NCBI RefSeq assembly: GCF_004382795.1
Contig: NZ_SMSG01000001.1
Span: forward strand, 434,001 to 498,000
DNA from: Cumulibacter soli
GTDB lineage: Bacteria; Actinomycetota; Actinomycetes; Mycobacteriales; Antricoccaceae
Direction of reading: 5' to 3'
DNA: 64,000 nucleotides
This document shows, one piece after another, positions 1 through 64,000 of this stretch. Numbering within the stretch: position 1 is the first letter of the stretch; the number at the start of each line of letters is the position of its first letter. The notes under the pieces are model-generated. The model saw only the letters and a program-made list of their open reading frames with translations. It had not been told where the DNA came from and ran no database searches. Both the position numbers and the translations under genes were made by a program.

Positions 1-31
1 AGACGCCGAGACGCCGAGACGGGCATAGTGT

Positions 32-667
32 GTGCGCGTGGAGTTCACCGGATTCTCCGAGCGCGCGCTCGATTTCTACGAAGACCTCGAGATCGACAAC
101 ACCAAGTCGTTCTGGGACGCACACAAACACGTCTGGCAGGACGACGTACGGGCCCCGATGGCCGCGCTGACCGGCGCCCTCGCCGCAGAGTTCGGTGCGG
201 CCAAACTGTTCCGCCCACATCGTGACGTCCGGTTCTCGAAGGACAAGACGCCGTACAAGATTCATCAGGGCGCTTTCGTCGGCACTGCCCCGGCCACCGG
301 TTGGTACGTCGAACTGTCCGCTGCTGGACTGCGAGTCGGCGGCGGTTGCTACCACGCCGATGCCGCTCGCCTCGCCGCTATTCGCGCGGCGATCGATGCC
401 GATAAGACGGGTACGAAACTGGTGAGGATCGTACGGAGGCTGGAGGGTTCCGGGTTCACTGTGTCCGGCGACCGGCTCAAGACCGCGCCGCGGAATTACC
501 CGAAGGACCATCCGCGGATCGAGTTACTACGACACAAGTACTTGTTCTGCGAGTTGCGGTACGGCTTCGACGGGCTCGATTCGCCCGAACTCGTCGAGCG
601 AGTACGCACCGACTGGCGCACCGTCCGCCCACTGGTGCGCTGGCTCGAGGCAATTCGGGCCGACTGA
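32..667 (+). CDS. DUF2461 (TIGR02453) family protein
   Basis: This 211-residue protein matches the DUF2461 family, whose biochemical role is unknown. Family hallmarks are the N-terminal 'FYEDLEIDNTKSFWDAHK' block and the 'FRPHRDVRFSKDKTPYK' block near residues 60-78, followed by a conserved glycine-rich segment ending in 'GGGCY'. No signal peptide or membrane segment is visible, so it is probably cytoplasmic. The GTG at 32 is preferred because the family domain begins at once. It converges on ispF with a 24-bp gap and has no evident operon partner in the window, though upstream sequence is cut off. Confidence 0.85.
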   Translation: MRVEFTGFSERALDFYEDLEIDNTKSFWDAHKHVWQDDVRAPMAALTGALAAEFGAAKLFRPHRDVRFSKDKTPYKIHQGAFVGTAPATGWYVELSAAGLRVGGGCYHADAARLAAIRAAIDADKTGTKLVRIVRRLEGSGFTVSGDRLKTAPRNYPKDHPRIELLRHKYLFCELRYGFDGLDSPELVERVRTDWRTVRPLVRWLEAIRAD

Positions 668-691
668 CCCAAGACGCCAGCGGCCGAACGC

Positions 692-1171
692 TCAATCTTG
701 GCGTGCGTAGATCAGCGCCGTCGCATACGCCGTGCGCCCCTCACCGCGCCCCTCGACGCCGAGCCCGTCAGTCGTCGCCCCGGCAACCGAAACGGGCGCC
801 CCCACTACCCGGCTCAGCAGATCCTGCGCCTCGTCGCGCCGCGTGCCGAGGCGCGGGGTGTTACATACGACCTGCACCGTCGCGTTGCCAACGTCGTACC
901 CGGCCTCGCGCACCAGCCGTACGCTCTCGGCCAGCAGCGCCACGCCCGACGCCCCGGCCCATTCGGGCCGGTCGGTGCCGAACACTGCCCCGAGGTCGCC
1001 GAGTTGAGCAGCGCTCAGCAGTGCGTTGCACAGCGCATGGCAGGCGACGTCGGCATCCGAATGTCCCGCGCACCCGTCCGCGTCGTCCCACCGCAGCCCG
1101 GCCAGCCAACACTCGCGGCCGACTTCAATGCCGTGTACGTCGATACCGTTTCCGACCCAAGGGATGAGCAT
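692..1171 (-). CDS. ispF: 2-C-methyl-D-erythritol 2,4-cyclodiphosphate synthase
   Basis: IspF closes 4-diphosphocytidyl-methylerythritol 2-phosphate into the cyclic diphosphate of the non-mevalonate isoprenoid pathway. The 159 residues match the usual family length. Metal-ligand motif 'GIDVH' lies near residues 9-13, 'GHSDADV' near 36-42, and '[17 protein letters not shown]' follows. The C-terminal '[13 protein letters not shown]' block is also typical. It starts at an ATG 38 bp from the divergent ispD, so both promoters must fit in a very short spacer or the mRNAs are nearly leaderless. In mycobacteria ispF is downstream of and codirectional with ispD; here only ispF keeps that strand. Confidence 0.95.
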
Positions 1172-1209
1172 GCGCCCACCCTAAGCGGTAGCGATACTCT
1201 CGTCGGACT

Positions 1210-1881
1210 ATGGGACAGACAGTTGCGGTGGTGCTCGCCGGAGGCCGCGGAAAGCGCGTCGGCGCGGACCGCAATAAGGTGCTCATCGAGGTTGCCGGGC
1301 GCACCGTGATCGAGTGGAGCGTGCGCGCATTCGCCACCCACCCGGCGATCGAGCGCACCATTCTCGTTGCGCATCCCGACGACGCGGCCGAACTACGCGT
1401 CATCGCCGCGGCGTACGGCGAGGTCGCGGTGATCAACGGTGGCGCGGAACGCGCCGATTCCGAACGCGCCGCCCTCGATCATCTACGCCACGACATCACC
1501 GCTGGCGCGCTCGACGCGGTGTTGATTCACGATGGCGCGCGGCCGTGCATCAGCGCGCCACTGATCGCATCGACGGCGGCGATGGCGTCCGAGTGCGGCG
1601 TACTGCCGGCGCTGCCGACCCCGATGCTGGCCACCATCGAGCAGGGGGTTCTTCAGCCGGTCGACGGACGACTCGTGCGTGCGCAGACGCCGCAGGGCGC
1701 CCCGGCAACCTGGCTATTGCGGGCGTACGACGAGGCGCGAGACGAGGGGTTCACCGGCACCGATACGGCCTCCTATTTGGAGTACGCCGGATTCACCGTC
1801 CAAGTGATTGACGGCGAGCAGTCGAATCTCAAGGTGACGTATCGCCAAGACCTCGACCGCGCGGCCGCACTACTGCAGTAA
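1210..1881 (+). CDS. ispD: 2-C-methyl-D-erythritol 4-phosphate cytidylyltransferase
   Basis: IspD couples CTP to methylerythritol 4-phosphate, the step two before IspF. The 223-residue protein opens with the nucleotide-binding 'VVLAGGRGKRVG' loop. It carries 'GGAERADSERAAL' near 76-88, 'HDGARP' near 111, and the C-terminal 'TDTASYLE' block. The 'RADSERAAL' element is looser than the usual R-x-S-V-x-x-A-L, but the key basic residues remain. The gene points opposite to ispF and carD, although the order ispF-ispD-carD is the common actinobacterial one. It starts at ATG 1210 in a 38-bp divergent spacer and converges with the small gene at 1908-2270. Confidence 0.93.
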   Translation: MGQTVAVVLAGGRGKRVGADRNKVLIEVAGRTVIEWSVRAFATHPAIERTILVAHPDDAAELRVIAAAYGEVAVINGGAERADSERAALDHLRHDITAGALDAVLIHDGARPCISAPLIASTAAMASECGVLPALPTPMLATIEQGVLQPVDGRLVRAQTPQGAPATWLLRAYDEARDEGFTGTDTASYLEYAGFTVQVIDGEQSNLKVTYRQDLDRAAALLQ

Positions 1882-1907
1882 AGAACGACTACTGCGGTAA
1901 CGCGCGG

Positions 1908-2270
1908 CTACCGCGCCACAAGCGGGCGGGCCCCACCGGTCGCGAGCGCACGCTGCAACGCATCGTCCGGCTCGGCGCATCCACCGAGCAGCGCGGCGGG
2001 CACAACGATGGGAAACCCGACAATCTGCACCTGCTCGCGCGGGACGGTGCCCAGCACGACCTGGTTGTCGTCCACTCGCTTGACCGTTTCGGTCATCGGT
2101 ACGACGGTCACCCACACGCCCGGGTTGAGCGGCGGGGACGCCGTGCCGGCCGGGAACAGCGCCACCGGCTCCTGCGGATGCGATTCGGGGAACGCAAGAA
2201 GGTCGCTCGCCGATACGCGGCAAGCGACCTTCTGTTGCGTACTGACCCATTCCAGGTCGGTCCACTGCAT
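1908..2270 (-). CDS. Hypothetical protein downstream of carD
   Basis: A 120-residue protein begins at an ATG only 4 nt after the carD stop codon, so it is almost certainly cotranscribed and probably translationally coupled to carD. The longer frame that overlaps carD is rejected because carD is certain. The sequence is Pro/Val-rich with a hydrophobic stretch 'VQIVGFPIVVPAALLGG' near residues 80-96, too short and isolated to call a membrane anchor with confidence. No family is recognised. In mycobacteria ispD occupies this slot. Start choice rests on spacing; a strong ribosome-binding site is not visible. Confidence 0.6.
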   Translation of the reverse strand: MQWTDLEWVSTQQKVACRVSASDLLAFPESHPQEPVALFPAGTASPPLNPGVWVTVVPMTETVKRVDDNQVVLGTVPREQVQIVGFPIVVPAALLGGCAEPDDALQRALATGGARPLVAR

Positions 2271-2274
2271 ATTT

Positions 2275-2757
2275 CTAGGAAGCGAGAACCTCGTCGAGGA
2301 GCACTTCGGCCTTGTCCTCGGACGTCGACTCCGCCAACGCGAGTTCGGAGACCAGGATCTGCCGGGCCTTCGACAGCATCCGCTTCTCACCCGCGGAGAG
2401 CCCACGCTCCTTGTCGCGGCGCCACAGGTCGCGGACAACCTCGGCAACCTTGTTCACATCGCCGGAAGCAAGCTTCTCGACGTTCGCCTTGTAACGGCGG
2501 GACCAGTTCGTCGGCTCCTCAGTGTGCGGCGCACGCAGCACCTCGAAGACCCGATCCAAACCCTCCTGACCAACCACATCTCGTACGCCGACAATTTCGG
2601 CGTTGTCAGCCGGCACTCGCACAGTCAGGTCGCCCTGCTGCACCTTGAGAACCAGATAGGTCTTCTCTTCGCCTTTGATCGTGCGCGTCTCGATCGCTTC
2701 GATAAGTGCCGCACCATGATGGGGGTAGACGACGGTTTCACCGACGTTGAATTCCAT
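2275..2757 (-). CDS. carD: CarD/CdnL RNA-polymerase-binding transcription regulator
   Basis: CarD binds the RNA polymerase beta subunit and stabilises open promoter complexes, notably at rRNA promoters. The 160 residues match the mycobacterial length. The N-terminal Tudor-like module '[18 protein letters not shown]' is followed by '[16 protein letters not shown]' and a helical C-terminal DNA-binding domain containing 'NWSRRYKAN' and 'KAEVLLDE'. An AGGAGA ribosome-binding site lies at 2767-2772, 9 nt before the ATG, and a TAGAAT-type -10 lies at 2787-2792. It is divergent from the LpqE-like gene, as in mycobacteria. Confidence 0.97.
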
Positions 2758-3055
2758 ATTCGCTTATCTCCTATCGGGTTGTGTCAATTCTAACACGCAC
2801 CTTGCGTCGAAAAAAATCGGATGCCGTTGTAAAAGGCCTGTTCAGCGGCTACTTTCGGAAGCGGACTCGGTTTGACTTTCGCGCCAAGATTTGCTTGCCA
2901 CCGCTAAACAACCCGCTCCGAGCCCTCATGCGGCCACCGTGAGGTAGTAACCGTGACGTCCGCCCGTCTAGGATCCGTGAGCCGGTCGTAAACGCGCGAG
3001 GCCAGCGCACTAGTGTGTTAGCCAGGTATGTGCACCGAATCCTGAGGAGACCGCC
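2758..3055. promoter_or_regulatory. Divergent intergenic region carD / lpqE-like
   Basis: These 298 bases separate the divergent carD and lipoprotein genes and should hold both promoters. On the minus strand a possible -10 (TAGAAT, 2787-2792) precedes an AGGAGA ribosome-binding site. A matching -35 is not clear; an A-run on the plus strand (2809-2816) lies where it would be. On the plus strand 'CTGAGGAG' lies just before the GTG at 3056. No gene is visible. Confidence 0.5.
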
Positions 3056-3619
3056 GTGAGCCTGACCGCCACATCGCGCCGTCCAGCGCGCAGTACCCGC
3101 CTCACCGCTGCTGCGATCGCGACGCCGTTCGTGCTAGGCGCTGTGCTTACCGGCTGCTCCGCCGGCCAAGTCACCCAGACCGCTGAGAAGCGACCGTCGG
3201 TCGAGGGCGAACAGGGCGAAGTCGGCGACCTTAAGGTCCTCAACGCACACTTCGTCGCACCCACAGACGAGGGCAAGTACCAGGCTGGCGACACCGTTGA
3301 GATCGAGTTCGTGGTCACCTCCGACGGCCCGACTGACGAACTCACCAGCATCGACGTGGACGGCGCGCCCGCCACGATCGTCGGCGCAAGTTCGATCGAG
3401 ATCCCCGCCGGCGACCACGTCATCGTCGGCGAGAACGGCGATGTCACGGTCGAAGCCACAATGACCGATGAGGTCTACCCGTCGGCCCTGATCCCGGTCA
3501 CCTTCACCTTCGCTGAGGCCGGCGAGTTGGAGATCGAGTTGCCGATTGCGGCCTCACTCGATGAGATCCCCCGGGACCCCGACCAAACCTACTCTCCCGA
3601 AGAGGGTGGCGGACACTAA
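3056..3619 (+). CDS. LpqE-like secreted lipoprotein
   Basis: A 187-residue lipoprotein begins at GTG 3056 behind a GAGGAG-like ribosome-binding site. A basic N-terminus and hydrophobic core end in the lipobox LTGC, predicting lipidation on Cys34. The mature part is acidic and beta-rich ('GDLKVLNAHFVAP', 'YQAGDTVEIEFVV'), resembling the LpqE lipoprotein that sits between carD and radA in mycobacteria. The family role is unproven; its fold is reminiscent of periplasmic copper-chaperone-like domains, but the Met/His copper motif is not seen here. A strong hairpin follows at 3635-3671. Confidence 0.8.
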   Translation: MSLTATSRRPARSTRLTAAAIATPFVLGAVLTGCSAGQVTQTAEKRPSVEGEQGEVGDLKVLNAHFVAPTDEGKYQAGDTVEIEFVVTSDGPTDELTSIDVDGAPATIVGASSIEIPAGDHVIVGENGDVTVEATMTDEVYPSALIPVTFTFAEAGELEIELPIAASLDEIPRDPDQTYSPEEGGGH

Positions 3620-3634
3620 CGCCAACAGTCTTGC

Positions 3635-3671
3635 GCGCGTGGCGCCCGGCACACCGTCGGGCGCCACGCGC
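3635..3671 (+). terminator. Hairpin terminator after lpqE-like gene
   Basis: A perfect 14-bp stem, GCGCGTGGCGCCCG paired with CGGGCGCCACGCGC, encloses a 9-nt loop and is followed by ATTTCT. It lies 15 bp after the lipoprotein stop and 34 bp before radA, so it may partly separate the two transcripts. Confidence 0.7.
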
Positions 3672-3704
3672 ATTTCTGTCACCGACGTACGGCAGGGTTG
3701 AGGG

Positions 3705-5084
3705 ATGGCGTCGAAGGTAAAGCAGAGTTACAAGTGCTCCGAATGCGGCAACCTAACCGCCAAATGGTTCGGCCGGTGCCCCGAATGCCAGTCGTGGAGC
3801 ACGATCGAGGAGACCGCAACAACCGCAGCCGCCCTGCGCAAGGTCAGCGCCGGCGCGGTGAGCGCTCCCGCCCGCCGAATCGCCGATGTCGATGTCGAAG
3901 CCGCCCGCGCTCGGCCCACTGGAGTCGAGGAACTCGACCGAGTGCTCGGTGGCGGACTAGTACCTGGATCGGTCGTACTACTCGCCGGCGAACCCGGTGT
4001 GGGTAAGTCCACGCTTCTACTGGAGGTCGCGAGCCGGTACGCCGGTCGGGGCAAGCAGACCGCACTCATCGTCACCGGCGAGGAGTCGGCGTCGCAGGTG
4101 CGGTTACGCGCCGAACGCACCGGAGCGCTCGCGCCCGCTCTGTACCTCGCCGCCGAAACCGACCTATCCGCGCTGATCGGGCACGTCGATACCGTCAGCC
4201 CAGGGCTGTTGATCGTCGATTCTGTGCAGACCATCGCCTCGCCCGCGATCGAAGGCAGCGCCGGCGGAGTCACCCAGATCCGCGCTGTCGCCTCGGCATT
4301 AATCGCGATGGCCAAGGAACGCGGTATTGCGACCGTCATCGTCGGGCACGTCACCAAGGACGGCGCGATCGCCGGACCTCGACTACTCGAACACCTGGTG
4401 GACGTCGTACTGCATTTTGAGGGCGATCGGCACTCCACGCTGCGGTTGGTGCGGGCGGTGAAGAACCGCTTCGGCCCCGCCGACGAGGTCGGCTGCTTCG
4501 AAATGGTCGACGAGGGGATCCGCGGGCTCGCAGATCCCTCCGGCCTATTCATCAGCGACCGCGAGCATGCCGTCGCCGGCACCTGCGTGACGATTACCGT
4601 CGACGGACGACGCCCGCTTCCCGCCGAAACTCAAGCACTTGCCACCGACAGCAACCTTGCCTCCCCGCGGCGTTCGGTCAGCGGCCTGGATGCCGCTCGC
4701 GTCGCCATGTCGATCGCCGTACTCTCCCGCTGTGGAGTCAATCTGGGCAAGCATGATGTGTTCGCCGCGACCGTGGGTGGAGTGAAAGTAACCGAACCGG
4801 CCGCTGATTTGGCTCTCGCGCTGTCGTTGGCGTCATCGGCTCGGGACCGCGCTTTGCCGGTCTCGATGGTCGCCTTCGGCGAGGTCAGCCTCGCTGGTGA
4901 TATTCGGCGGGTCACCGGCGCCTCACGCCGGTTGGCCGAGGCGGCGCGGATGGGATTCAAGACCGCGATCGTGCCCAGCGGGTCCGGTAAGGCGCCCGCG
5001 GGGCTGCGCGTCATCGAGGTTCGCACTCTGGCAGAAGCGGTTCACGCGGCCGGGCTCCACGAAGGCTCGCCGACGGGCGGTTAG
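3705..5084 (+). CDS. radA: DNA repair protein RadA
   Basis: RadA (Sms) is a RecA-like ATPase that helps process recombination intermediates and branched DNA. The 459 residues show the full architecture. There is a C4 zinc finger (Cys11, Cys14, Cys25, Cys28), a Walker A loop 'GEPGVGKST' near 95-103 and the RadA signature 'KNRFG' near residue 250. The C-terminal Lon-protease-like domain 'GGVKVTEPAADLALALSLASS' also fits, given here as its hallmark positions 355-375. The length is normal. It sits 46 bp upstream of disA on the same strand, the usual radA-disA pairing. Confidence 0.97.
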   Translation: MASKVKQSYKCSECGNLTAKWFGRCPECQSWSTIEETATTAAALRKVSAGAVSAPARRIADVDVEAARARPTGVEELDRVLGGGLVPGSVVLLAGEPGVGKSTLLLEVASRYAGRGKQTALIVTGEESASQVRLRAERTGALAPALYLAAETDLSALIGHVDTVSPGLLIVDSVQTIASPAIEGSAGGVTQIRAVASALIAMAKERGIATVIVGHVTKDGAIAGPRLLEHLVDVVLHFEGDRHSTLRLVRAVKNRFGPADEVGCFEMVDEGIRGLADPSGLFISDREHAVAGTCVTITVDGRRPLPAETQALATDSNLASPRRSVSGLDAARVAMSIAVLSRCGVNLGKHDVFAATVGGVKVTEPAADLALALSLASSARDRALPVSMVAFGEVSLAGDIRRVTGASRRLAEAARMGFKTAIVPSGSGKAPAGLRVIEVRTLAEAVHAAGLHEGSPTGG

Positions 5085-5130
5085 CATGAGGCGCTCGCAT
5101 CTATTGCCTAGCCCATGAGCAGAGGACACC

Positions 5131-6186
5131 ATGCTGCGCACGATCCTGGCCTCGATCGCCCCAGGCACCGACCTGCGCGACGGTCTCGATCGCATCCTGC
5201 GCGGGCGCACCGGCGGATTGATCGTGCTGGGGTGGAATCGAAGCATTGAGCAGATGTGCACCGGCGGGTTCACCATCGACATCGAGTTCTCCCCCACCCG
5301 ACTACGCGAACTGTGCAAGATGGACGGCGCCGTCGTACTGACCACGGACGGTGCGCGCCTCGTGCGCGCCGGCGTGCATTTGATGCCGGACGCGTCCGTG
5401 CACACCGATGAGTCCGGTACCCGCCACCGCACCGCGCAACGCGTCGCGATCCAGGCCGACGTCCCGGTGATCGCGGTCAGCGAGTCGATGAACGCGATCA
5501 CGCTGTACGTCGGCAATGAGCGGCACCAACTCGAGCAACCCACGCGACTTCAGGACCGCACTAACCAGGCCCTGGCGACCTTGCAGAAGTACCGCAACCG
5601 GCTGGATGAGGTATCCGGATTGCTCTCGGCGCTGGAGATAGAGGACCTGGTGACGGTCCGCGATGTCGCCTCGGTGAGCCAGCGCCTGGAGATGGTGTCG
5701 CGGATTTCTGAAGAGATCGCCGGGTACGTCAGCGAACTCGGCACCGATGGGCGGTTGTCGGCGCTGCAACTCGAAGAGCTCCTGGCCGGCGTGGTGGACG
5801 AACGCGCGCTGATCGTCCGCGACTACCTGTCCGCGAGCCGCCGTACTCGCACGGTCGAGGACGTACTCGTCGATCTGGCCGATCTACCGGCATCCGAACT
5901 GATCGACCTCGCCCGGATCAGCGAAGCGCTCGGCTTCAGCGGCGTCGCCGACTCGCTGGACGATCCGGTCAGTCCCCGCGGGTATCGGCTGTTGGCGCGG
6001 GTGCCGCGGCTGCCCGCCGCGGTCATCGATCGCATCGTGGAACATTTCGGCTCACTACAGCGGCTGCTGGCAGCTACCACCGACGAACTGACCCAGGTCG
6101 AAGGCGTGGGTGAAATGCGAGCGCGCGGGATCCGGGAAAGTTTGTCGCGGCTAGCCGAGGCAACGATCTTCGAACGACATCACTGA
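5131..6186 (+). CDS. disA: DNA integrity scanning diadenylate cyclase DisA
   Basis: DisA makes c-di-AMP from two ATP while scanning DNA for branched structures; RadA is known to inhibit it. The 351 residues contain the cyclase motifs DGA (Asp65-Ala67, in 'KMDGAVVL') and RHR ('GTRHRTAQR', about residues 96-104), a helical linker, and a C-terminal helix-hairpin-helix DNA-binding domain ('LTQVEGVGEMRARGIRE'). An AGAGGA ribosome-binding site lies before ATG 5131; the nearby ATG at 5115 is out of frame. It converges with the multicopper oxidase gene, 10 bp away. Confidence 0.97.
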   Translation: MLRTILASIAPGTDLRDGLDRILRGRTGGLIVLGWNRSIEQMCTGGFTIDIEFSPTRLRELCKMDGAVVLTTDGARLVRAGVHLMPDASVHTDESGTRHRTAQRVAIQADVPVIAVSESMNAITLYVGNERHQLEQPTRLQDRTNQALATLQKYRNRLDEVSGLLSALEIEDLVTVRDVASVSQRLEMVSRISEEIAGYVSELGTDGRLSALQLEELLAGVVDERALIVRDYLSASRRTRTVEDVLVDLADLPASELIDLARISEALGFSGVADSLDDPVSPRGYRLLARVPRLPAAVIDRIVEHFGSLQRLLAATTDELTQVEGVGEMRARGIRESLSRLAEATIFERHH

Positions 6187-6196
6187 TTCCGTCGCA

Positions 6197-7756
6197 CTAT
6201 TGAATGTCGAACCTCGACATCATCATCATGTCTTCGTGCTCGAGATTGTGACAATGCAGGACGTACTTACCTGGATATCCGTCGATGGGCACGAGTACTT
6301 CGCAAGTATCGCCAGGATGTAGGTCAATCGTGTCCTTGATTCCGGCGTACGCCGGCCCGGGGTCCGCACCGCGATGACGCACCACGTGCATTTGCAGCAG
6401 GTGTACGTGTATCGGGTGGTGTACGTCGGTGCTCAGTCGCCATCGTTCGACTGTCCCGGACTGCAGGGTCATCAGTGGCTTGTCAGGGTCGAAGATCTCG
6501 CCGTTGACCATCCAGACGCCATGCGGATGCTGCTCCGAACTAGGGCCCAGCGCGAAGTGGAGGTCTCGTACGACGGACACCTGAGCCTCGTCAGGCACCT
6601 CGTAGGAGCTGAGTTCGGTCGGGATCTGCGCCTCGGGCTCGGAGGCTCCTGCGACGTGAAACTCCATAATATCGGCCATCTGGCCGTCGCCAAGCAAGTT
6701 GCGTACCCGCACCCGGCTACCGGCGGCGAAGGCGGAGAAGTCCACGAGGACGTCAACGCGTTCAGCCTGCGCCAGCGTCACACTTTTCCGCTCGAGGGGC
6801 TGCTGCAGCAGCCCTTGATCGGTGGCCACTTGAATCAGCGGCTGCTCGTCGATGCTGATTTCGATCCGCCGGGCATTTGACGCGTTCAACAACCGCAGCC
6901 GATACCTGGCGGCGTCCACCTCATGCACCGGCCACGGTGCACCGTTGACCAACATGACATCCGAAAGCAGCCCACCCAAGTACTCCGGGTCCACCACATC
7001 GTCATGGCCACCGCCGTGAGCCGAATGACCCGAATGACCCGAATGGCCGGTTCCATGGTCGCCATCACCACCGTGATCGTGCCCGGAGCCGCCATGATTC
7101 GGACCGCCTGCATCAGCGGAGCCCGTTGGGTAGTTGAGTTGGTGGCCGGCGTCAAAGGAGCGGTCGCAGATCAGTAGCGGCAGATCGCGATCGCCGGTCG
7201 GCAGGCCGAGCGCGTCCTCGGCTTCATCATGCACAATCGCCATACCGGCCAGCCCGTGATAGACATTGGCGCCCGTCGCGTCCATCGTGTGATCGTGGTA
7301 CCAGAGAAACGCGGCGCGCTGCTGCATCGGATAGACATAGTCCCGACTCGTCCCCGGCTGCACCAAGTCGGTCGGAAACCCGTCGCTGTCAGATGGCGTG
7401 CGCCCGCCGTGCAGATGCAGCACGGTCGGTCGGTCCAGCTCATTGGTCAGTCGCACCGTCAGCGGCTGGTCCTTCGTTGCACGAATCGTCGGCCCCGGGA
7501 ACGTTCCGCCGTACCCGCGGATCTTCGTCTTGTGGCCACCGAAGATCTCGATCCAGCCCGGTTGCACGGGCAAATCGATCACGCCTTCGGCGTCCGGGAC
7601 GAGCTCGGGCGGTATCGGAAGCGGTTGGCTGAAGCGCTTCGGGGGTGCCACTGCGCTGCGCAGCAGAGTGCCGGTCGAACCAGACGACGCGCAAGCGGCA
7701 GCGGAGAGCACCAACGTCGCTGCCCCGGTGAGTTGCAGGAATCCACGGCGATTCAT
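6197..7756 (-). CDS. Tat-exported multicopper oxidase lipoprotein (MmcO-like)
   Basis: A 519-residue multicopper oxidase, probably oxidising Cu(I) or organic substrates outside the cell membrane. It has a twin-arginine signal ('NRRGFLQL') followed by a lipobox ending at Cys22, as in mycobacterial MmcO. The copper motifs are present: HLH at 114-116, HDH at 154-156, 'HPIHVH' near 450, and the C-terminal 'HCHNLEHEDMM' from residue 501. A His/Gly-rich insertion occupies residues 218-252 and may bind extra copper. Its ATG overlaps the stop of the upstream membrane gene (ATGA), indicating coupling. Confidence 0.93.
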   Translation of the reverse strand: MNRRGFLQLTGAATLVLSAAACASSGSTGTLLRSAVAPPKRFSQPLPIPPELVPDAEGVIDLPVQPGWIEIFGGHKTKIRGYGGTFPGPTIRATKDQPLTVRLTNELDRPTVLHLHGGRTPSDSDGFPTDLVQPGTSRDYVYPMQQRAAFLWYHDHTMDATGANVYHGLAGMAIVHDEAEDALGLPTGDRDLPLLICDRSFDAGHQLNYPTGSADAGGPNHGGSGHDHGGDGDHGTGHSGHSGHSAHGGGHDDVVDPEYLGGLLSDVMLVNGAPWPVHEVDAARYRLRLLNASNARRIEISIDEQPLIQVATDQGLLQQPLERKSVTLAQAERVDVLVDFSAFAAGSRVRVRNLLGDGQMADIMEFHVAGASEPEAQIPTELSSYEVPDEAQVSVVRDLHFALGPSSEQHPHGVWMVNGEIFDPDKPLMTLQSGTVERWRLSTDVHHPIHVHLLQMHVVRHRGADPGPAYAGIKDTIDLHPGDTCEVLVPIDGYPGKYVLHCHNLEHEDMMMMSRFDIQ

Positions 7757-8223
7757 TGGCTACTCCCGCGCAACGTATCTAGCCGCTGATGACTGTCGGC
7801 GGACGCCGCATCCGGTGGTGCGCTGCTGCGGCTTCTCGATCTGCTCAAGTGACGAGTCATCGGCAGCCACGACCACACGGCGAGGGCTCCGGCGATACCG
7901 ATCAGCACGACGCCCAGCGGTATGTGCAGTGCGGTGGCGCGTTGCATTCCGACGACGAACTGTCCCGCCAGGGCGAAGAACATTCCGACGCTCAGCGCAG
8001 CGGGCCACCAACCCAACCGGGCGAGCCAGCCGATCGCAACGGCACCGGCGAATACCAGCCAGGTCGCGGCGATAGCGGCGCCGCCGACCGCGCGATGGAC
8101 GGCGAGCTGGTCGAACTCGCCCTGCAGGAATAGTCCGATCCAGATCGGTTGCGTCATCACCAGCAGCGCGAACACCGTCGCGATTAGGCGAAAAGCCCAG
8201 ATAGCCAGGCGTGCGGAGGTCAT
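7753..8223 (-). CDS. Four-helix membrane protein upstream of copper oxidase
   Basis: A 156-residue integral membrane protein with four predicted hydrophobic segments at about residues 8-30, 46-66, 72-92 and 98-118, and an Arg/Ser-rich cytoplasmic tail. His43 and His100 lie near helix ends, an arrangement that recalls DUF6220-like or cytochrome b561-like proteins, but no haem motif can be asserted. The stop overlaps the oxidase start by 4 nt, so the two form an operon. A role in membrane electron transfer or copper handling with the oxidase is plausible from context only. Confidence 0.75.
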   Translation of the reverse strand: MTSARLAIWAFRLIATVFALLVMTQPIWIGLFLQGEFDQLAVHRAVGGAAIAATWLVFAGAVAIGWLARLGWWPAALSVGMFFALAGQFVVGMQRATALHIPLGVVLIGIAGALAVWSWLPMTRHLSRSRSRSSAPPDAASADSHQRLDTLRGSSQ

Positions 8224-8362
8224 ATCACCGACGCTACGAAGGACGTGCGGCTGCGTCGTCCGATCGGCATCGACACCTCACTGTCGCTTCCCGACGTACT
8301 GCCCGACGTGGGATGTCAACAGTGAGCGACTGCTACGCGGGGCGTGTTGCGGCTAACCTCAG
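8224..8362. promoter_or_regulatory. Divergent promoter region, copper operon / two-component system
   Basis: These 139 bases separate the minus-strand copper-oxidase operon from the plus-strand histidine kinase gene. They contain an inverted repeat of 8 bp, CTCACTGT at 8277-8284 and ACAGTGAG at 8319-8326, with centres about 42 bp apart. Such spacing would suit a looping or dimer-of-dimers regulator, possibly the adjacent response regulator. No clear -10/-35 was identified. Confidence 0.4.
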
Positions 8363-9511
8363 GTGGTGACCGAGCCACGCGTACGTCTAAGTGCGCCCGC
8401 CCTGGACGCGACCTTGGCCGTCGCCACTTTCGTGATCACCGCGACGAGCATCGCGGCCAGTACGCCGGGCACCGGCGACAACCCGACCGACCTGCTCGCG
8501 TACGCGATGCCGACGCTCGTCGCTGGCTTGCTCGGCTGGCGCCGACGGTGGCCGATCACGATTCTGGCGTTGAGCGTATTGCTCGTGCTGGGCTACTTCG
8601 CGCTCAACTACCCACCAATCAACCTCGCCCTACCGCTGGCCGGAGCACTGTATTCCTGCGCGGAAGCGGGGCGAAGCATGATCGCGAGCGCGATCAGCGC
8701 GGTGTTGCTGGGTGGCGCTGCGTTCTTCAGGATCGTCATCGCCGGTCAGGATCCGACCCGGGTGCTGCTCGTGGACACCGTGCAGATCGCTGCGATCATG
8801 TGCGGAGCCATCGGACTGGGGTATGCGGTTCTCGCGCACGAGAAACTACGCGTGCAGGAGCGCGCAGCCGCTGAGCAACAGGCCGCACGAGCGAAGCAGG
8901 ACGCGGACCTGCGCATTGAGGAGGAACGGTTGCTGCTGGCCCGGGACCTGCACGACGTACTGGCGCACACCGTCTCGGTGATGTCGATCCAGGCGGACGT
9001 GGCCGCTGAAGCCCTCGGCGATGATGACCCCGAGGTGGCGCAACGTTCCGTGGCCCTCATCCGCCAGCAGTGCGCAAACGCGACGACGGAACTGCGTGGC
9101 ACAGTGCAGCTACTGCGCGGGGACCGGCAGCGCGAGCCCGTGGCCGATCTGGCGGATCTACCCGGACTCGTCGAACGCGCCCGCGCCGCCGGCGTCGAGG
9201 TATCCGTGCAGCGCAGCGGCGTACTCGATGACCTGCGGATTCCGGTACGCACCACGGCCTATCGAGTCATCCAGGAAGCGGTGACCAACGCGCTACGCCA
9301 CGCTGCAGCCGAGCGGATCGACATCACGCTCGCGCGCGACGCCCGACAATTGACGCTCTCGGTGATCGACGACGGTCGAGGCAGTACGCCGGGCCCTGCC
9401 GGCCTGGGACTACGCGGAATCAGCGAACGCGTTGGCCTACTCGGCGGATCGTCGCAATTCGGACCACGGGAGGCCGGTGGTTTCGGTGTATGCGCGAGAA
9501 TTCCGTTATGA
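8363..9511 (+). CDS. Sensor histidine kinase (NarL-partner, HisKA_3 type)
   Basis: A 382-residue membrane kinase of a two-component system. About four to five hydrophobic segments fill residues 10-155. A short coiled linker leads to the dimerisation/phospho-acceptor block 'LARDLHDVLAHTVSVM', where the His of 'DLHD' is phosphorylated. The C-terminal ATPase domain shows 'NALRHA' and 'GLGLRGISERV'. It starts at GTG 8363 or the adjacent GTG 8366. Its TGA overlaps the ATG of the response regulator. The signal is unknown; a divergent copper oxidase operon makes a metal or redox signal possible. Confidence 0.93.
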   Translation: MVTEPRVRLSAPALDATLAVATFVITATSIAASTPGTGDNPTDLLAYAMPTLVAGLLGWRRRWPITILALSVLLVLGYFALNYPPINLALPLAGALYSCAEAGRSMIASAISAVLLGGAAFFRIVIAGQDPTRVLLVDTVQIAAIMCGAIGLGYAVLAHEKLRVQERAAAEQQAARAKQDADLRIEEERLLLARDLHDVLAHTVSVMSIQADVAAEALGDDDPEVAQRSVALIRQQCANATTELRGTVQLLRGDRQREPVADLADLPGLVERARAAGVEVSVQRSGVLDDLRIPVRTTAYRVIQEAVTNALRHAAAERIDITLARDARQLTLSVIDDGRGSTPGPAGLGLRGISERVGLLGGSSQFGPREAGGFGVCARIPL

Positions 9512-10167
9512 CGGTCTCGGTACTGATAGTCGATGATCAGGAATTGGTGCGCTCGGGCCTTCGCGCACTCCTGGCTCGCTCCGACGACATCAACGTGGTC
9601 GGCGAGAGCGGCAATGGCCGCGACGCCGTTGCGCAAGCGCTCACGCTGCTGCCCGACATCATCTTGATGGATCTGCGCATGCCGGTGCTGGACGGTGTCG
9701 CGGCGACCGGCCTGATCGCGCAGGACGAGCGGCTATCAGCGTGCCGGGTCATTGTGCTGACGACCTTCGACGCCGATGCCGATGTATTCGAAGCGCTACG
9801 TGCTGGCGCGTCCGGGTTCCTACTCAAGGACACCTCGCCGCAGCAGTTGCGGGAGGCAGTACGCACGGTGGCTCGCGGCGACGGTTGGTTATCCCCCGCG
9901 GTGACTGAACGAGTAATGCGCGCCGCATCAGCAGGCGGCGAGCGGGCTGCCCGGGAAGACCTGCTCGCATCGGTGACCGCGCGCGAGCGAGACGTACTGC
10001 GTGAAGTCGGGCGCGGCCTGTCGAATGATGAGATCGCTGAGGTGCTGGTGATCTCGCCGGCGACGGCACGCACGTATGTCAGTCGGCTGCTGGCCAAGCT
10101 CGGCGCGCGGGACCGGTCTCAGCTCGTGGTGACTGCGTATGAGTCCGGGCTGGTCCGTCCCTGCTGA
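9508..10167 (+). CDS. LuxR/NarL-family response regulator
   Basis: A 219-residue response regulator that pairs with the overlapping kinase gene. The receiver domain begins 'VLIVDDQELVRSGL', with the phospho-acceptor Asp in 'ILMDLRMP' near residue 54 and the conserved Lys in 'LLKDTS' near 105. The C-terminal helix-turn-helix 'LTARERDVLREVGRGLSNDEIA' type block (about 150-172) binds DNA. The ATG at 9508, inside an ATGA overlap with the kinase stop, is preferred over the in-frame upstream ATG 9490. Possible targets include its own divergent region. Confidence 0.93.
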   Translation: MTVSVLIVDDQELVRSGLRALLARSDDINVVGESGNGRDAVAQALTLLPDIILMDLRMPVLDGVAATGLIAQDERLSACRVIVLTTFDADADVFEALRAGASGFLLKDTSPQQLREAVRTVARGDGWLSPAVTERVMRAASAGGERAAREDLLASVTARERDVLREVGRGLSNDEIAEVLVISPATARTYVSRLLAKLGARDRSQLVVTAYESGLVRPC

Positions 10168-10343
10168 CGCAGCGCGCTGGGCCGGCCGGTGTCGAACCCT
10201 CCTTGCCCTAGAACCCTGGGCTTCTGGCGCGGCGCACCCCTGCTGACGTACGGCTGTAGGGACTTGCTGGTGCGAGGTCGGCTCAGCTGCGCTGGCCCGG
10301 CTGGCGCGATGCTGATTCCGACAGGCGCGGGCCGGTTGGCAAG
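10168..10343. other. Intergenic region before mutY, nothing assigned
   Basis: These 176 bases between the response regulator and mutY carry no open reading frame, strong hairpin or clear promoter that I can support. Confidence 0.5.
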
Positions 10344-11243
10344 ATGGAGCGCATGCCCGAGACGTATGCGCCGCTCATCGAAGCCGTCGGTGACTGGTAT
10401 CGCGGCGCTAAGCGTGAGCTGCCGTGGCGCGGGGACGACGTCCCCGCCTGGGCGGTGATGGTCAGCGAGTTCATGCTGCAACAGACCCCGGTCGCTCGCG
10501 TGCTGCCGGTGTTCGAAGAGTGGATGCAGCGCTGGCCTACCCCGCACGACCTCGCGGCGGACAGCCCAGGAGAGGCCGTTCGGATGTGGGGCAAGTTGGG
10601 CTATCCGCGTCGAGCGTTACGGCTGCACGCGGCCGCGGTTGCGATCGACGATCGCCATGGCGGCGACGTACCCAGCGATCCAGCTGCCCTGAAGTCGCTG
10701 CCGGGTGTCGGCGACTACACGGCGGCGGCGGTGGCAGCGTTCGCGTTCGGGCAGCGGATCGCGGTCGTCGACACGAACGTGCGACGCGTCGTACACCGCG
10801 CGGTACTCGGCGCTGCCGACGCCGGGCCATCGACGACTCGGGCGGACTTCGCGTTGGTCGACGACATGCTGCCCGACGATCCAGCGCAGGCCGCGCACGT
10901 CTCGATCGCGCTGATGGAACTCGGCGCGCTGGTCTGCACCAGCAAGAGCCCGCGGTGCGCGGACTGCCCTGTCGTGGCCGCGTGCGCTTGGGTCGCTGCT
11001 GGCAAGCCAGCGTACGACGGTCCACCTAAGCGCGCCCAACGGTTCGCCGGCACCGATCGCCAAGTGCGCGGCTTGCTGATGGACGTGCTGCGCGGCGCGG
11101 ATGAGGCGGTGCCACGTGCGGAGTTGGACGTCGTGTGGAGTGACGACGTACAACGGCAACGCGCGCTACAGGGTCTACTCAGCGACGGTCTCGTCGTCCT
11201 CGAATCCGACGGGCGGTACGCGCTGCCATCCGGTCGCCCGTAG
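10344..11243 (+). CDS. mutY: A/G-specific adenine glycosylase MutY
   Basis: MutY removes adenine mispaired with 8-oxoguanine in base-excision repair. The 299-residue protein has the catalytic Glu in 'SEFMLQQT' near residue 38, the helix-hairpin-helix 'LPGVGDYTAAAV' near 115, and the catalytic Asp in 'VVDTNVRRV' near 138. The iron-sulphur cluster ligands are arranged C-x6-C-x2-C-x5-C near 194-210. It lacks the long C-terminal NUDIX-like domain of the E. coli enzyme, as in many actinobacterial homologues. A second in-frame ATG lies at 10353. It lies near disA, as in mycobacteria. Confidence 0.95.
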   Translation: MERMPETYAPLIEAVGDWYRGAKRELPWRGDDVPAWAVMVSEFMLQQTPVARVLPVFEEWMQRWPTPHDLAADSPGEAVRMWGKLGYPRRALRLHAAAVAIDDRHGGDVPSDPAALKSLPGVGDYTAAAVAAFAFGQRIAVVDTNVRRVVHRAVLGAADAGPSTTRADFALVDDMLPDDPAQAAHVSIALMELGALVCTSKSPRCADCPVVAACAWVAAGKPAYDGPPKRAQRFAGTDRQVRGLLMDVLRGADEAVPRAELDVVWSDDVQRQRALQGLLSDGLVVLESDGRYALPSGRP

Positions 11244-11263
11244 GGGGCACCGGGTGCGGCGGC

Positions 11264-12202
11264 CTAGTAGTTCTTCAGGTCAAGTTCCGGGTCGGCCGCG
11301 CCGGCGGTCGTCAATGACTCAATGATCGAATCAAGCTCGTCGAGCAGTTCAGGTCCGACCTCCTGGCCATCGTTGAGTTCAACGGTGAGAATGGTCGACA
11401 TCCCGTCGAAGGCGACGGAAAGTTCGCGCACCACGCCGGTGTCGACGCCCTCGATATCTCGACTAATCCGGTCAACGGCTGTCGCGGCCGCGCTATAGGT
11501 CGGCTGGAATACCGATCCTGCGGCGATGCCCGCCTCAAGTTTGGCGGCACCACAATCAAATCGGACTGAACTGAACGCAATACCACCGGCGGTTGCCGCG
11601 GAACTGAGCGCCGGGACAACCTGCGCGAGCGCCGCATCGGCGTTTTCACACACCAGCCCGGGGACGTTCGCGGCGATGCTCAGCAGCGGTGATTCTCCGG
11701 AAGACGGTGGGCCGTAATCGACGGCGACCTGAGCCGAGGCGGCCGATGCGGCCAGGAAAGCCGCCGCCTGCGTGACGCCGAATCCGTAGTGCACCGGAGC
11801 GACCTCAAGCGTCTTGTCGGGCGTCAGCATCAGCGTGATTGGTACGTCCTGCATCCCCACCTGCGACGGCGCTATCTCGTCGTGCTTGGCAACGATCGCG
11901 CTGATCTGCTCGGCTGTCGCCGAGGCCCGGAGTTCGATCGTGGCCTCATAACTGCGGCGCGTTTCGCTGCAATCATCGACGCATTCCACGGTGTCCGTGA
12001 CCTGCGCGCTCTTGACCCCCTCCAGGCTGTCGAGGTCTTGTTCGATCTGCGTGGCGATGGCCTGGTCGGGTTGAGTGGGCGCGTCCGAAGGGCTGACCGT
12101 GTAGCCGGTGAGGATCCCGGTGACAACGAACCCGAGCAACGCGAGCACGCCAAAGACGATGACAGCGACAGGTCGCTGCGTACCGTCCTCGCGCGTGGCC
12201 AT
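11264..12202 (-). CDS. Single-pass membrane protein with extracytoplasmic domain
   Basis: A 312-residue protein not recognised as any family. A basic N-terminus is followed by one hydrophobic segment at about residues 12-34, so the remainder probably lies outside the membrane. The external part has Cys pairs ('VECVDDCSE') and two domains with repeated beta-alpha character. The first, 'LEGVKSAQVTDTVEC', resembles the alpha-beta signature of BON-like or PASTA-like small domains, but I do not claim it. GGAGGA lies 13 nt before the ATG. It sits between mutY and clpC, tail to tail with mutY. Confidence 0.7.
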   Translation of the reverse strand: MATREDGTQRPVAVIVFGVLALLGFVVTGILTGYTVSPSDAPTQPDQAIATQIEQDLDSLEGVKSAQVTDTVECVDDCSETRRSYEATIELRASATAEQISAIVAKHDEIAPSQVGMQDVPITLMLTPDKTLEVAPVHYGFGVTQAAAFLAASAASAQVAVDYGPPSSGESPLLSIAANVPGLVCENADAALAQVVPALSSAATAGGIAFSSVRFDCGAAKLEAGIAAGSVFQPTYSAAATAVDRISRDIEGVDTGVVRELSVAFDGMSTILTVELNDGQEVGPELLDELDSIIESLTTAGAADPELDLKNY

Positions 12203-12475
12203 CTTCTGTCACCGATCCTCCGAGACACATGACCACCACGGTCGCGTTCTCGCGTTGCCCAACTTGTAGGTAGATATGTGAGTAACCGCAGTCGATAGAT
12301 AAACCGACTACCACTTGTTTACGGTACTAGCCGATTACGACAAAACCCTGTGATTCGCCAAACTTCACGCGCTCAGATGCAGATATGGCCCGCGCTCGTT
12401 CCGAACGCGGGCCATATCTTTTGCTATTCGATTTCCTTCACCATCCACGCGGAATGGTTAGGCCTTTCTTGCCGA
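12203..12475. other. Intergenic region with clpC terminator
   Basis: These 273 bases contain the upstream region of the minus-strand membrane protein and the downstream hairpin of clpC. The part 12240-12350 is noticeably A+T-richer than its surroundings and probably carries the promoter for the membrane protein; no exact elements are assigned. Confidence 0.45.
12381..12419. terminator. 14-bp perfect hairpin downstream of clpC
   Basis: AGATATGGCCCGCG pairs with CGCGGGCCATATCT around an 11-nt loop. It lies 57 bp past the clpC stop. The T-run (TTTT) is on the plus-strand side, so on the clpC strand it is a strong hairpin without a U-tract, a form common in actinobacteria. Confidence 0.7.
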
Positions 12476-15112
12476 CTAGGCCGTTCCGCCCGCGACGCCG
12501 CCGGGCGTGCCGAGGTCTGGCTTACCCGGCACATCCGGGACGATGCCGGTGCCACTCACGTGGTCGATACCTGTTCCGACCTCATCGGCGGCCACGGTCA
12601 CCGGCTCACTCTTCGGCTCGCTGTGGAACGCGAAGTGGAAGTCGAGCAGCCCGTTCTTGTCGGCCGACAGGATGTCCTTCACCTCAAGCGACTTGCCGTC
12701 AGCGTCGATGACGTCGACAGTGATCGCCGAACCCGACGGAAGTTCGCCGTACAGAATCTTCTCCGAGAGCTGGTCCTCGATATCGCGCTGAATCGTGCGA
12801 CGCAGCGGACGAGCGCCCATGACCGGATCGAAACCGCGACGCGCGAGCAGGTTCTTCGCCGCGTCGTTCAACTCCAGCGTCATGTCCTTGGCAGCGAGCT
12901 GCTGACCGACACGACCGATCATCAAATCGGCCATCTCGACGATCTGATCCTGGGTGAGCTGGTGGAACACGACGATGTCGTCGATACGGTTGAGGAACTC
13001 CGGACGGAAGTTCTTCTTCAACTCGTCGTGCACCTTGAGCTTCATCCGCTCGTAGTTCGACTCATCGCCCTGCCCCGACTGGAAGCCGAGACCGACCGCC
13101 TTCGCGATGTCCTTCGTGCCGAGGTTGGTCGTCAGGATCAGCACCGTGTTCTTGAAGTCGACGATGCGTCCCTGGCCGTCGGTCAACCGACCCTCTTCCA
13201 ACACCTGCAGCAGCGTGTTGAAGACGTCCGGGTGCGCCTTCTCGATCTCGTCGAACAGCACAACGGAGAACGGCTTGCGGCGGACCTTCTCGGTCAGCTG
13301 GCCACCCTCGTCGTACCCGACGTAGCCGGGAGGAGCGCCGACCAGGCGCGAGACTGTGTACCGATCGTGGAACTCGGACATATCGATCTGGATCAACGCG
13401 TCCGGGTCGCCAAACAAGAACTCGGCAAGCGCCTTCGCGGTCTCGGTCTTACCGACACCGGACGGGCCGGCGAAGATGAACGAACCGCCGGGACGCTTCG
13501 GATCCTTCAGACCGGCGCGGGTACGACGGATCGCCTGCGAGACAGACGTGACGGCGTCGTCCTGCCCGATGATCGTCTTGTGCAGCTCGGCCTCCATGCG
13601 CAGCAGGCGAGTCGTCTCTTCTTCGGTCAGCTTGAAGACCGGAATGCCGGTCCAGTTGGCCAGGACCTCGGCAATCTGCTCCTCATCGACCTCGGAGATG
13701 ACGTCCAGGTCGCCCTGGCGCCACTGCTGCTCGCGCTCGGTCTTCTGCTCCTGCAGCTTGCGCTCGTCATCGCGCAGCTTCGCGGCGCGTTCGAAGTCCT
13801 GCGCGTCGATAGCCGACTCCTTATCGCGGCGTACGCCGGCGATCTTGTCGTCGTACTCGCGCAGGTCCGGCGGCGCGGTCATCCGCTTGATCCGCATCCG
13901 GGCCCCGGCCTCGTCGATCAGGTCGATCGCCTTGTCCGGCAGGAAACGGTCGGAGATGTAGCGGTCGGCCAACTGTGCGGCCGCGACCAGCGCGTCATCG
14001 GTGATCGAGATGCGGTGGTGCGCCTCGTAGCGATCGCGCAGACCCTTCAGGATCTCGATGGTGTGCTCCAACGACGGCTCGCCGACCTGGATCGGCTGGA
14101 AGCGGCGCTCAAGAGCGGCGTCCTTCTCCAGGTGCTTGCGGTACTCGTCGAGGGTGGTCGCACCGATCGTCTGCAGCTCACCGCGGGCCAGCATCGGCTT
14201 GAGGATGTTGGCGGCATCGATTGCGCCTTCGGCGGCACCTGCGCCGACGAGCGTGTGGATCTCGTCGATGAACAGGATGATGTCGCCGCGGGTGCGGATC
14301 TCCTTGAGCACCTTCTTTAGGCGCTCCTCGAAATCACCGCGGTAGCGCGAGCCGGCGACCAGAGCGCCGAGGTCGAGCGTGTAGAGCTGCTTGTCCTTCA
14401 GCGTCTCGGGGACGTCGCCATTGACGATCGCCTGGGCCAAGCCCTCGACGACCGCGGTCTTGCCGACGCCAGGTTCGCCGATCAGCACGGGGTTGTTCTT
14501 GGTGCGACGGCTCAGCACCTGCATCACGCGCTCGATTTCCTTCTCGCGCCCGATGACCGGGTCGAGCTTGCTCTCGCGCGCGGACTGGGTCAGGTTGCGG
14601 CCGAACTGGTCGAGCACCAGGCTCGAGGACGGCGTGCCCTCCTGCGGAGCGCCGGCGGTCGCGGTCTCCTTGCCCTGGTAGCCCTGCAGCAGCTGGATGA
14701 CCTGGGTGCGCACGCGGTTGAGCTCGGCGCCCAGCTTCACCAGCACCTGAGCCGCGACACCCTCGCCCTCACGGATGAGGCCAAGCAGGATGTGCTCGGT
14801 ACCGATGTAGGTGTGGCCCAACTGCAGCGCCTCACGCAGCGACAGTTCGAGGACCTTCTTGGCGCGCGGGGTGAAGGGAATGTGCCCGGACGGCGCCTGC
14901 TGACCCTCGCCGATGATCTCCTCGACCTGCGAGCGCACAGCCTCGAGGGAGATGTTGAGCGACTCCAGAGCCTTCGCGGCGACGCCCTCGCCTTCGTGGA
15001 TCAGCCCGAGCAGGATGTGCTCGGTACCGATGTAGTTGTGCGAGAGCATGCGGGCCTCTTCTTGCGCCAGCACGACGACACGACGGGCCCGGTCTGTAAA
15101 GCGTTCAAACAT
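12476..15112 (-). CDS. clpC: ATP-dependent Clp protease ATP-binding subunit ClpC
   Basis: ClpC is the AAA+ unfoldase that feeds ClpP. The 878 residues contain two N-terminal Clp repeats (about 1-145) and the first AAA+ module with Walker A 'GEPGVGKT' at 212-219. A UVR-like coiled middle domain lies near 425-460, and the second AAA+ module has Walker A 'GPSGVGKT' near 550. The ClpP-docking region and an acidic/glycine-rich C-terminal tail end the protein. AAGGAG lies 8 nt before the ATG. The length is slightly above the mycobacterial ClpC1 because of the tail. No HspR or CIRCE site was recognised upstream. Confidence 0.97.
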
Positions 15113-15396
15113 GCGTCAGTCTCCTTATGAGACCGCCCCCTAGGAAGCTGCGCCCAAGGGCACGAGGCGGTCATCCCATTAAACGACGCATAGGGCCGAG
15201 TTTCTTCCGTTGTGGCGCTCGGATGGGTACGCCACAAGCGAACGCCCTTATTCCCACCGCTGCTTCCCGACAGTTCTGCCCCACGGCGGGGCAGATTCGG
15301 AGCCGGTTCGGGGCCGCGGCGGTGCCCGCTCGGGCCGCGCGGGGTCGGTTCGAGCTCCCGCCGCGGTGCCAGTTCGGAGCCGCCGCCACATCCTGG

Positions 15397-15434
15397 CGGC
15401 AGATGTTGAACCGTAGTCGGTTCAACATCTGCCG
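15397..15434. repeat. Perfect 17-bp palindrome with TAGT loop
   Basis: CGGCAGATGTTGAACCG and CGGTTCAACATCTGCCG flank the 4-base loop TAGT. The right arm (CGGTTCAACATCT) recurs at 52441-52453 beside the same loop sequence read on the other strand (ACTA). It shares its core with palindromes at 51259 and 52348, so it belongs to a small repeat family. Confidence 0.75.
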
Positions 15435-15627
15435 TCGAAACCCGCCACCATCTGGCTCGCACCTCACCGTCATCGATTGCGGGAGCCCCACCGGCGACCA
15501 AACAGAGATGCCGGGCCGCCAGTGTCCGCGTCCAACCCACTAACCTGCGCGCCGCCGTACGCCCGCGCCGCCGCCGCACACCGTGCGACGTACACCCCAC
15601 GGGCTCGTCAGCGGACTTGCCGCTGAC

Positions 15628-16036
15628 GGGCGGACTTCCCCAATCCACAGCGGGGATCTTTCCCGGCTTCCACCCACGATCCCCACTCGCGGCCCCAGAA
15701 CCCGCCCTCGATCGACAGCGCTGACCGAGCCGTCCCGGCTCCCGCCCGCTAACCCCACTCGCGACACCGAAGACCCGCCCCCGATCGGCAGTGCTGACCT
15801 GGCCGGCCACCCGTTCTCGGCTCCCGCCCGCTAATCCCACGCACAACGCCAAAACCCCGCCCTCGATCGCCGGCGCTGGCCCGACCGGCCGCCGTACACC
15901 GTCCGCCGCGGATCGCGAACGCGCTTCCCGCTACCGGGCGGACTTCCCAATCCACAGTGGGATCTTTCCCAGCTCCCGCCCGCTAACCCCACTCGCGACA
16001 CCAAACCCCGCTCCCGATCGCCTGTGCTGACCTGAC
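15628..16036. repeat. Degenerate repeat array, four copies
   Basis: A unit of about 100 bp occurs in fuller form at 15628-15724 and 15936-16036. Both begin GGGCGGACTTCCC, run through AATCCACAG and ATCTTTCCC, and end near GATCG and GCTGACC. Two shorter copies covering only the second half begin at 15735 and 15819 (GGCTCCCGCCCGCTAA). The copies differ by scattered substitutions and small indels, so the array is old. No protein or RNA is recognised. Confidence 0.65.
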
Positions 16037-16108
16037 CCAGGCGCCGTACGCCCTCTGCTGCGGGCCGGCCGCACGCCGTCTGCCGCGGGCTGCGGTGCTC
16101 CGCATCCG

Positions 16109-16849
16109 TCAGCCGCGGCCGGCAAACGGCATTCCGGCGGCGATCACCATCAGTTCGGGCACCGCGACCGTATTGGGGAGGGCGATGACGTCGCGGATCA
16201 TGGCCACGAGGTGCTCCGGGTCGAACGTTGGTTCGGCGCGGCGGGTGCCGTCGGGCTGCGGGGCCTCGATCATGCCGCTGGTCATCGCGGTTGCCGCGTT
16301 GCCGATGTTGAGTTCCGTCGCGGTGATCTGATGCGCCCGTCCGTCGAGGTTGATCGAGCGGGTCAGTCCGGTAATCGCGTGCTTCGTGGTCGTGTAGCCA
16401 ATAGATCGCGGGCGCGGGACTCGAGCCGAGATCGAGCCGTTGTTGATGACCCGGCCACCGTCACCCTGCTCCTTCATCCGCTTGATGGCTTCGCGGGCGC
16501 AGTAGACCGAGCCCGAGACATTGGCAGCGAGGATGGTGTCCCAGTCCTCGTCGGTAACCTCATCGATCGACGCAGGGCGGCCGAACACTCCGGCGTTGTT
16601 AATAAGGACATCGACGCGGCCGAACTGCTCGTCGACGGCCGCGAACAGGCGGCGCACGGAATCCGGATCGCGAACGTCGGTCGGCACACATACCGCGTTG
16701 GGGTCCTTGCCCGCTGTCTCACAGAGCGCATCTTCGCGGCGTCCGGCGAGTGCAACGCGATGTCCAGCGGCGAGAAGGCCACGTGTTAGTACGCGACCAA
16801 TCCCGCTACCCGCGCCGGTAATGACGATGACCTTCGAAGCGCTGCCCAT
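16109..16849 (-). CDS. Short-chain dehydrogenase/reductase (SDR)
   Basis: A 246-residue classical SDR, an NAD(P)-dependent oxidoreductase of unknown substrate. It shows the nucleotide-binding 'TGAGSGIG' near residues 10-17, 'NNAG' near 85, a Ser in 'NNGSISAR', and the catalytic pair in 'YTTTK' near 150. The unusual 'INNGSIS' replaces the common 'NISS'. ATG 16849 is chosen because the Rossmann motif follows at once; the longer frame adds 20 unrelated residues. It stands alone between the repeat region and the carboxylase operon, separated from the latter by a hairpin. Confidence 0.88.
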   Translation of the reverse strand: MGSASKVIVITGAGSGIGRVLTRGLLAAGHRVALAGRREDALCETAGKDPNAVCVPTDVRDPDSVRRLFAAVDEQFGRVDVLINNAGVFGRPASIDEVTDEDWDTILAANVSGSVYCAREAIKRMKEQGDGGRVINNGSISARVPRPRSIGYTTTKHAITGLTRSINLDGRAHQITATELNIGNAATAMTSGMIEAPQPDGTRRAEPTFDPEHLVAMIRDVIALPNTVAVPELMVIAAGMPFAGRG

Positions 16850-17156
16850 GTGTGGAGCGTATCGGTGGATCGGACTAGGCCGAGGACCATACTGAAGTCC
16901 GCCCCGCACAGCGGGGAAGACCCGGGGTCTTCCCCGCTCCAGGATACGGCCACTGAGCAGGGCGAATGTTCGGACCGAGAAAACCGCTCGCGGTCATCAT
17001 GCTCACGAGCAGTGCATCATCGGGAAGCAGCGTGACCAGCACTCCGTCGGGCTGGCTCTACTCGCATATGGGCGCCCGCGAGGCTGGCGCTGATCTACGA
17101 GAACGCAGACTCCGGCCTGGCCGGCCGGTTCGTCACAACGGTTCACCTACAGGAGA
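16850..17156. other. Intergenic region between SDR and carboxylase operon
   Basis: These 307 bases carry a hairpin (16910-16938) and no supported gene. A short plus-strand open stretch from about 17051 reads like protein ('LALIYENADSGLAGRF') but has no start or recognisable family and runs into the antisense of the carboxyltransferase. It may be a relic of an older gene. Confidence 0.4.
16910..16938. terminator. Hairpin ending the carboxylase operon
   Basis: AGCGGGGAAGACC pairs with GGTCTTCCCCGCT around CGG, a 29-base near-complete palindrome. It lies about 220 bp past the last carboxyltransferase stop and just upstream of the SDR start, so it probably insulates the SDR from operon read-through. 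Confidence 0.55.
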
Positions 17157-18743
17157 TCATGGGAATAGACCGTAGTGCTGCCACGGTCCGGTGTTGCGCT
17201 CCTGCGATCGCCTAGCGCGTCGGAACGCTCGAACAACCCGGGCACGCGTCTCTCGCGGATCAATCAACTCATCAAAGTTGAAGACGCCCGCCGCAGGAAA
17301 GGGTCCAGCATCCGAGCTTATGCTCGATTCGAACTCGGCTCGGACGGCCGACGCATCCTTACCGCCGGCGATTTGGCTCTTAAACGCAGCGTCGACACCG
17401 CCTGCGACCGGCAGTGACCCAAACTCTGCCGAGGGCCAGCACAGAGTCGCACTCTGTCCGCCTCCAGGTCCATTCATCGCCGCGGCGCCCATTCCGTATG
17501 CCTTACGAATAAGCACGGTGACGTTCGGGACCCGAGCGTGAGCTGTCACCCACGCGACGCGCAGGCCACGCTTTAAGATCGCTTGCCTCTCGGTTTCGGG
17601 GCCGACCATGAGTCCGGGTACGTCGACGAGGAAGACCATTGGGATGTTGAATGAGTTACACAGCGAGATGAAATGGACCGCCTTGTCGGCCTCGTCGCCT
17701 GTCATAGCTCCGGCCCGGACCTTTGGTTGGTTGGCGACGATACCTACCACGTGGCCATCCATTCGGGCCAAGCACGTGATGAGCGACTTTCCGAACGTCG
17801 GCTGGATCTGGAATACCGAATCGTGATCGACAATCCGATCGACGATCTGCTGCATGTCGTACGGCGCCCGACGGTTTCGCGGGACGATATCCAACAACTC
17901 GTCGTCCGCCCGCCATGGATCATCCGTCGGCGCCACCACCGGGGGCAGTTCGTCGCAATTTAGCGGCATATAGCTCAGATAGCGACGAATCTGAGCAATC
18001 GCGTCCGCGTCATCTTCTGCCGCATTATCGACAACCCCTGCTGTTTCGACGGCGATCTTGTACCCACCAAGGTCGATCTTGTCGATGTCAAGGCCGAGGG
18101 CCGCCTTGACCAGCGGCGGGCCGCCGGTGAACAGTGCACCTTCGCCTTTCGACATGATCTTGAAATCGCACAAGGGAACCTCGAGCGCAGGATCGCCGCC
18201 GAGCCCTCCTAATACAGCGCCAACCTGCGGAACGATGCCAGCCAGTCGAGACTGCACCAAAAAGTGCGACGAATCGGGCCATCCAGCGAGGATTGCTTCC
18301 TGCCCGCGCGCGCCAGCCCCATCCAGCAAGTACACGATCGGAAGTCGCTCGCGACCCGCTAGCTCCTTCAGTCGATTGCGTTTCTGGATGCCAACCGACC
18401 CGGTCGAGCCGCCAAGGACTGTGAAGTCTTCGGAGAACGCGAACGCCGGGCGACCGTCAATCAGCCCAGAAGCAGTCACCACACCATCGGCCGGGGCATG
18501 AAAATCCTTGAGGTGACGCCGCGTGCCGGCGTGATCTGCGAGAATTCCAATTTCTTCCATCGTTCCGCGATCAAACAGTAAGTCCATCCGCTCACGAGCG
18601 GTCAGCTTCCCACGCGCATGTTGACGATCGATACGCTCCTGGCCGCCCATCTCAAGCGCACGCTGCCGCAGCGAATTAATCCGCTCGACCTCGGGGCGCC
18701 ATCCCTCGGCGACAGACCCTGATTCCCTACGACCTACCGACAA
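17157..18743 (-). CDS. Acyl-CoA carboxylase, carboxyltransferase subunit (second of pair)
   Basis: A 528-residue beta (carboxyltransferase) subunit of the PCCB/MCCB family, moving CO2 from carboxybiotin to an acyl-CoA. It shows the N-terminal 'ARGKLTARERMDLLFD', the acyl-CoA-binding 'FTVLGGSTGSVG' region, 'FTGGPPLVKAALG' and the C-terminal biotin-site region 'GMGAAAMNGPGGG'. TTG 18743 is preferred to GTG 18791 because GGGAGG lies exactly 7 nt before it. It is the last gene of the ten-gene operon, 66 bp after its paralogue. The acyl substrate cannot be read from sequence. Confidence 0.88.
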   Translation of the reverse strand: MSVGRRESGSVAEGWRPEVERINSLRQRALEMGGQERIDRQHARGKLTARERMDLLFDRGTMEEIGILADHAGTRRHLKDFHAPADGVVTASGLIDGRPAFAFSEDFTVLGGSTGSVGIQKRNRLKELAGRERLPIVYLLDGAGARGQEAILAGWPDSSHFLVQSRLAGIVPQVGAVLGGLGGDPALEVPLCDFKIMSKGEGALFTGGPPLVKAALGLDIDKIDLGGYKIAVETAGVVDNAAEDDADAIAQIRRYLSYMPLNCDELPPVVAPTDDPWRADDELLDIVPRNRRAPYDMQQIVDRIVDHDSVFQIQPTFGKSLITCLARMDGHVVGIVANQPKVRAGAMTGDEADKAVHFISLCNSFNIPMVFLVDVPGLMVGPETERQAILKRGLRVAWVTAHARVPNVTVLIRKAYGMGAAAMNGPGGGQSATLCWPSAEFGSLPVAGGVDAAFKSQIAGGKDASAVRAEFESSISSDAGPFPAAGVFNFDELIDPRETRARVVRAFRRARRSQERNTGPWQHYGLFP

Positions 18744-18809
18744 TTTGTTGCCTCCCTGATATGACAAGTTTCTTGGAGCGCTGACGCGCACATCGTTTCA
18801 GCCGCCGGT

Positions 18810-20375
18810 TTACGGCGTATATGGATACTTCGGCGGGCCCAACTGCCTACGAAGAACCGGTTGCGCATCAGCCACGAACTCACGTATCAGGCGAGGTGAT
18901 TCAGCCGGATCGATGATGTCCTGCCCTGTCGCTTCGGCTGTGCGGAAGGGAGAAGCGATGTTATGCAACCGCTGCTCAATCTCCCTTTCCTTCGCCAGAG
19001 GGTCCTCGGCCGCCTCGATGATCGAACGGAACGCGGCCTTTGTGCCACCGCTGATATGCATTGATCCCCACCGCGCCGATGGCCACGCGTAGCGACGGAA
19101 CATACCGGTCGAGCGGTGATGGGTCTGACCTCCCACGCCAAACAATCGGCCGACGATGATCGTCAGCCACGGCATCCGTGAATTCACCGTCCTCCACACC
19201 AATTGCGCGCCAGCGACTTCAATTCCCGCGCGCTCAGAATCGGGGCCTACAAGCACACCCGGCTCGTCAGGCAGAGTGATCATCGGGAGGTGGAAGAGGT
19301 CGCATAACTGCAATAGGTGAACCGCCTTGCGACCCGCGGCGACGTCCGTGGACCCTCCAAGGAATCGGGTGTTGTTGGCCATGATCCCTACGGGCAGGCC
19401 GTCTATCCTCGCCAGACCTGTGATCCTCGACCGACCATAGTCAGGGGCAAGTTCAAAGAACGAGTCCGCGTCAACCACGGCCTTCAGCATCCTGCGCGCG
19501 TCTCCTGGCCGCCGAGGGTCTTCTGGGACTACATCGCGCAACACCTCAGGCGCAAACTCAGGGTCGACCGGCTCGGCTCTAGGAGGCATCTCGTGCACGT
19601 TCGATGGCAGATAAGACAGGAAGCGCTGAATCTGCCGCAGCGCGTCCTCCTCGCTCGACGCCACGTTGTTAACTGACCCGCTGAGCCGGGTGTGTATCGC
19701 GGCGCCACCCAGGGTTTCCTTGTCGATATCGAGTCCCAGCGCCGCCTTCGCGACGGGTGGCCCACCAGGGAACAACTGCGAACTGCCCTCAACCATCACA
19801 TTGAAATGAGCCAGAGTGGCATATATTGCTGGCAATCCGGCGGTGGGGCCCATCAGCGCCGACACCACTGGAACTTCCTGCATCATTTCAACATCGGTGT
19901 GCACCCACATGTTGGCGTCCGGCACATAAGTTCGGCCGAGTTCAAGGAAGTGCGCAACACTGCCGCCACTAGCGTCCAACAGTCGAATGTACGGAACTTG
20001 CCACTCCTGCGCCCGTTCAGCCGCCCGCAACTCGTACCCGAGGAGCCCACCCGTTGTGCTCGCACCGCCACCTGAGCCGCCCCGCACGGTGAAATCTCCC
20101 GCGTTCACCATCACAGTCCGGCCATCGATCTTGCCCGCACCATTAACTTCCGCCTTCGGCACGAAGTCCTTCAGTTCCCCGCCGTCGTCGTAGGTCCCAG
20201 TCCCGCACAGTAGCCCGAACTCACGAAAGCTTCCTTCGTCAACGAGAAAATCGATACGCTCTCTGACCGTCAACTTTCCTTGAGCGTGTTGCCGCGAGAT
20301 TCGTTCCTCGCCGCCCATCTTCCTGGCCAGCTCTCGTCGACGTTCAAGTTCGCTCAGCGCTTTCTCCCATGCCAT
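18810..20375 (-). CDS. Acyl-CoA carboxylase, carboxyltransferase subunit (first of pair)
   Basis: A 521-residue carboxyltransferase of the same family as its downstream neighbour but clearly diverged. Shared landmarks are 'AQGKLTVRERIDFLVDEG', 'FPGGPPVAKAALGLDIDKE' and a central 'GLARIDGLPVGIMANN'. The oxyanion-hole segment reads 'FTVRGGSGGGASTTGG' instead of the paralogue's 'GGSTGSVG', and the C-terminal block 'FGVGGQTHHRSTG' differs too. Two beta subunits could form a mixed complex, as AccD4/AccD5 do in mycobacteria, or serve two substrates. It begins 9 bp after the permease stop. Confidence 0.88.
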   Translation of the reverse strand: MAWEKALSELERRRELARKMGGEERISRQHAQGKLTVRERIDFLVDEGSFREFGLLCGTGTYDDGGELKDFVPKAEVNGAGKIDGRTVMVNAGDFTVRGGSGGGASTTGGLLGYELRAAERAQEWQVPYIRLLDASGGSVAHFLELGRTYVPDANMWVHTDVEMMQEVPVVSALMGPTAGLPAIYATLAHFNVMVEGSSQLFPGGPPVAKAALGLDIDKETLGGAAIHTRLSGSVNNVASSEEDALRQIQRFLSYLPSNVHEMPPRAEPVDPEFAPEVLRDVVPEDPRRPGDARRMLKAVVDADSFFELAPDYGRSRITGLARIDGLPVGIMANNTRFLGGSTDVAAGRKAVHLLQLCDLFHLPMITLPDEPGVLVGPDSERAGIEVAGAQLVWRTVNSRMPWLTIIVGRLFGVGGQTHHRSTGMFRRYAWPSARWGSMHISGGTKAAFRSIIEAAEDPLAKEREIEQRLHNIASPFRTAEATGQDIIDPAESPRLIREFVADAQPVLRRQLGPPKYPYTP

Positions 20376-20383
20376 TTCTTCAG

Positions 20384-21340
20384 CTACCTCGTCTCATTGA
20401 TTTGCGTTGCCGTACGGGAAACCCGGCGGAATTTTCGGCGTCGACCGGTTGTGTTCTGATCTGGATCCAGAATGTCTTGAAGGGCATCGCCCAGCGAGTT
20501 GAATGAAAGAACAGTAAGCCCAATTGCCAATCCTGGGATGTAAATCATCTCGGGCCGCTGACCGATGAACTGGAACGCGGATTGAAGCATCGATCCCCAA
20601 CTCGGCGTCGGCGCTTGTACGCCGAGACCCAGGAAACTAAGACTTGCCTCAGCCAATAGAGCCGTCCCCATCATCAACGCCGTCTGCACAATCAATGGTC
20701 GGAGCACATTCGGGATGATGTGTCGACGAATGACACGTGCGCTAGACGTTCCGTACGTGAAAGCGACGGTCACGAAGAGACGCTCTTTAACCGCTAGCAC
20801 CTGACCACGCGCAAGCCGCGCCAAGACCGGCGAGAACACGATGCCGATAGCGATCATCGCATTCGTCAAACCAGGACCAAGCGCCGCGCCAACACCTACT
20901 GCCAGAACTAACGCGGGGAAGGACAGTATCGTATCGACAACGCGCATCAGTACCGCGTCCACCCATCCGCCGAAGTATCCTGCGACGATTCCGAGCGGAA
21001 TGCCGATTGCCGCGGCGACAGCGGAAGATATGAGCGCCGCAAACAAGGATATCCGAGCGCCGTATACAACCCTCGCCCAAAGGTCGCGACCTAGGTCATC
21101 CGTGCCCAGCCAATGCGCCCCAGACGGACCTTGCATTATCGCTGTCAGGTCCTGGGTCGCGGGATCGATCCCCCTAGATACCCACGGCGCAAACACCGCC
21201 GCGAAAACCACCAGCACCACGAACACCGAACAGCCCAGCGTCATCGGGTCTCGGAACGCGCCCAACCAAGGCCGTCGAACGCGGCGGCTAGATGGCTCGA
21301 CCACGGGCTCTAGTGTCGCAGCCTTCGTATCCTCTGTCAT
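20384..21340 (-). CDS. ABC transporter permease, DppC/OppC type
   Basis: A 318-residue inner-membrane permease of a peptide/opine/nickel-type importer. A hydrophobic N-terminal segment precedes the DppC signature 'HWLGTDDLGRDLWARVVYGAR', given here by its core 'GTDDLGRD' near residue 80. Five more membrane segments and the cytoplasmic EAA-like loop 'RHIIPNVLRPLIV' follow. ATG 21340 is chosen, 4 nt past the stop of the partner permease; the longer frame would overlap that gene. It pairs with the DppB-type permease and two ATPases in the same operon. Confidence 0.9.
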   Translation of the reverse strand: MTEDTKAATLEPVVEPSSRRVRRPWLGAFRDPMTLGCSVFVVLVVFAAVFAPWVSRGIDPATQDLTAIMQGPSGAHWLGTDDLGRDLWARVVYGARISLFAALISSAVAAAIGIPLGIVAGYFGGWVDAVLMRVVDTILSFPALVLAVGVGAALGPGLTNAMIAIGIVFSPVLARLARGQVLAVKERLFVTVAFTYGTSSARVIRRHIIPNVLRPLIVQTALMMGTALLAEASLSFLGLGVQAPTPSWGSMLQSAFQFIGQRPEMIYIPGLAIGLTVLSFNSLGDALQDILDPDQNTTGRRRKFRRVSRTATQINETR

Positions 21341-21344
21341 TGGA

Positions 21345-22280
21345 TCACCGAATCCTTGGGTCGACCAGACGATAGGACAGGTCAACGATCACGTTCGTCA
21401 TAATCACGATCACAGCCATAACCAGGACGACGCCCTGAATTACGACCATGTCTTTCTTTAGCGTTGCCCCCATAATCAAGCTTCCCAGCCCTCCGAGCCC
21501 AAAGATCGTGTCGATAACGACCGTCGCACCGAGGAAACGATTAATTTGCAAGCCCACGATAGTCAAGAGCGGAACACCCGAGTTTTTCAGTGCGTGCCGA
21601 ATAACGCGGCTGCGCGACAACCCCTTCGCATACAGCGTGCGGACGTAGTCCGAATTCAGTGCCTCGATCATCGCCGAACGTAATTGACGCGCTATTTCAC
21701 ACGCTCCGACAATCCCCATCGCGAAGCTCGGAAGTATCAGATGACGAAGGTAGTCGACGGGTGACTGGCTAATCGGAACGTATCCCGTAGCCGGAAGCAT
21801 ATTGCCTTGGACAGCGAACAGAGAGACCAAGACCAAACCGAACCAGAACGTTGGCATTGCCATGAGCACAGATACGAGCGTCGAAACTGTCCGATCTGCC
21901 GCCCGTCGGGCGTATGCTCCCGCGATCAGCCCGGCAGGAATCCCAATCACCAGTGAGAATACTAACGCAAGAGCGACCACGCTAACGGTGATGAATATCG
22001 TTCGCCCGATCGCGACGTTCACCGACTCACCAGTTAAGAACGAGTTTCCGAGGTCACCGCCCAGGAGGCTCATTAGCCAGTCCCAATACTGCACAATGAG
22101 CGGCTTCTCTAGACCCATTTGTTCCCTAAGGGCGGCGATGATTTCGGGAGTGGCACTTTCGCCGGCAATCGCGACCGCGGGATCTCCTGGCACGAATTGC
22201 ACCAGGAGAAACACGACGACCGACGCAATAAATAGGGTCGGTATGACCGGGACAAATCGGCGAAGCAGGGTGCCGGCCAC
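21345..22280 (-). CDS. ABC transporter permease, DppB/OppB type
   Basis: A 311-residue permease with the DppB N-terminal helix 'RRFVPVIPTLFIASVVVF' and the periplasmic loop 'FVPGDPAVAIAGESA'. About six membrane segments and the coupling loop 'RVIRHALKNSGVPLLTIVG' near residues 225-245 follow. It starts at GTG 22280 behind a strong AGGAGG. With the DppC-type partner it should form the channel for the substrate bound by the upstream lipoprotein. Confidence 0.92.
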   Translation of the reverse strand: MAGTLLRRFVPVIPTLFIASVVVFLLVQFVPGDPAVAIAGESATPEIIAALREQMGLEKPLIVQYWDWLMSLLGGDLGNSFLTGESVNVAIGRTIFITVSVVALALVFSLVIGIPAGLIAGAYARRAADRTVSTLVSVLMAMPTFWFGLVLVSLFAVQGNMLPATGYVPISQSPVDYLRHLILPSFAMGIVGACEIARQLRSAMIEALNSDYVRTLYAKGLSRSRVIRHALKNSGVPLLTIVGLQINRFLGATVVIDTIFGLGGLGSLIMGATLKKDMVVIQGVVLVMAVIVIMTNVIVDLSYRLVDPRIR

Positions 22281-22321
22281 TATTCCCCTCCTTTCGTCAC
22301 CAAATTACCTAGCATTCCATG

Positions 22322-23911
22322 TCACTCGCTAACGCAAAGAAAGCTGACATCCACCTTGCCATACAGCCCTGACTCAAAGCCCCCGACATTAGTGGACAAC
22401 ACAGTGGTAATAGGAATGAACACTAACGGAAACGCAAGCGCCTGATCTTCAATCAGTTCAACCAGAGGTTTGTACGCTTCGGCCCGATCTTCGACCTCCG
22501 GAGATTGCTGACCAGCTTCAATCATTGCGTCGACATCATGACCTTCGGGCTCAAAGTCACCTGCGTTATAGAACCCGCCCGGAGAAACGATGCTTTTGAA
22601 CGTATCCGCTGGGTCTGGACGTCCGCTCCAACCGGCAATATAGAGTTCGCCATTCTTATTAGCAAAGAAATCGTTGGTAGCGGTGCCTACTTCCTGTGAC
22701 ACAAGTTCAAGTTCCACTCCAACATCTTTAAGCATCGCCTGAATCAACTGGGCACGACGATCCGCACCTGCAGCTGGGTACCACAGCGCTGTAATCTTCG
22801 AGCCCGCCAATCCCGAACTCTCAGCGAGATCCTTTGCCGCTTCAGGGTCGTAAAAGTTGTCGGTAAGACCATCCTGATAGGCCCAATAGTCTGTTGGAAA
22901 CAATTGCGTCGCCGGCTCGCCCTTGCCGAGATATAATGTGTCGTTTAACGCCTCGGTATTGATAGCCGCTCGCAACGCCTGGCGCGCTTCGAGGTTATTG
23001 AAAGGCGCCTTGTTCGCGTTGACGTAGAGATAATCTCCGAACACTGACGGGTCTGTATGGACTGCCAACCCCGAATTAGTCGATAGAGTTTCGGTAAACT
23101 GCAATCCTACATTTAATGCCGCATCTGTCTGACCACTCTGCAGCGAGTTCACCACGGTCTGCCCATCAGTGAGATAAGTCAGCTTCACATCATCCAGGTA
23201 CGGCATGTCGGTCTGCCAGTAGTTCTCGTTTTTCGTCAGCTCCAACGACGTACTCGGCGCATAATTAGATACTTCGAAAGGGCCTGTGCCTACCGGATGT
23301 AGCCCGAATTGCTGATCCCCTTTTTCCTCGATCGCCGTCGGAGAACTCATCATGCCTGCACGATCCGCGAAGATTAGCGGCAAGGTCGTGTCGGGCTTGC
23401 TGAGATGAATGGTGACGGTGTTTTCGGCCGTCGCTTCGATCGAATCGATCGATGTGAGGTTCGCGGCTACGGTTGAGGTCGGGAGAGTGCGCGCGCGCTC
23501 CAAATTGAACTTCACGGCCTCTGCGTTGAACGGCGTTCCGTCGTGGAACTTCACTCCGGTTTGCAGGGTCAGCACGAGGGTCTTGTCGTCCGGATACTCC
23601 CATTTTGTTGCCAGCCCCGGTTCGGGTGCCATATCGACTGATAGATTCACGAGACGGTCGAAGATCGGATACAGCGACATATGATCATTGCCCGCTCCGC
23701 CCTGGATCGGGTCCAGGGAGCTAGGTGGATTCGGTAGGTTCGCATTCAACGTGCCGCCAGTTGTTGCCGCGTCACATGTCGGCACCTCACCCGCGGCGGC
23801 ATTGCTCGACTCGCCGCCACAAGCTGCCAATGTTGTCAGTGCCACCGCAGTCACCACGACGAACGAAGCGCGGCTGCGCCTAACCCGGGTATTACTGGAA
23901 AGCCTGGTCAT
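22322..23911 (-). CDS. ABC transporter substrate-binding lipoprotein (SBP_bac_5)
   Basis: A 529-residue extracytoplasmic binding lipoprotein. A basic N-terminus and hydrophobic stretch end in the lipobox LAAC, lipidated at Cys31. The mature part follows the peptide/nickel-binding family: 'PPSSLDPIQGGAGNDH', 'LVLTLQTGVKFHDGTPFNAEAVKFNLER' (core 'KFHDGTPFNAEAV') and a C-terminal 'NVGGFESGLYGKVD'. The family binds peptides, opines, sugars or metal chelates; the ligand here is unknown. AAGGAG precedes ATG 23911, which overlaps the ATPase gene by 20 nt. Codon use is A+T-richer than the core genes. Confidence 0.92.
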   Translation of the reverse strand: MTRLSSNTRVRRSRASFVVVTAVALTTLAACGGESSNAAAGEVPTCDAATTGGTLNANLPNPPSSLDPIQGGAGNDHMSLYPIFDRLVNLSVDMAPEPGLATKWEYPDDKTLVLTLQTGVKFHDGTPFNAEAVKFNLERARTLPTSTVAANLTSIDSIEATAENTVTIHLSKPDTTLPLIFADRAGMMSSPTAIEEKGDQQFGLHPVGTGPFEVSNYAPSTSLELTKNENYWQTDMPYLDDVKLTYLTDGQTVVNSLQSGQTDAALNVGLQFTETLSTNSGLAVHTDPSVFGDYLYVNANKAPFNNLEARQALRAAINTEALNDTLYLGKGEPATQLFPTDYWAYQDGLTDNFYDPEAAKDLAESSGLAGSKITALWYPAAGADRRAQLIQAMLKDVGVELELVSQEVGTATNDFFANKNGELYIAGWSGRPDPADTFKSIVSPGGFYNAGDFEPEGHDVDAMIEAGQQSPEVEDRAEAYKPLVELIEDQALAFPLVFIPITTVLSTNVGGFESGLYGKVDVSFLCVSE

Positions 23912-24995
23912 TCTCTTTCTCCTTCGCGGTCACTTCTTCTCTTTGGGCATGTACAGACCCGTCCGCAGATGCGGACGTCGAGTTTGTGCCTTCACCTGCT
24001 AGTTCAAGTTCACCGACGAAATGACACGCAGCCGTGCGTCCGGCGCCGGCATCAGCCAAAGGCGGAGGCGTTGAACAGACCTCTTTTGCGTAGACGCATC
24101 GAGTCACGAATCGACATCCCCGCGGAGGATCAAGGGGACTCGGAATCTCGCCCGACAGGACAATCCGCGTCTTGGTGCGAAGCCTGCTGGGTAGCGCCTG
24201 AGGCTCGGCTGACAAAAGCGCGCTCGTGTAGGGGTGTTGCGGGTATTTAACCAAATCGTCGGCCGAGCCCGTCTCGACGAGGCCGCCGAGGTACATGACG
24301 CCAACTTTGTGGCATACCCGAGCGACGACGCCGATATCGTGCGAGATAAAGAGGTAGGCCAAGCCCCGCTCATCTTGAAGGTCCAGCAGGAGATTAAGGA
24401 CTTCCGCCTGAACGGACACATCGAGCGCCGACACAGCCTCGTCGCACACCAGGACGTCCGGATCTAGCGTTAACGCACGAGCGATATTTACCCGTTGCCG
24501 TTGGCCTCCCGACAACTCTCGCGGTCGGCGCGAACCATGCTGTTCACTTAACCCCACTCGCTCCAGAGCCTCGCCGACCTTTCGGAGGATTTCGTTCCGT
24601 CCGAGTCGGCCTTGCACCACGAGCGGCTCGGCGACCGCTGCCCTGCAAGTCAGATGTGGATCCAACGCCTCCGAGGGATCCTGGAAGATCATCTGCATCC
24701 GCGGCGCGATCGCTCGACGCGCCCTGCGGGTCATCTTGCCGATCTGACTGCCATCGAGCGCAACCGATCCTGAAGATAATGGCTCGATTCCCATCACAGC
24801 TCGCGCCAGAGTTGACTTTCCAGAGCCTGACTCTCCGATGATTCCGAGCGTTTCCCCCTTGTGCAAGGCAAATGACACACGGTCAACCGCGTGCAGGACG
24901 CGCCCCCTACTTAGTTTGAAGTCAACGCTCACGTCGCGAACCTCTAGAAGTGCCGCAGTTCGGTCTACCGCTCCGCCCTGCTCCAAATCAGTCAC
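23892..24995 (-). CDS. ABC transporter ATPase, DppF/OppF type
   Basis: A 367-residue nucleotide-binding subunit. Walker A 'GESGSGKST' lies near residues 55-63, the Q-loop in 'MIFQDPSEALDP', the signature 'LSGGQRQRV' near 163 and Walker B 'VLVCDEAVSALD' near 187. The oligopeptide-specific C-terminal extension contains clustered Cys residues ('GCRFVTRCVYAKEVC'), as in family members with an Fe-S-like motif. A charged tail (about 335-367) is unusual. GTG start overlaps the stop of the preceding ATPase (GTGA). Confidence 0.92.
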   Translation of the reverse strand: MTDLEQGGAVDRTAALLEVRDVSVDFKLSRGRVLHAVDRVSFALHKGETLGIIGESGSGKSTLARAVMGIEPLSSGSVALDGSQIGKMTRRARRAIAPRMQMIFQDPSEALDPHLTCRAAVAEPLVVQGRLGRNEILRKVGEALERVGLSEQHGSRRPRELSGGQRQRVNIARALTLDPDVLVCDEAVSALDVSVQAEVLNLLLDLQDERGLAYLFISHDIGVVARVCHKVGVMYLGGLVETGSADDLVKYPQHPYTSALLSAEPQALPSRLRTKTRIVLSGEIPSPLDPPRGCRFVTRCVYAKEVCSTPPPLADAGAGRTAACHFVGELELAGEGTNSTSASADGSVHAQREEVTAKEKENDQAFQ

Positions 24996-26056
24996 GTTGC
25001 CCGCCCTTCGATCGGCGTCGAGGTAGGCGCAACATCAACAACCCCGCTCAGCTGGAGTTCCTCAGCCCGGGCACACCGCACGAAACGACTGCCAACTTGC
25101 CGAAGCCCTGGATGCGCTGAAATACACTGGTCGATGACATGGCTACACCTGGGACCGAACCGACATCCGGCAGGCATCGCATCAAGCGCCGGGACACGAC
25201 CCGGAACGCTATGCAGGCGTCCTCGGTCTCCGCCCGCCCGGGGGATTGAAGCCAACAAGCCCGACGTGTAAGGGTGCAATGGGACCTCGAGCAAGGGATC
25301 GACCTCGCCGGCCTCGATTACTTCGCCTGCATACATGGTCATGACGCGACTGCACAGTTCTGAGATCACTGCCAGGTCATGGGAGATGAAGAGCACTGCG
25401 GTTTGGTGTTCCGTGCTCAAATCACGGATGAGATCGAGAATCTGAGCTTGGATCGTGACGTCCAGGGCAGTTGTCGGTTCATCGGCGATTAGAAGCTGCG
25501 GGTTACAGGCCAGCGAGATCGCAATCATCACGCGCTGGCGCATACCCCCCGAAAGTTGATGCGGGTAGTCCTTAATTCTTGACGCCGCCATCGGTATGCC
25601 CACGTCGTCAAGTAGGGATATAGCTCGCTTCCGTGCCTCCCCCTTGGAGATCTTCCGGTGTGCCTTCAACGTCTCAATAAGTTGCTGCTCGATCGTGTAC
25701 ACCGGATCGAGCGCCGTCAACGGGTCCTGGAAGATCATCGCAATCTTCTCGCCGCGTAGCGTGGTTAATGCTTTCGGACCTGCGCTTAGGAGATCAGTCC
25801 CGTCGAGCACCGCAGAGCCGGAAACCCTGCTGGAACTTTCCGGGAGCAATCCCATCATCGCCATTCCAGTAACCGATTTCCCGCTTCCACTTTCTCCGAC
25901 CAACCCCAGTATCTCGCCCGGACTCATTTGAAAGGAAACATCTCGAACGGCAGTCACCGACCCGTTCGGCGTCGCGAATTCCACCGTGAGATCGCGCACG
26001 TCGAGGAGTACCGGCTTTTGTTCGTCAACACTCGGTTCGCTAATTTTTATCGGCAT
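24992..26056 (-). CDS. ABC transporter ATPase, DppD/OppD type
   Basis: A 354-residue partner ATPase. It shows Walker A 'GESGSGKS' near residue 50, Q-loop '[15 protein letters not shown]', signature '[12 protein letters not shown]' near 160 and Walker B '[12 protein letters not shown]'. The C-terminal peptide-transporter extension has '[15 protein letters not shown]'. ATG 26056 is preferred to GTG 26062 because AGGAG lies 5-6 nt before it. The two ATPases, two permeases and the binding lipoprotein make a complete importer. Confidence 0.92.
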
Positions 26057-26089
26057 TGGCACTCCTAAAATCTGGGCGCGCTGAGGCAG

Positions 26090-27229
26090 TCACTCCATGC
26101 CTATCTCGGATAGGACGGCCTGCGTGTCTTCGCCCAGAACCGGTATTCTGAGCCGGCGCTGAGATTGTGAGAGACCAACATTCGTCCACGGACCGGGTAC
26201 GTTTATTTCGCCTCCCGATGGCGCAGTAACGGTCACGAGATCACCGTCGTCGCGATCGAGCGCCGCGATCGCAGCCTCAGCGCTGGTTAGGATCGCCCCG
26301 CAAGTAATTCCGTTCTTATCCATCAGCGCGATCACGTCATCGCGATCGCGACGTACAACCCAGTCGGCTATCAGGTTTTCGGTTTCGACTCGGTGTTCCT
26401 GAAGCACGACCTCGTACGGTAAGTTCGCGATATCGCCCTGCAGTCCGATGAGGTTTCTGAATTGTTCCCACTTTTTCCGACCGAGTGGGGCTAAAATCAC
26501 GTGGCCACCGTCAGCCGTCTGGTAGGAGCGAGTTAACGCCGTGGGAACTAGGTTTCCCACACGTGGCAAAGGCTGCCCCTTGAGCGCCACGTGGTATGCA
26601 TGAGCCACGGTTGCGGTATACGCATGAAGCATGCTGACATCGACAAGTTCACCGCTACCTGTGAGATCGCGTCTGCGAAGAGCCATCATGGTCCCTAGGG
26701 CCGCGTTGTAGGCCGCGATGTGATCGGGGAGGAAGGCACCCACGAGGATCGGACCCGAATCAGCGGTTCCTGTGTAGTCCGGGATACCGCTCAAAGCCTG
26801 AATTGTGGTGTCAAGTGCTCGCCGATTTGGATTCTTGGCGTTCTGGCCGAATCCCGTCACGTGGGTCATGACGATTCGCGGATTGATTGCATGCACATCG
26901 TCAAAGCCGAACCCCAACCTCGTCGGCACATCCCGCGTGTAGTTCGTGAGCAAGACGTCGGACTGAGCGATCAACCGTTTCAATGCCTCCGAGCCTCGTG
27001 GCGACTTCAGGTCCAGGGTGATACTCCGTTTTCCGCGGTTATGCGATGCGAAGTACACGCTGTCGTCCCCATCAAGTGGCAATGCAAGCCGCGCAAGTTC
27101 GCCGTCTGGCGGCTCAACCTTAATCACGTCAGCTCCGTGATCTGCCAATATTTGGCCGCAATGGGGACCAGCAATAGCGTGGGTAAGCTCGACGACCCGT
27201 ATTCCGTCTAGCGCAGCGATCTCTGACAC
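26090..27229 (-). CDS. CaiB/BaiF family (class III) CoA-transferase
   Basis: A 379-residue class III CoA-transferase, which moves CoA from a donor thioester to a free carboxylic acid. It has the N-terminal 'GIRVVELTHAIAGPHCGQ', 'HNRGKRSITLDLKS', and the catalytic Asp in 'GELVDVSMLHA' near residue 187. The length is typical. Located between the biotin carrier and the importer genes, it probably activates the imported acid to the CoA thioester that the carboxylase uses. It starts at GTG 27229 with GAGGA upstream. Confidence 0.9.
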   Translation of the reverse strand: MSEIAALDGIRVVELTHAIAGPHCGQILADHGADVIKVEPPDGELARLALPLDGDDSVYFASHNRGKRSITLDLKSPRGSEALKRLIAQSDVLLTNYTRDVPTRLGFGFDDVHAINPRIVMTHVTGFGQNAKNPNRRALDTTIQALSGIPDYTGTADSGPILVGAFLPDHIAAYNAALGTMMALRRRDLTGSGELVDVSMLHAYTATVAHAYHVALKGQPLPRVGNLVPTALTRSYQTADGGHVILAPLGRKKWEQFRNLIGLQGDIANLPYEVVLQEHRVETENLIADWVVRRDRDDVIALMDKNGITCGAILTSAEAAIAALDRDDGDLVTVTAPSGGEINVPGPWTNVGLSQSQRRLRIPVLGEDTQAVLSEIGME

Positions 27230-27288
27230 GAACTCATTCCTCTCAGCTCAAGCATTTCGATAACAACCTGTGCTCAGCGAAGCCGCCG

Positions 27289-27504
27289 CTAGTCCATTAC
27301 CAGGAGCAGCGTGTCTTGCTCAACCACGTCGCCTTCCGAAACTGGAAGTTCGCGAACGGTGCCGGAGGTCGGCGCATGCACAGGTATTTCCATCTTCATT
27401 GATTCAAGGATCAATAGCACGTCGTCCGCGTTAACAGCCTGCCCAACGGAGACCTCAAGTCGCCACACGTTTCCCGGCATTTCCGATCGAACTTCATGAG
27501 TCAT
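27289..27504 (-). CDS. Biotin carboxyl carrier protein (TB7.3-like)
   Basis: A 71-residue stand-alone biotinyl domain. The lysine in 'LESMKMEIPV' (about residue 37) is the biotin attachment site, and the flanking repeats give the symmetric beta fold. The sequence closely follows the small mycobacterial biotinylated protein TB7.3 (Rv3221c) in length and wording. It lies 34 bp after the biotin carboxylase gene. AAGGAAG precedes the ATG. It would shuttle carboxybiotin between AccC and the two carboxyltransferases of this operon. Confidence 0.93.
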   Translation of the reverse strand: MTHEVRSEMPGNVWRLEVSVGQAVNADDVLLILESMKMEIPVHAPTSGTVRELPVSEGDVVEQDTLLLVMD

Positions 27505-27538
27505 TTTTCTTCCTTCTTTGGTTTTCGAGCATTCCAGG

Positions 27539-28963
27539 TTACGAAGTTGCGATCGACGATCTGGCTATCTTGTCGACCACGCTTGTCTCGTAATTACCGG
27601 CACAGAAATCGTCATGTTCAAGTAACGCGGCGAGGAGCGGGAGGTTCGTACGGATTCCTTCCACCCGGAAGGAATCGCACGCCGCACGTGCGCGCCGCAG
27701 ACAGTCCCCACGGGACTCTCCCCAGACGATCAACTTCGCAAGCATCGGGTCGTAGAAATGTGAAACCACACTGCCTGCGCGATAGCCGGATTCGACGCGA
27801 ATTCCGTCACCAACCGGCTCTTTCCATTGGGTGATCCGCCCCGGAGACGGTATGAACCTAATGGGGTCCTCCGCGTAAAGACGAAGCTCGATCGCGTGCC
27901 CCTCGTTTATGACAGATTTAGGATCGAAGCTGAGCGACTGGCCTGCGGCGATCCGCATTTGCTGCTCCACCAGATCGACGCCCGTAACCATCTCCGTGAT
28001 CCCGTGCTCGACCTGAAGACGGGTGTTCATCTCGAGGAACGAGAACTCTCCCGTGTCGTTGTCCAGCAGAAACTCGATCGTGCCGGCATTGGCGTAGTTT
28101 GCGGCACGGACCGCAGCAGCTGCTAGCGATTGCATCGATTCCCGTGTACTGGCCGCGAGACGTGGCGCCGGTGTTTCCTCAACGATTTTCTGATTCCTGC
28201 GCTGGACCGAACAGTCGCGTTCACCAAGGGTGACCACCTCTCCATCTCCCCACCCGAGTATCTGGACTTCGATGTGGCGGGCACGCGTCACGAACCGTTC
28301 GACCATCACTCGCTCGTCACCGAAGAAGCGGGCCGCCGCCGCAGATGCGGACTCATAAGCCGCACGCAACTCCACTTCATCGCTCGCGACAGCCATGCCG
28401 ATCCCACCCCCGCCAGCGACCGCTTTGACGATCACGGGATATCCGACTTCGCGCGCAGCTGTAATGCTCGCATCGAGACTGTCTAAGACAGTCGTGCTTC
28501 CTGCCGCAACAGCAAGACCGACGCTCGCCATGTGGTTCCGCGCACTGACTTTGTCGCCGAGCAAGCGGATCGACTCCGCACGCGGACCGACCCAGGTCAA
28601 CCCCGCATCAGTCACTGCTTGAGCGAAATCCGGGTCTTCCGATAGGAAGCCGTATCCGGGATGCACCGCGTCCGCACCGCAAACGCGCGCGGCTTCCAGA
28701 ATTGCCGCGACGTTCAGGTAGGTTTCGCTGGCGGCCGAACCCGAGAGATTCACAGCCTTGTCAGCTTCCTCCATATGTGGAAGCCCTTCGTCCACGTCGC
28801 TGTAGACCGCGACAGTCGAAACCCCAATCGCCTTAGCGCTCCGCATTATCCGCCGCGCAATGGCTCCCCTGTTGGCAACCAGTATCCGCTCGAACGGCTT
28901 GCCCAGCTCAGGGTTCGTCTTGGCAAGCTCGGCGGTTCGTCGGCCCTTCGTGAGTTCGTCCAC
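27539..28963 (-). CDS. Biotin carboxylase subunit of acyl-CoA carboxylase
   Basis: A 474-residue ATP-grasp biotin carboxylase without a fused carrier domain. It shows 'ILVANRGAIARRIMR' near residues 27-41, 'DAVHPGYGFLSEDPDFA', 'ERDCSVQRRNQKIVEE' and 'FLEMNTRLQVEHGITE'. Three usually constant sites differ: ANRGE is ANRGA, the glycine loop reads GGGGIGM rather than GGGGRGM, and VEHPVTE reads VEHGITE. About 24 extra residues precede the fold. It is the first gene of the operon and starts at GTG 28963. Confidence 0.88.
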   Translation of the reverse strand: MDELTKGRRTAELAKTNPELGKPFERILVANRGAIARRIMRSAKAIGVSTVAVYSDVDEGLPHMEEADKAVNLSGSAASETYLNVAAILEAARVCGADAVHPGYGFLSEDPDFAQAVTDAGLTWVGPRAESIRLLGDKVSARNHMASVGLAVAAGSTTVLDSLDASITAAREVGYPVIVKAVAGGGGIGMAVASDEVELRAAYESASAAAARFFGDERVMVERFVTRARHIEVQILGWGDGEVVTLGERDCSVQRRNQKIVEETPAPRLAASTRESMQSLAAAAVRAANYANAGTIEFLLDNDTGEFSFLEMNTRLQVEHGITEMVTGVDLVEQQMRIAAGQSLSFDPKSVINEGHAIELRLYAEDPIRFIPSPGRITQWKEPVGDGIRVESGYRAGSVVSHFYDPMLAKLIVWGESRGDCLRRARAACDSFRVEGIRTNLPLLAALLEHDDFCAGNYETSVVDKIARSSIATS

Positions 28964-29201
28964 GGGATTCTCTCAACCAGCCCTTCCACGTGATGTGAGT
29001 CCAAAAAAGAACCGCCCACTGCGCGGACTAGTCCAGCACCTCAGCGACCGCGGGCGATAAATATGACGAGGTATGCAAGAGAGACTCGCATCTCACTATG
29101 ACGTGTGTCAACACCATGATCGCCATTATTTGGCGGATCTGTGCGCCATGACCAACAGATGACTCCGCGCTGGCGTCATTTATGATCCTGAAATGCCTCC
29201 T
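28964..29201. promoter_or_regulatory. Carboxylase-operon promoter region
   Basis: These 238 bases between the biotin carboxylase start and the palindrome hold the leader of the minus-strand operon. It is A+T-rich for this genome. No open frame with support is seen. An AGGAGG on the minus strand near 29195-29200 has no convincing downstream gene. Confidence 0.45.
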
Positions 29202-29222
29202 AAGTTGACAGTTAGTCAACTT
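29202..29222. promoter_or_regulatory. Palindromic operator for the TetR regulator
   Basis: AAGTTGAC, a 5-base spacer and GTCAACTT form a perfect palindrome in the space between the TetR gene and the carboxylase operon. On the plus strand it overlaps a TTGACA -35 (29205-29210), which with 18 bp spacing leads to a TACGAT -10 at 29229-29234. Binding would block the TetR promoter and could block the operon promoter. Confidence 0.65.
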
Positions 29223-29268
29223 GGTTCCTACGATCATGCCGTCCGTTCGACCCTGTTACGGTCGCGAG

Positions 29269-29946
29269 GTGAATGGATCATCAAAAAAGAAGAGCAGCCG
29301 AGGTGTCGGGCCAGTCACCGTGCGCGGTGAGGCCCGCAAACTTGTACTGATAAGGGCCGCTCGCGAGGAATTCGAGAGCAACGGCTTCTTTCACACGCGG
29401 ATCGGAGACATCGTGCGTCGCGCTGGCGTCGCCCAGGGCACCTTTTACACGTACTTCCATTCCAAGGAGGCAGTGTTCGAGGCGATCGCAAAGTCAGTCG
29501 CAACCGACATGCTCATGTCTCTAGGCGCCGGGCAACGCTCGAACGGGACTCCCTACGAGCGCGCGCGTAGCGCGATGGAACGCTTCGTGGAGTCATACCG
29601 GTCGAATGCACGTTGGTTCGCGCTCATTAATGAGGTGACCAACGCAAGTCCTGAGGTTCGGCACCTCCGGCTCCAGATCCGCCAGTCCTTCATCGATCGG
29701 CTGGCACGCGGTATCCGGCACCAACAACGTTCGGGCCACGCCGATCCGGATGTTGACGCCGACCTCATGGCCGAGGTGCTCGGTTCCATGGTCGACCATA
29801 TCTGCGACGTGTGGTTCAACATGGGTCGGGAGTTCGAGGAGGATCGCCTAATCGACCACATAACGCTCGTCTACGCGCGAGCACTCGGTCTGCCGGGACA
29901 GCCGAGCGGTCCTCCCTCTACTGGCCCTGATCACAGGACAGGTTAG
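29269..29946 (+). CDS. TetR/AcrR-family regulator of the carboxylase operon
   Basis: A 225-residue one-component repressor. The N-terminal helix-turn-helix reads 'IRAAREEFESNGFFHTRIGDI' (positions about 27-47) then 'AGVAQGTFYTYFHSKEAVF', the standard TetR DNA-binding unit. The C-terminal ligand domain has no recognised subtype. GTG 29269 is preferred: the TTG at 29221 lies inside the operator and ATG 29236 would precede the predicted transcript start. It is divergent from the ten-gene operon and most likely senses the imported acid or its CoA ester. Confidence 0.85.
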   Translation: MNGSSKKKSSRGVGPVTVRGEARKLVLIRAAREEFESNGFFHTRIGDIVRRAGVAQGTFYTYFHSKEAVFEAIAKSVATDMLMSLGAGQRSNGTPYERARSAMERFVESYRSNARWFALINEVTNASPEVRHLRLQIRQSFIDRLARGIRHQQRSGHADPDVDADLMAEVLGSMVDHICDVWFNMGREFEEDRLIDHITLVYARALGLPGQPSGPPSTGPDHRTG

Positions 29947-30325
29947 TACCAGATTCAGGTAGACGGTCCGACCGTCGATTCCCGCTCTGCGGTGGGACGG
30001 TCGGACCGCTATTCCGCTGCAAGTCAAGGTATCTCGAGCCAATCTGTCACGCGCGACAAGCACGCTTATGAATATAAGCGTCCACTGCTAGTCCGTGTGG
30101 AAGTCACGCAGCGCCAACGCAGGCCCATATTCCGCGACCGCGACAAACCAGCGAGTCGGCATGACCTCGCCGGCCTGGTGACTTCTAGTCGCAGATAGCT
30201 CCTGGTGCCGATCTCAACAGCAGTTCAAAGTCAGGAACAGAGGATGGCGTGAGGACATCCTCGACCATCGACGTGATCGCCCACCGGTATGTCCGCCCCG
30301 GTCGGATGGTTAGATTCGATGGCTT
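29947..30325. other. Intergenic region with hairpin after TetR
   Basis: These 379 bases hold one strong hairpin (29964-30008) and otherwise nothing I can assign. Open frames here are short and have no family. Confidence 0.45.
29964..30008 (+). terminator. 13-bp hairpin downstream of TetR
   Basis: CGGTCCGACCGTC pairs with GACGGTCGGACCG around a 19-nt loop, 17 bp after the TetR stop. There is no T-run. It is a likely transcription end; an operator role is less likely at this position. Confidence 0.5.
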
Positions 30326-30858
30326 ATGACGTTAGGGCAGGCCCCCTTCACCAGCGCACTCACACAAGTAGTCAGGAATCCGCGCCCGTTAGACAACGGG
30401 TTGAGATTCGCGCGTCGCAAGGGGCTCACCGCCACCCAGATCACCAACGGGATACCGGATGTGGGCTCCACGGCCTGGCCGGGCGAGTCGGACGAGCACG
30501 CATGTTCACGGACGGCGAGATGCAATGCCTACGAGACGTCGCAGGTACCGTCGCTACTAAGAATCGATATCGAACTTTCGGGAGAGTCAGTCGACTGGCC
30601 ATGGAGGTGACGGAGCGCGCCGTGGCGGGCGACCCGCACGCCGAAGCGGCACATGCGCTTGTCATTGAAGCCGCCTCGCAAGCGGCCATGTGGCTCATAA
30701 CCATCACTGACCCTGAACGGCTCATCCTCACCGGCGCGGCAGGCCTCTATCCGGAGCGTTGGCGCAACAAGCTACGAACCCGAATTATGGAACTTGTCGA
30801 TCCGAATTTCTTCCACGGCGTGCATATCGACTTCACCGAGTTAGGCCGCAGCGCCTGA
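30326..30858 (+). pseudogene. Decayed ROK-like gene remnant
   Basis: The frame from about 30502 to 30858 reads like the C-terminal end of a ROK-family kinase or repressor: 'AVAGDPHAEAAHALVIEA', then 'ITDPERLILTGAAGLYPE'. Upstream, protein-like sequence continues in a different frame from 30326 ('LTQVVRNPRPLDNGLRFARR'), so a frameshift near 30480 is suspected. The glycine-rich ATP site and zinc motif of intact ROK proteins are missing. A novel intact 119-residue protein starting at ATG 30502 is the alternative. Confidence 0.45.
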
Positions 30859-30979
30859 CTACGTGGTGGCATCCAGCCGTACTCGACAATCAGCGCGCAA
30901 ACGAACTGCATGAGTTCTGAGACCTCCTCCCGCAGGGCGATAAAGTCAACGAGAACGACTCCGATTCGATAGGCGAGGC

Positions 30980-31372
30980 ATGAACGAGGATGGCGAGAAG
31001 GCCGCTCCGCGCGGCCGACTGGCGAGCATGCTGCTGGGTGAGGGTCGCGACCCCGACCCCCGGTTCAGCCTCGCGAATGAGCGGACCTTCCTCGCGTGGA
31101 TCCGCACCTCTCTCGCATTGCTTGCCGGTGGTATCGGAGTCGAGGCATTCGCCCGCGAAGTGTTCCCAGCAGGCGTGCGTCAATGGCTTGCCGTGGGGCT
31201 GATCCTGTTGGGGATGCTGCTGAGCGCAACCGCGTCATGGCGTTGGCTGCAGATCGAACGCGCCATGCGACGCACACAGCCGCTACCACTGAGTTTGCCC
31301 GCGCTGTGTCTGGCGGTCGGCATCACCCTGGCCGCCGGCATCGTGCTTATCTTCTTCCTGGTGCGTGGCTGA
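30980..31372 (+). CDS. DUF202 membrane protein (YidH-like)
   Basis: A 130-residue membrane protein with the DUF202 signature 'FSLANERTFLAWIRTSLAL' at about residues 29-47 and three hydrophobic segments near 38-58, 66-86 and 104-126. The family is common but has no established role. Its TGA overlaps the ATG of a second DUF202 gene, so the two are coupled and may form a heteromer. Confidence 0.88.
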   Translation: MNEDGEKAAPRGRLASMLLGEGRDPDPRFSLANERTFLAWIRTSLALLAGGIGVEAFAREVFPAGVRQWLAVGLILLGMLLSATASWRWLQIERAMRRTQPLPLSLPALCLAVGITLAAGIVLIFFLVRG

Positions 31373-31716
31373 TGCAGCACCGCTCAGCCCCTTGGCGAGC
31401 CGGCGCATTACCCCAGCACGGCGATCCTGGGCTGCAGCCGGAGCGGACGATACTTTCGTGGGGTCGCACCAACCTCGCACTCACGGTGTGCGCCCTGCTG
31501 CTGCTTCGCTGGATACCCGACCACGGACCCGCGCCGGCCGTCATCGCTATCGCCCTGGTCGTCGGTGGCAGCACTCTCTGGTTCATTCAACGACGGCGCT
31601 CCTCGCACGTCGTGCACCGCTTCATGCAGGAACGTACGGACCCGGCGGTATATCCCGTACTGGCGTTGACGCTGCTGATTCTCTTGTCGGGCCTCGCGGC
31701 GATCCTGATCATCTGA
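31372..31716 (+). CDS. Second DUF202 membrane protein
   Basis: A 114-residue protein whose N-terminal block 'LQPERTILSWGRTNLALTV' is a DUF202 signature, followed by three hydrophobic segments. The ATG at 31372 overlaps the stop of the preceding DUF202 gene. The two proteins are only moderately alike, so this is an old paralogous pair, a frequent arrangement in actinobacteria. Confidence 0.85.
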   Translation: MQHRSAPWRAGALPQHGDPGLQPERTILSWGRTNLALTVCALLLLRWIPDHGPAPAVIAIALVVGGSTLWFIQRRRSSHVVHRFMQERTDPAVYPVLALTLLILLSGLAAILII

Positions 31717-31838
31717 TTCGGCCTCAACGCTGGGTTCTGGGGATGCGGGGTTCTGAGGATGCTGGGTTCTCAGTGCGTGACCAGCGCGCGCACAACGGCT
31801 AACGTGCTCATAACGCCAATGAGAGAAACGAGTTGCCC

Positions 31839-32171
31839 GTGAAGTTTGAACTACGCACCTACGTCGCTGCCGAAGGCAAAATGGCCGCGCTGCAGCAGCG
31901 CTTCATCGACCACACCATCCATATCTTTCCGCGTCATGGCATGCATAGCGTCGGCTACTGGGTCCGCGAGGATGACCCTTCCGTCCTCGTGTACCTGATC
32001 TGGCACGAGGGCGATCCCAAGGCCAACTGGAACTCGTTCAAAGATGATCCCGAGTGGACTTCGGCGCGCGCCGCATCCGAGGTGGACGGCTCGCTCACCG
32101 CATCGCTCGAAAGTGTCTACCTCGATCCCGTTGAGGCCCTCGCGATCGGCGATCTGCCGCCGAAGGCCTGA
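31839..32171 (+). CDS. NIPSNAP family protein
   Basis: A 110-residue dimeric alpha-beta barrel protein of the NIPSNAP family. The start 'KFELRTYVAAEGKMAALQQRF' type block (residues 2-22) and central 'HSVGYWV...LVYLIWHEG' match the family, whose bacterial members often accompany catabolic enzymes but have no fixed reaction. GTG 31839 is chosen over TTG 31833 because the conserved beta strand begins directly after it. A perfect hairpin follows 5 bp after the stop. Confidence 0.85.
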   Translation: MKFELRTYVAAEGKMAALQQRFIDHTIHIFPRHGMHSVGYWVREDDPSVLVYLIWHEGDPKANWNSFKDDPEWTSARAASEVDGSLTASLESVYLDPVEALAIGDLPPKA

Positions 32172-32175
32172 GCGC

Positions 32176-32217
32176 GACCTCGTTGGTCGACACCGATTGG
32201 CGTCGACCAACGAGGTC
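32176..32217 (+). terminator. 16-bp perfect hairpin after NIPSNAP gene
   Basis: GACCTCGTTGGTCGAC pairs with GTCGACCAACGAGGTC around a 10-nt loop. It starts 5 bp after the NIPSNAP stop and ends 6 bp before the ATG of the next gene, so it could also cover the ribosome-binding region of that gene. Confidence 0.7.
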
Positions 32218-32222
32218 GTACC

Positions 32223-32699
32223 ATGGTCCCCATGGCCTCATTCACTGATGCCCTAGCGGCGCGCCTGCTGCAGACGCGCCCCTTCGTTCGCGCGCCGATC
32301 TGGCTGTTTCGTCATGGATTCGGGCGCCTACTTGGTCCTCGCCTCGTCATGCTCGAACACACTGGTCGTACGTCGGGACGCCCCCGTTATGTGTGTCTCG
32401 AGGTCGTCGAACGCCCAAGTGCGTCGTCGCTGATCGTCGTGAGCGGATTCGGTGCACGGGCGCAGTGGTATCGCAACCTCCGCACCAATCCGGAGTGCCG
32501 CATCAGTAGCGGACCGCTACGCGATCAGCGCGCGACCGCAAGATTCCTGCCGGATGACGAGGCTGATTCCATACTCGCCAGATATCAGCACAACCATCCG
32601 AAGGCGTGGGAGCGATTGCGTGGCGCGATCGAGCACGCCGTCGGACATTCCGTGCGTGGTCTCCCCATGGTCGAACTGTCGTGGGAAACGACTCGGTAA
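32223..32699 (+). CDS. Deazaflavin (F420)-dependent nitroreductase family protein
   Basis: A 158-residue DDN/DUF385-type protein. The family block 'GPRLVMLEHTGRTSGRPRY' (about residues 38-56) and 'VVSGFGARAQWYRNLRTNPE' (given as its core 'AQWYRNL') are clear. Members bind F420 and reduce quinones or nitroaromatics. An in-frame ATG at 32232 is an alternative start. The gene suggests that the host makes F420, as most actinobacteria do. Confidence 0.85.
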   Translation: MVPMASFTDALAARLLQTRPFVRAPIWLFRHGFGRLLGPRLVMLEHTGRTSGRPRYVCLEVVERPSASSLIVVSGFGARAQWYRNLRTNPECRISSGPLRDQRATARFLPDDEADSILARYQHNHPKAWERLRGAIEHAVGHSVRGLPMVELSWETTR

Positions 32700-32839
32700 G
32701 GAGTCGGTCAGCCTACGTGGCCGGGGCGGGCACGCGGAGATGACGCAGGGCACGAATGTCCTTAAACACTCGCAACCCGCGGCATCTCCAACCCGCTCGT
32801 GCCGCGCGTCAGCCGATGACCGAAGGGGCCATATTCGGT

Positions 32840-33646
32840 TCAATTGCCGAGGCGTGTGAAGCGGGTCGAGCGGTTCTCCGACATAGCCGCCATCGCCTCC
32901 CGAGCATCGGATCCGGCGATCGCCGTCCAACCCACGGTGTCGCTGTCAGCGGCGGCATCGCGCAGCGCCATGGCGGCGTGCCGGTACACCAACTGCTTGG
33001 TGAAACGCATGGCGGCAGGAGACATGCGTTCGGCCATCCCTTGCACATAGGCAATCGCGGCGTCACGTAACTCGTCGTCCGGCACCACCCGCTGCGCGAA
33101 CCCAGCGCGCAACGCCTCCTGTGCGGTGATCTTCTCGTGCCGCCAGAACCAATCAAGCGCGTTTCCGGTACCGATTTGGTGGGCCAGCATCCAGGTCACG
33201 GTGTGCTCGGCAATCAGTCCGCGCTCCAGGAAGATCGAACGACACCAACCGCTCTCCCCGAAAAACCGCACGTCCGCCGCCGCGGCCAACACCATCCCGC
33301 CGCCGGCGGTCGCACCATTGATCGCAGCAATAACCGGCTTATCGACCTCCATCAGGTACGTGAATAGCCCATGCGGATCGGTCTGCTTCGCACCGCGAAC
33401 CTGACCGGGGCCGGCTTCGGCGTCCGCGGTGGACTTCGCCAGCTCCACGACGTCAAGTCCCGAGCAGAACCCCTTCCCTGCCCCGGTAATCACGATGCCA
33501 ACCACATCCTTCGATGCGTTCGCTTCGTCCACCGCTGCTCGCAGATCCACCATCATCTGTGGATTGATCGCGTTGAGCTTGCCGGGATTGTCCAAGCTGA
33601 TGACCGCGACCGGGTCCTCAATCTCCAGAACGATCCGGCCGGTCAC
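32840..33646 (-). CDS. Enoyl-CoA hydratase/isomerase family protein (A)
   Basis: A 268-residue crotonase-fold enzyme acting on acyl-CoA esters. The oxyanion-hole blocks 'KGFCSGLDV' near residue 60 and 'INGATAGGGMVLA' near 110 are present. By eye, the first catalytic Glu is kept ('FLERGL') while the second aligns with Asp ('ALDWF'). Hydratase and isomerase activities are both possible. Its ATG overlaps the stop of the second crotonase gene (ATGA), so the two are coupled. Confidence 0.88.
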   Translation of the reverse strand: MTGRIVLEIEDPVAVISLDNPGKLNAINPQMMVDLRAAVDEANASKDVVGIVITGAGKGFCSGLDVVELAKSTADAEAGPGQVRGAKQTDPHGLFTYLMEVDKPVIAAINGATAGGGMVLAAAADVRFFGESGWCRSIFLERGLIAEHTVTWMLAHQIGTGNALDWFWRHEKITAQEALRAGFAQRVVPDDELRDAAIAYVQGMAERMSPAAMRFTKQLVYRHAAMALRDAAADSDTVGWTAIAGSDAREAMAAMSENRSTRFTRLGN

Positions 33647-34434
33647 AGCACATCACCCTCATAATTGGGATCCGCCAGAACCTCCGGGCTGGTCATGATC
33701 ATGTGGCGACCGGTCTCATGCCGCAAGTACGCCCGACGCGACAGCGCCGTCGCCTTGCCGAGGTTGTCCTTCATACCGCGGATCGCGGCCGGTTTTGCCG
33801 CGGCGAGCGCCTGAACCGCAGTCTCAAGCTCGTCGTCGAAGACCGCATCATCGAACACCTCGCTCACCAGCCCGATCGCCTGCGCCTGCTCGGCGGTGAT
33901 CTTGCGCGGGCGATACATGATGTCGGCGGCACGCGCCGGACCGAGCTTGTTCGTCAGGCTCCACGCGAGCCCGAGATCGCCCGCAACACCCACATCGAGG
34001 AAGGCTGAGTTCAGCCGCGCCGCACTCGACGCGAACCGAAGGTCACACGCCATCGCCAGACCGAATCCCGCCCCGGCGGCGCTGCCATTCAGCCCCGCAA
34101 CCGTGACGGCGCTGAGTTCGCCGAGCATCGCCGGCAGGTCGAACGGGCGAGGATCGGTCGAAAGATTCACCTGAGAATCGACCGTTTTGCGCCCCTGCAG
34201 GCGATCCAAGTCAGCGCCCGGGCAGAAGAACCGACCTTCCTTACCGCCCCGGATCAACAGAACACGCATCGTGCGATAACTGCCGGCTTGTAGCGCGGCC
34301 TCCCACAACCCGACCAGCACCTCGGGCGTCATCGCATTCATCGGCGGATTCTCTATGGTGAGCCGCACCAGCGGCGCATCGGCGCTCAGCCGAACGATCC
34401 CGCCCTGAAACTCGCTGACGTCGCTACCGGTCAT
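33643..34434 (-). CDS. Enoyl-CoA hydratase/isomerase family protein (B)
   Basis: A 263-residue crotonase-fold enzyme, first of the two-gene operon. It carries 'FFCPGADLDRL' near residue 70 and 'LNGSAAGAGFGLAMACDLRF' near 115. Both positions normally held by Glu in hydratases appear as Asp here ('FLDVGV' and 'AADIM'), which hints at isomerase or another activity. The pair likely acts in breakdown of a branched or unsaturated acid together with the nearby CoA-transferase and dehydrogenase. Confidence 0.87.
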   Translation of the reverse strand: MTGSDVSEFQGGIVRLSADAPLVRLTIENPPMNAMTPEVLVGLWEAALQAGSYRTMRVLLIRGGKEGRFFCPGADLDRLQGRKTVDSQVNLSTDPRPFDLPAMLGELSAVTVAGLNGSAAGAGFGLAMACDLRFASSAARLNSAFLDVGVAGDLGLAWSLTNKLGPARAADIMYRPRKITAEQAQAIGLVSEVFDDAVFDDELETAVQALAAAKPAAIRGMKDNLGKATALSRRAYLRHETGRHMIMTSPEVLADPNYEGDVL

Positions 34435-34757
34435 CGATCAATCCCCTCGCCGCGTGGAGTCGTGAGCGCTTATCGATCGCTCAGTCTAGGTGGGACCGTT
34501 CTAACACGTCCGCATATCGGGCGGCAACCAACCGCGGCGTACGGCGACGCACCGGAGGGTCCTGCCATAGCCACGTCGAGTGCGAGGTCTCCACAGCGCT
34601 GACCTCGCCCCACTCCAGTCGAGCACCGGAGAGGGTGCGGCTATCGGGAGGGGGCTTGACCACGCGAGGGCGAGGCTAACGAAGGAGGCGAAGCCGACGG
34701 TTGGGCAACTGCTGAAGCGACGGTCGTCCGAGGTGCGTCGGCTACTGAAGGAGTAAC
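34435..34757. other. Intergenic region with possible gene relic
   Basis: These 323 bases lie between the crotonase pair and the TetR gene. A plus-strand open stretch ending at the TAA 34754-34756 reads like a basic C-terminus ('TVGQLLKRRSSEVRRLLKE') but lacks a credible start. It may be the tail of a lost gene. No hairpin or promoter is clear. Confidence 0.4.
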
Positions 34758-35363
34758 TCAGGCTGGGCCGACAACGCCAGTGAGGATGATGGTTGCGACA
34801 CGGTCAGCGACCTCGCTCGGCGAGTACTTGCCACTCTTGCGGTACCAGTGAGCCACGCTGTTGCAGGTCGTGATGATCGTGTTCGTGACGACGGCGTCAG
34901 CGCTGGCGAACTCGCCAATAGCGTGCCCTTCGTCGAGTATTTCCTGCCAGACGGCTTGAATTCGCTCGCGAATCTTCTGAAGCTCGGCGCGGCGTTCATC
35001 ACTCAAGGCAGAACGATCCCGCATCTCGATGCTCATTTGCTTCGCGGACCCAACAATCAGTTCGGTCTGGCGCACAATGAGCGTAGTCAGTTTCTCCGTC
35101 GGCGGGGCGTCTGAGGCGGCGACTTCCTCGGCGACTTCCAGCACCGCCTTGGTGTAGGTGGACAGGATCACCCACAGCAGTTCTTCCTTCGAACCGATGT
35201 GGTAGTACAACGCGCCGCCGCGTAGACCAACTTTCTCGGCAATATCGGAGATCCCGGTGCCGTGGTACCCATCCTTCGCAAAGAGCGTCGTCGCGCCGTC
35301 GATGATCCGGTCACGGGTCTCCGCCGTCGTACGGCGCGTAGTCCCGCCCTGCTCCCGAACCAT
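34758..35363 (-). CDS. TetR/AcrR-family transcription regulator
   Basis: A 201-residue repressor with a TetR DNA-binding unit 'IIDGATTLFAKDGYHGTGISDI' type block (positions about 20-41) followed by 'GLRGGALYYHIGSKEELLW'. The C-terminal part resembles regulators of fatty-acid or CoA-ester metabolism. ATG 35363 is chosen because GAAAGGGG lies before it and the longer frame would read through a palindrome at 35388-35401. Nearby targets could be the crotonase pair or the double CoA-transferase. Confidence 0.85.
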   Translation of the reverse strand: MVREQGGTTRRTTAETRDRIIDGATTLFAKDGYHGTGISDIAEKVGLRGGALYYHIGSKEELLWVILSTYTKAVLEVAEEVAASDAPPTEKLTTLIVRQTELIVGSAKQMSIEMRDRSALSDERRAELQKIRERIQAVWQEILDEGHAIGEFASADAVVTNTIITTCNSVAHWYRKSGKYSPSEVADRVATIILTGVVGPA

Positions 35364-35387
35364 CCTGGCCCCTTTCTCGCTTTTTAC

Positions 35388-35401
35388 GTATCGACCGATA
35401 C
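35388..35401. promoter_or_regulatory. Palindromic operator upstream of TetR
   Basis: GTATCGACCGATAC is a perfect 14-bp palindrome (arms GTATCG and CGATAC around AC) 25 bp before the TetR start. The position and symmetry fit autoregulation by the TetR protein. Confidence 0.55.
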
Positions 35402-35447
35402 TTAAGCGTACGTGGCGCGGGGCGATTCGGAAGCATTTCAACTCACC

Positions 35448-36260
35448 TCACACTGTGGTCAGCGCCTCGCTGCCGCGGTCGGCGGGCGTCCCCAGCGCCA
35501 AGATCACCAGCACATACAGCCCGGCTGCCACGTCGCCAAGCACGCCCAGCCAGCCGCTTGTTCCGCCCACGCCGCCCCATCCCACGTATGCGCCCCAGCC
35601 GAGGTAAAGCAGCGGCTGCAGCGGCATGACCAGCAGCACGCCGAGCCATCCGACATCGAACCCTCGATAGAGCGGGTATGCGGCAACGACGAGTACGAGC
35701 CCTCCGACCAACTGAATCCACGCGACTTCGGGGACCGGGATCGGCGCTATCAACGACATTCCCTGCGCCCCGGTCAAGAACATCAGTCCGCCCGCGATCA
35801 TCGCCGTCCACGCCGCGCCGCGTCCGATCGCGCGCTCCCCGATCCATGCCCAGCGCCTCATTGAGGGGAGTGTCAGCGCTGCGACACCAAGCGCTCCAAC
35901 GCACGCCAGGAAGATACTCATTCCTAGCTGCCTGTCCCCCAAGAATCTGAGATTGGCCCCGAGGATCAGTAGGTGAAATCCGATACCCGCCCATCGAGCG
36001 GATGCAAGACCGCGCCAGAGCGCCGCCGACAGATGGATCGCGCAGCCGACTCCGAATAGTCCAGCCATCCAGAACGCCGCCGAATTATCGAACGGGCTGA
36101 CGCCACCGATCACCGTGGTGAGGATCGCGAACATCGCAGGTGCCGGTAATGCGAGGCTCGCGATGGCGATGCCGGTGATCGCGAGCCCCACGGTTGCCGG
36201 CGGCCACGGTCGCTGTCGCGGTGGAGCGGACGCATACGGGAAGTACGGGTTCACGGTCAT
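35448..36260 (-). CDS. Multi-pass membrane protein, unknown
   Basis: A 270-residue protein with about seven hydrophobic segments, at roughly residues 20-45, 60-82, 88-106, 112-130, 145-165, 172-195 and 205-245. The N-terminus is Pro-rich ('ASAPPRQRPWPPATVG'), as in many actinobacterial small membrane proteins. No family, catalytic motif or partner is recognised. It lies upstream of the TetR gene on the same strand with an 84-bp gap containing the operator, so the two may be separately transcribed. Confidence 0.75.
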   Translation of the reverse strand: MTVNPYFPYASAPPRQRPWPPATVGLAITGIAIASLALPAPAMFAILTTVIGGVSPFDNSAAFWMAGLFGVGCAIHLSAALWRGLASARWAGIGFHLLILGANLRFLGDRQLGMSIFLACVGALGVAALTLPSMRRWAWIGERAIGRGAAWTAMIAGGLMFLTGAQGMSLIAPIPVPEVAWIQLVGGLVLVVAAYPLYRGFDVGWLGVLLVMPLQPLLYLGWGAYVGWGGVGGTSGWLGVLGDVAAGLYVLVILALGTPADRGSEALTTV

Positions 36261-36511
36261 GCATGCGAACCTGCCAGAGCCGAATGGTCATTTCGGAGTT
36301 ATCCACAGGTTCACCTGCGCCAAATGACAAACGACAGCCTGCGACGTCCCCAAGCGCTCGCGAGGTCATACCTCCCCCTCACTTAGTCGACGACCGAAAG
36401 GAACCAAGCGGCAACGGGGGACCCAACCGACGACCGCTGGCACGAGACGACCGGGCAACCCGTCGACGACCGCAGGGCCGTCGACGGAGAGGGTTAGGAG
36501 ACGGGAGCGGC
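36261..36511. other. Intergenic region, direct CGACGACCG repeats
   Basis: These 251 bases carry several imperfect CGACGACCG words between 36385 and 36490 and one TTATCCACA word at 36299-36307. No gene is supported. It is the region downstream of the double CoA-transferase and upstream of the membrane protein. Confidence 0.4.
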
Positions 36512-39082
36512 TTAGACGACGCCTTCGTCGACGAGCTGCTGGACCTCGCTCGGCGACATTCCCAGATGCTTCTGGAGCACCTCGGCGGTGTCTTCGCCAT
36601 AGTTGGGCCCATTGCGCTGCTTATGACCGCCCGCATGCGTGGGCGTTTCGCTCATCAGCACCGGGATCTGCTTCACCGGCCAGATCCCGTTCTCGGTCTG
36701 AGGCAGATCGATCAGCCACTCGCGATGCGCCAACTGCGGGTCGGTCTCGACGCGGTCCTGCGCGTTCTGCGCGACACCGGCCGGGACACCGGCAGCCTGC
36801 AGGGCATCCATCAGCGCGTATCGCTCCCGACCATCGGTGGCCGAGTTCACCAGAGCGTCCAACGCGTCCTGGTTTTGCAGACGTAACTGCAATGTGGCGA
36901 ACCTGTCGTCCTCCAGCCACTCCGGATGACCAAGCACCTCAGCTGCGGAACGCCACTGCTCGTCGTTGAAGCATGCAATCGCGATCCAGCGGTCCGTCCC
37001 CTCGGTGCGGTACATCCCGTGCGGTGCGGCAGGTTTGTCGATCGAACGATTGCCTCGACGCTGCCAGGCACGCCCATTCGCGCTGTAATCCAGGAACGCC
37101 GTCCCTGCCAGGTACATCCCGGTCTCCACCTGCGACGCGTCGATGTGGCAGCCCTCGCCGGTCACGTCACGCCGGTACAGACCCGCCAGTATCGCGGTCG
37201 TCGCGTTGTACGCGCCGAACCAATCCAGGTAGCTGTAACCGATACCGGCCGGCGGCCACGGCGACGGCAACCCGGACATCTCCGTCAGACCCGAGAACGC
37301 CTGCGCGGTCGGGCCGAACGCTTTGGCTCGGTCGTACGTACCTCGCTCACCAAGCCCTGATTGCTGGACATAGACGACATCTGGGTTCAGCTCGACGAGG
37401 CGGTCGTAGCCCAGCCCCATTCGCTTCATCGTGCCGGGCGAGTACCCCTCGATCACGACGTCTGCCTCGCGGATCAGGTCCTCGAGGATCTTCTTGCCGC
37501 GCGGATCCTTTAGGTTCAGCGACATCGCGGACTTGCCGGTATTGATCTCCATGAAGTTCGCCGACTGGTTCACCGTCGTCATCGGCGGCGGCGTCATCGG
37601 CTCGGTCGCCGAATCCCGCTCGGCACGGCCGCCGGTGGGGTAAGTGACCTCGGTGAACCGCATCCCGTCCAGGCGCGACTCGTGCTCGACCTTGATCACC
37701 TCGGCCCCCATCGCGGCCAAGAACTTCCCTGCACCGGCGGAGGCGAGCATCCAACTCAGGTCAACGACCTTCAGCCCAGTCATCGCGTATGGCTTGCCGT
37801 ACGGTGAAACTGCGTCGTTGTCGACGCCACGCTCAATCTGCCGTACGGCGTCGCGCGCTACCCATTCACGCAGGACCTCATCGTTGTGCTCGCCGAGCAT
37901 CGGCGCCCGCGGTCCTGTGACCCAATCGACCTGCTCGGAGACCCAGCGCGCACCGATATCCGTGAACTCGGCGTCCAGCTCCGGGTACTTCACCTGGGTG
38001 AAGGTGCCACGCTTACGCCAGTGCTCGTCATCGAGGTTTTCTTCCGGCAGCCGCACCGGCGCCCAGGTCTGTCCGGCCTCGACCATCTCGCGCCAGAACC
38101 CGCTGTCGAAAGCAAATCGCGCGACGAGCTTGTCCATCACGGCGGCGATGTACTCGCGCTTGGCGATGCGGTAGTCCGGGTCATCCCATTCAGGACCCTC
38201 GAGCTCACCCTGCATTCCGTGCCGACGCAACGCGCCGATATCGCCCGGCCAGCTCGGCGGGAAGTTGCGCACATAGGTCACGTACGGCAGTAGATAACGA
38301 CCGTCCTTGGTGAGGCTGAGCGATTTCGGTGTTGTCACCGGCGACGAGTGCCGACCGGTCTGCCGGTGGTGCGGACGGCGCAACGCCAGCCAGTTCGGCA
38401 GGTCGAGCTCGGTGCATACTGCGTTCGCCTGGTGGACCGCACAGGAGAGGTGCTGCCCTCGCCCGGTGCTCAACCGATAATAGAGCGCGCCGAGTACGGC
38501 GATGACTCCTTGCTCGCCCGCGACGTGGTACGCCTGCCACATCTGCGGCGCCATCGGCGGGGTGTCGTATGTGCCGTCGGGCTCGGGGTCGTACCCGCAG
38601 TTCATCGCCATTCCGCCAAGGGCGAGATGCACCAGGTCGCTGCCGACGTAGTCGGCCCATGGTCCGTCGTCCCCGAACGGGGAAATACGTAGGTAGACGA
38701 GTTCGGGGTTGGTGCGCGAGAGATCCTGGTAGCCCAAGTTGCGGTCGGCCAGGTAGGTGCCCGGACGCGCATCGATCACGACATCGGCGACCGCAGCGAG
38801 CTGTGCGAACTGACGCTGACCGTCTTCGGAGTCCAGATCAAGCGTCACCGAACGCTTCGCGAGGTTGTAGTGCCAGAAATAGAGGCTGCGGTCCGGGTCG
38901 GGATCATCCTGATAGAACGGGCCGTATGCGCGGGTCTCTTCGCCGCCGATCGGCTCGACCTTGACGACGTCTGCGCCGAGCCCCGCCAACAGCTTTCCGG
39001 CGTACTCACCGAGCTCATTCGCTACTTCAAGCACCCTCAGTCCCCGAAGGTACGTATCCAACTTCGAGCCCGCCTCAGCCAT
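36512..39082 (-). CDS. Tandem (double-domain) CaiB/BaiF CoA-transferase
   Basis: An 856-residue protein made of two class III CoA-transferase domains, about 1-425 and 430-856, about twice the usual length. The C-terminal half has the catalytic Asp in 'GEGCHIDASQ' near residue 645. The equivalent site in the N-terminal half reads 'GRGQHLSCAVHQ' near 210, so the nucleophile Asp is replaced by Ser and that half is probably inactive or structural. In normal enzymes two chains interlock as a dimer, so the fusion could mimic one dimer with a single active site. The substrate is unknown. Confidence 0.9.
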   Translation of the reverse strand: MAEAGSKLDTYLRGLRVLEVANELGEYAGKLLAGLGADVVKVEPIGGEETRAYGPFYQDDPDPDRSLYFWHYNLAKRSVTLDLDSEDGQRQFAQLAAVADVVIDARPGTYLADRNLGYQDLSRTNPELVYLRISPFGDDGPWADYVGSDLVHLALGGMAMNCGYDPEPDGTYDTPPMAPQMWQAYHVAGEQGVIAVLGALYYRLSTGRGQHLSCAVHQANAVCTELDLPNWLALRRPHHRQTGRHSSPVTTPKSLSLTKDGRYLLPYVTYVRNFPPSWPGDIGALRRHGMQGELEGPEWDDPDYRIAKREYIAAVMDKLVARFAFDSGFWREMVEAGQTWAPVRLPEENLDDEHWRKRGTFTQVKYPELDAEFTDIGARWVSEQVDWVTGPRAPMLGEHNDEVLREWVARDAVRQIERGVDNDAVSPYGKPYAMTGLKVVDLSWMLASAGAGKFLAAMGAEVIKVEHESRLDGMRFTEVTYPTGGRAERDSATEPMTPPPMTTVNQSANFMEINTGKSAMSLNLKDPRGKKILEDLIREADVVIEGYSPGTMKRMGLGYDRLVELNPDVVYVQQSGLGERGTYDRAKAFGPTAQAFSGLTEMSGLPSPWPPAGIGYSYLDWFGAYNATTAILAGLYRRDVTGEGCHIDASQVETGMYLAGTAFLDYSANGRAWQRRGNRSIDKPAAPHGMYRTEGTDRWIAIACFNDEQWRSAAEVLGHPEWLEDDRFATLQLRLQNQDALDALVNSATDGRERYALMDALQAAGVPAGVAQNAQDRVETDPQLAHREWLIDLPQTENGIWPVKQIPVLMSETPTHAGGHKQRNGPNYGEDTAEVLQKHLGMSPSEVQQLVDEGVV

Positions 39083-39331
39083 TCGTGTATTCCCTCTCTA
39101 TGTCAACCAGCACAGTGAGACGACCATAGGGTGACGGCCGTGTCAACTCGACGCCGCTGCAGCTGAAGCAATCCGTCACTTGACCCAAACCCGCAGGTCG
39201 AGACGGGTCCAGCCACGCGGTCGACCCGCGATTGGACGCGAGCACTCCAGCCGACACACCGGCACGGTCGGGCACCGCATGCGGCAGGCCGCCGTCGTAG
39301 CGCAGTATTGAGTTCGACGAGAGGACCGAGA

Positions 39332-39985
39332 ATGAAGATCGCTGCGTGGCTCACGACCTGGATAGGTATCGCGCTCATTGGACTGCTCGGCTGGGTGGTG
39401 CCCTGGGTGACCAACGGGCCTGACGAAGGCGGACTGATCACTGCGGCGCAGGCGATCGACAACGCACCGGGCCGAGCCGGTGTCTCGGCGATTCCGGCGT
39501 TCTACGCCACGACCGCATGGATCGTGATCGGTGGGCTCATCGCGGCGACCGGACTGTTCGCGATGTTCAGCGGTGCGCGTGATCGATGGATCGCCGTCAT
39601 CGGATACGTCCTGGGCGCCGCGTTCCTCGGTCTCGGAGCCTTCAATACGTGGGGCGGGGCATCGCGATCATCGAGCGAGAACCTGTCGTTCATCGGCGTA
39701 CTTGTAGCCGGCGCCCTCATGCTGGTGATGGCAGTGCTCAGCACCCGCGGCGCAGCCTTCATCGGGGCGGTTCCCGCCGCCCTCGCTGCGCTCGTCGGAC
39801 TCGCGTGGTCGATCTGGTTCGTCGCTGCCGCCCCGCAGACCGAGGTGCTCAGCGTGTCGACGTTGGGCTGGGCGCTGCCGGCCGCGCACCTGCTCGCGCT
39901 CATCGGTTCGCTGCTGTCGATCGCGATCGCCGGTCGCAACAAAGCTGTATCACCTGCCAGCCCCAACTCCCCCGCGGCCGCGTAG
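39332..39985 (+). CDS. Membrane protein, unknown
   Basis: A 217-residue protein with about five hydrophobic segments (near residues 5-25, 62-84, 90-112, 122-140, 146-166 and 178-200). A loop 'GPDEGGLITAAQAIDNAPG' follows the first helix and a small Ser/Pro-rich tail ends the protein. ATG 39332 is chosen because GAGAGGACC lies upstream; the longer frame begins at TTG 39308. No family is recognised. It is divergent from the double CoA-transferase. Confidence 0.75.
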   Translation: MKIAAWLTTWIGIALIGLLGWVVPWVTNGPDEGGLITAAQAIDNAPGRAGVSAIPAFYATTAWIVIGGLIAATGLFAMFSGARDRWIAVIGYVLGAAFLGLGAFNTWGGASRSSSENLSFIGVLVAGALMLVMAVLSTRGAAFIGAVPAALAALVGLAWSIWFVAAAPQTEVLSVSTLGWALPAAHLLALIGSLLSIAIAGRNKAVSPASPNSPAAA

Positions 39986-40144
39986 GCATCCAGTCACCAC
40001 CGTCTCGCAGGAACCGAAGCGCCTGCCGCCGCGAATGGACCCACGCACCTTCCATCGCGGGCAGCGCGGCAGCGCGAGTGACGGGCATCTCGCCGTACCG
40101 GTAGCATGCGTCACAATTCGCCAACGCCGACGAGGGGCATCATC

Positions 40145-40972
40145 ATGGGCTATGAACTGACCGGACTAGAAGGAAAGGTCGCCGTCGTCACCGGCGCTGG
40201 CCGGATGCGTTCGATCGGTCGACCGATCGCTATCGCGCTCGCGAAAGCGGGCTGCGACATCGTCCTCACCGGGACCGGCCGTCCGGCAGAGAACTACCCC
40301 GATGATGAGAAGGCTGCCGGCTGGCGCGATATCGCCTCGGTCGCCGAGGAGGTCGAAGCCGAGGGACGGCGCGCGCTGGCCGTCGTCAGCAACGTCGCGG
40401 ACGGCGAGTCGGTTCAGGGGCTCGTACAGCAGACCCTTAAGGAATTCGGCCGCGTCGACATCGTCGTCAACAATGCCGGTGCCGCACGTGGCGAGGACCG
40501 CGTCCCGATCGTGGACCTCGCCGAGCACGACTGGCACAAGGTCATCGACGTCAACCTCACCGGCACATTCTTGATGTCGAAATACTTCGGCAAGCAGATG
40601 ATCGAGGCGGGCAACGGTGGCTCGATCATCAATATTTCGTCGATCGCGGGCAAACTGTGGCCGGCCAACAGCGGCGCCTACGCCTCCAGCAAGGCGGGCA
40701 TCCAGGCGCTCACCGCAGCCATGTCCGCGGAGATCGGCCAGCACAACGTTCGCGTGAACGCGATCTGCCCCGGCATCATCGACACCTACCGCATGGATGA
40801 CATTCCCCGTGGCGACACTTGGAACAAAATGGTGCAGTCGCGCATCCCGCTCGGCCGCGCGGGCTCGGGTGAGGACATCGCCCACCAGGTCGTCTACTTG
40901 TGCAGCGACCAGGGTGACTGGATCACCGGACAGAGCTACACGGTGGACGGCGGCACCGCGCCCGGGCGCTAA
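40145..40972 (+). CDS. Short-chain dehydrogenase/reductase (SDR)
   Basis: A 275-residue SDR. The coenzyme loop is unusual, 'TGAGRMRSIGRPIA', with an insertion relative to the standard TGxxxGIG. The rest is regular: 'NNAGAARGEDRV' near 100, 'NISSIAGKLWPANSGAYASSK' (catalytic Ser, Tyr and Lys, about 158-178) and 'CPGIIDT'. GAGGGG precedes ATG 40145. A hydroxyacyl-CoA dehydrogenase-like role in the surrounding acid-degradation genes is possible but not shown. Confidence 0.88.
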   Translation: MGYELTGLEGKVAVVTGAGRMRSIGRPIAIALAKAGCDIVLTGTGRPAENYPDDEKAAGWRDIASVAEEVEAEGRRALAVVSNVADGESVQGLVQQTLKEFGRVDIVVNNAGAARGEDRVPIVDLAEHDWHKVIDVNLTGTFLMSKYFGKQMIEAGNGGSIINISSIAGKLWPANSGAYASSKAGIQALTAAMSAEIGQHNVRVNAICPGIIDTYRMDDIPRGDTWNKMVQSRIPLGRAGSGEDIAHQVVYLCSDQGDWITGQSYTVDGGTAPGR

Positions 40973-41033
40973 CACCACGACCTGTCGAACGTTACGCCTT
41001 GGACGCATCGCGGTCGGCTGAAGAACAGTGCAG

Positions 41034-41075
41034 CTGCCTCGCTTTCTCACAGCCATCTCTGAGAAAGCGAGGCAG
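41034..41075. terminator. 16-bp bidirectional hairpin between convergent genes
   Basis: CTGCCTCGCTTTCTCA pairs with TGAGAAAGCGAGGCAG around a 10-nt loop. It lies between the convergent SDR (ends 40972) and the LLM oxidoreductase (ends 41088), so it can terminate both. Confidence 0.75.
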
Positions 41076-41087
41076 AACCGTTTTGGG

Positions 41088-42116
41088 CTAGGCCAGCAGC
41101 TCGCGCACCCGCGGAATTACTTCCGAGCCATACAGTCCGATCGAACTCAGCAGGTTCTCGTGCGGCATGGTGCCGTTGCTGTACTTGAGATCGAACCGCT
41201 GCGCACCCAACGCGCGAACGGTGCCGGCGATCTTCGCCGCAACTGTCTTGGGCGAACCGACGAACAACGCTCCGCTGTCCGCTTCTGCCTCGAACTCCGC
41301 CCGGCTCACCGGCGGCCAGCCACGCTCACGACCGATCCTGTCGCGGTTGACTTTGAAGTGCGGAAACAGTTCCTCCCGCGCCTGCTCATCGGTGTCCGCG
41401 ATATGTCCCGGCGAGTGCACCCCGATCGGTAACTCGGGCAATTCCAACTGCTTCAGCGCGCGGCGGTACAGGTCGGCGTACGGCACGAATCGCTCCGGTG
41501 ACCCACCAATGATCGCCAGCATCATCGGGATCTGATAGCGCGCAGCCCGCACCACCGACTCCGGCGATCCGCCGACGCCGATCCAGGTACGTAGCCGCCC
41601 GGACTCCGTCTTCGGATACACCTGTGACGCGCGCAGCGGTTCACGGATCGTGCCCTGCCAGGTGACCTCACCCTCGTCAAGTAATGCACTGAACAGGTCG
41701 AGCTTTTCCTCGAACAACACTTCGTAGTCATTCAGATTCAAGCCGTACAACGGAAAGGACTCAGTAAATGAGCCGCGTCCGAGCGTGACCTCAGCCCGCC
41801 CGTTGGAGACCGCGTCCAGCGTCGCGAACTTCTCGAACACCCGCACCGGATCGTCCGAGGAAAGTACCGTCACCGCCGTACCAAGCAGGATCTGCTCGGT
41901 CCGGCCGGCAGCTGCGGCGAGCACGACCTCCGGCGCGGACACGGCATAGTCGTCGCGGTGGTGTTCCCCGACGCCGATCGCATCAATACCCACCGAATCG
42001 GCCAGCACGATCTCATCGACCAGGCTACGCAGCACCTGCGCGTAGGACAGCCGCTCGCCGTCCGCATCGACGGTCACGTCGCCGAACGTGTCGAGCCCGA
42101 ATTGGATGTCAGTCAT
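41088..42116 (-). CDS. LLM class flavin-dependent oxidoreductase
   Basis: A 342-residue bacterial luciferase-like TIM-barrel enzyme, using FMN or F420. The N-terminus 'FGLDTFGDVTVDADG', 'IGVGEHHRDDYAVSAPEVV' (residues about 47-65) and 'GRAEVTLGRGSFTESFPLYG' type block around 105-125 follow the family. Its ATG directly abuts the TAA of the glutathionyl-hydroquinone-reductase-like gene (TAAATG), so the two are cotranscribed. Likely role: oxidation or reduction of a xenobiotic or quinone. Confidence 0.9.
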   Translation of the reverse strand: MTDIQFGLDTFGDVTVDADGERLSYAQVLRSLVDEIVLADSVGIDAIGVGEHHRDDYAVSAPEVVLAAAAGRTEQILLGTAVTVLSSDDPVRVFEKFATLDAVSNGRAEVTLGRGSFTESFPLYGLNLNDYEVLFEEKLDLFSALLDEGEVTWQGTIREPLRASQVYPKTESGRLRTWIGVGGSPESVVRAARYQIPMMLAIIGGSPERFVPYADLYRRALKQLELPELPIGVHSPGHIADTDEQAREELFPHFKVNRDRIGRERGWPPVSRAEFEAEADSGALFVGSPKTVAAKIAGTVRALGAQRFDLKYSNGTMPHENLLSSIGLYGSEVIPRVRELLA

Positions 42117-43148
42117 TTACTTCACCCAGAACGGCGGTGCTTCTTCTGGGCGCACCGCAGGCGGTGGAGTTCCGTCACCGAACGGCGTACCGCCGAGGAT
42201 TTCGCGGCCGTGCGGTGTGAGCCAGCCAGACAGGTCTGGGCCCTTCGGGATGATCCGCGACGGATTCACGTCCGCATGCACATAGTAGTAGTGCCGCTTG
42301 ATCTGCTGGAAGTCAACAGTATCCCCGAATCCTGGAGTTTGATACAGGTCACGGGCGTAACCCCACAGCGCGGGCAGCTCACTGAGCTTCTGGCGGTTGG
42401 CCTTGAAATGCCCGTGATAGACGGGATCGAAACGCACCAGCGTGGTGAACAACCGCACGTCGGCCTCGGTGATCACCTCGCCCATCAGATAACGGCGATC
42501 CGTCAGCCGTTCCTCGAGCCAGTCGATCGCGGTCCACAAGCGGTCGTACGCCGACTCATAGGCCTCCTGCGAACCAGCGAAACCGCAGCGATAGACGCCA
42601 TTGTTGACTTCGGTGTAGATCCGCCGCATCACCGGATCCATCTCGTCACGCAACGCTTCCGGGTACAGGTCCGGCGCGCCGGCGCGGTGAAATTCACGCC
42701 ATTCGCTGGAGAAGTCCAGGGTGATCTGCGGGAAGTCGTTGGTCACCACTTGCTTCGTTGGGATGTCGACGATCGCGGGCACCGTGATTCCCCGTGGATA
42801 GCCCGGGAACCGGTTCAAGTAGAGGTCCTTGACGCGCGGTACGCCGAGGACGGGGTCAACTTCACCCGGATCCAGATCGAAGGTCCAGGAGTCCGGGTCA
42901 TGCGTCGGGCCGGGAAGACCGACCGAGATCACGTCCTCGAGCCCGAGCAGTCGCCGCACGATGAGGGTGCGGTTTGCCCAGGGGCAGGCCCGAGCCGCGA
43001 CGAGGCGGTAACGGCCGGGCTCAACCGGCCAGCCGCTGGAGCCGTCGGCGGTGATTCGATCCTCGATGTAGTTGGTATCGCGGGTGAACTCTTTACCAGG
43101 AATGGAGTAGACGCCGCCGGTGCTCTGTTCTTCGTTATTCGTCACCAT
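42117..43148 (-). CDS. Glutathionyl-hydroquinone reductase-like protein (Xi GST)
   Basis: A 343-residue Xi-class glutathione-transferase relative. The catalytic Cys is Cys55 in 'RACPWANRTLIVRRLLGLE' (core 'CPWANR'), followed by 'GVPRVKDLY' and the C-terminal 'MGEVITEADVRLFTTLVRFD' type block. Actinobacteria lack glutathione, so the thiol partner is probably mycothiol. The enzyme should reduce thiol-conjugated quinones. A palindrome GTTGCATATTCAAC lies 10-23 nt upstream of the ATG, suggesting MarR-type control. Confidence 0.9.
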   Translation of the reverse strand: MVTNNEEQSTGGVYSIPGKEFTRDTNYIEDRITADGSSGWPVEPGRYRLVAARACPWANRTLIVRRLLGLEDVISVGLPGPTHDPDSWTFDLDPGEVDPVLGVPRVKDLYLNRFPGYPRGITVPAIVDIPTKQVVTNDFPQITLDFSSEWREFHRAGAPDLYPEALRDEMDPVMRRIYTEVNNGVYRCGFAGSQEAYESAYDRLWTAIDWLEERLTDRRYLMGEVITEADVRLFTTLVRFDPVYHGHFKANRQKLSELPALWGYARDLYQTPGFGDTVDFQQIKRHYYYVHADVNPSRIIPKGPDLSGWLTPHGREILGGTPFGDGTPPPAVRPEEAPPFWVK

Positions 43149-43157
43149 GACTCTATT

Positions 43158-43171
43158 GTTGCATATTCAAC
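43158..43171. promoter_or_regulatory. MarR-like palindrome upstream of GHR-LLM operon
   Basis: GTTGCATATTCAAC reads as GTTG-N-ATAT-N-CAAC, a near-perfect 14-bp palindrome in an A+T-rich pocket between divergent genes. It resembles operators of MarR regulators that sense quinones or phenolics. No MarR gene lies in the window. Confidence 0.5.
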
Positions 43172-43270
43172 TATTTTTGGCGAGGTCGTCGATCCTCGGT
43201 TCAGCGAGGCGGCTCACATCATGCCCCGCGATAGCATCGAGCGACCGATAACAACCACTCAGGAGCCGCT

Positions 43271-44419
43271 ATGCAGCGCAACCTCTACGACCAGGAGCAC
43301 GAGGACTTTCGGCAGATCGTCCGTCCTTTCATCGAAAAGGAGATCGTGCCCAACTTCGACGCATGGCTTGAGGACAAGCGCCTGCCGAAGGAACTCTTCG
43401 TCAAGATGGCAGGCATCGGCATCCTCGGATTGAACGTGCCCGAGGAGTACGGCGGCGCGGGTGAGACCGGATTCCGGTACAGCCAGGTGCTCACCGAGGA
43501 GACCTTCCGCGCGAACGTGCACCTCGGCGGGCTTCGAGTACACATGGATGTCTGCCTGCCCTACATCCTCGCCTACGCCAACGAGGAACAGCGCAAGCGC
43601 TGGCTCCCCCGCATCGTCGAAGGCAAAGCGATGCTCGCGATCGCGATGACCGAGCCCGGAACTGGTTCCGACCTCGCCGGAATCAAGACCTCCGCCAAGT
43701 TGGACGGCGATCACTACGTGCTCAACGGGGCGAAGACGTTCATCACCGGCGGCGCGAACGCTGACCTCGTCATCGTCGTCGCACGCACCTCCACCGACCC
43801 GGACAATCGCCGTAAGGGTCTGACCCTCTTGGTCGTCGAAGACGGCATGCCCGGGTTCGAAAAGGGGCGGATGCTCAACAAGATGGGCCTGCCCGTGCAG
43901 GACACGGTCGAGCTGTCGTTCACCGACGTGCACGTGCCGGTCGACAACCTCCTCGGCGAACAGGACGAAGCGTTCGGCTACCTCGGCAACAACCTTCCGA
44001 TGGAGCGGCTCTCGATCGCCTCCGGTGCGCTGTCGGCGTGCCAGGCCGCCTTGCGCGAGACGATCAACTACGTCAAAGAACGTCAGGTCTTCGGGCAGCC
44101 GCTGTCGAACTTCCAGAACACCAAGTTCGAACTCGGCGCCATCGCCGCCAAGATCGAGGCCGCCGAAGCAATGGTCGATCGCGGCGTACTGCTCATTGAG
44201 AAGGACGAACTCAGCGCTGTCGACGCGGCCAAGTGCAAGCTGTTCTGTACTGAATTGCAGGGCGAAGTCGTCGACCGTTGCCTGCAACTGTTCGGCGGAT
44301 TCGGCTACATGATGGAGTACCCCATCGCGCGGCTGTACACCGACGCGCGTGTCTCCCGGATCTACGGTGGAACGTCCGAGATCCAGAAGTCGATCATCGC
44401 CAAGTCCCTCGGCGTCTGA
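43271..44419 (+). CDS. Acyl-CoA dehydrogenase
   Basis: A 382-residue FAD-dependent acyl-CoA dehydrogenase. It has 'MTEPGTGSDLAG' near 126 and the C-terminal 'LFGGFGYMMEYPIARLY'. The C-terminal site reads 'IYGGTSEIQ', with Gly where medium-chain enzymes have the catalytic Glu. The Glu of 'NLPMERLSIA' (Glu245) matches the base of long-chain and isovaleryl-type enzymes, so it is probably the catalytic base. It is divergent from the GHR-LLM operon. Confidence 0.93.
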   Translation: MQRNLYDQEHEDFRQIVRPFIEKEIVPNFDAWLEDKRLPKELFVKMAGIGILGLNVPEEYGGAGETGFRYSQVLTEETFRANVHLGGLRVHMDVCLPYILAYANEEQRKRWLPRIVEGKAMLAIAMTEPGTGSDLAGIKTSAKLDGDHYVLNGAKTFITGGANADLVIVVARTSTDPDNRRKGLTLLVVEDGMPGFEKGRMLNKMGLPVQDTVELSFTDVHVPVDNLLGEQDEAFGYLGNNLPMERLSIASGALSACQAALRETINYVKERQVFGQPLSNFQNTKFELGAIAAKIEAAEAMVDRGVLLIEKDELSAVDAAKCKLFCTELQGEVVDRCLQLFGGFGYMMEYPIARLYTDARVSRIYGGTSEIQKSIIAKSLGV

Positions 44420-44426
44420 TCGCGTC

Positions 44427-44470
44427 GGCGCCGCATCTGCCTCATTTCTAGACGAGGCAGATGCGGCGCC
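44427..44470. terminator. 17-bp perfect hairpin between convergent genes
   Basis: GGCGCCGCATCTGCCTC pairs with GAGGCAGATGCGGCGCC around a 10-nt loop. It sits 7 bp after the acyl-CoA dehydrogenase stop and 31 bp before the stop of the convergent HerA-like gene. Confidence 0.75.
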
Positions 44471-44500
44471 TTCGCGTGACCTTGACTCGGGTTTACCGGG

Positions 44501-46153
44501 CTACCGCTTGCGGCGGCCGGTGCCGAACAGGTTTCGCGCGATTGAGGAGGCCGCGGTACGCATGAATTGCTTGACCGCCGAGTTGCCGAGGACTTCCTCG
44601 ACCAGGCTCTTCTCCTTCTTCGGCTTCGCCTTCGCTGCGGCTTTCGGCTGCGCCTTCTGCTTCGGGGCCGTATCGCCGTCGCGCGGGACGTCTTCACCGG
44701 CACCCTGGGTCTTCTTGGCCAGCCGTTCGTACGCCGAATCGCGGTCTACCGCCTCGCCGTACTTCGCCATCTGCGCCGAACCAGCGACCGCTTGCGCGAA
44801 CTGCTCGGGGGCGGCCGGCTGCATCGCAGATCGCGGGGCGGGTAGCCGGGTCCAGGCCACCGGCGTCGGTGCGCCTTTCTCGCTCATCACCGTCACGATC
44901 GCTTCGCCGGTGCCGAGTTGCGTCAGTGCCTGCTCGAGGTCGTACGCCGGCGTCTTCGGGTAAGTCTTCACCGTCTTCGACAGCGCAGTCGCGTCGTCGG
45001 GGGTGAACGCGCGCAGCGCATGCTGCACCCGGTTACCGAGTTGGGCGAGAACCTCGGCGGGTACGTCGGTCGGTCGCTGGGTCACGAAGAACACGCCGAC
45101 ACCCTTCGAGCGGACCAGCCGTACGGTCTGCGTTACCGCATCCAGGAACGCCTTTGAGGCATCGTTGAACAACAGATGCGCCTCGTCGAAGAAGAACACC
45201 AGTTTGGGCTTGTCAGCGTCACCGACCTCAGGCAGATCGGCGTACAAGTCGGCCAGCAGCCACATCAGGAAGGTCGAGAACAACTGCGGACGGTCTTGCA
45301 CCTTCGCCAGTTCGATCAGGCTGATGACACCCTGCTCGCCGCGGGCGCTCAGCAGGTCCATCGTGTCGAACTCGGGCTCGCCGAAGAACTCGTCGCCGCC
45401 GGAGTTCTGCAGCCCGCTCACCTCGCGCAGGATGACTCCGGCGGTCTGCTTGGAAACGCCTCCGATCTCCGCAAGCTCGGACTTGCCTTCGTCGGACGTC
45501 AAGTACGTGATCACCGAGCGGAGATCCTTCAGGTCCAGCAGCGGTAGGCCCTGCTGGTCGGCCCAGTGAAACATCAATTGCAAGGACGATTCCTGGGTGT
45601 TGTTCAGCCCGAGGACCTTCGACAGCAGGATCGGCCCGAAGGCTGTGACGGTCGCCCGTAGCGGCGTTCCCTGGCCCTTGTCACCGCCAAGCGAGTAGAA
45701 CTCCACCGGGTACGCCGTCGGCGTCCAGTCGTCCCCGACCTGCTGGCTGCGCTCGGTGATCTTGTCATTCGCGGCGCCCGCCTGCATCAGCCCCGACAGG
45801 TCGGACTTCACGTCTGCGGCGAACACCGGCACGCCGGCGTCGGAAAGTTGTTCAGCGATCAGTTGGAGCGTCTTCGTCTTACCGGTGCCGGTGGCCCCTG
45901 CGATGAGACCGTGGCGGTTCATCATCGATAGCGGGATCTGCACCTTCGCGTCGGTATGCACCTCGTCCTCGTGCAGGACGGCGCCAAGGCGCAGCGCGGG
46001 CCCATCAAAGGTGTATCCGGCGGCAATCTCGGCCGCGACCTCGGACTTCGCCCCCGAAGGGGCCGCCTCGGACTTTTCCGCGGGCTCAGACGTTTCCGCG
46101 GCGGGCGTGGGCTTCTCGGGTCCGGAATTGGTGGTTTCCTGCGCGTCCGACAT
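44501..46153 (-). CDS. HerA-like helicase domain protein (DUF853)
   Basis: A 550-residue ATPase of the DUF853/HerA-FtsK superfamily. Walker A 'GATGTGKTKTL' covers residues 86-96. Walker B 'KLVFFFDEAHLLF' lies near 300, with an Arg-finger-like 'RSKGVGVFFVTQRPTDVP' region after it. Acidic, Ala/Glu-rich residues 1-48 and a Lys/Ala-rich C-terminal tail (about 480-550) are low-complexity. The family is widespread and its role uncertain; no NurA-type nuclease is adjacent, which argues against a HerA-NurA pair. Confidence 0.88.
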   Translation of the reverse strand: MSDAQETTNSGPEKPTPAAETSEPAEKSEAAPSGAKSEVAAEIAAGYTFDGPALRLGAVLHEDEVHTDAKVQIPLSMMNRHGLIAGATGTGKTKTLQLIAEQLSDAGVPVFAADVKSDLSGLMQAGAANDKITERSQQVGDDWTPTAYPVEFYSLGGDKGQGTPLRATVTAFGPILLSKVLGLNNTQESSLQLMFHWADQQGLPLLDLKDLRSVITYLTSDEGKSELAEIGGVSKQTAGVILREVSGLQNSGGDEFFGEPEFDTMDLLSARGEQGVISLIELAKVQDRPQLFSTFLMWLLADLYADLPEVGDADKPKLVFFFDEAHLLFNDASKAFLDAVTQTVRLVRSKGVGVFFVTQRPTDVPAEVLAQLGNRVQHALRAFTPDDATALSKTVKTYPKTPAYDLEQALTQLGTGEAIVTVMSEKGAPTPVAWTRLPAPRSAMQPAAPEQFAQAVAGSAQMAKYGEAVDRDSAYERLAKKTQGAGEDVPRDGDTAPKQKAQPKAAAKAKPKKEKSLVEEVLGNSAVKQFMRTAASSIARNLFGTGRRKR

Positions 46154-46270
46154 GCGGTGTCCTCCTGAGCAACCGACCGTGTTCCAACCTGATCACCCTA
46201 ACGATTACAACTGCCATATCACGACGAATGCCGAAAATCTGCCCGTCCGGATGTGGTTCATGTGCGAAAA

Positions 46271-47047
46271 CTAGCGGCGAGCGGCGCGGCGTTTATCGAT
46301 GCGGCGTCGCATCAACCACAACCAACCGTGTTTGAGATACCACCGCCGCCGATCAGCCGCCGAGAAAACCGGAAGGCCTTCGGGCGCCTCGATCCGCGGG
46401 GTGGCGATACCCCACCTGGCTGCCAGCCGGGTCGCGTATTCACGAGCGTAGAAATAGTGGCCGGCCTGCGACAGGTGCGTGCCATCCGGTCCGGCGATGC
46501 TCGGCCCCGGCCAGTCGATGTGGATTCCGTTCAGACGCCCCGAACCCGCACGCACCATTTCGTTGACCAACGCACCTTGCGCGTCCCACGATCGCATCGC
46601 CCACCGTGGACCTGGGAGCGCGCTGGAGATCCGCGGCAACTCCATCGTGAGCGGCACTGCCCCGGCCTCGCCGATCACCCCCAACACCTCGCCCAGCGCG
46701 AGGTGGGTGTCCTCGATCGTGTACTTCGAGCGCAACGTGTCATTCCCGCCAACCCACAGGCACACCACGTCTCCGGACCCGATCTCGGCAGGCTGGATCT
46801 GCTCGCTGAGTACCTCTCGTGAGGACGCGCCAACGCGCGCTAGATCCGAGGTCAACACGACGTCCGCGCCAGTCGACCGCAGTGCGTCGAAGAGGATCCG
46901 AGGCCACGGCGTCAGCTTGCTGTTCGTCCATACGTCGGCGATACCCGCCGTGAGCGAGTCGCCGAACGCGTGTATCGCGGTCGGTCGCACCATCAGTCGC
47001 GCCGTACGTGTACGCATCCGCACGGCAGCGGAGTGTTTGCCGGACAC
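46271..47047 (-). CDS. SGNH/GDSL-family hydrolase
   Basis: A 258-residue esterase or lipase-like protein. The nucleophile block 'AFGDSLTAGIADV' lies near residue 28, the oxyanion 'VGGNDTL' near 96 and the catalytic Asp/His block 'DGTHLSQAGHYF' near 187. No signal peptide is clear. The start is uncertain: GTG 47047, ATG 47017 or ATG 46993 are all possible and none has a strong ribosome-binding site. It lies 65 bp downstream of two glycosyltransferases, so it may act on the same glycoconjugate. Confidence 0.85.
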   Translation of the reverse strand: MSGKHSAAVRMRTRTARLMVRPTAIHAFGDSLTAGIADVWTNSKLTPWPRILFDALRSTGADVVLTSDLARVGASSREVLSEQIQPAEIGSGDVVCLWVGGNDTLRSKYTIEDTHLALGEVLGVIGEAGAVPLTMELPRISSALPGPRWAMRSWDAQGALVNEMVRAGSGRLNGIHIDWPGPSIAGPDGTHLSQAGHYFYAREYATRLAARWGIATPRIEAPEGLPVFSAADRRRWYLKHGWLWLMRRRIDKRRAARR

Positions 47048-47112
47048 CTGCTCATCGTCTTGCCAGCGCGGAGCCGCCCGCAGCCGCCCACCGCAACGCA
47101 GAAGTATCGACG

Positions 47113-48234
47113 CTACATCTCATACACATCAAGCATCTCGCGCGCCGCTCTCTCCCAGGTGTACGCCGATACGGCGCCCGCGATCTCGGCAGGAGTCGGC
47201 CGAGACCTGCTGAGTTTCAGCACTGCTTCGGCGAATCCGGCCGCCGTACCAGGCGCCGCCACCGTTCCGGGGATTTCTTTGATCGATCCGGACGCCCGAC
47301 ACACCACCGGGGTTCCGCAGGCCATAGCTTCCAGCGCGCTGACCCCAAACGTCTCAAACGGACCCGGCGCGAGAAACACGTCGGCGGCGCGCAGTGACTG
47401 CGCCATCCGGTGCGGACCGTCGAGGTAACCCACGAGGTGTGCGTGCCGGAAATCTGTGAACCGCTTCTCTTCCGGACCCGACCCGATCACCGCTACTTCG
47501 ACGTCGATTCCCCGTTGTGCAAGAAGTTCAGCGGTCCGAGCGCTCAGTAGCGGATCCTTTTCGGCGGACAATCGTCCTGCATGCACCAGCCGCAACCGGC
47601 CCGAATCACGCTGCGGACCCGGGGTGAACACCGCATGGTCGACACCCCAATGCACTACAGTCACGTCGATCCCGGCGTCGCGGAACGGTACGGCGGCGAA
47701 CTCGCTCGGTGCCACCACTCGATCGACCGACTGACCCACCCGAGCAATCCACCGCTTGGTTGGCGCAGACAAGGCGTCTCGGCCGCTCCAGAAACGCGCC
47801 AGCAGGTCCAATCGTTCATGCGCGATCAGGATCGTCCGAATGCCCCGCTCACGGCATTCCCGCCCGAGCCAGGCCAGCGAAATCTGGTCGTGGATCTCCA
47901 CGACGTCAGGCCTGAGCTCATCCAACAACTGCCTCACCGCACTGCGGTTGAGCACCATCCGATACGGCTGGCCGGGCGCGAACGAGACACCGCGGAGCGT
48001 CCCGACCGCGAGCACGCCAGGCACGGTAGCGATTCCGGCGTCCGGGCCCGGTACGACAATCGCGCTGCGCACCCCGTCAGCTGCCTGTGCATGCGCCAAC
48101 CGCCGCATGACCGTCCGGATCCCGCCGCTGGTAGGCGAGACGAAATTGGCCATCCGAAGCACTCTGAGGTGGCGCGTCGCGTCTGCTCGAGCGCCGTCGG
48201 TATGCCCGGCGCGGACGCGCTCCTCAACGTGCAC
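47113..48234 (-). CDS. GT4-type glycosyltransferase (B)
   Basis: A 373-residue glycosyltransferase family 4 protein. An N-terminal Rossmann part begins 'LRVLRMANFVSPTSGGIRTV' (core 'SPTSGG'). The donor-binding part has 'LVHAGRLSAEKDPLL', 'APGPFETFGVSALEAMACG' and the E-x7-E motif 'ETFGVSALE'. GTG 48234 is preferred, with GACGAGG upstream; it overlaps the end of the preceding glycosyltransferase by 11 nt. The longer frame would run through that gene. Donor and acceptor are unknown. Confidence 0.88.
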   Translation of the reverse strand: MHVEERVRAGHTDGARADATRHLRVLRMANFVSPTSGGIRTVMRRLAHAQAADGVRSAIVVPGPDAGIATVPGVLAVGTLRGVSFAPGQPYRMVLNRSAVRQLLDELRPDVVEIHDQISLAWLGRECRERGIRTILIAHERLDLLARFWSGRDALSAPTKRWIARVGQSVDRVVAPSEFAAVPFRDAGIDVTVVHWGVDHAVFTPGPQRDSGRLRLVHAGRLSAEKDPLLSARTAELLAQRGIDVEVAVIGSGPEEKRFTDFRHAHLVGYLDGPHRMAQSLRAADVFLAPGPFETFGVSALEAMACGTPVVCRASGSIKEIPGTVAAPGTAAGFAEAVLKLSRSRPTPAEIAGAVSAYTWERAAREMLDVYEM

Positions 48235-49318
48235 GAAGTGCCTCGTCGTACGACGCGAGCAACGATCGCATGCTCGAATCCCAGGTCCGATACGACACCG
48301 TACATGCGATGTCGGCGGGCGCTGTGTCGTTACATAACTGGCTTTGTACCGCGTCCCGCAACGACACCGGATCCCCTCCGACGAAATGGGCACCGCTCAG
48401 ACCCGGACGCACCAACTCGCTGCTGCCTGACCCCTTGTCGGGTACGACGGTCGGCACGCCACTGGACAACGCCTCCAGCACGACCTGCGACAACGTTTCA
48501 CCACGCCCCGGATGCACGAACACGTCGAGCGAGGACACCGCGCTCGGGTACGCCGCGCCTGTGAGCTTTCCGGTGAACTCCGCCTCGGGCAATAACCGTT
48601 CCAGCCGTTCGCGCACCGGACCATCGCCGATGATCTTCATGCGCGTATCGGGAATGCCGCGCAGGGATGCGAGCAGCTCCAGTTCCTTCTCCCCGGCAAG
48701 CCGGCCGGCGTAGCCGATCGTGCGGATCCCGTCGTCCGCCCCTGAGACCCGTTGTTGTCGTTGTTGCGGGGTGAACCGCGTCGTGTCGATTGCGCGCACC
48801 CACTCACGCGGCACCGGAGCACCCCAGGAGCGCAGTTTTCCCAGCGCGTACTGCGAGCACGCGACGTTCACGGTCGCCATCGCATGCAGACCCTGTTGCA
48901 CCCGATTCGCGAGCCGGGACGTCAGAGCGCGCCCAGGGCGGCGCTGCATGACTTGCGACGAGAACGCCGCAAAGTCGGTCATGTACGCCGCGACCGTGGG
49001 TACGCCTTGCATCCGAGCCGCACGCAGAGCGCTGTATCCGACCGATAATGGCGAAGCAACATGCACGATGTCCGGGCGCCACTGACGCACCATATCTATG
49101 CAGCGCGAGCCGAGGCGTCCGATGGTGTACTCCGCAGTCGGACCGATTCGCATCGCCCTCGCGGCATGGACGCCGTCTTTGCCGACGTACGAAGGTAATG
49201 GGGCCACGACTCGGGTATCGTGGCCACGCTCGCGCAATTCCTGCACAATGCGGACGCTCGAGGTCGAAACTCCATTCAACGCGGGCGGCCAGGATTCGGT
49301 AACGAGCAGGACCTTCAT
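48224..49318 (-). CDS. GT4-type glycosyltransferase (A), PimB/MgtA-like
   Basis: A 364-residue glycosyltransferase family 4 protein. The acceptor domain begins 'MKVLLVTESWPPALNGVSTS' (core 'WPPALNGV'), typical of mannosyl-transferases acting on phosphatidylinositol or diacylglycerol-linked glucuronate. The donor part has 'IGYAGRLAGEKELELL', 'GDGPVRERL' and 'HPGRGETLSQVVLEALSSG'. ATG 49318 is chosen; the longer frame adds 19 unrelated residues. With its neighbour it probably builds a glycolipid or envelope glycan. Confidence 0.88.
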   Translation of the reverse strand: MKVLLVTESWPPALNGVSTSSVRIVQELRERGHDTRVVAPLPSYVGKDGVHAARAMRIGPTAEYTIGRLGSRCIDMVRQWRPDIVHVASPLSVGYSALRAARMQGVPTVAAYMTDFAAFSSQVMQRRPGRALTSRLANRVQQGLHAMATVNVACSQYALGKLRSWGAPVPREWVRAIDTTRFTPQQRQQRVSGADDGIRTIGYAGRLAGEKELELLASLRGIPDTRMKIIGDGPVRERLERLLPEAEFTGKLTGAAYPSAVSSLDVFVHPGRGETLSQVVLEALSSGVPTVVPDKGSGSSELVRPGLSGAHFVGGDPVSLRDAVQSQLCNDTAPADIACTVSYRTWDSSMRSLLASYDEALRAR

Positions 49319-49530
49319 TGAAAACCCCCTCCGCGCCACGCTGACAGGCGCTCCCGATTGCATTGCACCGGCCACATGCGGCGCTTAGGCAAACAAGACG
49401 TAATCCGCGGTAAACACTCCCGGGAACTTCGGCTAGCCGGCTACGTGGGAACGGCACCGGTGTCGCGGTGCGTCTGCGGTATATCGCGGGGTTCGATGTG
49501 TGCTCGCGAAACCGATGTGGAGACGGCCCG

Positions 49531-50043
49531 ATGCGGAGAATACAACTAGTTATCGCCCTGCTGGCAGGGTTAACGATCGCGGGCTGTGACTCCGTCGTAC
49601 CCGGATCGCCCACTGGGTCACAGCCATCGACCTCCGCGCCGTACCACGACCTGGCGGTGGGTGAACTCGTGCAGACCTGGACTCAATTCGACGATGACCT
49701 GAACACCGCTGTGCTCGACTACACGTCGGAACACGCACCCAGAATCTTGTTGCGCGATCAGGACGAGTACGACGCGTGGGCCGACGACATTCCCGACGAG
49801 ATGGCGGTGGCCGCTGAAGACATCACGCTCGCCGATCAGGTTGCGATCGTCGGCTACTACACGAAATGCATGGAACAGAGCGCGGTGTTTCACCTCGGCG
49901 GCGGCGAACTGCGCTACGACGTCTGGACCGCGCCCGAGGACGAAGGAACCCTCTGTGACGCTTCACCACTGCACGTCGAACTGTGGGTGATCGACCTCGA
50001 GGACCTCGACGTGGACGCCGCCGACGTGGAACTAATCACCTAA
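49531..50043 (+). CDS. Secreted lipoprotein, unknown
   Basis: A 170-residue lipoprotein. ATG 49531 has GGAGA upstream. The signal 'RRIQLVIALLAGLTIAGC' ends in lipobox IAGC, lipidated at the Cys near residue 19. The mature part is acidic with two Cys ('TKCMEQ' and 'TLCDAS') that could form a disulphide. No family is recognised. It is divergent from the glycosyltransferase genes. The longer frame from 49468 adds a poor N-terminus. Confidence 0.75.
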   Translation: MRRIQLVIALLAGLTIAGCDSVVPGSPTGSQPSTSAPYHDLAVGELVQTWTQFDDDLNTAVLDYTSEHAPRILLRDQDEYDAWADDIPDEMAVAAEDITLADQVAIVGYYTKCMEQSAVFHLGGGELRYDVWTAPEDEGTLCDASPLHVELWVIDLEDLDVDAADVELIT

Positions 50044-50351
50044 CGCGAGGTATGCGATACGCCCTCACCCATGCGACGTGGGCAGTACCTACCGCCGTAC
50101 GCAAACCCAGCAAGACCGCCGCCTCACCCGAAGCCAGCCGCGCGTCGTCACCTAATGCGACGGCGGCACGCACCACCGTGTCGCCGACTTGGACGGTGCG
50201 CACCGCCGCATGACGCGACGCCACCGCAGCCGTCACCTCACTCGGACGCTACGCACCACCGCTTTACACGACGTGGGCGATGCACACCATCGCTAAACGC
50301 GACGTGGGCGGTGCGCACTGTCGCGCACCGCCCACCTCATCATTGCGGCGT
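50044..50351. repeat. Degenerate GCGACGTGGGC repeats and hairpin
   Basis: This 308-bp space between convergent genes contains a tandem pair of 31-bp units at 50260-50290 and 50291-50321. Both contain CGACGTGGGCG and then GCACAC-like ends. Related but more diverged words lie at 50073 and 50154. The last unit forms one arm of a perfect 13-bp hairpin, GTGGGCGGTGCGC with GCGCACCGCCCAC (50304-50335), which can terminate the MerR gene. Confidence 0.6.
50304..50335. terminator. 13-bp hairpin downstream of MerR gene
   Basis: GTGGGCGGTGCGC and GCGCACCGCCCAC flank a 6-nt loop, 17 bp past the MerR-family stop on the minus strand. It is also downstream of the plus-strand lipoprotein. Confidence 0.65.
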
Positions 50352-51158
50352 CTAGGAATTGAAGTTCCCGTAGCGTTCGCCGTCGTCCTTACGCCCGGCG
50401 TTCGCATAGATCGCGTCACGCACGTACTGCGCTAGGCCGTCGCGCATGTCGTTATAGGTCTTCGCGAATCGCTCGTCCTGGACGAACATGTCTGCCAGGC
50501 AGCGCTGCATTCCGTAGTCGCAGTCGTAGAACCGCTGCACGCTGGCGCGGTGCATCTCGGCCGCCGCCATCGCTTGTTCGGACGTGGCAGGCAGACCCGA
50601 GTCCCACGCGTCGATGAACGCCTTGTTCAACGCATCGTTCTCCGCCTTGACTGCCTCCCAGTCGGCACGGGTGTAGTTCGCCGTACGCCGCTGGGACTGT
50701 GCCCAAGCTTCGCTGTCGCCCCAACGCTCCTCTGCCTCAGTCTGATAGGACTCCTCGAATCCGTCGCCGAACAACTCCTTCAGGTCGCTCGGACTGAGCT
50801 TCTCGTCGCTCATTTCCTTCTCCAATGCTCGATCAATAGCCTGCACGAGGTCGTTCAACTCGCCCAGGCGGGACATGACCGTTGCGCGCTGACGACGCAG
50901 GTGCTCAGCCGGATCGCTGTCACCGTCCAGCAGTTCCGTGATCTCTTCGAGCGGCATTTCCAGCCGCCGATAGACCACGATCTGCTGTAGCCGCTGCAGA
51001 TCGGCATCGGTGTAGATCCGGTAGCCGGCCGATGTCCGCTCGCTGGGCCGTAACAAGCCGATGTCGTCGTAATGGTGCAGCGTTCGCACCGTTACGCCGA
51101 ACGTCTCGGCCACCTTGCCTACGGTCCAGGCGGTCATCACCTGCGTCCTCTCGGTCAT
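50352..51158 (-). CDS. MerR-family regulator with TipAS domain
   Basis: A 268-residue TipA-like activator. The N-terminal MerR helix-turn-helix is 'VGKVAETFGVTVRTLHHYDDIGLL' type (positions about 13-36) followed by 'RTSAGYRIYTDADL'. A coiled dimer helix spans about 85-120. The C-terminal TipAS antibiotic-binding domain (about 150-268) ends in 'YVRDAIYANA'. Upstream there is CTCACGTCACGGGAGG, matching the known TipA operator in form. The promoter spacing suggests a leaderless transcript that begins at or near the ATG. Confidence 0.9.
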   Translation of the reverse strand: MTERTQVMTAWTVGKVAETFGVTVRTLHHYDDIGLLRPSERTSAGYRIYTDADLQRLQQIVVYRRLEMPLEEITELLDGDSDPAEHLRRQRATVMSRLGELNDLVQAIDRALEKEMSDEKLSPSDLKELFGDGFEESYQTEAEERWGDSEAWAQSQRRTANYTRADWEAVKAENDALNKAFIDAWDSGLPATSEQAMAAAEMHRASVQRFYDCDYGMQRCLADMFVQDERFAKTYNDMRDGLAQYVRDAIYANAGRKDDGERYGNFNS

Positions 51159-51164
51159 GGATCA

Positions 51165-51195
51165 ACCATCGGCCCTCACGTCACGGGAGGGTCAA
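51165..51195 (-). promoter_or_regulatory. TipA-type MerR promoter/operator
   Basis: On the minus strand TTGACC (51190-51195) is followed by a 19-bp spacer holding the dyad CTCCCGTGACGTGAG and then GATGGT (51165-51170) as a weak -10. A 19-bp spacer is the hallmark of MerR-activated promoters. Transcription would start about 51158, the ATG itself. Confidence 0.65.
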
Positions 51196-51258
51196 CACCT
51201 TTTGCTCCACCGTGCCACGCGCCACACCTATCCGCATTCGTTATTCGCGCATTACAAC

Positions 51259-51294
51259 GCGCGTTTATACCCCGACTACGGGGCGCAAGTGCGC
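51259..51294. repeat. Imperfect palindrome with ACTA loop
   Basis: Arms GCGCGTTTATACCCCG and CGGGGCGCAAGTGCGC, 16 nt each, surround the loop ACTA. The inner 5 bp and outer bases pair, with mismatches between. Geometry and core CG-ACTA-CG match the element at 52348-52383 on the other side of the next gene. The 178-bp space 51159-51336 otherwise holds only the MerR promoter. Confidence 0.6.
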
Positions 51295-51336
51295 GCGTTA
51301 ATGGGCTATTTAGCCAAACAACCTTGACCAGGGGAC

Positions 51337-52248
51337 TCATGGGCACCGGCGGCAACGCCGCAATCGGTCGTACCCAATCACCGCCGCGACCATGCGAGCG
51401 ACAGCACAGGGGTCGCTGTCGACCCGACCCCAACTGAGGCGTGTTGTGTTGAATCCGTGGGTTGCGTGTAGGACGTCCAGAGCCTCGTCAGCCGCCCTAT
51501 CGTGATAACGGACCCCGTCCAACTCGATGAGCAGGCCGTACCGCTCGTAGGCGCCGTCGGCGTCGTGCTGGCTCGCCGGAACTGTGTATTGCCGTTGCAT
51601 CGGAGGCAGTCCGTGAGCGCGCTCAACCGTGGCGAGGTAGAGGTGTTCGAAAGCGCTGTGCGCCCCGGCAGCGCTGTCCCCGATCGCTGACAACAACAAC
51701 GCACGATGACGCACACGAGCCCGGCGATGCAGCGCATCGTACAACCGTTGCGGGGTCGTACGCCGTTCCTGTAGTGCCAGCGAGACCAGCGCCAACGCAT
51801 CGGATCGACTGCCGTCGGCCGCGGCATCCACCACGGCGTCCTCCAAGCAAACCCGGGCAGGCTCTAACGAGACCACCCGCCTTAGGTCGAGATCGTCGCG
51901 GCGCCAACGTAACCATGGCGCGGACGCGGGTCGCCGCTTCGAACTGAGGACCTCGATGACCGACGGCCGCTCACCCAGGCCCCACAGCGCCACGGCCGTA
52001 CGGCCGGAGACGGCGGCGCCCGCGCCACCCAGCGCGATGCCGGCGAACACGCGCTGCAGCCATCGATCGTGATCGCCTGGCACCACGTAGACCCCGCGGG
52101 CAAGCACCTGCCAGTCACGGACCATTCGCGCGATAACGTTCGACCCAAGCCCGGCGCCAATGAGTTCAGCTCGAGTCAGTACACCTTGTCGATGCTCGGC
52201 TAGCCGAACGAGGTTTGCCGGCAGTGTCGTCCTCGCATGCATGCGCAC
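51337..52248 (-). CDS. AbiEi/DUF559-like protein
   Basis: A 303-residue protein with two recognisable parts. The N-terminal winged-helix-like segment ('RQGVLTRAELIGAG' and 'LARGVYVVPGDHD') resembles AbiEi-type antitoxins. The C-terminal part ('LIELDGVRYHDRAADE', about residues 250-265) resembles the Vsr/DUF559 endonuclease-like fold, though only part of its acidic triad is visible. Such fusions are common in actinobacteria, usually without a known partner, and none is next to it here. GTG 52248 is chosen with GAGGACG upstream. It lies between two related palindromes. Confidence 0.75.
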   Translation of the reverse strand: MRMHARTTLPANLVRLAEHRQGVLTRAELIGAGLGSNVIARMVRDWQVLARGVYVVPGDHDRWLQRVFAGIALGGAGAAVSGRTAVALWGLGERPSVIEVLSSKRRPASAPWLRWRRDDLDLRRVVSLEPARVCLEDAVVDAAADGSRSDALALVSLALQERRTTPQRLYDALHRRARVRHRALLLSAIGDSAAGAHSAFEHLYLATVERAHGLPPMQRQYTVPASQHDADGAYERYGLLIELDGVRYHDRAADEALDVLHATHGFNTTRLSWGRVDSDPCAVARMVAAVIGYDRLRRCRRCP

Positions 52249-52515
52249 ATCGTCCTCGCGTTCGCCAGGACATAACACTCGATGCTGCGCGTTGGGGAAC
52301 ACGCCGACACCTGTGCACGACTCGGGCCGCTATTCGCCGATCGTTACGCGCGGTTTTACCTCGACTACGAGGTAGAACCGCGCTAATTAGGGCGCGAATA
52401 ACTTTACGACGTGGCTAGGGCGAGTTTTTCACCCCGACTACGGTTCAACATCTCCCGCCAGGATCGTTACGTCGAGGCTGGGGCGAGCTTCGCACCAGGG
52501 CTGGGCGCCGACGCG
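52249..52515. other. Intergenic region with palindromic repeats
   Basis: These 267 bases between lysS and the AbiEi-like gene hold the palindrome at 52348-52383 and a hybrid half-element at 52424-52459. The latter has a left side like the 52348 element, the ACTA loop, and a right side CGGTTCAACATCT identical to the arm of the 15397 palindrome. No gene is supported. Confidence 0.55.
52348..52383. repeat. 16-bp palindrome with ACTA loop
   Basis: GCGCGGTTTTACCTCG pairs with CGAGGTAGAACCGCGC around ACTA with one G-T type mismatch. It is the best-preserved member of the family with the elements at 51259 and 15397. About 1.1 kb separates it from the 51259 element, with the AbiEi-like gene between. 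Confidence 0.7.
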
Positions 52516-54027
52516 CTAGGGGTGTTCGGGCTTCACGAAGGGGAACAGGATCGTTTCGCGGATCCCGCGGCCGGTGAACACCTGGAGCATCCGGTCGATC
52601 CCGAGCCCCACACCACCGGTCGGCGGCATGCCGTATTCGAGCGCGCGTAGGAAGTCCTCGTCGACCTGCATGGCCTCGACGTCCCCGCCGGCCCGCTGCG
52701 CCGCCTGCTCGACGAACCGTTCACGCTGAATCACTGGATCGACCAGCTCGGAGTACCCCGTACCGCACTCCATCCCGTCGATGTAGAGGTCCCACTTCTC
52801 CACTACACCCTCGATCGAGCGGTGCGCGCGCACCAGCGGCGAAGTGTCAACCGGGAAATCGCATACGAACACCGGCCCGGCGAGTAACTCCTGACTCGTC
52901 GCTTCGAAAATCTCCTCGAGCACCTTGCCCGCCACCCACGCCGGGTTGACTTTCACCCCGACCTTCTCGGCGACCTGACGCAACTCGTCCAACGACGTCG
53001 CCGGCGTCAGCGGCACCCCGGAGCCCTCCGAAGCCAACTCGTACAGCGAGCGCTTCGGCCATTCCCCTGACAGGTCCCGCACCGAGCCATCCCATCGCTC
53101 GATCTGTAGCGAGCCGACCGCATCAAGCGCGGCCTGCTGGTAGATCTCCCGGGACAGGTCAGCGACGTCGTTGTAGTCGGCGTATGCCTGGTAGTACTCC
53201 AGCATCACGAATTCGGGCGAATGGGTCGAGTCCGCGCCCTCATTGCGGAAGTTTCGGTTGATCTCGAAGACCCTGTCGATTCCACCCACAACACAACGCT
53301 TCAGGTAGAGCTCGGGCGCGATGCGCAGGAACACGTTTTCGTCGTACGCGTTGTAGTACGTCGTGAACGGGCGAGCAGTCGCCCCGCCCTGCACTGCCTG
53401 CAGCATCGGCGTCTCGACTTCGATGAAGTCGCGCTGAGAAAGCGTACGGCGGATCGACGCGATCGCAGCGCCGCGAGTCTCGACCATCTTGCGGGCCTCG
53501 GGACGCACGATGAGGTCGGCGTACCGCTGGCGGATCCGCGTCTCCTCATTCATCGCCTTGTGCGCGACCGGCAGCGGTCGGATCGCCTTAGCGGTGATCG
53601 CCCAGTCATCGGCCATCACCGACAGTTCTCCGCGGCGACTCGTGATGACCTCACCTGTCACGAAGATGTGATCGCCCAGATCGACGTCGGCCTTCCAGCG
53701 CGCCAGCGACTCCTCACCGACACTCGCCAGCGACAGCATCGCCTGGAGTTCGACGCCGCCCTCACGCAACGTCGCGAAGCACAACTTGCCGGTGTTGCGC
53801 ATGAAGATCAGGCGTCCGGTGACGCCAACCTTCTGGCCGGTCTGAGTATCGACGGGCAAATCCGGGTACTTCTCGCGTACGGCGGCCAGCGACGTGGTGC
53901 GATCGACGCCGACGACGTACGGCTCGATGCCGTCGTTCAGCAAGCGGTCGCGCTTTTCGCGGCGAATCCGCAGCTGCTCTGGGAGGTCGTCGTCGGTCAC
54001 GGGTACGTCGTTAGGGTTCTGCGCCAC
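52516..54027 (-). CDS. lysS: Lysyl-tRNA synthetase (class II)
   Basis: A 503-residue class II lysyl-tRNA synthetase. The N-terminal OB-fold ('KVGVTGRLIFMRNTGKLCF') is followed by motif 1 'FIEVETPML', motif 2 'FRNEGADSTHSPEF' near residue 275 and motif 3 'GVGLGIDRMLQVFTG' near 475. GTG 54027 is chosen because AAGG lies 8 nt upstream; the longer frame adds an unrelated Arg-rich N-terminus. In mycobacteria lysS lies a few genes from clpC; here about 37 kb separate them. Confidence 0.95.
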   Translation of the reverse strand: MAQNPNDVPVTDDDLPEQLRIRREKRDRLLNDGIEPYVVGVDRTTSLAAVREKYPDLPVDTQTGQKVGVTGRLIFMRNTGKLCFATLREGGVELQAMLSLASVGEESLARWKADVDLGDHIFVTGEVITSRRGELSVMADDWAITAKAIRPLPVAHKAMNEETRIRQRYADLIVRPEARKMVETRGAAIASIRRTLSQRDFIEVETPMLQAVQGGATARPFTTYYNAYDENVFLRIAPELYLKRCVVGGIDRVFEINRNFRNEGADSTHSPEFVMLEYYQAYADYNDVADLSREIYQQAALDAVGSLQIERWDGSVRDLSGEWPKRSLYELASEGSGVPLTPATSLDELRQVAEKVGVKVNPAWVAGKVLEEIFEATSQELLAGPVFVCDFPVDTSPLVRAHRSIEGVVEKWDLYIDGMECGTGYSELVDPVIQRERFVEQAAQRAGGDVEAMQVDEDFLRALEYGMPPTGGVGLGIDRMLQVFTGRGIRETILFPFVKPEHP

Positions 54028-54143
54028 GGCAAGCACCTTACTCGGCGCTATGAAAGCCGGGGAATCGTAGCGGCGATGCTTGGAACCATCGCACCTCTGG
54101 CGGCATCCTGGTATCGAGAACACAGGACGACGAAGGAGTCGAT

Positions 54144-54572
54144 ATGCGGATGGCACTGATGGTGATCGGCTGGGTTGTATTCGTGGCGGGCGCGGGAATG
54201 CTCATCCTGCTCATCGCCGACGGCACCGGCAAAACAGACAGTCAGGTGTTGGCAAACCCGTCCGCGGGCATCATGGTCGCCGGAGCCATCCTCGTGCTGG
54301 CCGGTGTCCTCAGCGGCCGAGCGTCGACACCCACGACGCTCGGCATGAGCCAGCCGTACGCCCCACCCGCGCCGCCGCAGCCGACGTCGGCCCCGATCGC
54401 CGGAGCACCGTCCCCAGCTCTGGGACAGCAGCCCGGCGCAGCAATCAGCGGGATGCAGCCTGGCACTGGGGCTCAGCCGGTTAGCGGAGTTCAGCCCACC
54501 AGCGGCCCGAGCACAGGCCAGCAACCCACCAGCGGTCAGCAGTTCGGGCAATCCGGCGGATTCGGCAACTAG
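54144..54572 (+). CDS. Small membrane protein with Pro/Gln-rich tail
   Basis: A 142-residue protein with two hydrophobic helices (about residues 4-26 and 41-58) and a long low-complexity C-terminal tail. The tail repeats short Pro/Gly/Gln words such as 'QPTSGP', 'QQPTSGQQ' and 'QPGTGAQPVSG'. AAGGAG precedes the ATG. No family is recognised; such proteins are common in actinobacteria. It is divergent from lysS and convergent with the acetyltransferase, with a hairpin between. Confidence 0.75.
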   Translation: MRMALMVIGWVVFVAGAGMLILLIADGTGKTDSQVLANPSAGIMVAGAILVLAGVLSGRASTPTTLGMSQPYAPPAPPQPTSAPIAGAPSPALGQQPGAAISGMQPGTGAQPVSGVQPTSGPSTGQQPTSGQQFGQSGGFGN

Positions 54573-54619
54573 CGCGCCGAGTCAACGACGCGGCATCAAC
54601 GACGCTGGATCAACGACAA

Positions 54620-54647
54620 GGGCCTGGAACCAACTGGTTCCAGGCCC
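54620..54647. terminator. 12-bp hairpin between convergent genes
   Basis: GGGCCTGGAACC and GGTTCCAGGCCC flank the 4-nt loop AACT. It lies 48 bp after the membrane-protein stop and 10 bp before the acetyltransferase stop on the other strand. Confidence 0.7.
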
Positions 54648-54656
54648 CGCGTCGTC

Positions 54657-55106
54657 TCAGATTCCTTTGGAAAGTTTGACGACCTCTTCGCCGTACCCAA
54701 TCGCTGCGTAGAAATCGCGCGCCGTCTGGTTCTTCGCGGGCGTCTCGATGTGCAGCCAGCGGTGTCCGCGGCCAGCTGCCCACTCTTCACAGGCTGTCAT
54801 CAACGCGGTACCAACACCTTGCCGCGAGACGCGCTCCTGCACCGCGAGGCCGTCGACGTACGCCTCTTTCTGCCCGACCAACTGGCCCTTGATGAACACT
54901 TTCACCATGCCGGCGACGCCCTGCTCATCCTCGGCTACGAACACTGCCTGCGGGGTCTGCTGAACCTGCTGGGCCTCGAGCATCCACTCGACGGTGTCGA
55001 TGGGGCCAGTGCCGTCGTCGTGAAACGGGTTCACGTTCTCCATCAGGCGCGGCGCCAGCTGTAGGCACGCTTCACGATCGCGCTCTTCGAACGGGCGGAT
55101 ATTCAT
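54657..55106 (-). CDS. GNAT-family N-acetyltransferase
   Basis: A 149-residue acetyltransferase. The fold opens 'MNIRPFEERDREACLQLAP', and the acetyl-CoA loop is 'VQERVSRQGVGTALMTACEE' type (core 'RQGVGTAL', about residues 95-102), followed by 'AAIGYGEE'. The substrate is unknown. ATG 55106 has GGAGGA directly upstream; the longer frame is rejected. Confidence 0.88.
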   Translation of the reverse strand: MNIRPFEERDREACLQLAPRLMENVNPFHDDGTGPIDTVEWMLEAQQVQQTPQAVFVAEDEQGVAGMVKVFIKGQLVGQKEAYVDGLAVQERVSRQGVGTALMTACEEWAAGRGHRWLHIETPAKNQTARDFYAAIGYGEEVVKLSKGI

Positions 55107-55330
55107 GGGTCCTCCACTCATCGAGGTTGTGCTGCCGAGATCGTAGTTGGCATCTCGACGATCACCACGACACAGCCTGGGTGATGCCGCGCCGCACATT
55201 GTTGTGTAGCGATCAACCTACGACAGACACCGCCCGCGGCGCCCGCCCACCCTGGACCGGCGCGGATTCGAATCGGATTCGGTTTACGGGTAATCTGCCG
55301 TGCAAGCGCTCACCAACACTGGAGGTCCGC

Positions 55331-56095
55331 ATGGGCGAGAAGCTCAACCGTTTCACTGGAAAGTCCGCGATCATCACCGGCGGTAGCCGCGGGATCGGAT
55401 TGGGCATCGCCCAGGCGATCATCAACGAGGGCGGCGAAGTCATCATCACCGGCCGCAAACCTGAGCAGTTGGAGGAGGCGGCCAAGGAGCTCAACGCGCC
55501 TGATCGCGTGCTCACCCTGGCCGGGAACGCCTCGCACGACGACCACCGGCAGGAACTGGTCGACCTCGCGATGAGCAAGTTCGGCAAGATCGATCACGTC
55601 GTCGGCAACGTCGGCATCAACCCGTTCTACGGGTCGACGCTCGACCTCCCGCTGGACACCGCGCGCAAGGTGCTCGACACCAATATCGTCTCGACCCTCG
55701 GCCTGATCCAGCTCGCCTGGCACGCGAGCATGAAGGAGAACGGCGGCTCGATCGTGATCGTCGCTTCGGTCGCCGGCCTACGCTCGGCCGGCCCGATCGG
55801 CATCTACGGCACGTCCAAGGCGGGCCTGATCCAGCTCACCCAGCAACTGTCGACGGATATGGCTCCCAAGGTCCGCGTGAATGCGATCTCCCCAGCAGTC
55901 GTCAAGACGCGCTTTGCCGAGGCGCTGTACATCGACAAGGAAGACGAGGTGCGCGCTCGCTACCCACTGAACCGCCTCGGCACCCCGGAGGACACCGGCG
56001 CGACCGCCGCCTTCCTACTCTCGGACGACGCGGGCTGGATCACCGGCCAGAACATCGTGCTGGACGGCGGTTCGTTGCACCAGTCCGCCACCTGA
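55331..56095 (+). CDS. Short-chain dehydrogenase/reductase (SDR)
   Basis: A 254-residue classical SDR with 'TGGSRGIGLGIAQA' near residue 17 and 'GNVGINPFYG' in place of the common NNAG. The catalytic Ser lies in 'IVASVAGLRSAG' and 'YGTSKAG' near 158 gives the Tyr and Lys. GGAGG precedes ATG 55331 by 5 nt. The C-terminal 'DDAGWITGQNIVLDGG' is typical of oxoacyl-reductase-like enzymes. A true intrinsic terminator follows, inside the end of the convergent gene. Confidence 0.9.
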   Translation: MGEKLNRFTGKSAIITGGSRGIGLGIAQAIINEGGEVIITGRKPEQLEEAAKELNAPDRVLTLAGNASHDDHRQELVDLAMSKFGKIDHVVGNVGINPFYGSTLDLPLDTARKVLDTNIVSTLGLIQLAWHASMKENGGSIVIVASVAGLRSAGPIGIYGTSKAGLIQLTQQLSTDMAPKVRVNAISPAVVKTRFAEALYIDKEDEVRARYPLNRLGTPEDTGATAAFLLSDDAGWITGQNIVLDGGSLHQSAT

Positions 56096-56120
56096 TCACC
56101 CCAGTTACGCATCGACCCGA

Positions 56121-56747
56121 TTACGTGTCGACCCAACTGGAGCCGGTCTCATCAATGAGGCCGGCTCCTTTTGTCAACGAGGCCAGCACGCCGTTCGCCT
56201 CCCCGAGCAGGTCCGGAGCGAGAGCGCCACGGATGATCGCGTCGGCCGCGTAATCAGCGCCCGCGACGTCGAGGCCAATGCTGCGCATCGCGTTCTCGAC
56301 CCGGCCAACGTCGGCGATCGGAACAGTCACCTCAACACGTACCGCCCGTCGGCGGCGCCGTACGCCCGCTGTATCCAAGCCCGCGAGGGTCGCGTCGGTG
56401 TACGCGCGAACAAGACCGCCCGCGCCAAGCAGGGTGCCGCCGAAGTACCGCGTGACGACGACGACCACATCGCTGAGCTCACGCCCGGTGACCGCACCCA
56501 GGATCGGCGCACCGGCGGTACCGGACGGCTCACCATCATCGTTCGAGCGGGAAATCTCGCCGGCCGGGCCGAGCACGAAGGCACTGCAGTGGTGCCGCGC
56601 ATCCCAGTACTGCTTACGGCACCCTTCGATCACCGCGCGCGCCGCGCCCTCATCGCCCACCCTGCGGATCCGGGCGAGGAAGCGCGAGCGTTTCACCTCG
56701 ATCTCGGCATCAGCGTCCTTCGCGACGGTTCGATACTCCTCGACCAT
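56121..56747 (-). CDS. YigZ/IMPACT (UPF0029) family protein
   Basis: A 208-residue protein of the YigZ family. The signature 'SNDDGEPSGTAGAPILGAV' (about residues 67-85) and 'VVVVVTRYFGGTLLGAGGLVRAY' type block (core 'RYFGGTLLG') are exact matches. A C-terminal DUF1949-like domain follows. The family is near-universal and is linked to ribosome-related or proline-peptidase-related functions, without a fixed role. Its last 50 bases overlap the terminator of the SDR gene. Confidence 0.9.
   Translation of the reverse strand: MVEEYRTVAKDADAEIEVKRSRFLARIRRVGDEGAARAVIEGCRKQYWDARHHCSAFVLGPAGEISRSNDDGEPSGTAGAPILGAVTGRELSDVVVVVTRYFGGTLLGAGGLVRAYTDATLAGLDTAGVRRRRRAVRVEVTVPIADVGRVENAMRSIGLDVAGADYAADAIIRGALAPDLLGEANGVLASLTKGAGLIDETGSSWVDT
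56139..56172 (+). terminator. Intrinsic terminator of SDR within yigZ-like gene
   Basis: GGAGCCGGTCTCAT pairs with ATGAGGCCGGCTCC (one G-T pair) around CA and is followed by TTTT. It lies 44 bp after the SDR stop, entirely within the coding end of the convergent YigZ-family gene. Confidence 0.8.
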
Positions 56748-56855
56748 CCCGCCACTCTAGGCGGACGCTCGACGCTGCGGGACAAGCCGACGCGCGCGGG
56801 CGTGGAGCATTGGTCGGATGTGTCGGCACCTGCGCATTCCGGATACGGTTCAGGG

Positions 56856-57545
56856 ATGAGGGAGATCAAGGTTCTGGCGTTCGACACCTTCGGCACAGTC
56901 GTCGACTGGCACGGCAGCATCGTTGCCGAAATGGCGCGGATCGCTCCGCACGTCGACGCCGATAAATTCGTCCGGGCGTGGCGCGCCGGTTACTTCCGCA
57001 CCACCGCCGAGTGCGTTGCGAACGGTCAATGGCGGGTCGTGGATGACCTGCATCGCGAGATTCTCGGCGAAATCGCACCATCGTTTCAGCTCGACCTCGA
57101 TGAGGCGGCCATGGATGATCTGAACCTGGTGTGGCACCGGTTGGACCCGTGGCCCGACTCGATCCCAGGGCTGGTTCGCCTGCGCGAGAAGTTCACTGTT
57201 ACGCCACTGTCCAACGGTGGCATCGCGTTGTTGACGAACATGGCCAAGCGCGCCGGGATCCCGTGGGACCTCATTCTGTCCGCGGAGGTCTTTCACGCCT
57301 ATAAGCCCGATCCACGCGCCTACTTGGGCGCAGCTGAGGTCATGCGGGTCCGCCCCGATCAGGTGATGATGGTGGCCGCGCACCACCGCGACCTGGACGC
57401 CGCGAAGGCGGCCGGCCTCCACACCGCCTACATCGAACGACCGCTGGAAAATGGCCTCGCGCACCCTAAGGACGTCTCGGCGTCACCTGAACATCCATTG
57501 CATTTCACCGATATAGAGTCGTTAGCCGACCATCTCGGATGTTAA
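56856..57545 (+). CDS. Haloacid dehalogenase type II-like hydrolase
   Basis: A 229-residue HAD-superfamily enzyme most like (S)-2-haloacid dehalogenases. The nucleophile Asp10 is in 'AFDTFGTVVDW'. 'TPLSNGG' near residue 113, 'YKPDPRAYLGAAEVM' near 148 and 'MVAAHHRDLDAAKAAG' near 170 match the type II pattern. Whether it acts on haloacids or phosphates is not certain. ATG 56856 is chosen since the Asp motif follows directly; the longer frame is unrelated. Confidence 0.88.
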   Translation: MREIKVLAFDTFGTVVDWHGSIVAEMARIAPHVDADKFVRAWRAGYFRTTAECVANGQWRVVDDLHREILGEIAPSFQLDLDEAAMDDLNLVWHRLDPWPDSIPGLVRLREKFTVTPLSNGGIALLTNMAKRAGIPWDLILSAEVFHAYKPDPRAYLGAAEVMRVRPDQVMMVAAHHRDLDAAKAAGLHTAYIERPLENGLAHPKDVSASPEHPLHFTDIESLADHLGC

Positions 57546-57665
57546 AGATGGCCTAATTGTTCGATTCATATCGATATAATTAGACACGTCTCGCCCTCCC
57601 CCTCGCGATGAGCCGACGCGCCATAATGAAGTTCCCGTAACTCAACCTTGGAGCCCGGCCCGTCA
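57546..57665 (+). promoter_or_regulatory. A+T-rich promoter region of peptide synthetase
   Basis: This spacer is strikingly A+T-rich. A perfect TATAAT lies at 57575-57580. It sits in a broken dyad: CTAATT at 57553-57558 pairs with AATTAG at 57578-57583, and inside it TCGAT (57561-57565) pairs with ATCGA (57570-57574). A regulator bound there would cover the -10. A clear -35 was not found. Confidence 0.55.
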
Positions 57666-60600
57666 ATGTCTAGCCTCCTGCGCGGCCATCTTCGACCCGA
57701 CGAACGCACCCTGGTCGACGTCCTTTACGCCACCGCACAGGCCCATCCCGGCAAGCCCGCGCTCGACGACGGTGACACCGTCCTGTCCTATAGCGAATTG
57801 ATCTCGCAGGCCGAGCGGATCGCTGCCGGATTACATGCTCGCGGCGTACGCCGAGGCTCGCGCGTGGGTGTACGCATCACCTCCGGTACTCGCGAGCTCT
57901 ACCTCGCGATCGTCGGCATCCTGATCGCCGGCGCCGCATACGTTCCCATTGACGCCGACGATCCGGACGAGCGCGCCGAACTGGTCTTCGGGCAGGCCGA
58001 GGTGGACGCCGTACTCGATTCGATCGAGGGTGTCCACGAACTACTGCACAGCGCAGGGCCCGCTCCCGAACGACCGGGGCTGGACGACGACTGCTGGATC
58101 ATCTTTACCTCCGGCTCCACCGGCATGCCCAAAGGTGTCGCCGTCCAGCACCGCTCTGGCGCGGCGTTTGTGGACGCCGAAGCCCAGATGTTCCTGCAGA
58201 GCGAGCCCATCGGTCCGCACGATCGGGTACTCGCCGGTTTGTCCGTGGCCTTCGATGCCTCGTGCGAGGAGATGTGGCTGGCGTGGCGGTACGGCGCTGC
58301 GCTTGTGCCCGCTCCGCGAGCGCTGGTCCGCACCGGCGCGGACCTCGGCCCGTGGTTGACCAATCGCGACATCACGATCGTGTCGACCGTCCCCACTCTG
58401 GCGGCACTGTGGCCGGCCGAAACTCTCGAGGACATCCGGCTGCTGATCTTCGGCGGCGAAGCCTGCCCGCCCGAACTCGCCGCGCGCCTGGTCACCGAGG
58501 GCCGCGAGGTCTGGAACACCTACGGACCGACCGAAGCGACCGTCGTGGCCTGCGGCGCACAGTTGACTGGCGAACCACCGATCCGAATCGGCCTCCCGCT
58601 GGACGGCTGGGACCTCGAGGTCGTCGGCCCCGACGACCAGCCCGTCGCCGAAGGCGAGACCGGAGAACTCATCATCGGCGGCGTCGGCCTCGCGCGCTAT
58701 CTCGATCCCGTCAAAGACGCAGAGAAGTACATTGCGATGCCGACCCTGGGATGGGATCGCGCCTACCGCTCGGGCGATCTCGTCGTCCGCGACGAAGAAG
58801 GCCTGTTGTTCGTCGGTCGCGCCGACGAACAGATCAAACTCGGCGGCCGCCGCATCGAATTGGGCGAGGTCGATTCGGCACTGCAGGCGCTCGACGGTGT
58901 GCAAGGTGCCGCGGCTGCCGTCAAACAAACACCCACCGGCAACCAGCTCCTCGTGGGGTACGTTGTACCGCACGAGGGCTTCGACCCCGCGGTGGCGCGC
59001 GAACGCCTTCAGCAAGAACTCCCGTCCGCCTTGGTGCCGCTGATTGCCGTGGTCGAGGACTTACCGACGCGTACGTCCGGCAAGGTCGACCGCAACGCGC
59101 TGCCCTGGCCGCTACCGGACATGGGTGCTGACGACGAGGTCGAACAACTCGACCGCACCGCGGGGTGGGTCGCTGAAATGTTCGGCAAGGTGCTGGGCGT
59201 GACGCCGTCCGGCCGCGGGTTCGATTTCTTCGCGCACGGCGGTGGCAGCCTCACCGCCGCCCAGTTGATCAGCCAATTGCGCTCGCGATTCCCCGAGGTC
59301 ACCGTGGCCGATCTATATGGCCAACCGAGCGTCGGCGCGATGGCTGACTTCCTGGACTCGCGTACGCGCGCGCTACAACCCAGTAGCCGCCGCGAGCACG
59401 TCGAGCCGACCAGGCTGCGCACTCAACTGCTGCAGGTTGGCCTCAGCATCGCGATCAACACCGTCGCCGGCCTCCGCTGGGTGGTAGTCCTGCTGTTGCT
59501 GACGAACATCGCCGGCGGGCTGGGCGGGCTCGACCTGCCACATGTCTCCTGGTGGTTCGTCGGTTCGGCCGCCGTTGTGCTGCTTACCCCGTTCGGACGG
59601 ATGCTGTTGGCAGCCGGCGGCATCCGGCTGCTGCTGCGCAATGCGCACCCCGGCGTGTATCCGCGCGGCGGGCGGATACACATCAAACTGTGGGCAGCCG
59701 AACGGCTCGCCGATGCAGTCGGGGCGATCAACCTCGCGGGCGCACCGTGGATCGCGTACTACGCACGTGCGCTGGGCTGCACGATCGGTAAGAATGTCGA
59801 TCTGCACTCGCTACCGCCGGTTACCGGCCTGCTCACGCTCGGCAAGCAGTGTTCGATCGAACCCGAGGTCGATCTATCCGGCTATTGGATCGATGGCGAT
59901 ACGTTGCACATCGGGGAGATCATTGTCGGCGCCCGCGCCAGCGTCGGATCCCGTTCGCATCTGGCCGGCGGCGCGGCCATCGGCAAGGACTCCGATATCG
60001 CGCCCGGTTCGGCCGTATTCGGCGACGTTCCACCCGGGGAGTACTGGAGCGGCTCCCCCGCGAAACGCAAATCCCGCGTGCGCCATCCGTGGCCCGAAGA
60101 ACGACCGTCGTCGAACAAGTTTTGGCTCGGCGTGTACGCCGTGTCCTCGGTCGCGTTGTCGCTAATCCCGGTGATCAGCGCGGCGCTCGCGCTGCTGATC
60201 GTGCACGCGATCATCGGTGACGCATCGACGTGGGGCGCGATCATCGACCGCACGCTGCTAGCGGTCCCGGCCGCGGCTGCGGCCGGGTTCGTGCTGCTGG
60301 CCGCCCTGACGCTGATCACGGTGCGGACGCTGGGCTGGCTAATTTCCGAGGGCACCTACCCGGTACGGAGCCGGGTCGGCTGGGCCGCCTGGGCGACCGA
60401 GCGGACCTTGGACGCCGCCCGCACCTACCTGTTCCCGATCTACGCCAGCCTATTTACGCCTGGTTGGCTGCGGCTCCTCGGCGCGAAGGTGGGTAAGAAC
60501 GTCGAGGCGTCGACCGTGCTGTTGATTCCGAAGTTGGCACAGGTCCGCGACGGCGCTTTCCTCGCCGACGACACGATGATCGCCTCGTACGAACTCGGCG

Positions 60601-61523
60601 GCGGATGGATGCGGCTGAACAAGGTGAAGATCGGCAAGCGCGCCTTCATCGGAAACTCCGGTATGGCCGGCGGCGGGCACAACGTATCGAAAAACAGCCT
60701 GGTGGCGGTGCTCTCGGTCGCGCCGACGAAGTCCAAAGCAGGTACGTCGTGGCTGGGCAGCCCGCCGGTGAAGCTTCCCCGTAACGCCCAAGATGTCGAC
60801 AAGACGCTGACTCATAAGCCATCCAAGCAGCTCAAGATCAAGCGCGGCCTGGTCGAACTGTGTCGCGCGATCCCGGTGATGGTCACCGTAGCGATCGCGT
60901 TCGGTGTCCTGCTCGCATTGGCGTGGCTCTGGGCGACGTTCGCGCTATGGGTCGCCTTCCTACTATCCGGTGCCGTCCTGGCGGTCGCGGGAGCAGCCGC
61001 CGCCGCAATCACCACCCTGGCGAAGTGGCTTGTCGTGGGTCGGATCGGACAGATCGAGCGACCGCTGTGGTCGTCCTTCGTGTGGCGTAACGAGGTGGTC
61101 GATGCATTCGTCGAGCTCGTCGCCGCACCCTGGTTCGCGATGCCGGCGACTGGTACACCGCTGCTGAATATCTGGCTGCGTTCGATCGGCGCAAAGATTG
61201 GCCGCGGTGTGTGGTGTGAGTCGTACTGGTTGCCCGAAGCCGACCTGGTCACCCTGGACGCCGGCTCCACAGTCAACCGCGGCTGCGTGGTGCAGACCCA
61301 CCTGTTTCACGATCGCGTGATGTCCATGGACACGGTGCACCTCGCGCCTGGCGCCACCCTCGGCCCGAACAGCGTTATCCTGCCCGCAGCCGCCATCGAC
61401 GAAGCCGCGACCGTCGGTCCCGCGTCACTGGTGATGCGGGGCGAAAGCGTTCCGGCCGGGTCACTGTGGCAAGGTAACCCGATCGGCCCTTGGTCGAAAA
61501 ACATCCCCGCACTGAAGGACTGA
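57666..61523 (+). CDS. Pls/PosA-type single-module peptide synthetase
   Basis: A 1285-residue membrane peptide synthetase of the Pls/PosA family. The adenylation domain (about 20-480) shows 'TSGSTGMPKG', 'FDASCEE', 'NTYGPTEATV' and 'GRADEQIKLGGRR'. The carrier domain has its phosphopantetheine Ser in 'HGGGSL' near 527. There is no condensation or thioesterase domain; instead about six membrane helices alternate with three hexapeptide-repeat (left-handed helix) domains near 700-805, 940-1045 and 1165-1280. This layout equals that of epsilon-poly-lysine synthetase, about 1300 residues. Pocket residues read DAESIGTVVK. ATG 57666 is preferred to TTG 57648. Confidence 0.9.
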   Translation: MSSLLRGHLRPDERTLVDVLYATAQAHPGKPALDDGDTVLSYSELISQAERIAAGLHARGVRRGSRVGVRITSGTRELYLAIVGILIAGAAYVPIDADDPDERAELVFGQAEVDAVLDSIEGVHELLHSAGPAPERPGLDDDCWIIFTSGSTGMPKGVAVQHRSGAAFVDAEAQMFLQSEPIGPHDRVLAGLSVAFDASCEEMWLAWRYGAALVPAPRALVRTGADLGPWLTNRDITIVSTVPTLAALWPAETLEDIRLLIFGGEACPPELAARLVTEGREVWNTYGPTEATVVACGAQLTGEPPIRIGLPLDGWDLEVVGPDDQPVAEGETGELIIGGVGLARYLDPVKDAEKYIAMPTLGWDRAYRSGDLVVRDEEGLLFVGRADEQIKLGGRRIELGEVDSALQALDGVQGAAAAVKQTPTGNQLLVGYVVPHEGFDPAVARERLQQELPSALVPLIAVVEDLPTRTSGKVDRNALPWPLPDMGADDEVEQLDRTAGWVAEMFGKVLGVTPSGRGFDFFAHGGGSLTAAQLISQLRSRFPEVTVADLYGQPSVGAMADFLDSRTRALQPSSRREHVEPTRLRTQLLQVGLSIAINTVAGLRWVVVLLLLTNIAGGLGGLDLPHVSWWFVGSAAVVLLTPFGRMLLAAGGIRLLLRNAHPGVYPRGGRIHIKLWAAERLADAVGAINLAGAPWIAYYARALGCTIGKNVDLHSLPPVTGLLTLGKQCSIEPEVDLSGYWIDGDTLHIGEIIVGARASVGSRSHLAGGAAIGKDSDIAPGSAVFGDVPPGEYWSGSPAKRKSRVRHPWPEERPSSNKFWLGVYAVSSVALSLIPVISAALALLIVHAIIGDASTWGAIIDRTLLAVPAAAAAGFVLLAALTLITVRTLGWLISEGTYPVRSRVGWAAWATERTLDAARTYLFPIYASLFTPGWLRLLGAKVGKNVEASTVLLIPKLAQVRDGAFLADDTMIASYELGGGWMRLNKVKIGKRAFIGNSGMAGGGHNVSKNSLVAVLSVAPTKSKAGTSWLGSPPVKLPRNAQDVDKTLTHKPSKQLKIKRGLVELCRAIPVMVTVAIAFGVLLALAWLWATFALWVAFLLSGAVLAVAGAAAAAITTLAKWLVVGRIGQIERPLWSSFVWRNEVVDAFVELVAAPWFAMPATGTPLLNIWLRSIGAKIGRGVWCESYWLPEADLVTLDAGSTVNRGCVVQTHLFHDRVMSMDTVHLAPGATLGPNSVILPAAAIDEAATVGPASLVMRGESVPAGSLWQGNPIGPWSKNIPALKD

Positions 61524-61526
61524 CGC

Positions 61527-62867
61527 TTGACCTCGCGAGTGCCCCACACCGGCGCCGACTCCGCAGGAGACCCCTACACTCCCGACCGCGGCAATGGTGG
61601 ATACGAGGTCACGTCGTACTACCTGGACCTGCGCTACCGAGTGCCGTCCAACAACCTGCGGGCGCTCGCCGCGATCTCGGTCCGCGCGACCCAGCCCTTG
61701 GACAAACTCACCCTCGACCTCGTCGGATTGTCGGTATCGAAAGTCATGGTGGGCGGACGCCGAGCGAAACGGTTCACCGTGCGCCGCGGCAAACTCGCCA
61801 TCTCCCTGCCCGCGCGGCTCGAGGCCGGCACGTCGGTCACCCTGGAGATCACGTACGGCGGGAATCCCACGCCGGCCCGATCGACGTGGGGCATCCTCGG
61901 CTGGGAGGAACTCAACGACGGTGTGCTCGTCGCGAGTCAACCGACTGGGGCCCCGACCTGGTTCCCGTGCAACGATCACCCCGCGAGCAAGGCGTCCTAC
62001 CGATTCCAGATCACCACGGATTCGCCGTACACCGTGGTCGCGAACGGGAAACTGGTCTCCCATCACGCGTCCGGTTCGATGGCGACCTGGGTGTATCAAC
62101 AGGACGAACCGATGGCGTCCTACCTGGCGACGGTGTATATCGCACGCGTGCCGTGGACGGCCGTCGAGTCCGGGGCAAGCACCGTGCGCCAAACGGCCGT
62201 CGTACCGCTGAATCTGAACAAGGCTTTCGCGCACGACTTCGGTCGGCAGCACGAAATGATGGCGCTGTTCGAGCGGCTGTTCGGCCCGTATCCCTTTGCC
62301 GAGTACCGCGTCCTGGTGACAGACGACGAACTCGAGATTCCGCTGGAATCACAGGGCATGTCGACGTTCGGTCGTAATCATGTGGATGGGCGCAGTGGTT
62401 CTGACCGGCTGATCGCGCATGAACTGGCGCATCAATGGTTCGGAAATTCGGTCGGGTTGGCCTCCTGGCAGCACATCTGGCTGAACGAGGGCTTTGCCTG
62501 CTACTGCGAGTGGTTGTGGGCCGAGTACGCCGGACACGACACCGCTGACGCGCTGGCGCGCCGCTACCACCGCCGACTGAGTTCGTCGAAACAAGACCTG
62601 CTACTGGGCGATCCCGGCCCGCAAGACATGTTCGACGATCGGGTGTATAAACGCGGCGCGCTGACCCTGCACGCGCTACGACTGCAGGTCGGGGACGCCG
62701 GATTCTTCGACTTGATCCGCGAGTGGTGCCAACGGCACGCGCTGAGCACCGTCACCACAGCACTCTTCGTCGATCTGGTGCGGACCCGACTCGGCGATCA
62801 TGCTGCTGACGCGCTGCACCCGTGGCTGTTCGAGACCAACTTGCCGGCCCTTCCGAGGCGCGCCTAG
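61527..62867 (+). CDS. M1-family metallopeptidase
   Basis: A 446-residue M1 zinc aminopeptidase. The metal site 'HELAHQWFGN' (about residues 298-307) is followed after 18 residues by the ligand Glu in 'NEGFA'. The GAMEN exopeptidase motif is replaced by 'LESQGMSTFG', as in a subset of the family. It is short (no long C-terminal helical domain). TTG 61527 lies 3 nt after the synthetase stop, with GAAGGA upstream, so the two are cotranscribed. It may trim or degrade the synthetase product. Confidence 0.9.
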   Translation: MTSRVPHTGADSAGDPYTPDRGNGGYEVTSYYLDLRYRVPSNNLRALAAISVRATQPLDKLTLDLVGLSVSKVMVGGRRAKRFTVRRGKLAISLPARLEAGTSVTLEITYGGNPTPARSTWGILGWEELNDGVLVASQPTGAPTWFPCNDHPASKASYRFQITTDSPYTVVANGKLVSHHASGSMATWVYQQDEPMASYLATVYIARVPWTAVESGASTVRQTAVVPLNLNKAFAHDFGRQHEMMALFERLFGPYPFAEYRVLVTDDELEIPLESQGMSTFGRNHVDGRSGSDRLIAHELAHQWFGNSVGLASWQHIWLNEGFACYCEWLWAEYAGHDTADALARRYHRRLSSSKQDLLLGDPGPQDMFDDRVYKRGALTLHALRLQVGDAGFFDLIREWCQRHALSTVTTALFVDLVRTRLGDHAADALHPWLFETNLPALPRRA

Positions 62868-62871
62868 CGCT

Positions 62872-62905
62872 CAGAGCGTGCCGGCGTTCAGAGCGTGCCG
62901 GCGTT
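62872..62905. repeat. 17-bp tandem duplication
   Basis: CAGAGCGTGCCGGCGTT is present twice in tandem between the M1 peptidase stop and the last codons of the convergent YihY/BrkB-type gene. It is a simple slippage-type duplication. Confidence 0.7.
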
Positions 62906-63960
62906 CAGGCTCGTTCGGCTTCACGGGCTCGGCGTCGCGCGATCGCTCGAGCTCGGATATCGCTGTCCTGCCGTAGTTCCCGGCTGGAGGCGATCACCTC
63001 GCGTCGGGCAGCGGCCTGCTTGTCGCTGACGGAGGTCCCCTTCGGCTCCAATTGGATCTTCTTCTCGGCCTTGATCCCCGCCTGCAGTTGCCTCGCGCGC
63101 ACCACCTCGGCGTCCACGACCCCACCGAACAACAACGCGAGGTTGGTCAGCCAGATCCAGAGCAGGAAGATGATCACGCCGGCCAGCGACCCGTAGGTCT
63201 TGTTGTAGTTGCCGAAGTTGCCGATATAGAAAGCCAACCCGGCGGATGCAGCGATCCAGATCAACAAGGCGATCGCGGCACCGAGGCTCAACCAGCGAAA
63301 CCGCGGCTGACGGACGTTGGGCGTGATGTAGTACAACAGCGCAACCATGAGGATCACGACGAACAGGATCACCGGCAGCTTGACGATGTTCCAGGTGTCG
63401 ACGGCCTCCTGACCAAGGTTGATCGCGTCACCAACCTCGCGCGCCAGCGACCCGCTCATCACGGCGCTGAACACGACGAACGCCGCGCCAGCGACCATCA
63501 CCATCGTCACCACGTACATGACGACCCGCAAACCGATCGACGCTCGACCTTCGTCAACCTCGTAGATCCGGTTCATCGCCCGGCCGAACCCGCGAATGTA
63601 CGCCGAGGCCGACCAGAGCGCGCCGAGCACACCGATGACGAGCGTCAATCCAGCGCCCTGAGACTCGGTCAACTGCACGATGATTGGCTTGAGCGTCTCA
63701 CCCATATCACCGGAGGCGAACTGATCAACGAGGTCGACGACGGCGTTCGTCGTTGACTCGCCGCTGGATACCACGCCAAGGATCGATAGCAACGCCAGCA
63801 GAGCGGGGAAGATCGCCAACACCGAGTAGTACGTGAGCCCCGCCGCTAGATCGGTGCACTCGTGTCGCCCGAACTCGTGGATGGCACGTTTGAAACCGTT
63901 TCGCCACGCTGCGCGGCGAAGTTGCCCCTTGGTCATCGGTGTCGGGCGCCGTACGCCCAC
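62905..63960 (-). CDS. YihY/virulence factor BrkB family membrane protein
   Basis: A 351-residue membrane protein of the YihY/BrkB family, with the entry motif 'DLAAGLTYYSVLAIFPALLAL' (core 'GLTYYSVLAIFP') and about six helices, followed by a charged Arg-rich C-terminal tail (about 300-351). The reading frame stays open to the end of the window beyond GTG 63960, so the true start may lie outside; ATG 63936 is an internal alternative. Function is not established; the name RNase BN is historical. Confidence 0.88.
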   Translation of the reverse strand: MGVRRPTPMTKGQLRRAAWRNGFKRAIHEFGRHECTDLAAGLTYYSVLAIFPALLALLSILGVVSSGESTTNAVVDLVDQFASGDMGETLKPIIVQLTESQGAGLTLVIGVLGALWSASAYIRGFGRAMNRIYEVDEGRASIGLRVVMYVVTMVMVAGAAFVVFSAVMSGSLAREVGDAINLGQEAVDTWNIVKLPVILFVVILMVALLYYITPNVRQPRFRWLSLGAAIALLIWIAASAGLAFYIGNFGNYNKTYGSLAGVIIFLLWIWLTNLALLFGGVVDAEVVRARQLQAGIKAEKKIQLEPKGTSVSDKQAAARREVIASSRELRQDSDIRARAIARRRAREAERA

Positions 63961-64000
63961 GGCATTCGTCGCAGTTGTCTTGGGACTGCGCTCGGCTACC

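What the first reader, a model, noticed from the sequence alone, without database searches (positions are those of the whole stretch)
58245..59100. Adenylation pocket code DAESIGTVVK resembles lysine codes
Aligning by eye to the GrsA phenylalanine domain gives pocket residues D235, A236, E239, S278, I299, G301, T322, V330, V331, K517. The remembered bacitracin lysine code is DAESIGSVCK, which agrees at eight of ten positions. The acidic residue at 239 fits a positively charged side chain.
Basis: partly seen in the sequence, partly recalled or inferred. Interest (0 to 1): 0.65.

Follow-up and report, generated by a model that had tools for sequence, protein, structure and literature searches.

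The report
A polylysine synthetase and its peptidase
The lysine-type pocket is real, but it belongs to a well-known kind of enzyme that strings lysines into the food-preservative polymer epsilon-polylysine, next to the peptidase thought to protect its maker, so this is an ordinary new member of a known kind.

Summary
The pocket at 58254-59084 reads DAESIGTVVK when aligned to GrsA (1AMU). The S. albulus epsilon-poly-L-lysine synthetase A domain (7WEW) has the same ten letters, against 8 of 10 for the recalled bacitracin code. All five residues reported to hold lysine in 7WEW are present.

The domain is part of a 1285-aa A-PCP-membrane protein, pls (57666-61523), of the Pls/PosA family (TIGR02353, 714 bits), with six hydrophobic segments in three pairs in its C-terminal half. 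Three bases downstream starts an M1 peptidase gene (61527-62867), as reported for pls-pldII in Streptomyces and C. variabile.

Among 40 loci picked by hand from order-wide family hits without regard to code, 16 of 18 with the lysine code had a close M1 homologue downstream, against 0 of 21 with Phe at position 2; one was unreadable. The two classes separate on the tree.

Best explanation: an epsilon-poly-L-lysine synthetase with its degrading/self-protection enzyme. Whether the strain makes the polymer is unknown. The family occurs in 130 of 298 sampled genomes of the order. Ordinary; low interest.

The parts
57666..61523 (+). pls: 1285-aa Pls/PosA-family homopolymer synthetase (ORF also open from TTG 57648, 1291 aa)
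   Evidence: TIGR02353 714.5 bits, cut-off 423.1; the relative L009 has a methionine at the same place
57729..59084 (+). adenylation domain (AMP-binding 57729-58697, AMP-binding_C 58866-59084)
   Evidence: Pfam PF00501 204.5 bits, PF13193 27 bits; best PDB match 7wew 620 bits; model matches 7wew best
58254..59084 (+). ten pocket codons DAESIGTVVK beginning at 58254, 58257, 58266, 58383, 58446, 58452, 58518, 58542, 58545, 59082
   Evidence: alignment to 1AMU and 7WEW; lysine contacts of 7WEW conserved 5 of 5
59166..59354 (+). carrier (PCP) domain; putative phosphopantetheine Ser528, codon 59247-59249, in GGGSL
   Evidence: Pfam PF00550 37.5 bits; position; role of the serine from knowledge of the family
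59433..61484 (+). C-terminal polymerisation region: six hydrophobic segments in three pairs (residues 595-613/631-649, 828-846/859-877, 1068-1086/1106-1124) with beta-helix segments
   Evidence: TIGR02353; hydropathy; AlphaFold model pLDDT 81.9, pTM 0.86; third segment resembles hexapeptide acetyltransferases, Z 12.7
61515..61519 (+). AAGGA, possible ribosome-binding site for the next gene, inside the end of pls
   Evidence: read from sequence; consensus recalled
61527..62867 (+). pldII-like M1-family metallopeptidase, 446 aa from the TTG 3 bases after the pls stop codon (start codon assumed); HELAH-x18-E at residues 298-321
   Evidence: Pfam PF01433 93.6 bits, PF17900 62.4 bits; motif and neighbours

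Best explanation
The gene is pls, an epsilon-poly-L-lysine synthetase, followed in a tight pair by a pldII-type peptidase. [quoted passage not shown] Lysine is loaded on the carrier serine (Ser528); the membrane-borne beta-helix region joins lysines through epsilon-amino isopeptide bonds until the chain is released. The M1 peptidase trims or degrades the polymer and protects the producer. Shown here: sequence, domain content, pocket identity, gene pairing and phylogeny. Inferred from the family: lysine activation, loading, polymerisation, product, peptidase role. Not known: whether the strain makes the polymer, how long it is, and what it is for.
For: TIGR02353 714.5 bits; 7wew_A is by far the best PDB sequence match, 620 bits against 361 (two stretches summed) for the next; code 10 of 10 and 308 of 484 residues identical to 7WEW; lysine contacts of 7WEW 5 of 5; best structural match 7wew; six hydrophobic segments in three pairs and beta-helix segments in the predicted C-terminal region, as described for this family; M1 homologue on the same strand downstream in 84 of 84 related loci besides the window (80 of these were found with a pattern that fixes part of the code); among 40 loci picked without regard to code, 16 of 18 lysine-code loci but 0 of 21 Phe-code loci had a close M1 homologue; 52 lysine-code rows, 7WEW and window among them, lie on one side of a branch (100/99) and 21 Phe-code rows on one side of another (98/92); the C. 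variabile pls, 51% identical to Streptomyces Pls, made epsilon-PL in S. coelicolor (PMC8117764, Results section).
Against: No biochemical data for this protein. The C. variabile native host and C. glutamicum carrying its gene gave no detectable epsilon-PL, so presence of the gene does not prove production. The PosA A domain binds L-lysine in a crystal although PosA makes poly-ornithine, so binding codes are not absolute. Two of 18 lysine-code loci (L150, L151) had no M1 match. The C-terminal model has no Foldseek match at E 0.001 or better, and Z 12.7 is a value that itself warns about for repeats. The A-domain model superposes more tightly on the PosA core (rmsd 2.6 over 399 columns) than on the whole of 7wew (rmsd 5.1 over 481 columns), although 7wew leads by E-value and identity. 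The general NCBIfam A-domain model TIGR01733 falls just short of its cut-off (315.8 against 317.4 bits).
Confidence: 0.87

Rival explanations
1. A Pls-family synthetase that uses another basic amino acid (ornithine, diaminobutyrate, diaminopropionate, beta-lysine or arginine) and makes that homopolymer.
For: [quoted passage not shown]
Against: Position 2 is Ala, as in lysine enzymes, not Met (PosA) or Phe (PDAP/PDAB); the window lies with 7WEW apart from the 21 Phe-code rows; it carries the M1 peptidase found with 16 of 18 lysine-code loci and with none of the 21 Phe-code loci. Beta-lysine and arginine enzymes were not compared.
Confidence: 0.06
2. A Pls-like enzyme that activates lysine but makes a short or cell-bound lysine product of the envelope rather than a secreted antimicrobial polymer. 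(Overlaps with the best explanation, so the odds do not sum to one.)
For: The gene is present in 5 of 5 held genomes of the family, the window's own included, and the family domain in 130 of 298 of the order, more like a lineage trait than a sporadic antibiotic cluster; C. variabile gave no detectable polymer in its native host.
Against: The C. variabile enzyme made polymers of 26-35 residues in S. coelicolor; the peptidase pairing fits a polymer that has to be degraded.
Confidence: 0.15
3. A conventional NRPS lysine module, as the comparison with bacitracin synthetase suggests.
For: The recalled bacitracin lysine code agrees at 8 of 10 positions.
Against: Pfam finds no condensation, epimerisation or thioesterase domain in the protein; the C-terminal half is TIGR02353; none of the eight neighbouring ORFs scanned is an NRPS.
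Confidence: 0.01

Closest known systems
Epsilon-poly-L-lysine synthetase Pls of Streptomyces albulus (A domain PDB 7WEW)
   Same: Ten of ten pocket residues, 5 of 5 lysine contacts, A-domain identity 308 of 484; same architecture as described in papers, peptidase gene next door
   Different: About 36% of A-domain residues; different lineage; product not shown; its C-terminal half was not aligned here
Pls of Corynebacterium variabile and other coryneforms (PMC8117764)
   Same: Architecture, pls-peptidase operon, pocket identical or highly similar to confirmed Pls (Results section)
   Different: Its sequence was not aligned here; the window's host is of another family
PosA, delta-poly-L-ornithine synthetase of Acinetobacter baumannii (8G95-8G98)
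   Same: Same family with A domain, carrier and membrane region; acidic residue at position 3 of the code
   Different: Code DMEHNGTVSK with Met at position 2; structural match ranks 31st, 35% identity, against first and 64% for 7wew
Phe-code members of TIGR02353 (Phe at position 2 is reported for PDAP/PDAB synthetases)
   Same: Same TIGR02353 family
   Different: Phe at position 2, separate group on the tree, no close M1 gene in 21 of 21 loci; that these make PDAP or PDAB is inferred from the code alone
[quoted passage not shown]
   Same: Aminopeptidase whose gene is adjacent and coupled to pls (PMC9223678, passages)
   Different: The sequence of S. albulus PldII was not compared

Membership tests
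Epsilon-poly-L-lysine synthetase (Pls) | TIGR02353 C-terminal domain over its curated cut-off | tested here: met
   714.5 bits against 423.1
Epsilon-poly-L-lysine synthetase (Pls) | Single A and carrier domain, no condensation or thioesterase domain | tested here: met
   Pfam lists only AMP-binding, AMP-binding_C, PP-binding and Hexapep
Epsilon-poly-L-lysine synthetase (Pls) | Six transmembrane segments in three pairs separating three tandem domains | tested here: met
   Six hydropathy peaks over 1.6 after residue 590, in three pairs (a seventh, 77-95, lies in the A domain and is not counted); helices in the AlphaFold model. No dedicated membrane predictor was run.
Epsilon-poly-L-lysine synthetase (Pls) | Lysine pocket as in 7WEW | tested here: met
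   10 of 10 code, 5 of 5 contacts
Epsilon-poly-L-lysine synthetase (Pls) | Makes an epsilon-linked lysine polymer | not testable with these tools
   needs expression and mass spectrometry
pldII-type epsilon-PL-degrading enzyme | Metallopeptidase with zinc motif, gene next to pls | tested here: met
   PF01433, PF17900; HExxH-x18-E in 85 of 85, the window's own included; 3 bases after pls
pldII-type epsilon-PL-degrading enzyme | Sequence similarity to S. albulus PldII | not tested
   its sequence was not fetched
pldII-type epsilon-PL-degrading enzyme | Hydrolyses epsilon-PL | not testable with these tools
   needs an assay
PosA-type poly-ornithine synthetase | Met at code position 2 (DMEHNGTVSK) | tested here: not met
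   Ala198; code from PMC10522769 (passages)
PDAP/PDAB synthetase | Phe at code position 2 | tested here: not met
   Ala198; apart from the Phe-code rows on the tree
Conventional NRPS lysine module (bacitracin type) | Condensation domain in the same protein | tested here: not met
   none found by Pfam

The most novel reading that the evidence does not exclude
In this and many other non-Streptomyces actinobacteria the pls-pldII pair is not an antibiotic cluster but a conserved envelope or stress module: a lysine polymer made and trimmed at the cell surface as part of normal life, kept across whole lineages.
Probability: 0.15. Interest if true: 0.5.

Novelty: new member of a known kind. Interest (0 to 1): 0.2.

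Why it matters
It adds a likely epsilon-polylysine synthetase outside the genera usually named and a check that the lysine code and the M1 peptidase go together while Phe-code relatives lack the peptidase. PMC8117764 had already noted that the other homopolymer synthetases have a different gene context, so this extends a known rule and does not change what is known of the family. The wide presence of the pair makes it testable whether it serves the envelope and not only chemical warfare.

Tried and rejected
Bacitracin-type NRPS module: rejected on domain content. Ornithine, Dab or Dap polymer: disfavoured by position 2 of the code and by the tree. A second copy of the synthetase in the genome: of the 45 matches only the window's own gene reaches beyond query residue 590, and one search gives one TIGR02353 match for the genome.

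So the 98 of 98 identical codes overstate conservation: they are the window, these 80, 13 loci of the family search and 4 of the protein searches. For this reason 40 further loci were taken from the TIGR02353 hits (whose printed list was itself cut): 20 low-scoring or second copies and 20 mostly high-scoring ones, picked by hand for spread, not at random. Of the 40, 17 read DAESIGTVVK, 1 DAESVGTVVK, 21 begin DFE, and 1 (L141) has its A domain in another ORF and a code that means nothing; it was left out of the tree. L028, L029, L030 and L032 showed no A domain and gave no code. Two DFE loci (L122, L132) have a weak M1 match (28% and 26% identity), not counted as close. L150 and L151 lack an M1 match; the five downstream ORFs that I scanned there gave no Pfam family, and I did not check whether those ORFs are genes. 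The 84 of 84 count leaves out the window's own locus; in L060 the peptidase frame opens about 2 kb downstream, and in L052, L055, L072 and L075 some hundreds of bases downstream, so not all pairs are tight. The tree holds 32 of the 97 homologues, 39 of the 40 further loci, the window, 7WEW and GrsA; its root is for drawing only and GrsA is a very long branch.

The ten-letter strings DAESIGTVVK and DAESIGSVCK occur in no paper of the library as unbroken words; PMC10522769 writes codes with spaces, so this says nothing about novelty. The outer-shell comparison (27 of 31) uses a position list that is recalled. My guess of Cumulibacter or a near relative is recalled and was not verified; a taxonomy look-up and a paper search did not settle it. 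Supplementary tables of the papers were not read.

Full report
What was claimed.

Check. Aligned by MAFFT to the GrsA A domain (1AMU letters) and to the A domain of epsilon-poly-L-lysine synthetase (7WEW letters), the pocket reads DAESIGTVVK in the window, DAESIGTVVK in 7WEW and DAWTIAAICK in GrsA. The codons run from 58254 to 59084. Identity to 7WEW is 308 of 484 residues. Of 31 pocket-shell positions (list recalled) 27 agree. A review (PMC11253843, passages seen) states that D213 and K495 of the Pls A domain bind the amine and carbonyl and that E217, T301 and S256 hold the epsilon-amino group; all five letters are the same in the window. The AlphaFold model of the domain (pLDDT 86.7) has 7wew as best PDB match by E-value (2.9e-66, 64% identity, TM 0.80, rmsd 5.1); the PosA core ranks 31st with 35% identity but a tighter fit over fewer residues (rmsd 2.6).

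What the protein is. The ORF is best started at ATG 57666, where the relative L009 also has a methionine, giving 1285 residues. Its domains are AMP-binding, AMP-binding_C and a carrier, then the Pls/PosA C-terminal domain TIGR02353 at 714.5 bits. Pfam finds no condensation or thioesterase domain. Six hydrophobic segments of the C-terminal half fall in three pairs. The model of the C-terminal 715 residues (pLDDT 81.9, pTM 0.86; the other four models 68-73) shows long helices in pairs followed by strand-rich segments; the third such segment aligns with maltose O-acetyltransferases (Z 12.7, rmsd 3.0 over 138 residues), a value that the tool warns about for repeats, and Foldseek gives no match at E 0.001 or better. 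This agrees with the PosA authors' model of three left-handed beta-helices over six membrane helices (PMC10522769, passages).

Gene pair. Three bases after the stop codon of pls, behind AAGGA, opens a 446-aa M1 metallopeptidase with HELAH-x18-E. In S. albulus pldII, an aminopeptidase said to be translationally coupled to pls, degrades epsilon-PL and protects the strain (PMC9223678, passages). In C. [quoted passage not shown] coelicolor, though none was found in C. variabile itself or in C. glutamicum carrying it (PMC8117764, Results section).

Relatives. An M1 homologue (48% identity or more) lies downstream on the same strand in 84 of 84 loci other than the window's; 80 of them are named and were found by a pattern that fixes part of the code, and in a few the gene is hundreds of bases to 2 kb away. 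Among 40 further loci picked by hand from TIGR02353 hits without regard to code, 18 have DAES[IV]GTVVK and 16 of these have a close M1 gene; 21 have a DFE code and none has a close one (two have weak matches); one cannot be read. Phe at position 2 is what the PosA authors report for PDAP/PDAB synthetases, Met for PosA and Ala for lysine enzymes. In a tree of 74 A domains the 52 lysine-code rows, with 7WEW and the window, lie on one side of a branch (100/99) and the 21 DFE rows on one side of another (98/92); the window sits with L009, L010 and L011 of its genus and family (100/99), while L012, the fifth member of the family, lies elsewhere in the lysine group. A full-length relative is found in 5 of 5 held genomes of the family, the window's included, and TIGR02353 in 130 of 298 genomes of the order and 15 of 296 of the phylum; of the 14 control genomes only Corynebacterium glutamicum rings.

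Reading. The domain most likely activates L-lysine for epsilon-poly-L-lysine, and the neighbour is most likely its degrading and self-protection enzyme. The chemistry is taken from the family and was not tested. Whether the strain produces the polymer, and whether the polymer is an antimicrobial or part of the envelope, is open; the wide presence of the pair in the order leaves room for the second. As a finding it is a new member of a known kind.

Noticed in passing
window 52516-54156 (-): Lysine--tRNA ligase of 546 aa (594 bits to NF001756; 652 bits to part of the LysX model, under its cut-off) about 3.5 kb upstream of pls. A homologue (76%) also lies near pls in L115, but none was found in the stretches L113 or L116 (L114 starts too close to tell). 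Probably the ordinary lysS.
   Followed up: partly
window 62905-63960 (-): YihY/BrkB-family membrane protein convergent with the pls-peptidase pair; a homologue is also next to the pair in L113 and L114 (66% and 64% identity), not in L115 or L116.
   Followed up: partly
L150, L151 (G555, G503; genomes of 2.7 and 2.3 Mb of the same order): Lysine-code pls without an M1 match downstream; they branch at the base of the lysine group as drawn.
   Followed up: partly
L028, L029, L030, L032, L141: TIGR02353 C-terminal domains without an A domain in the same ORF (in L141 an A-domain-like ORF follows), perhaps working with separate A enzymes.
   Followed up: no
plasmid records: 34 records of the plasmid collection hold a relative of the synthetase at E 1e-60 or better, 16 of them over at least 80% of its length, including Mycobacterium avium and M. 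intracellulare plasmids at 56% identity; at least one listed record (11.85 Mb) looks like a chromosome.
   Followed up: no
window 50352-51158 (-): MerR-type regulator with a TipAS antibiotic-recognition domain.
   Followed up: no
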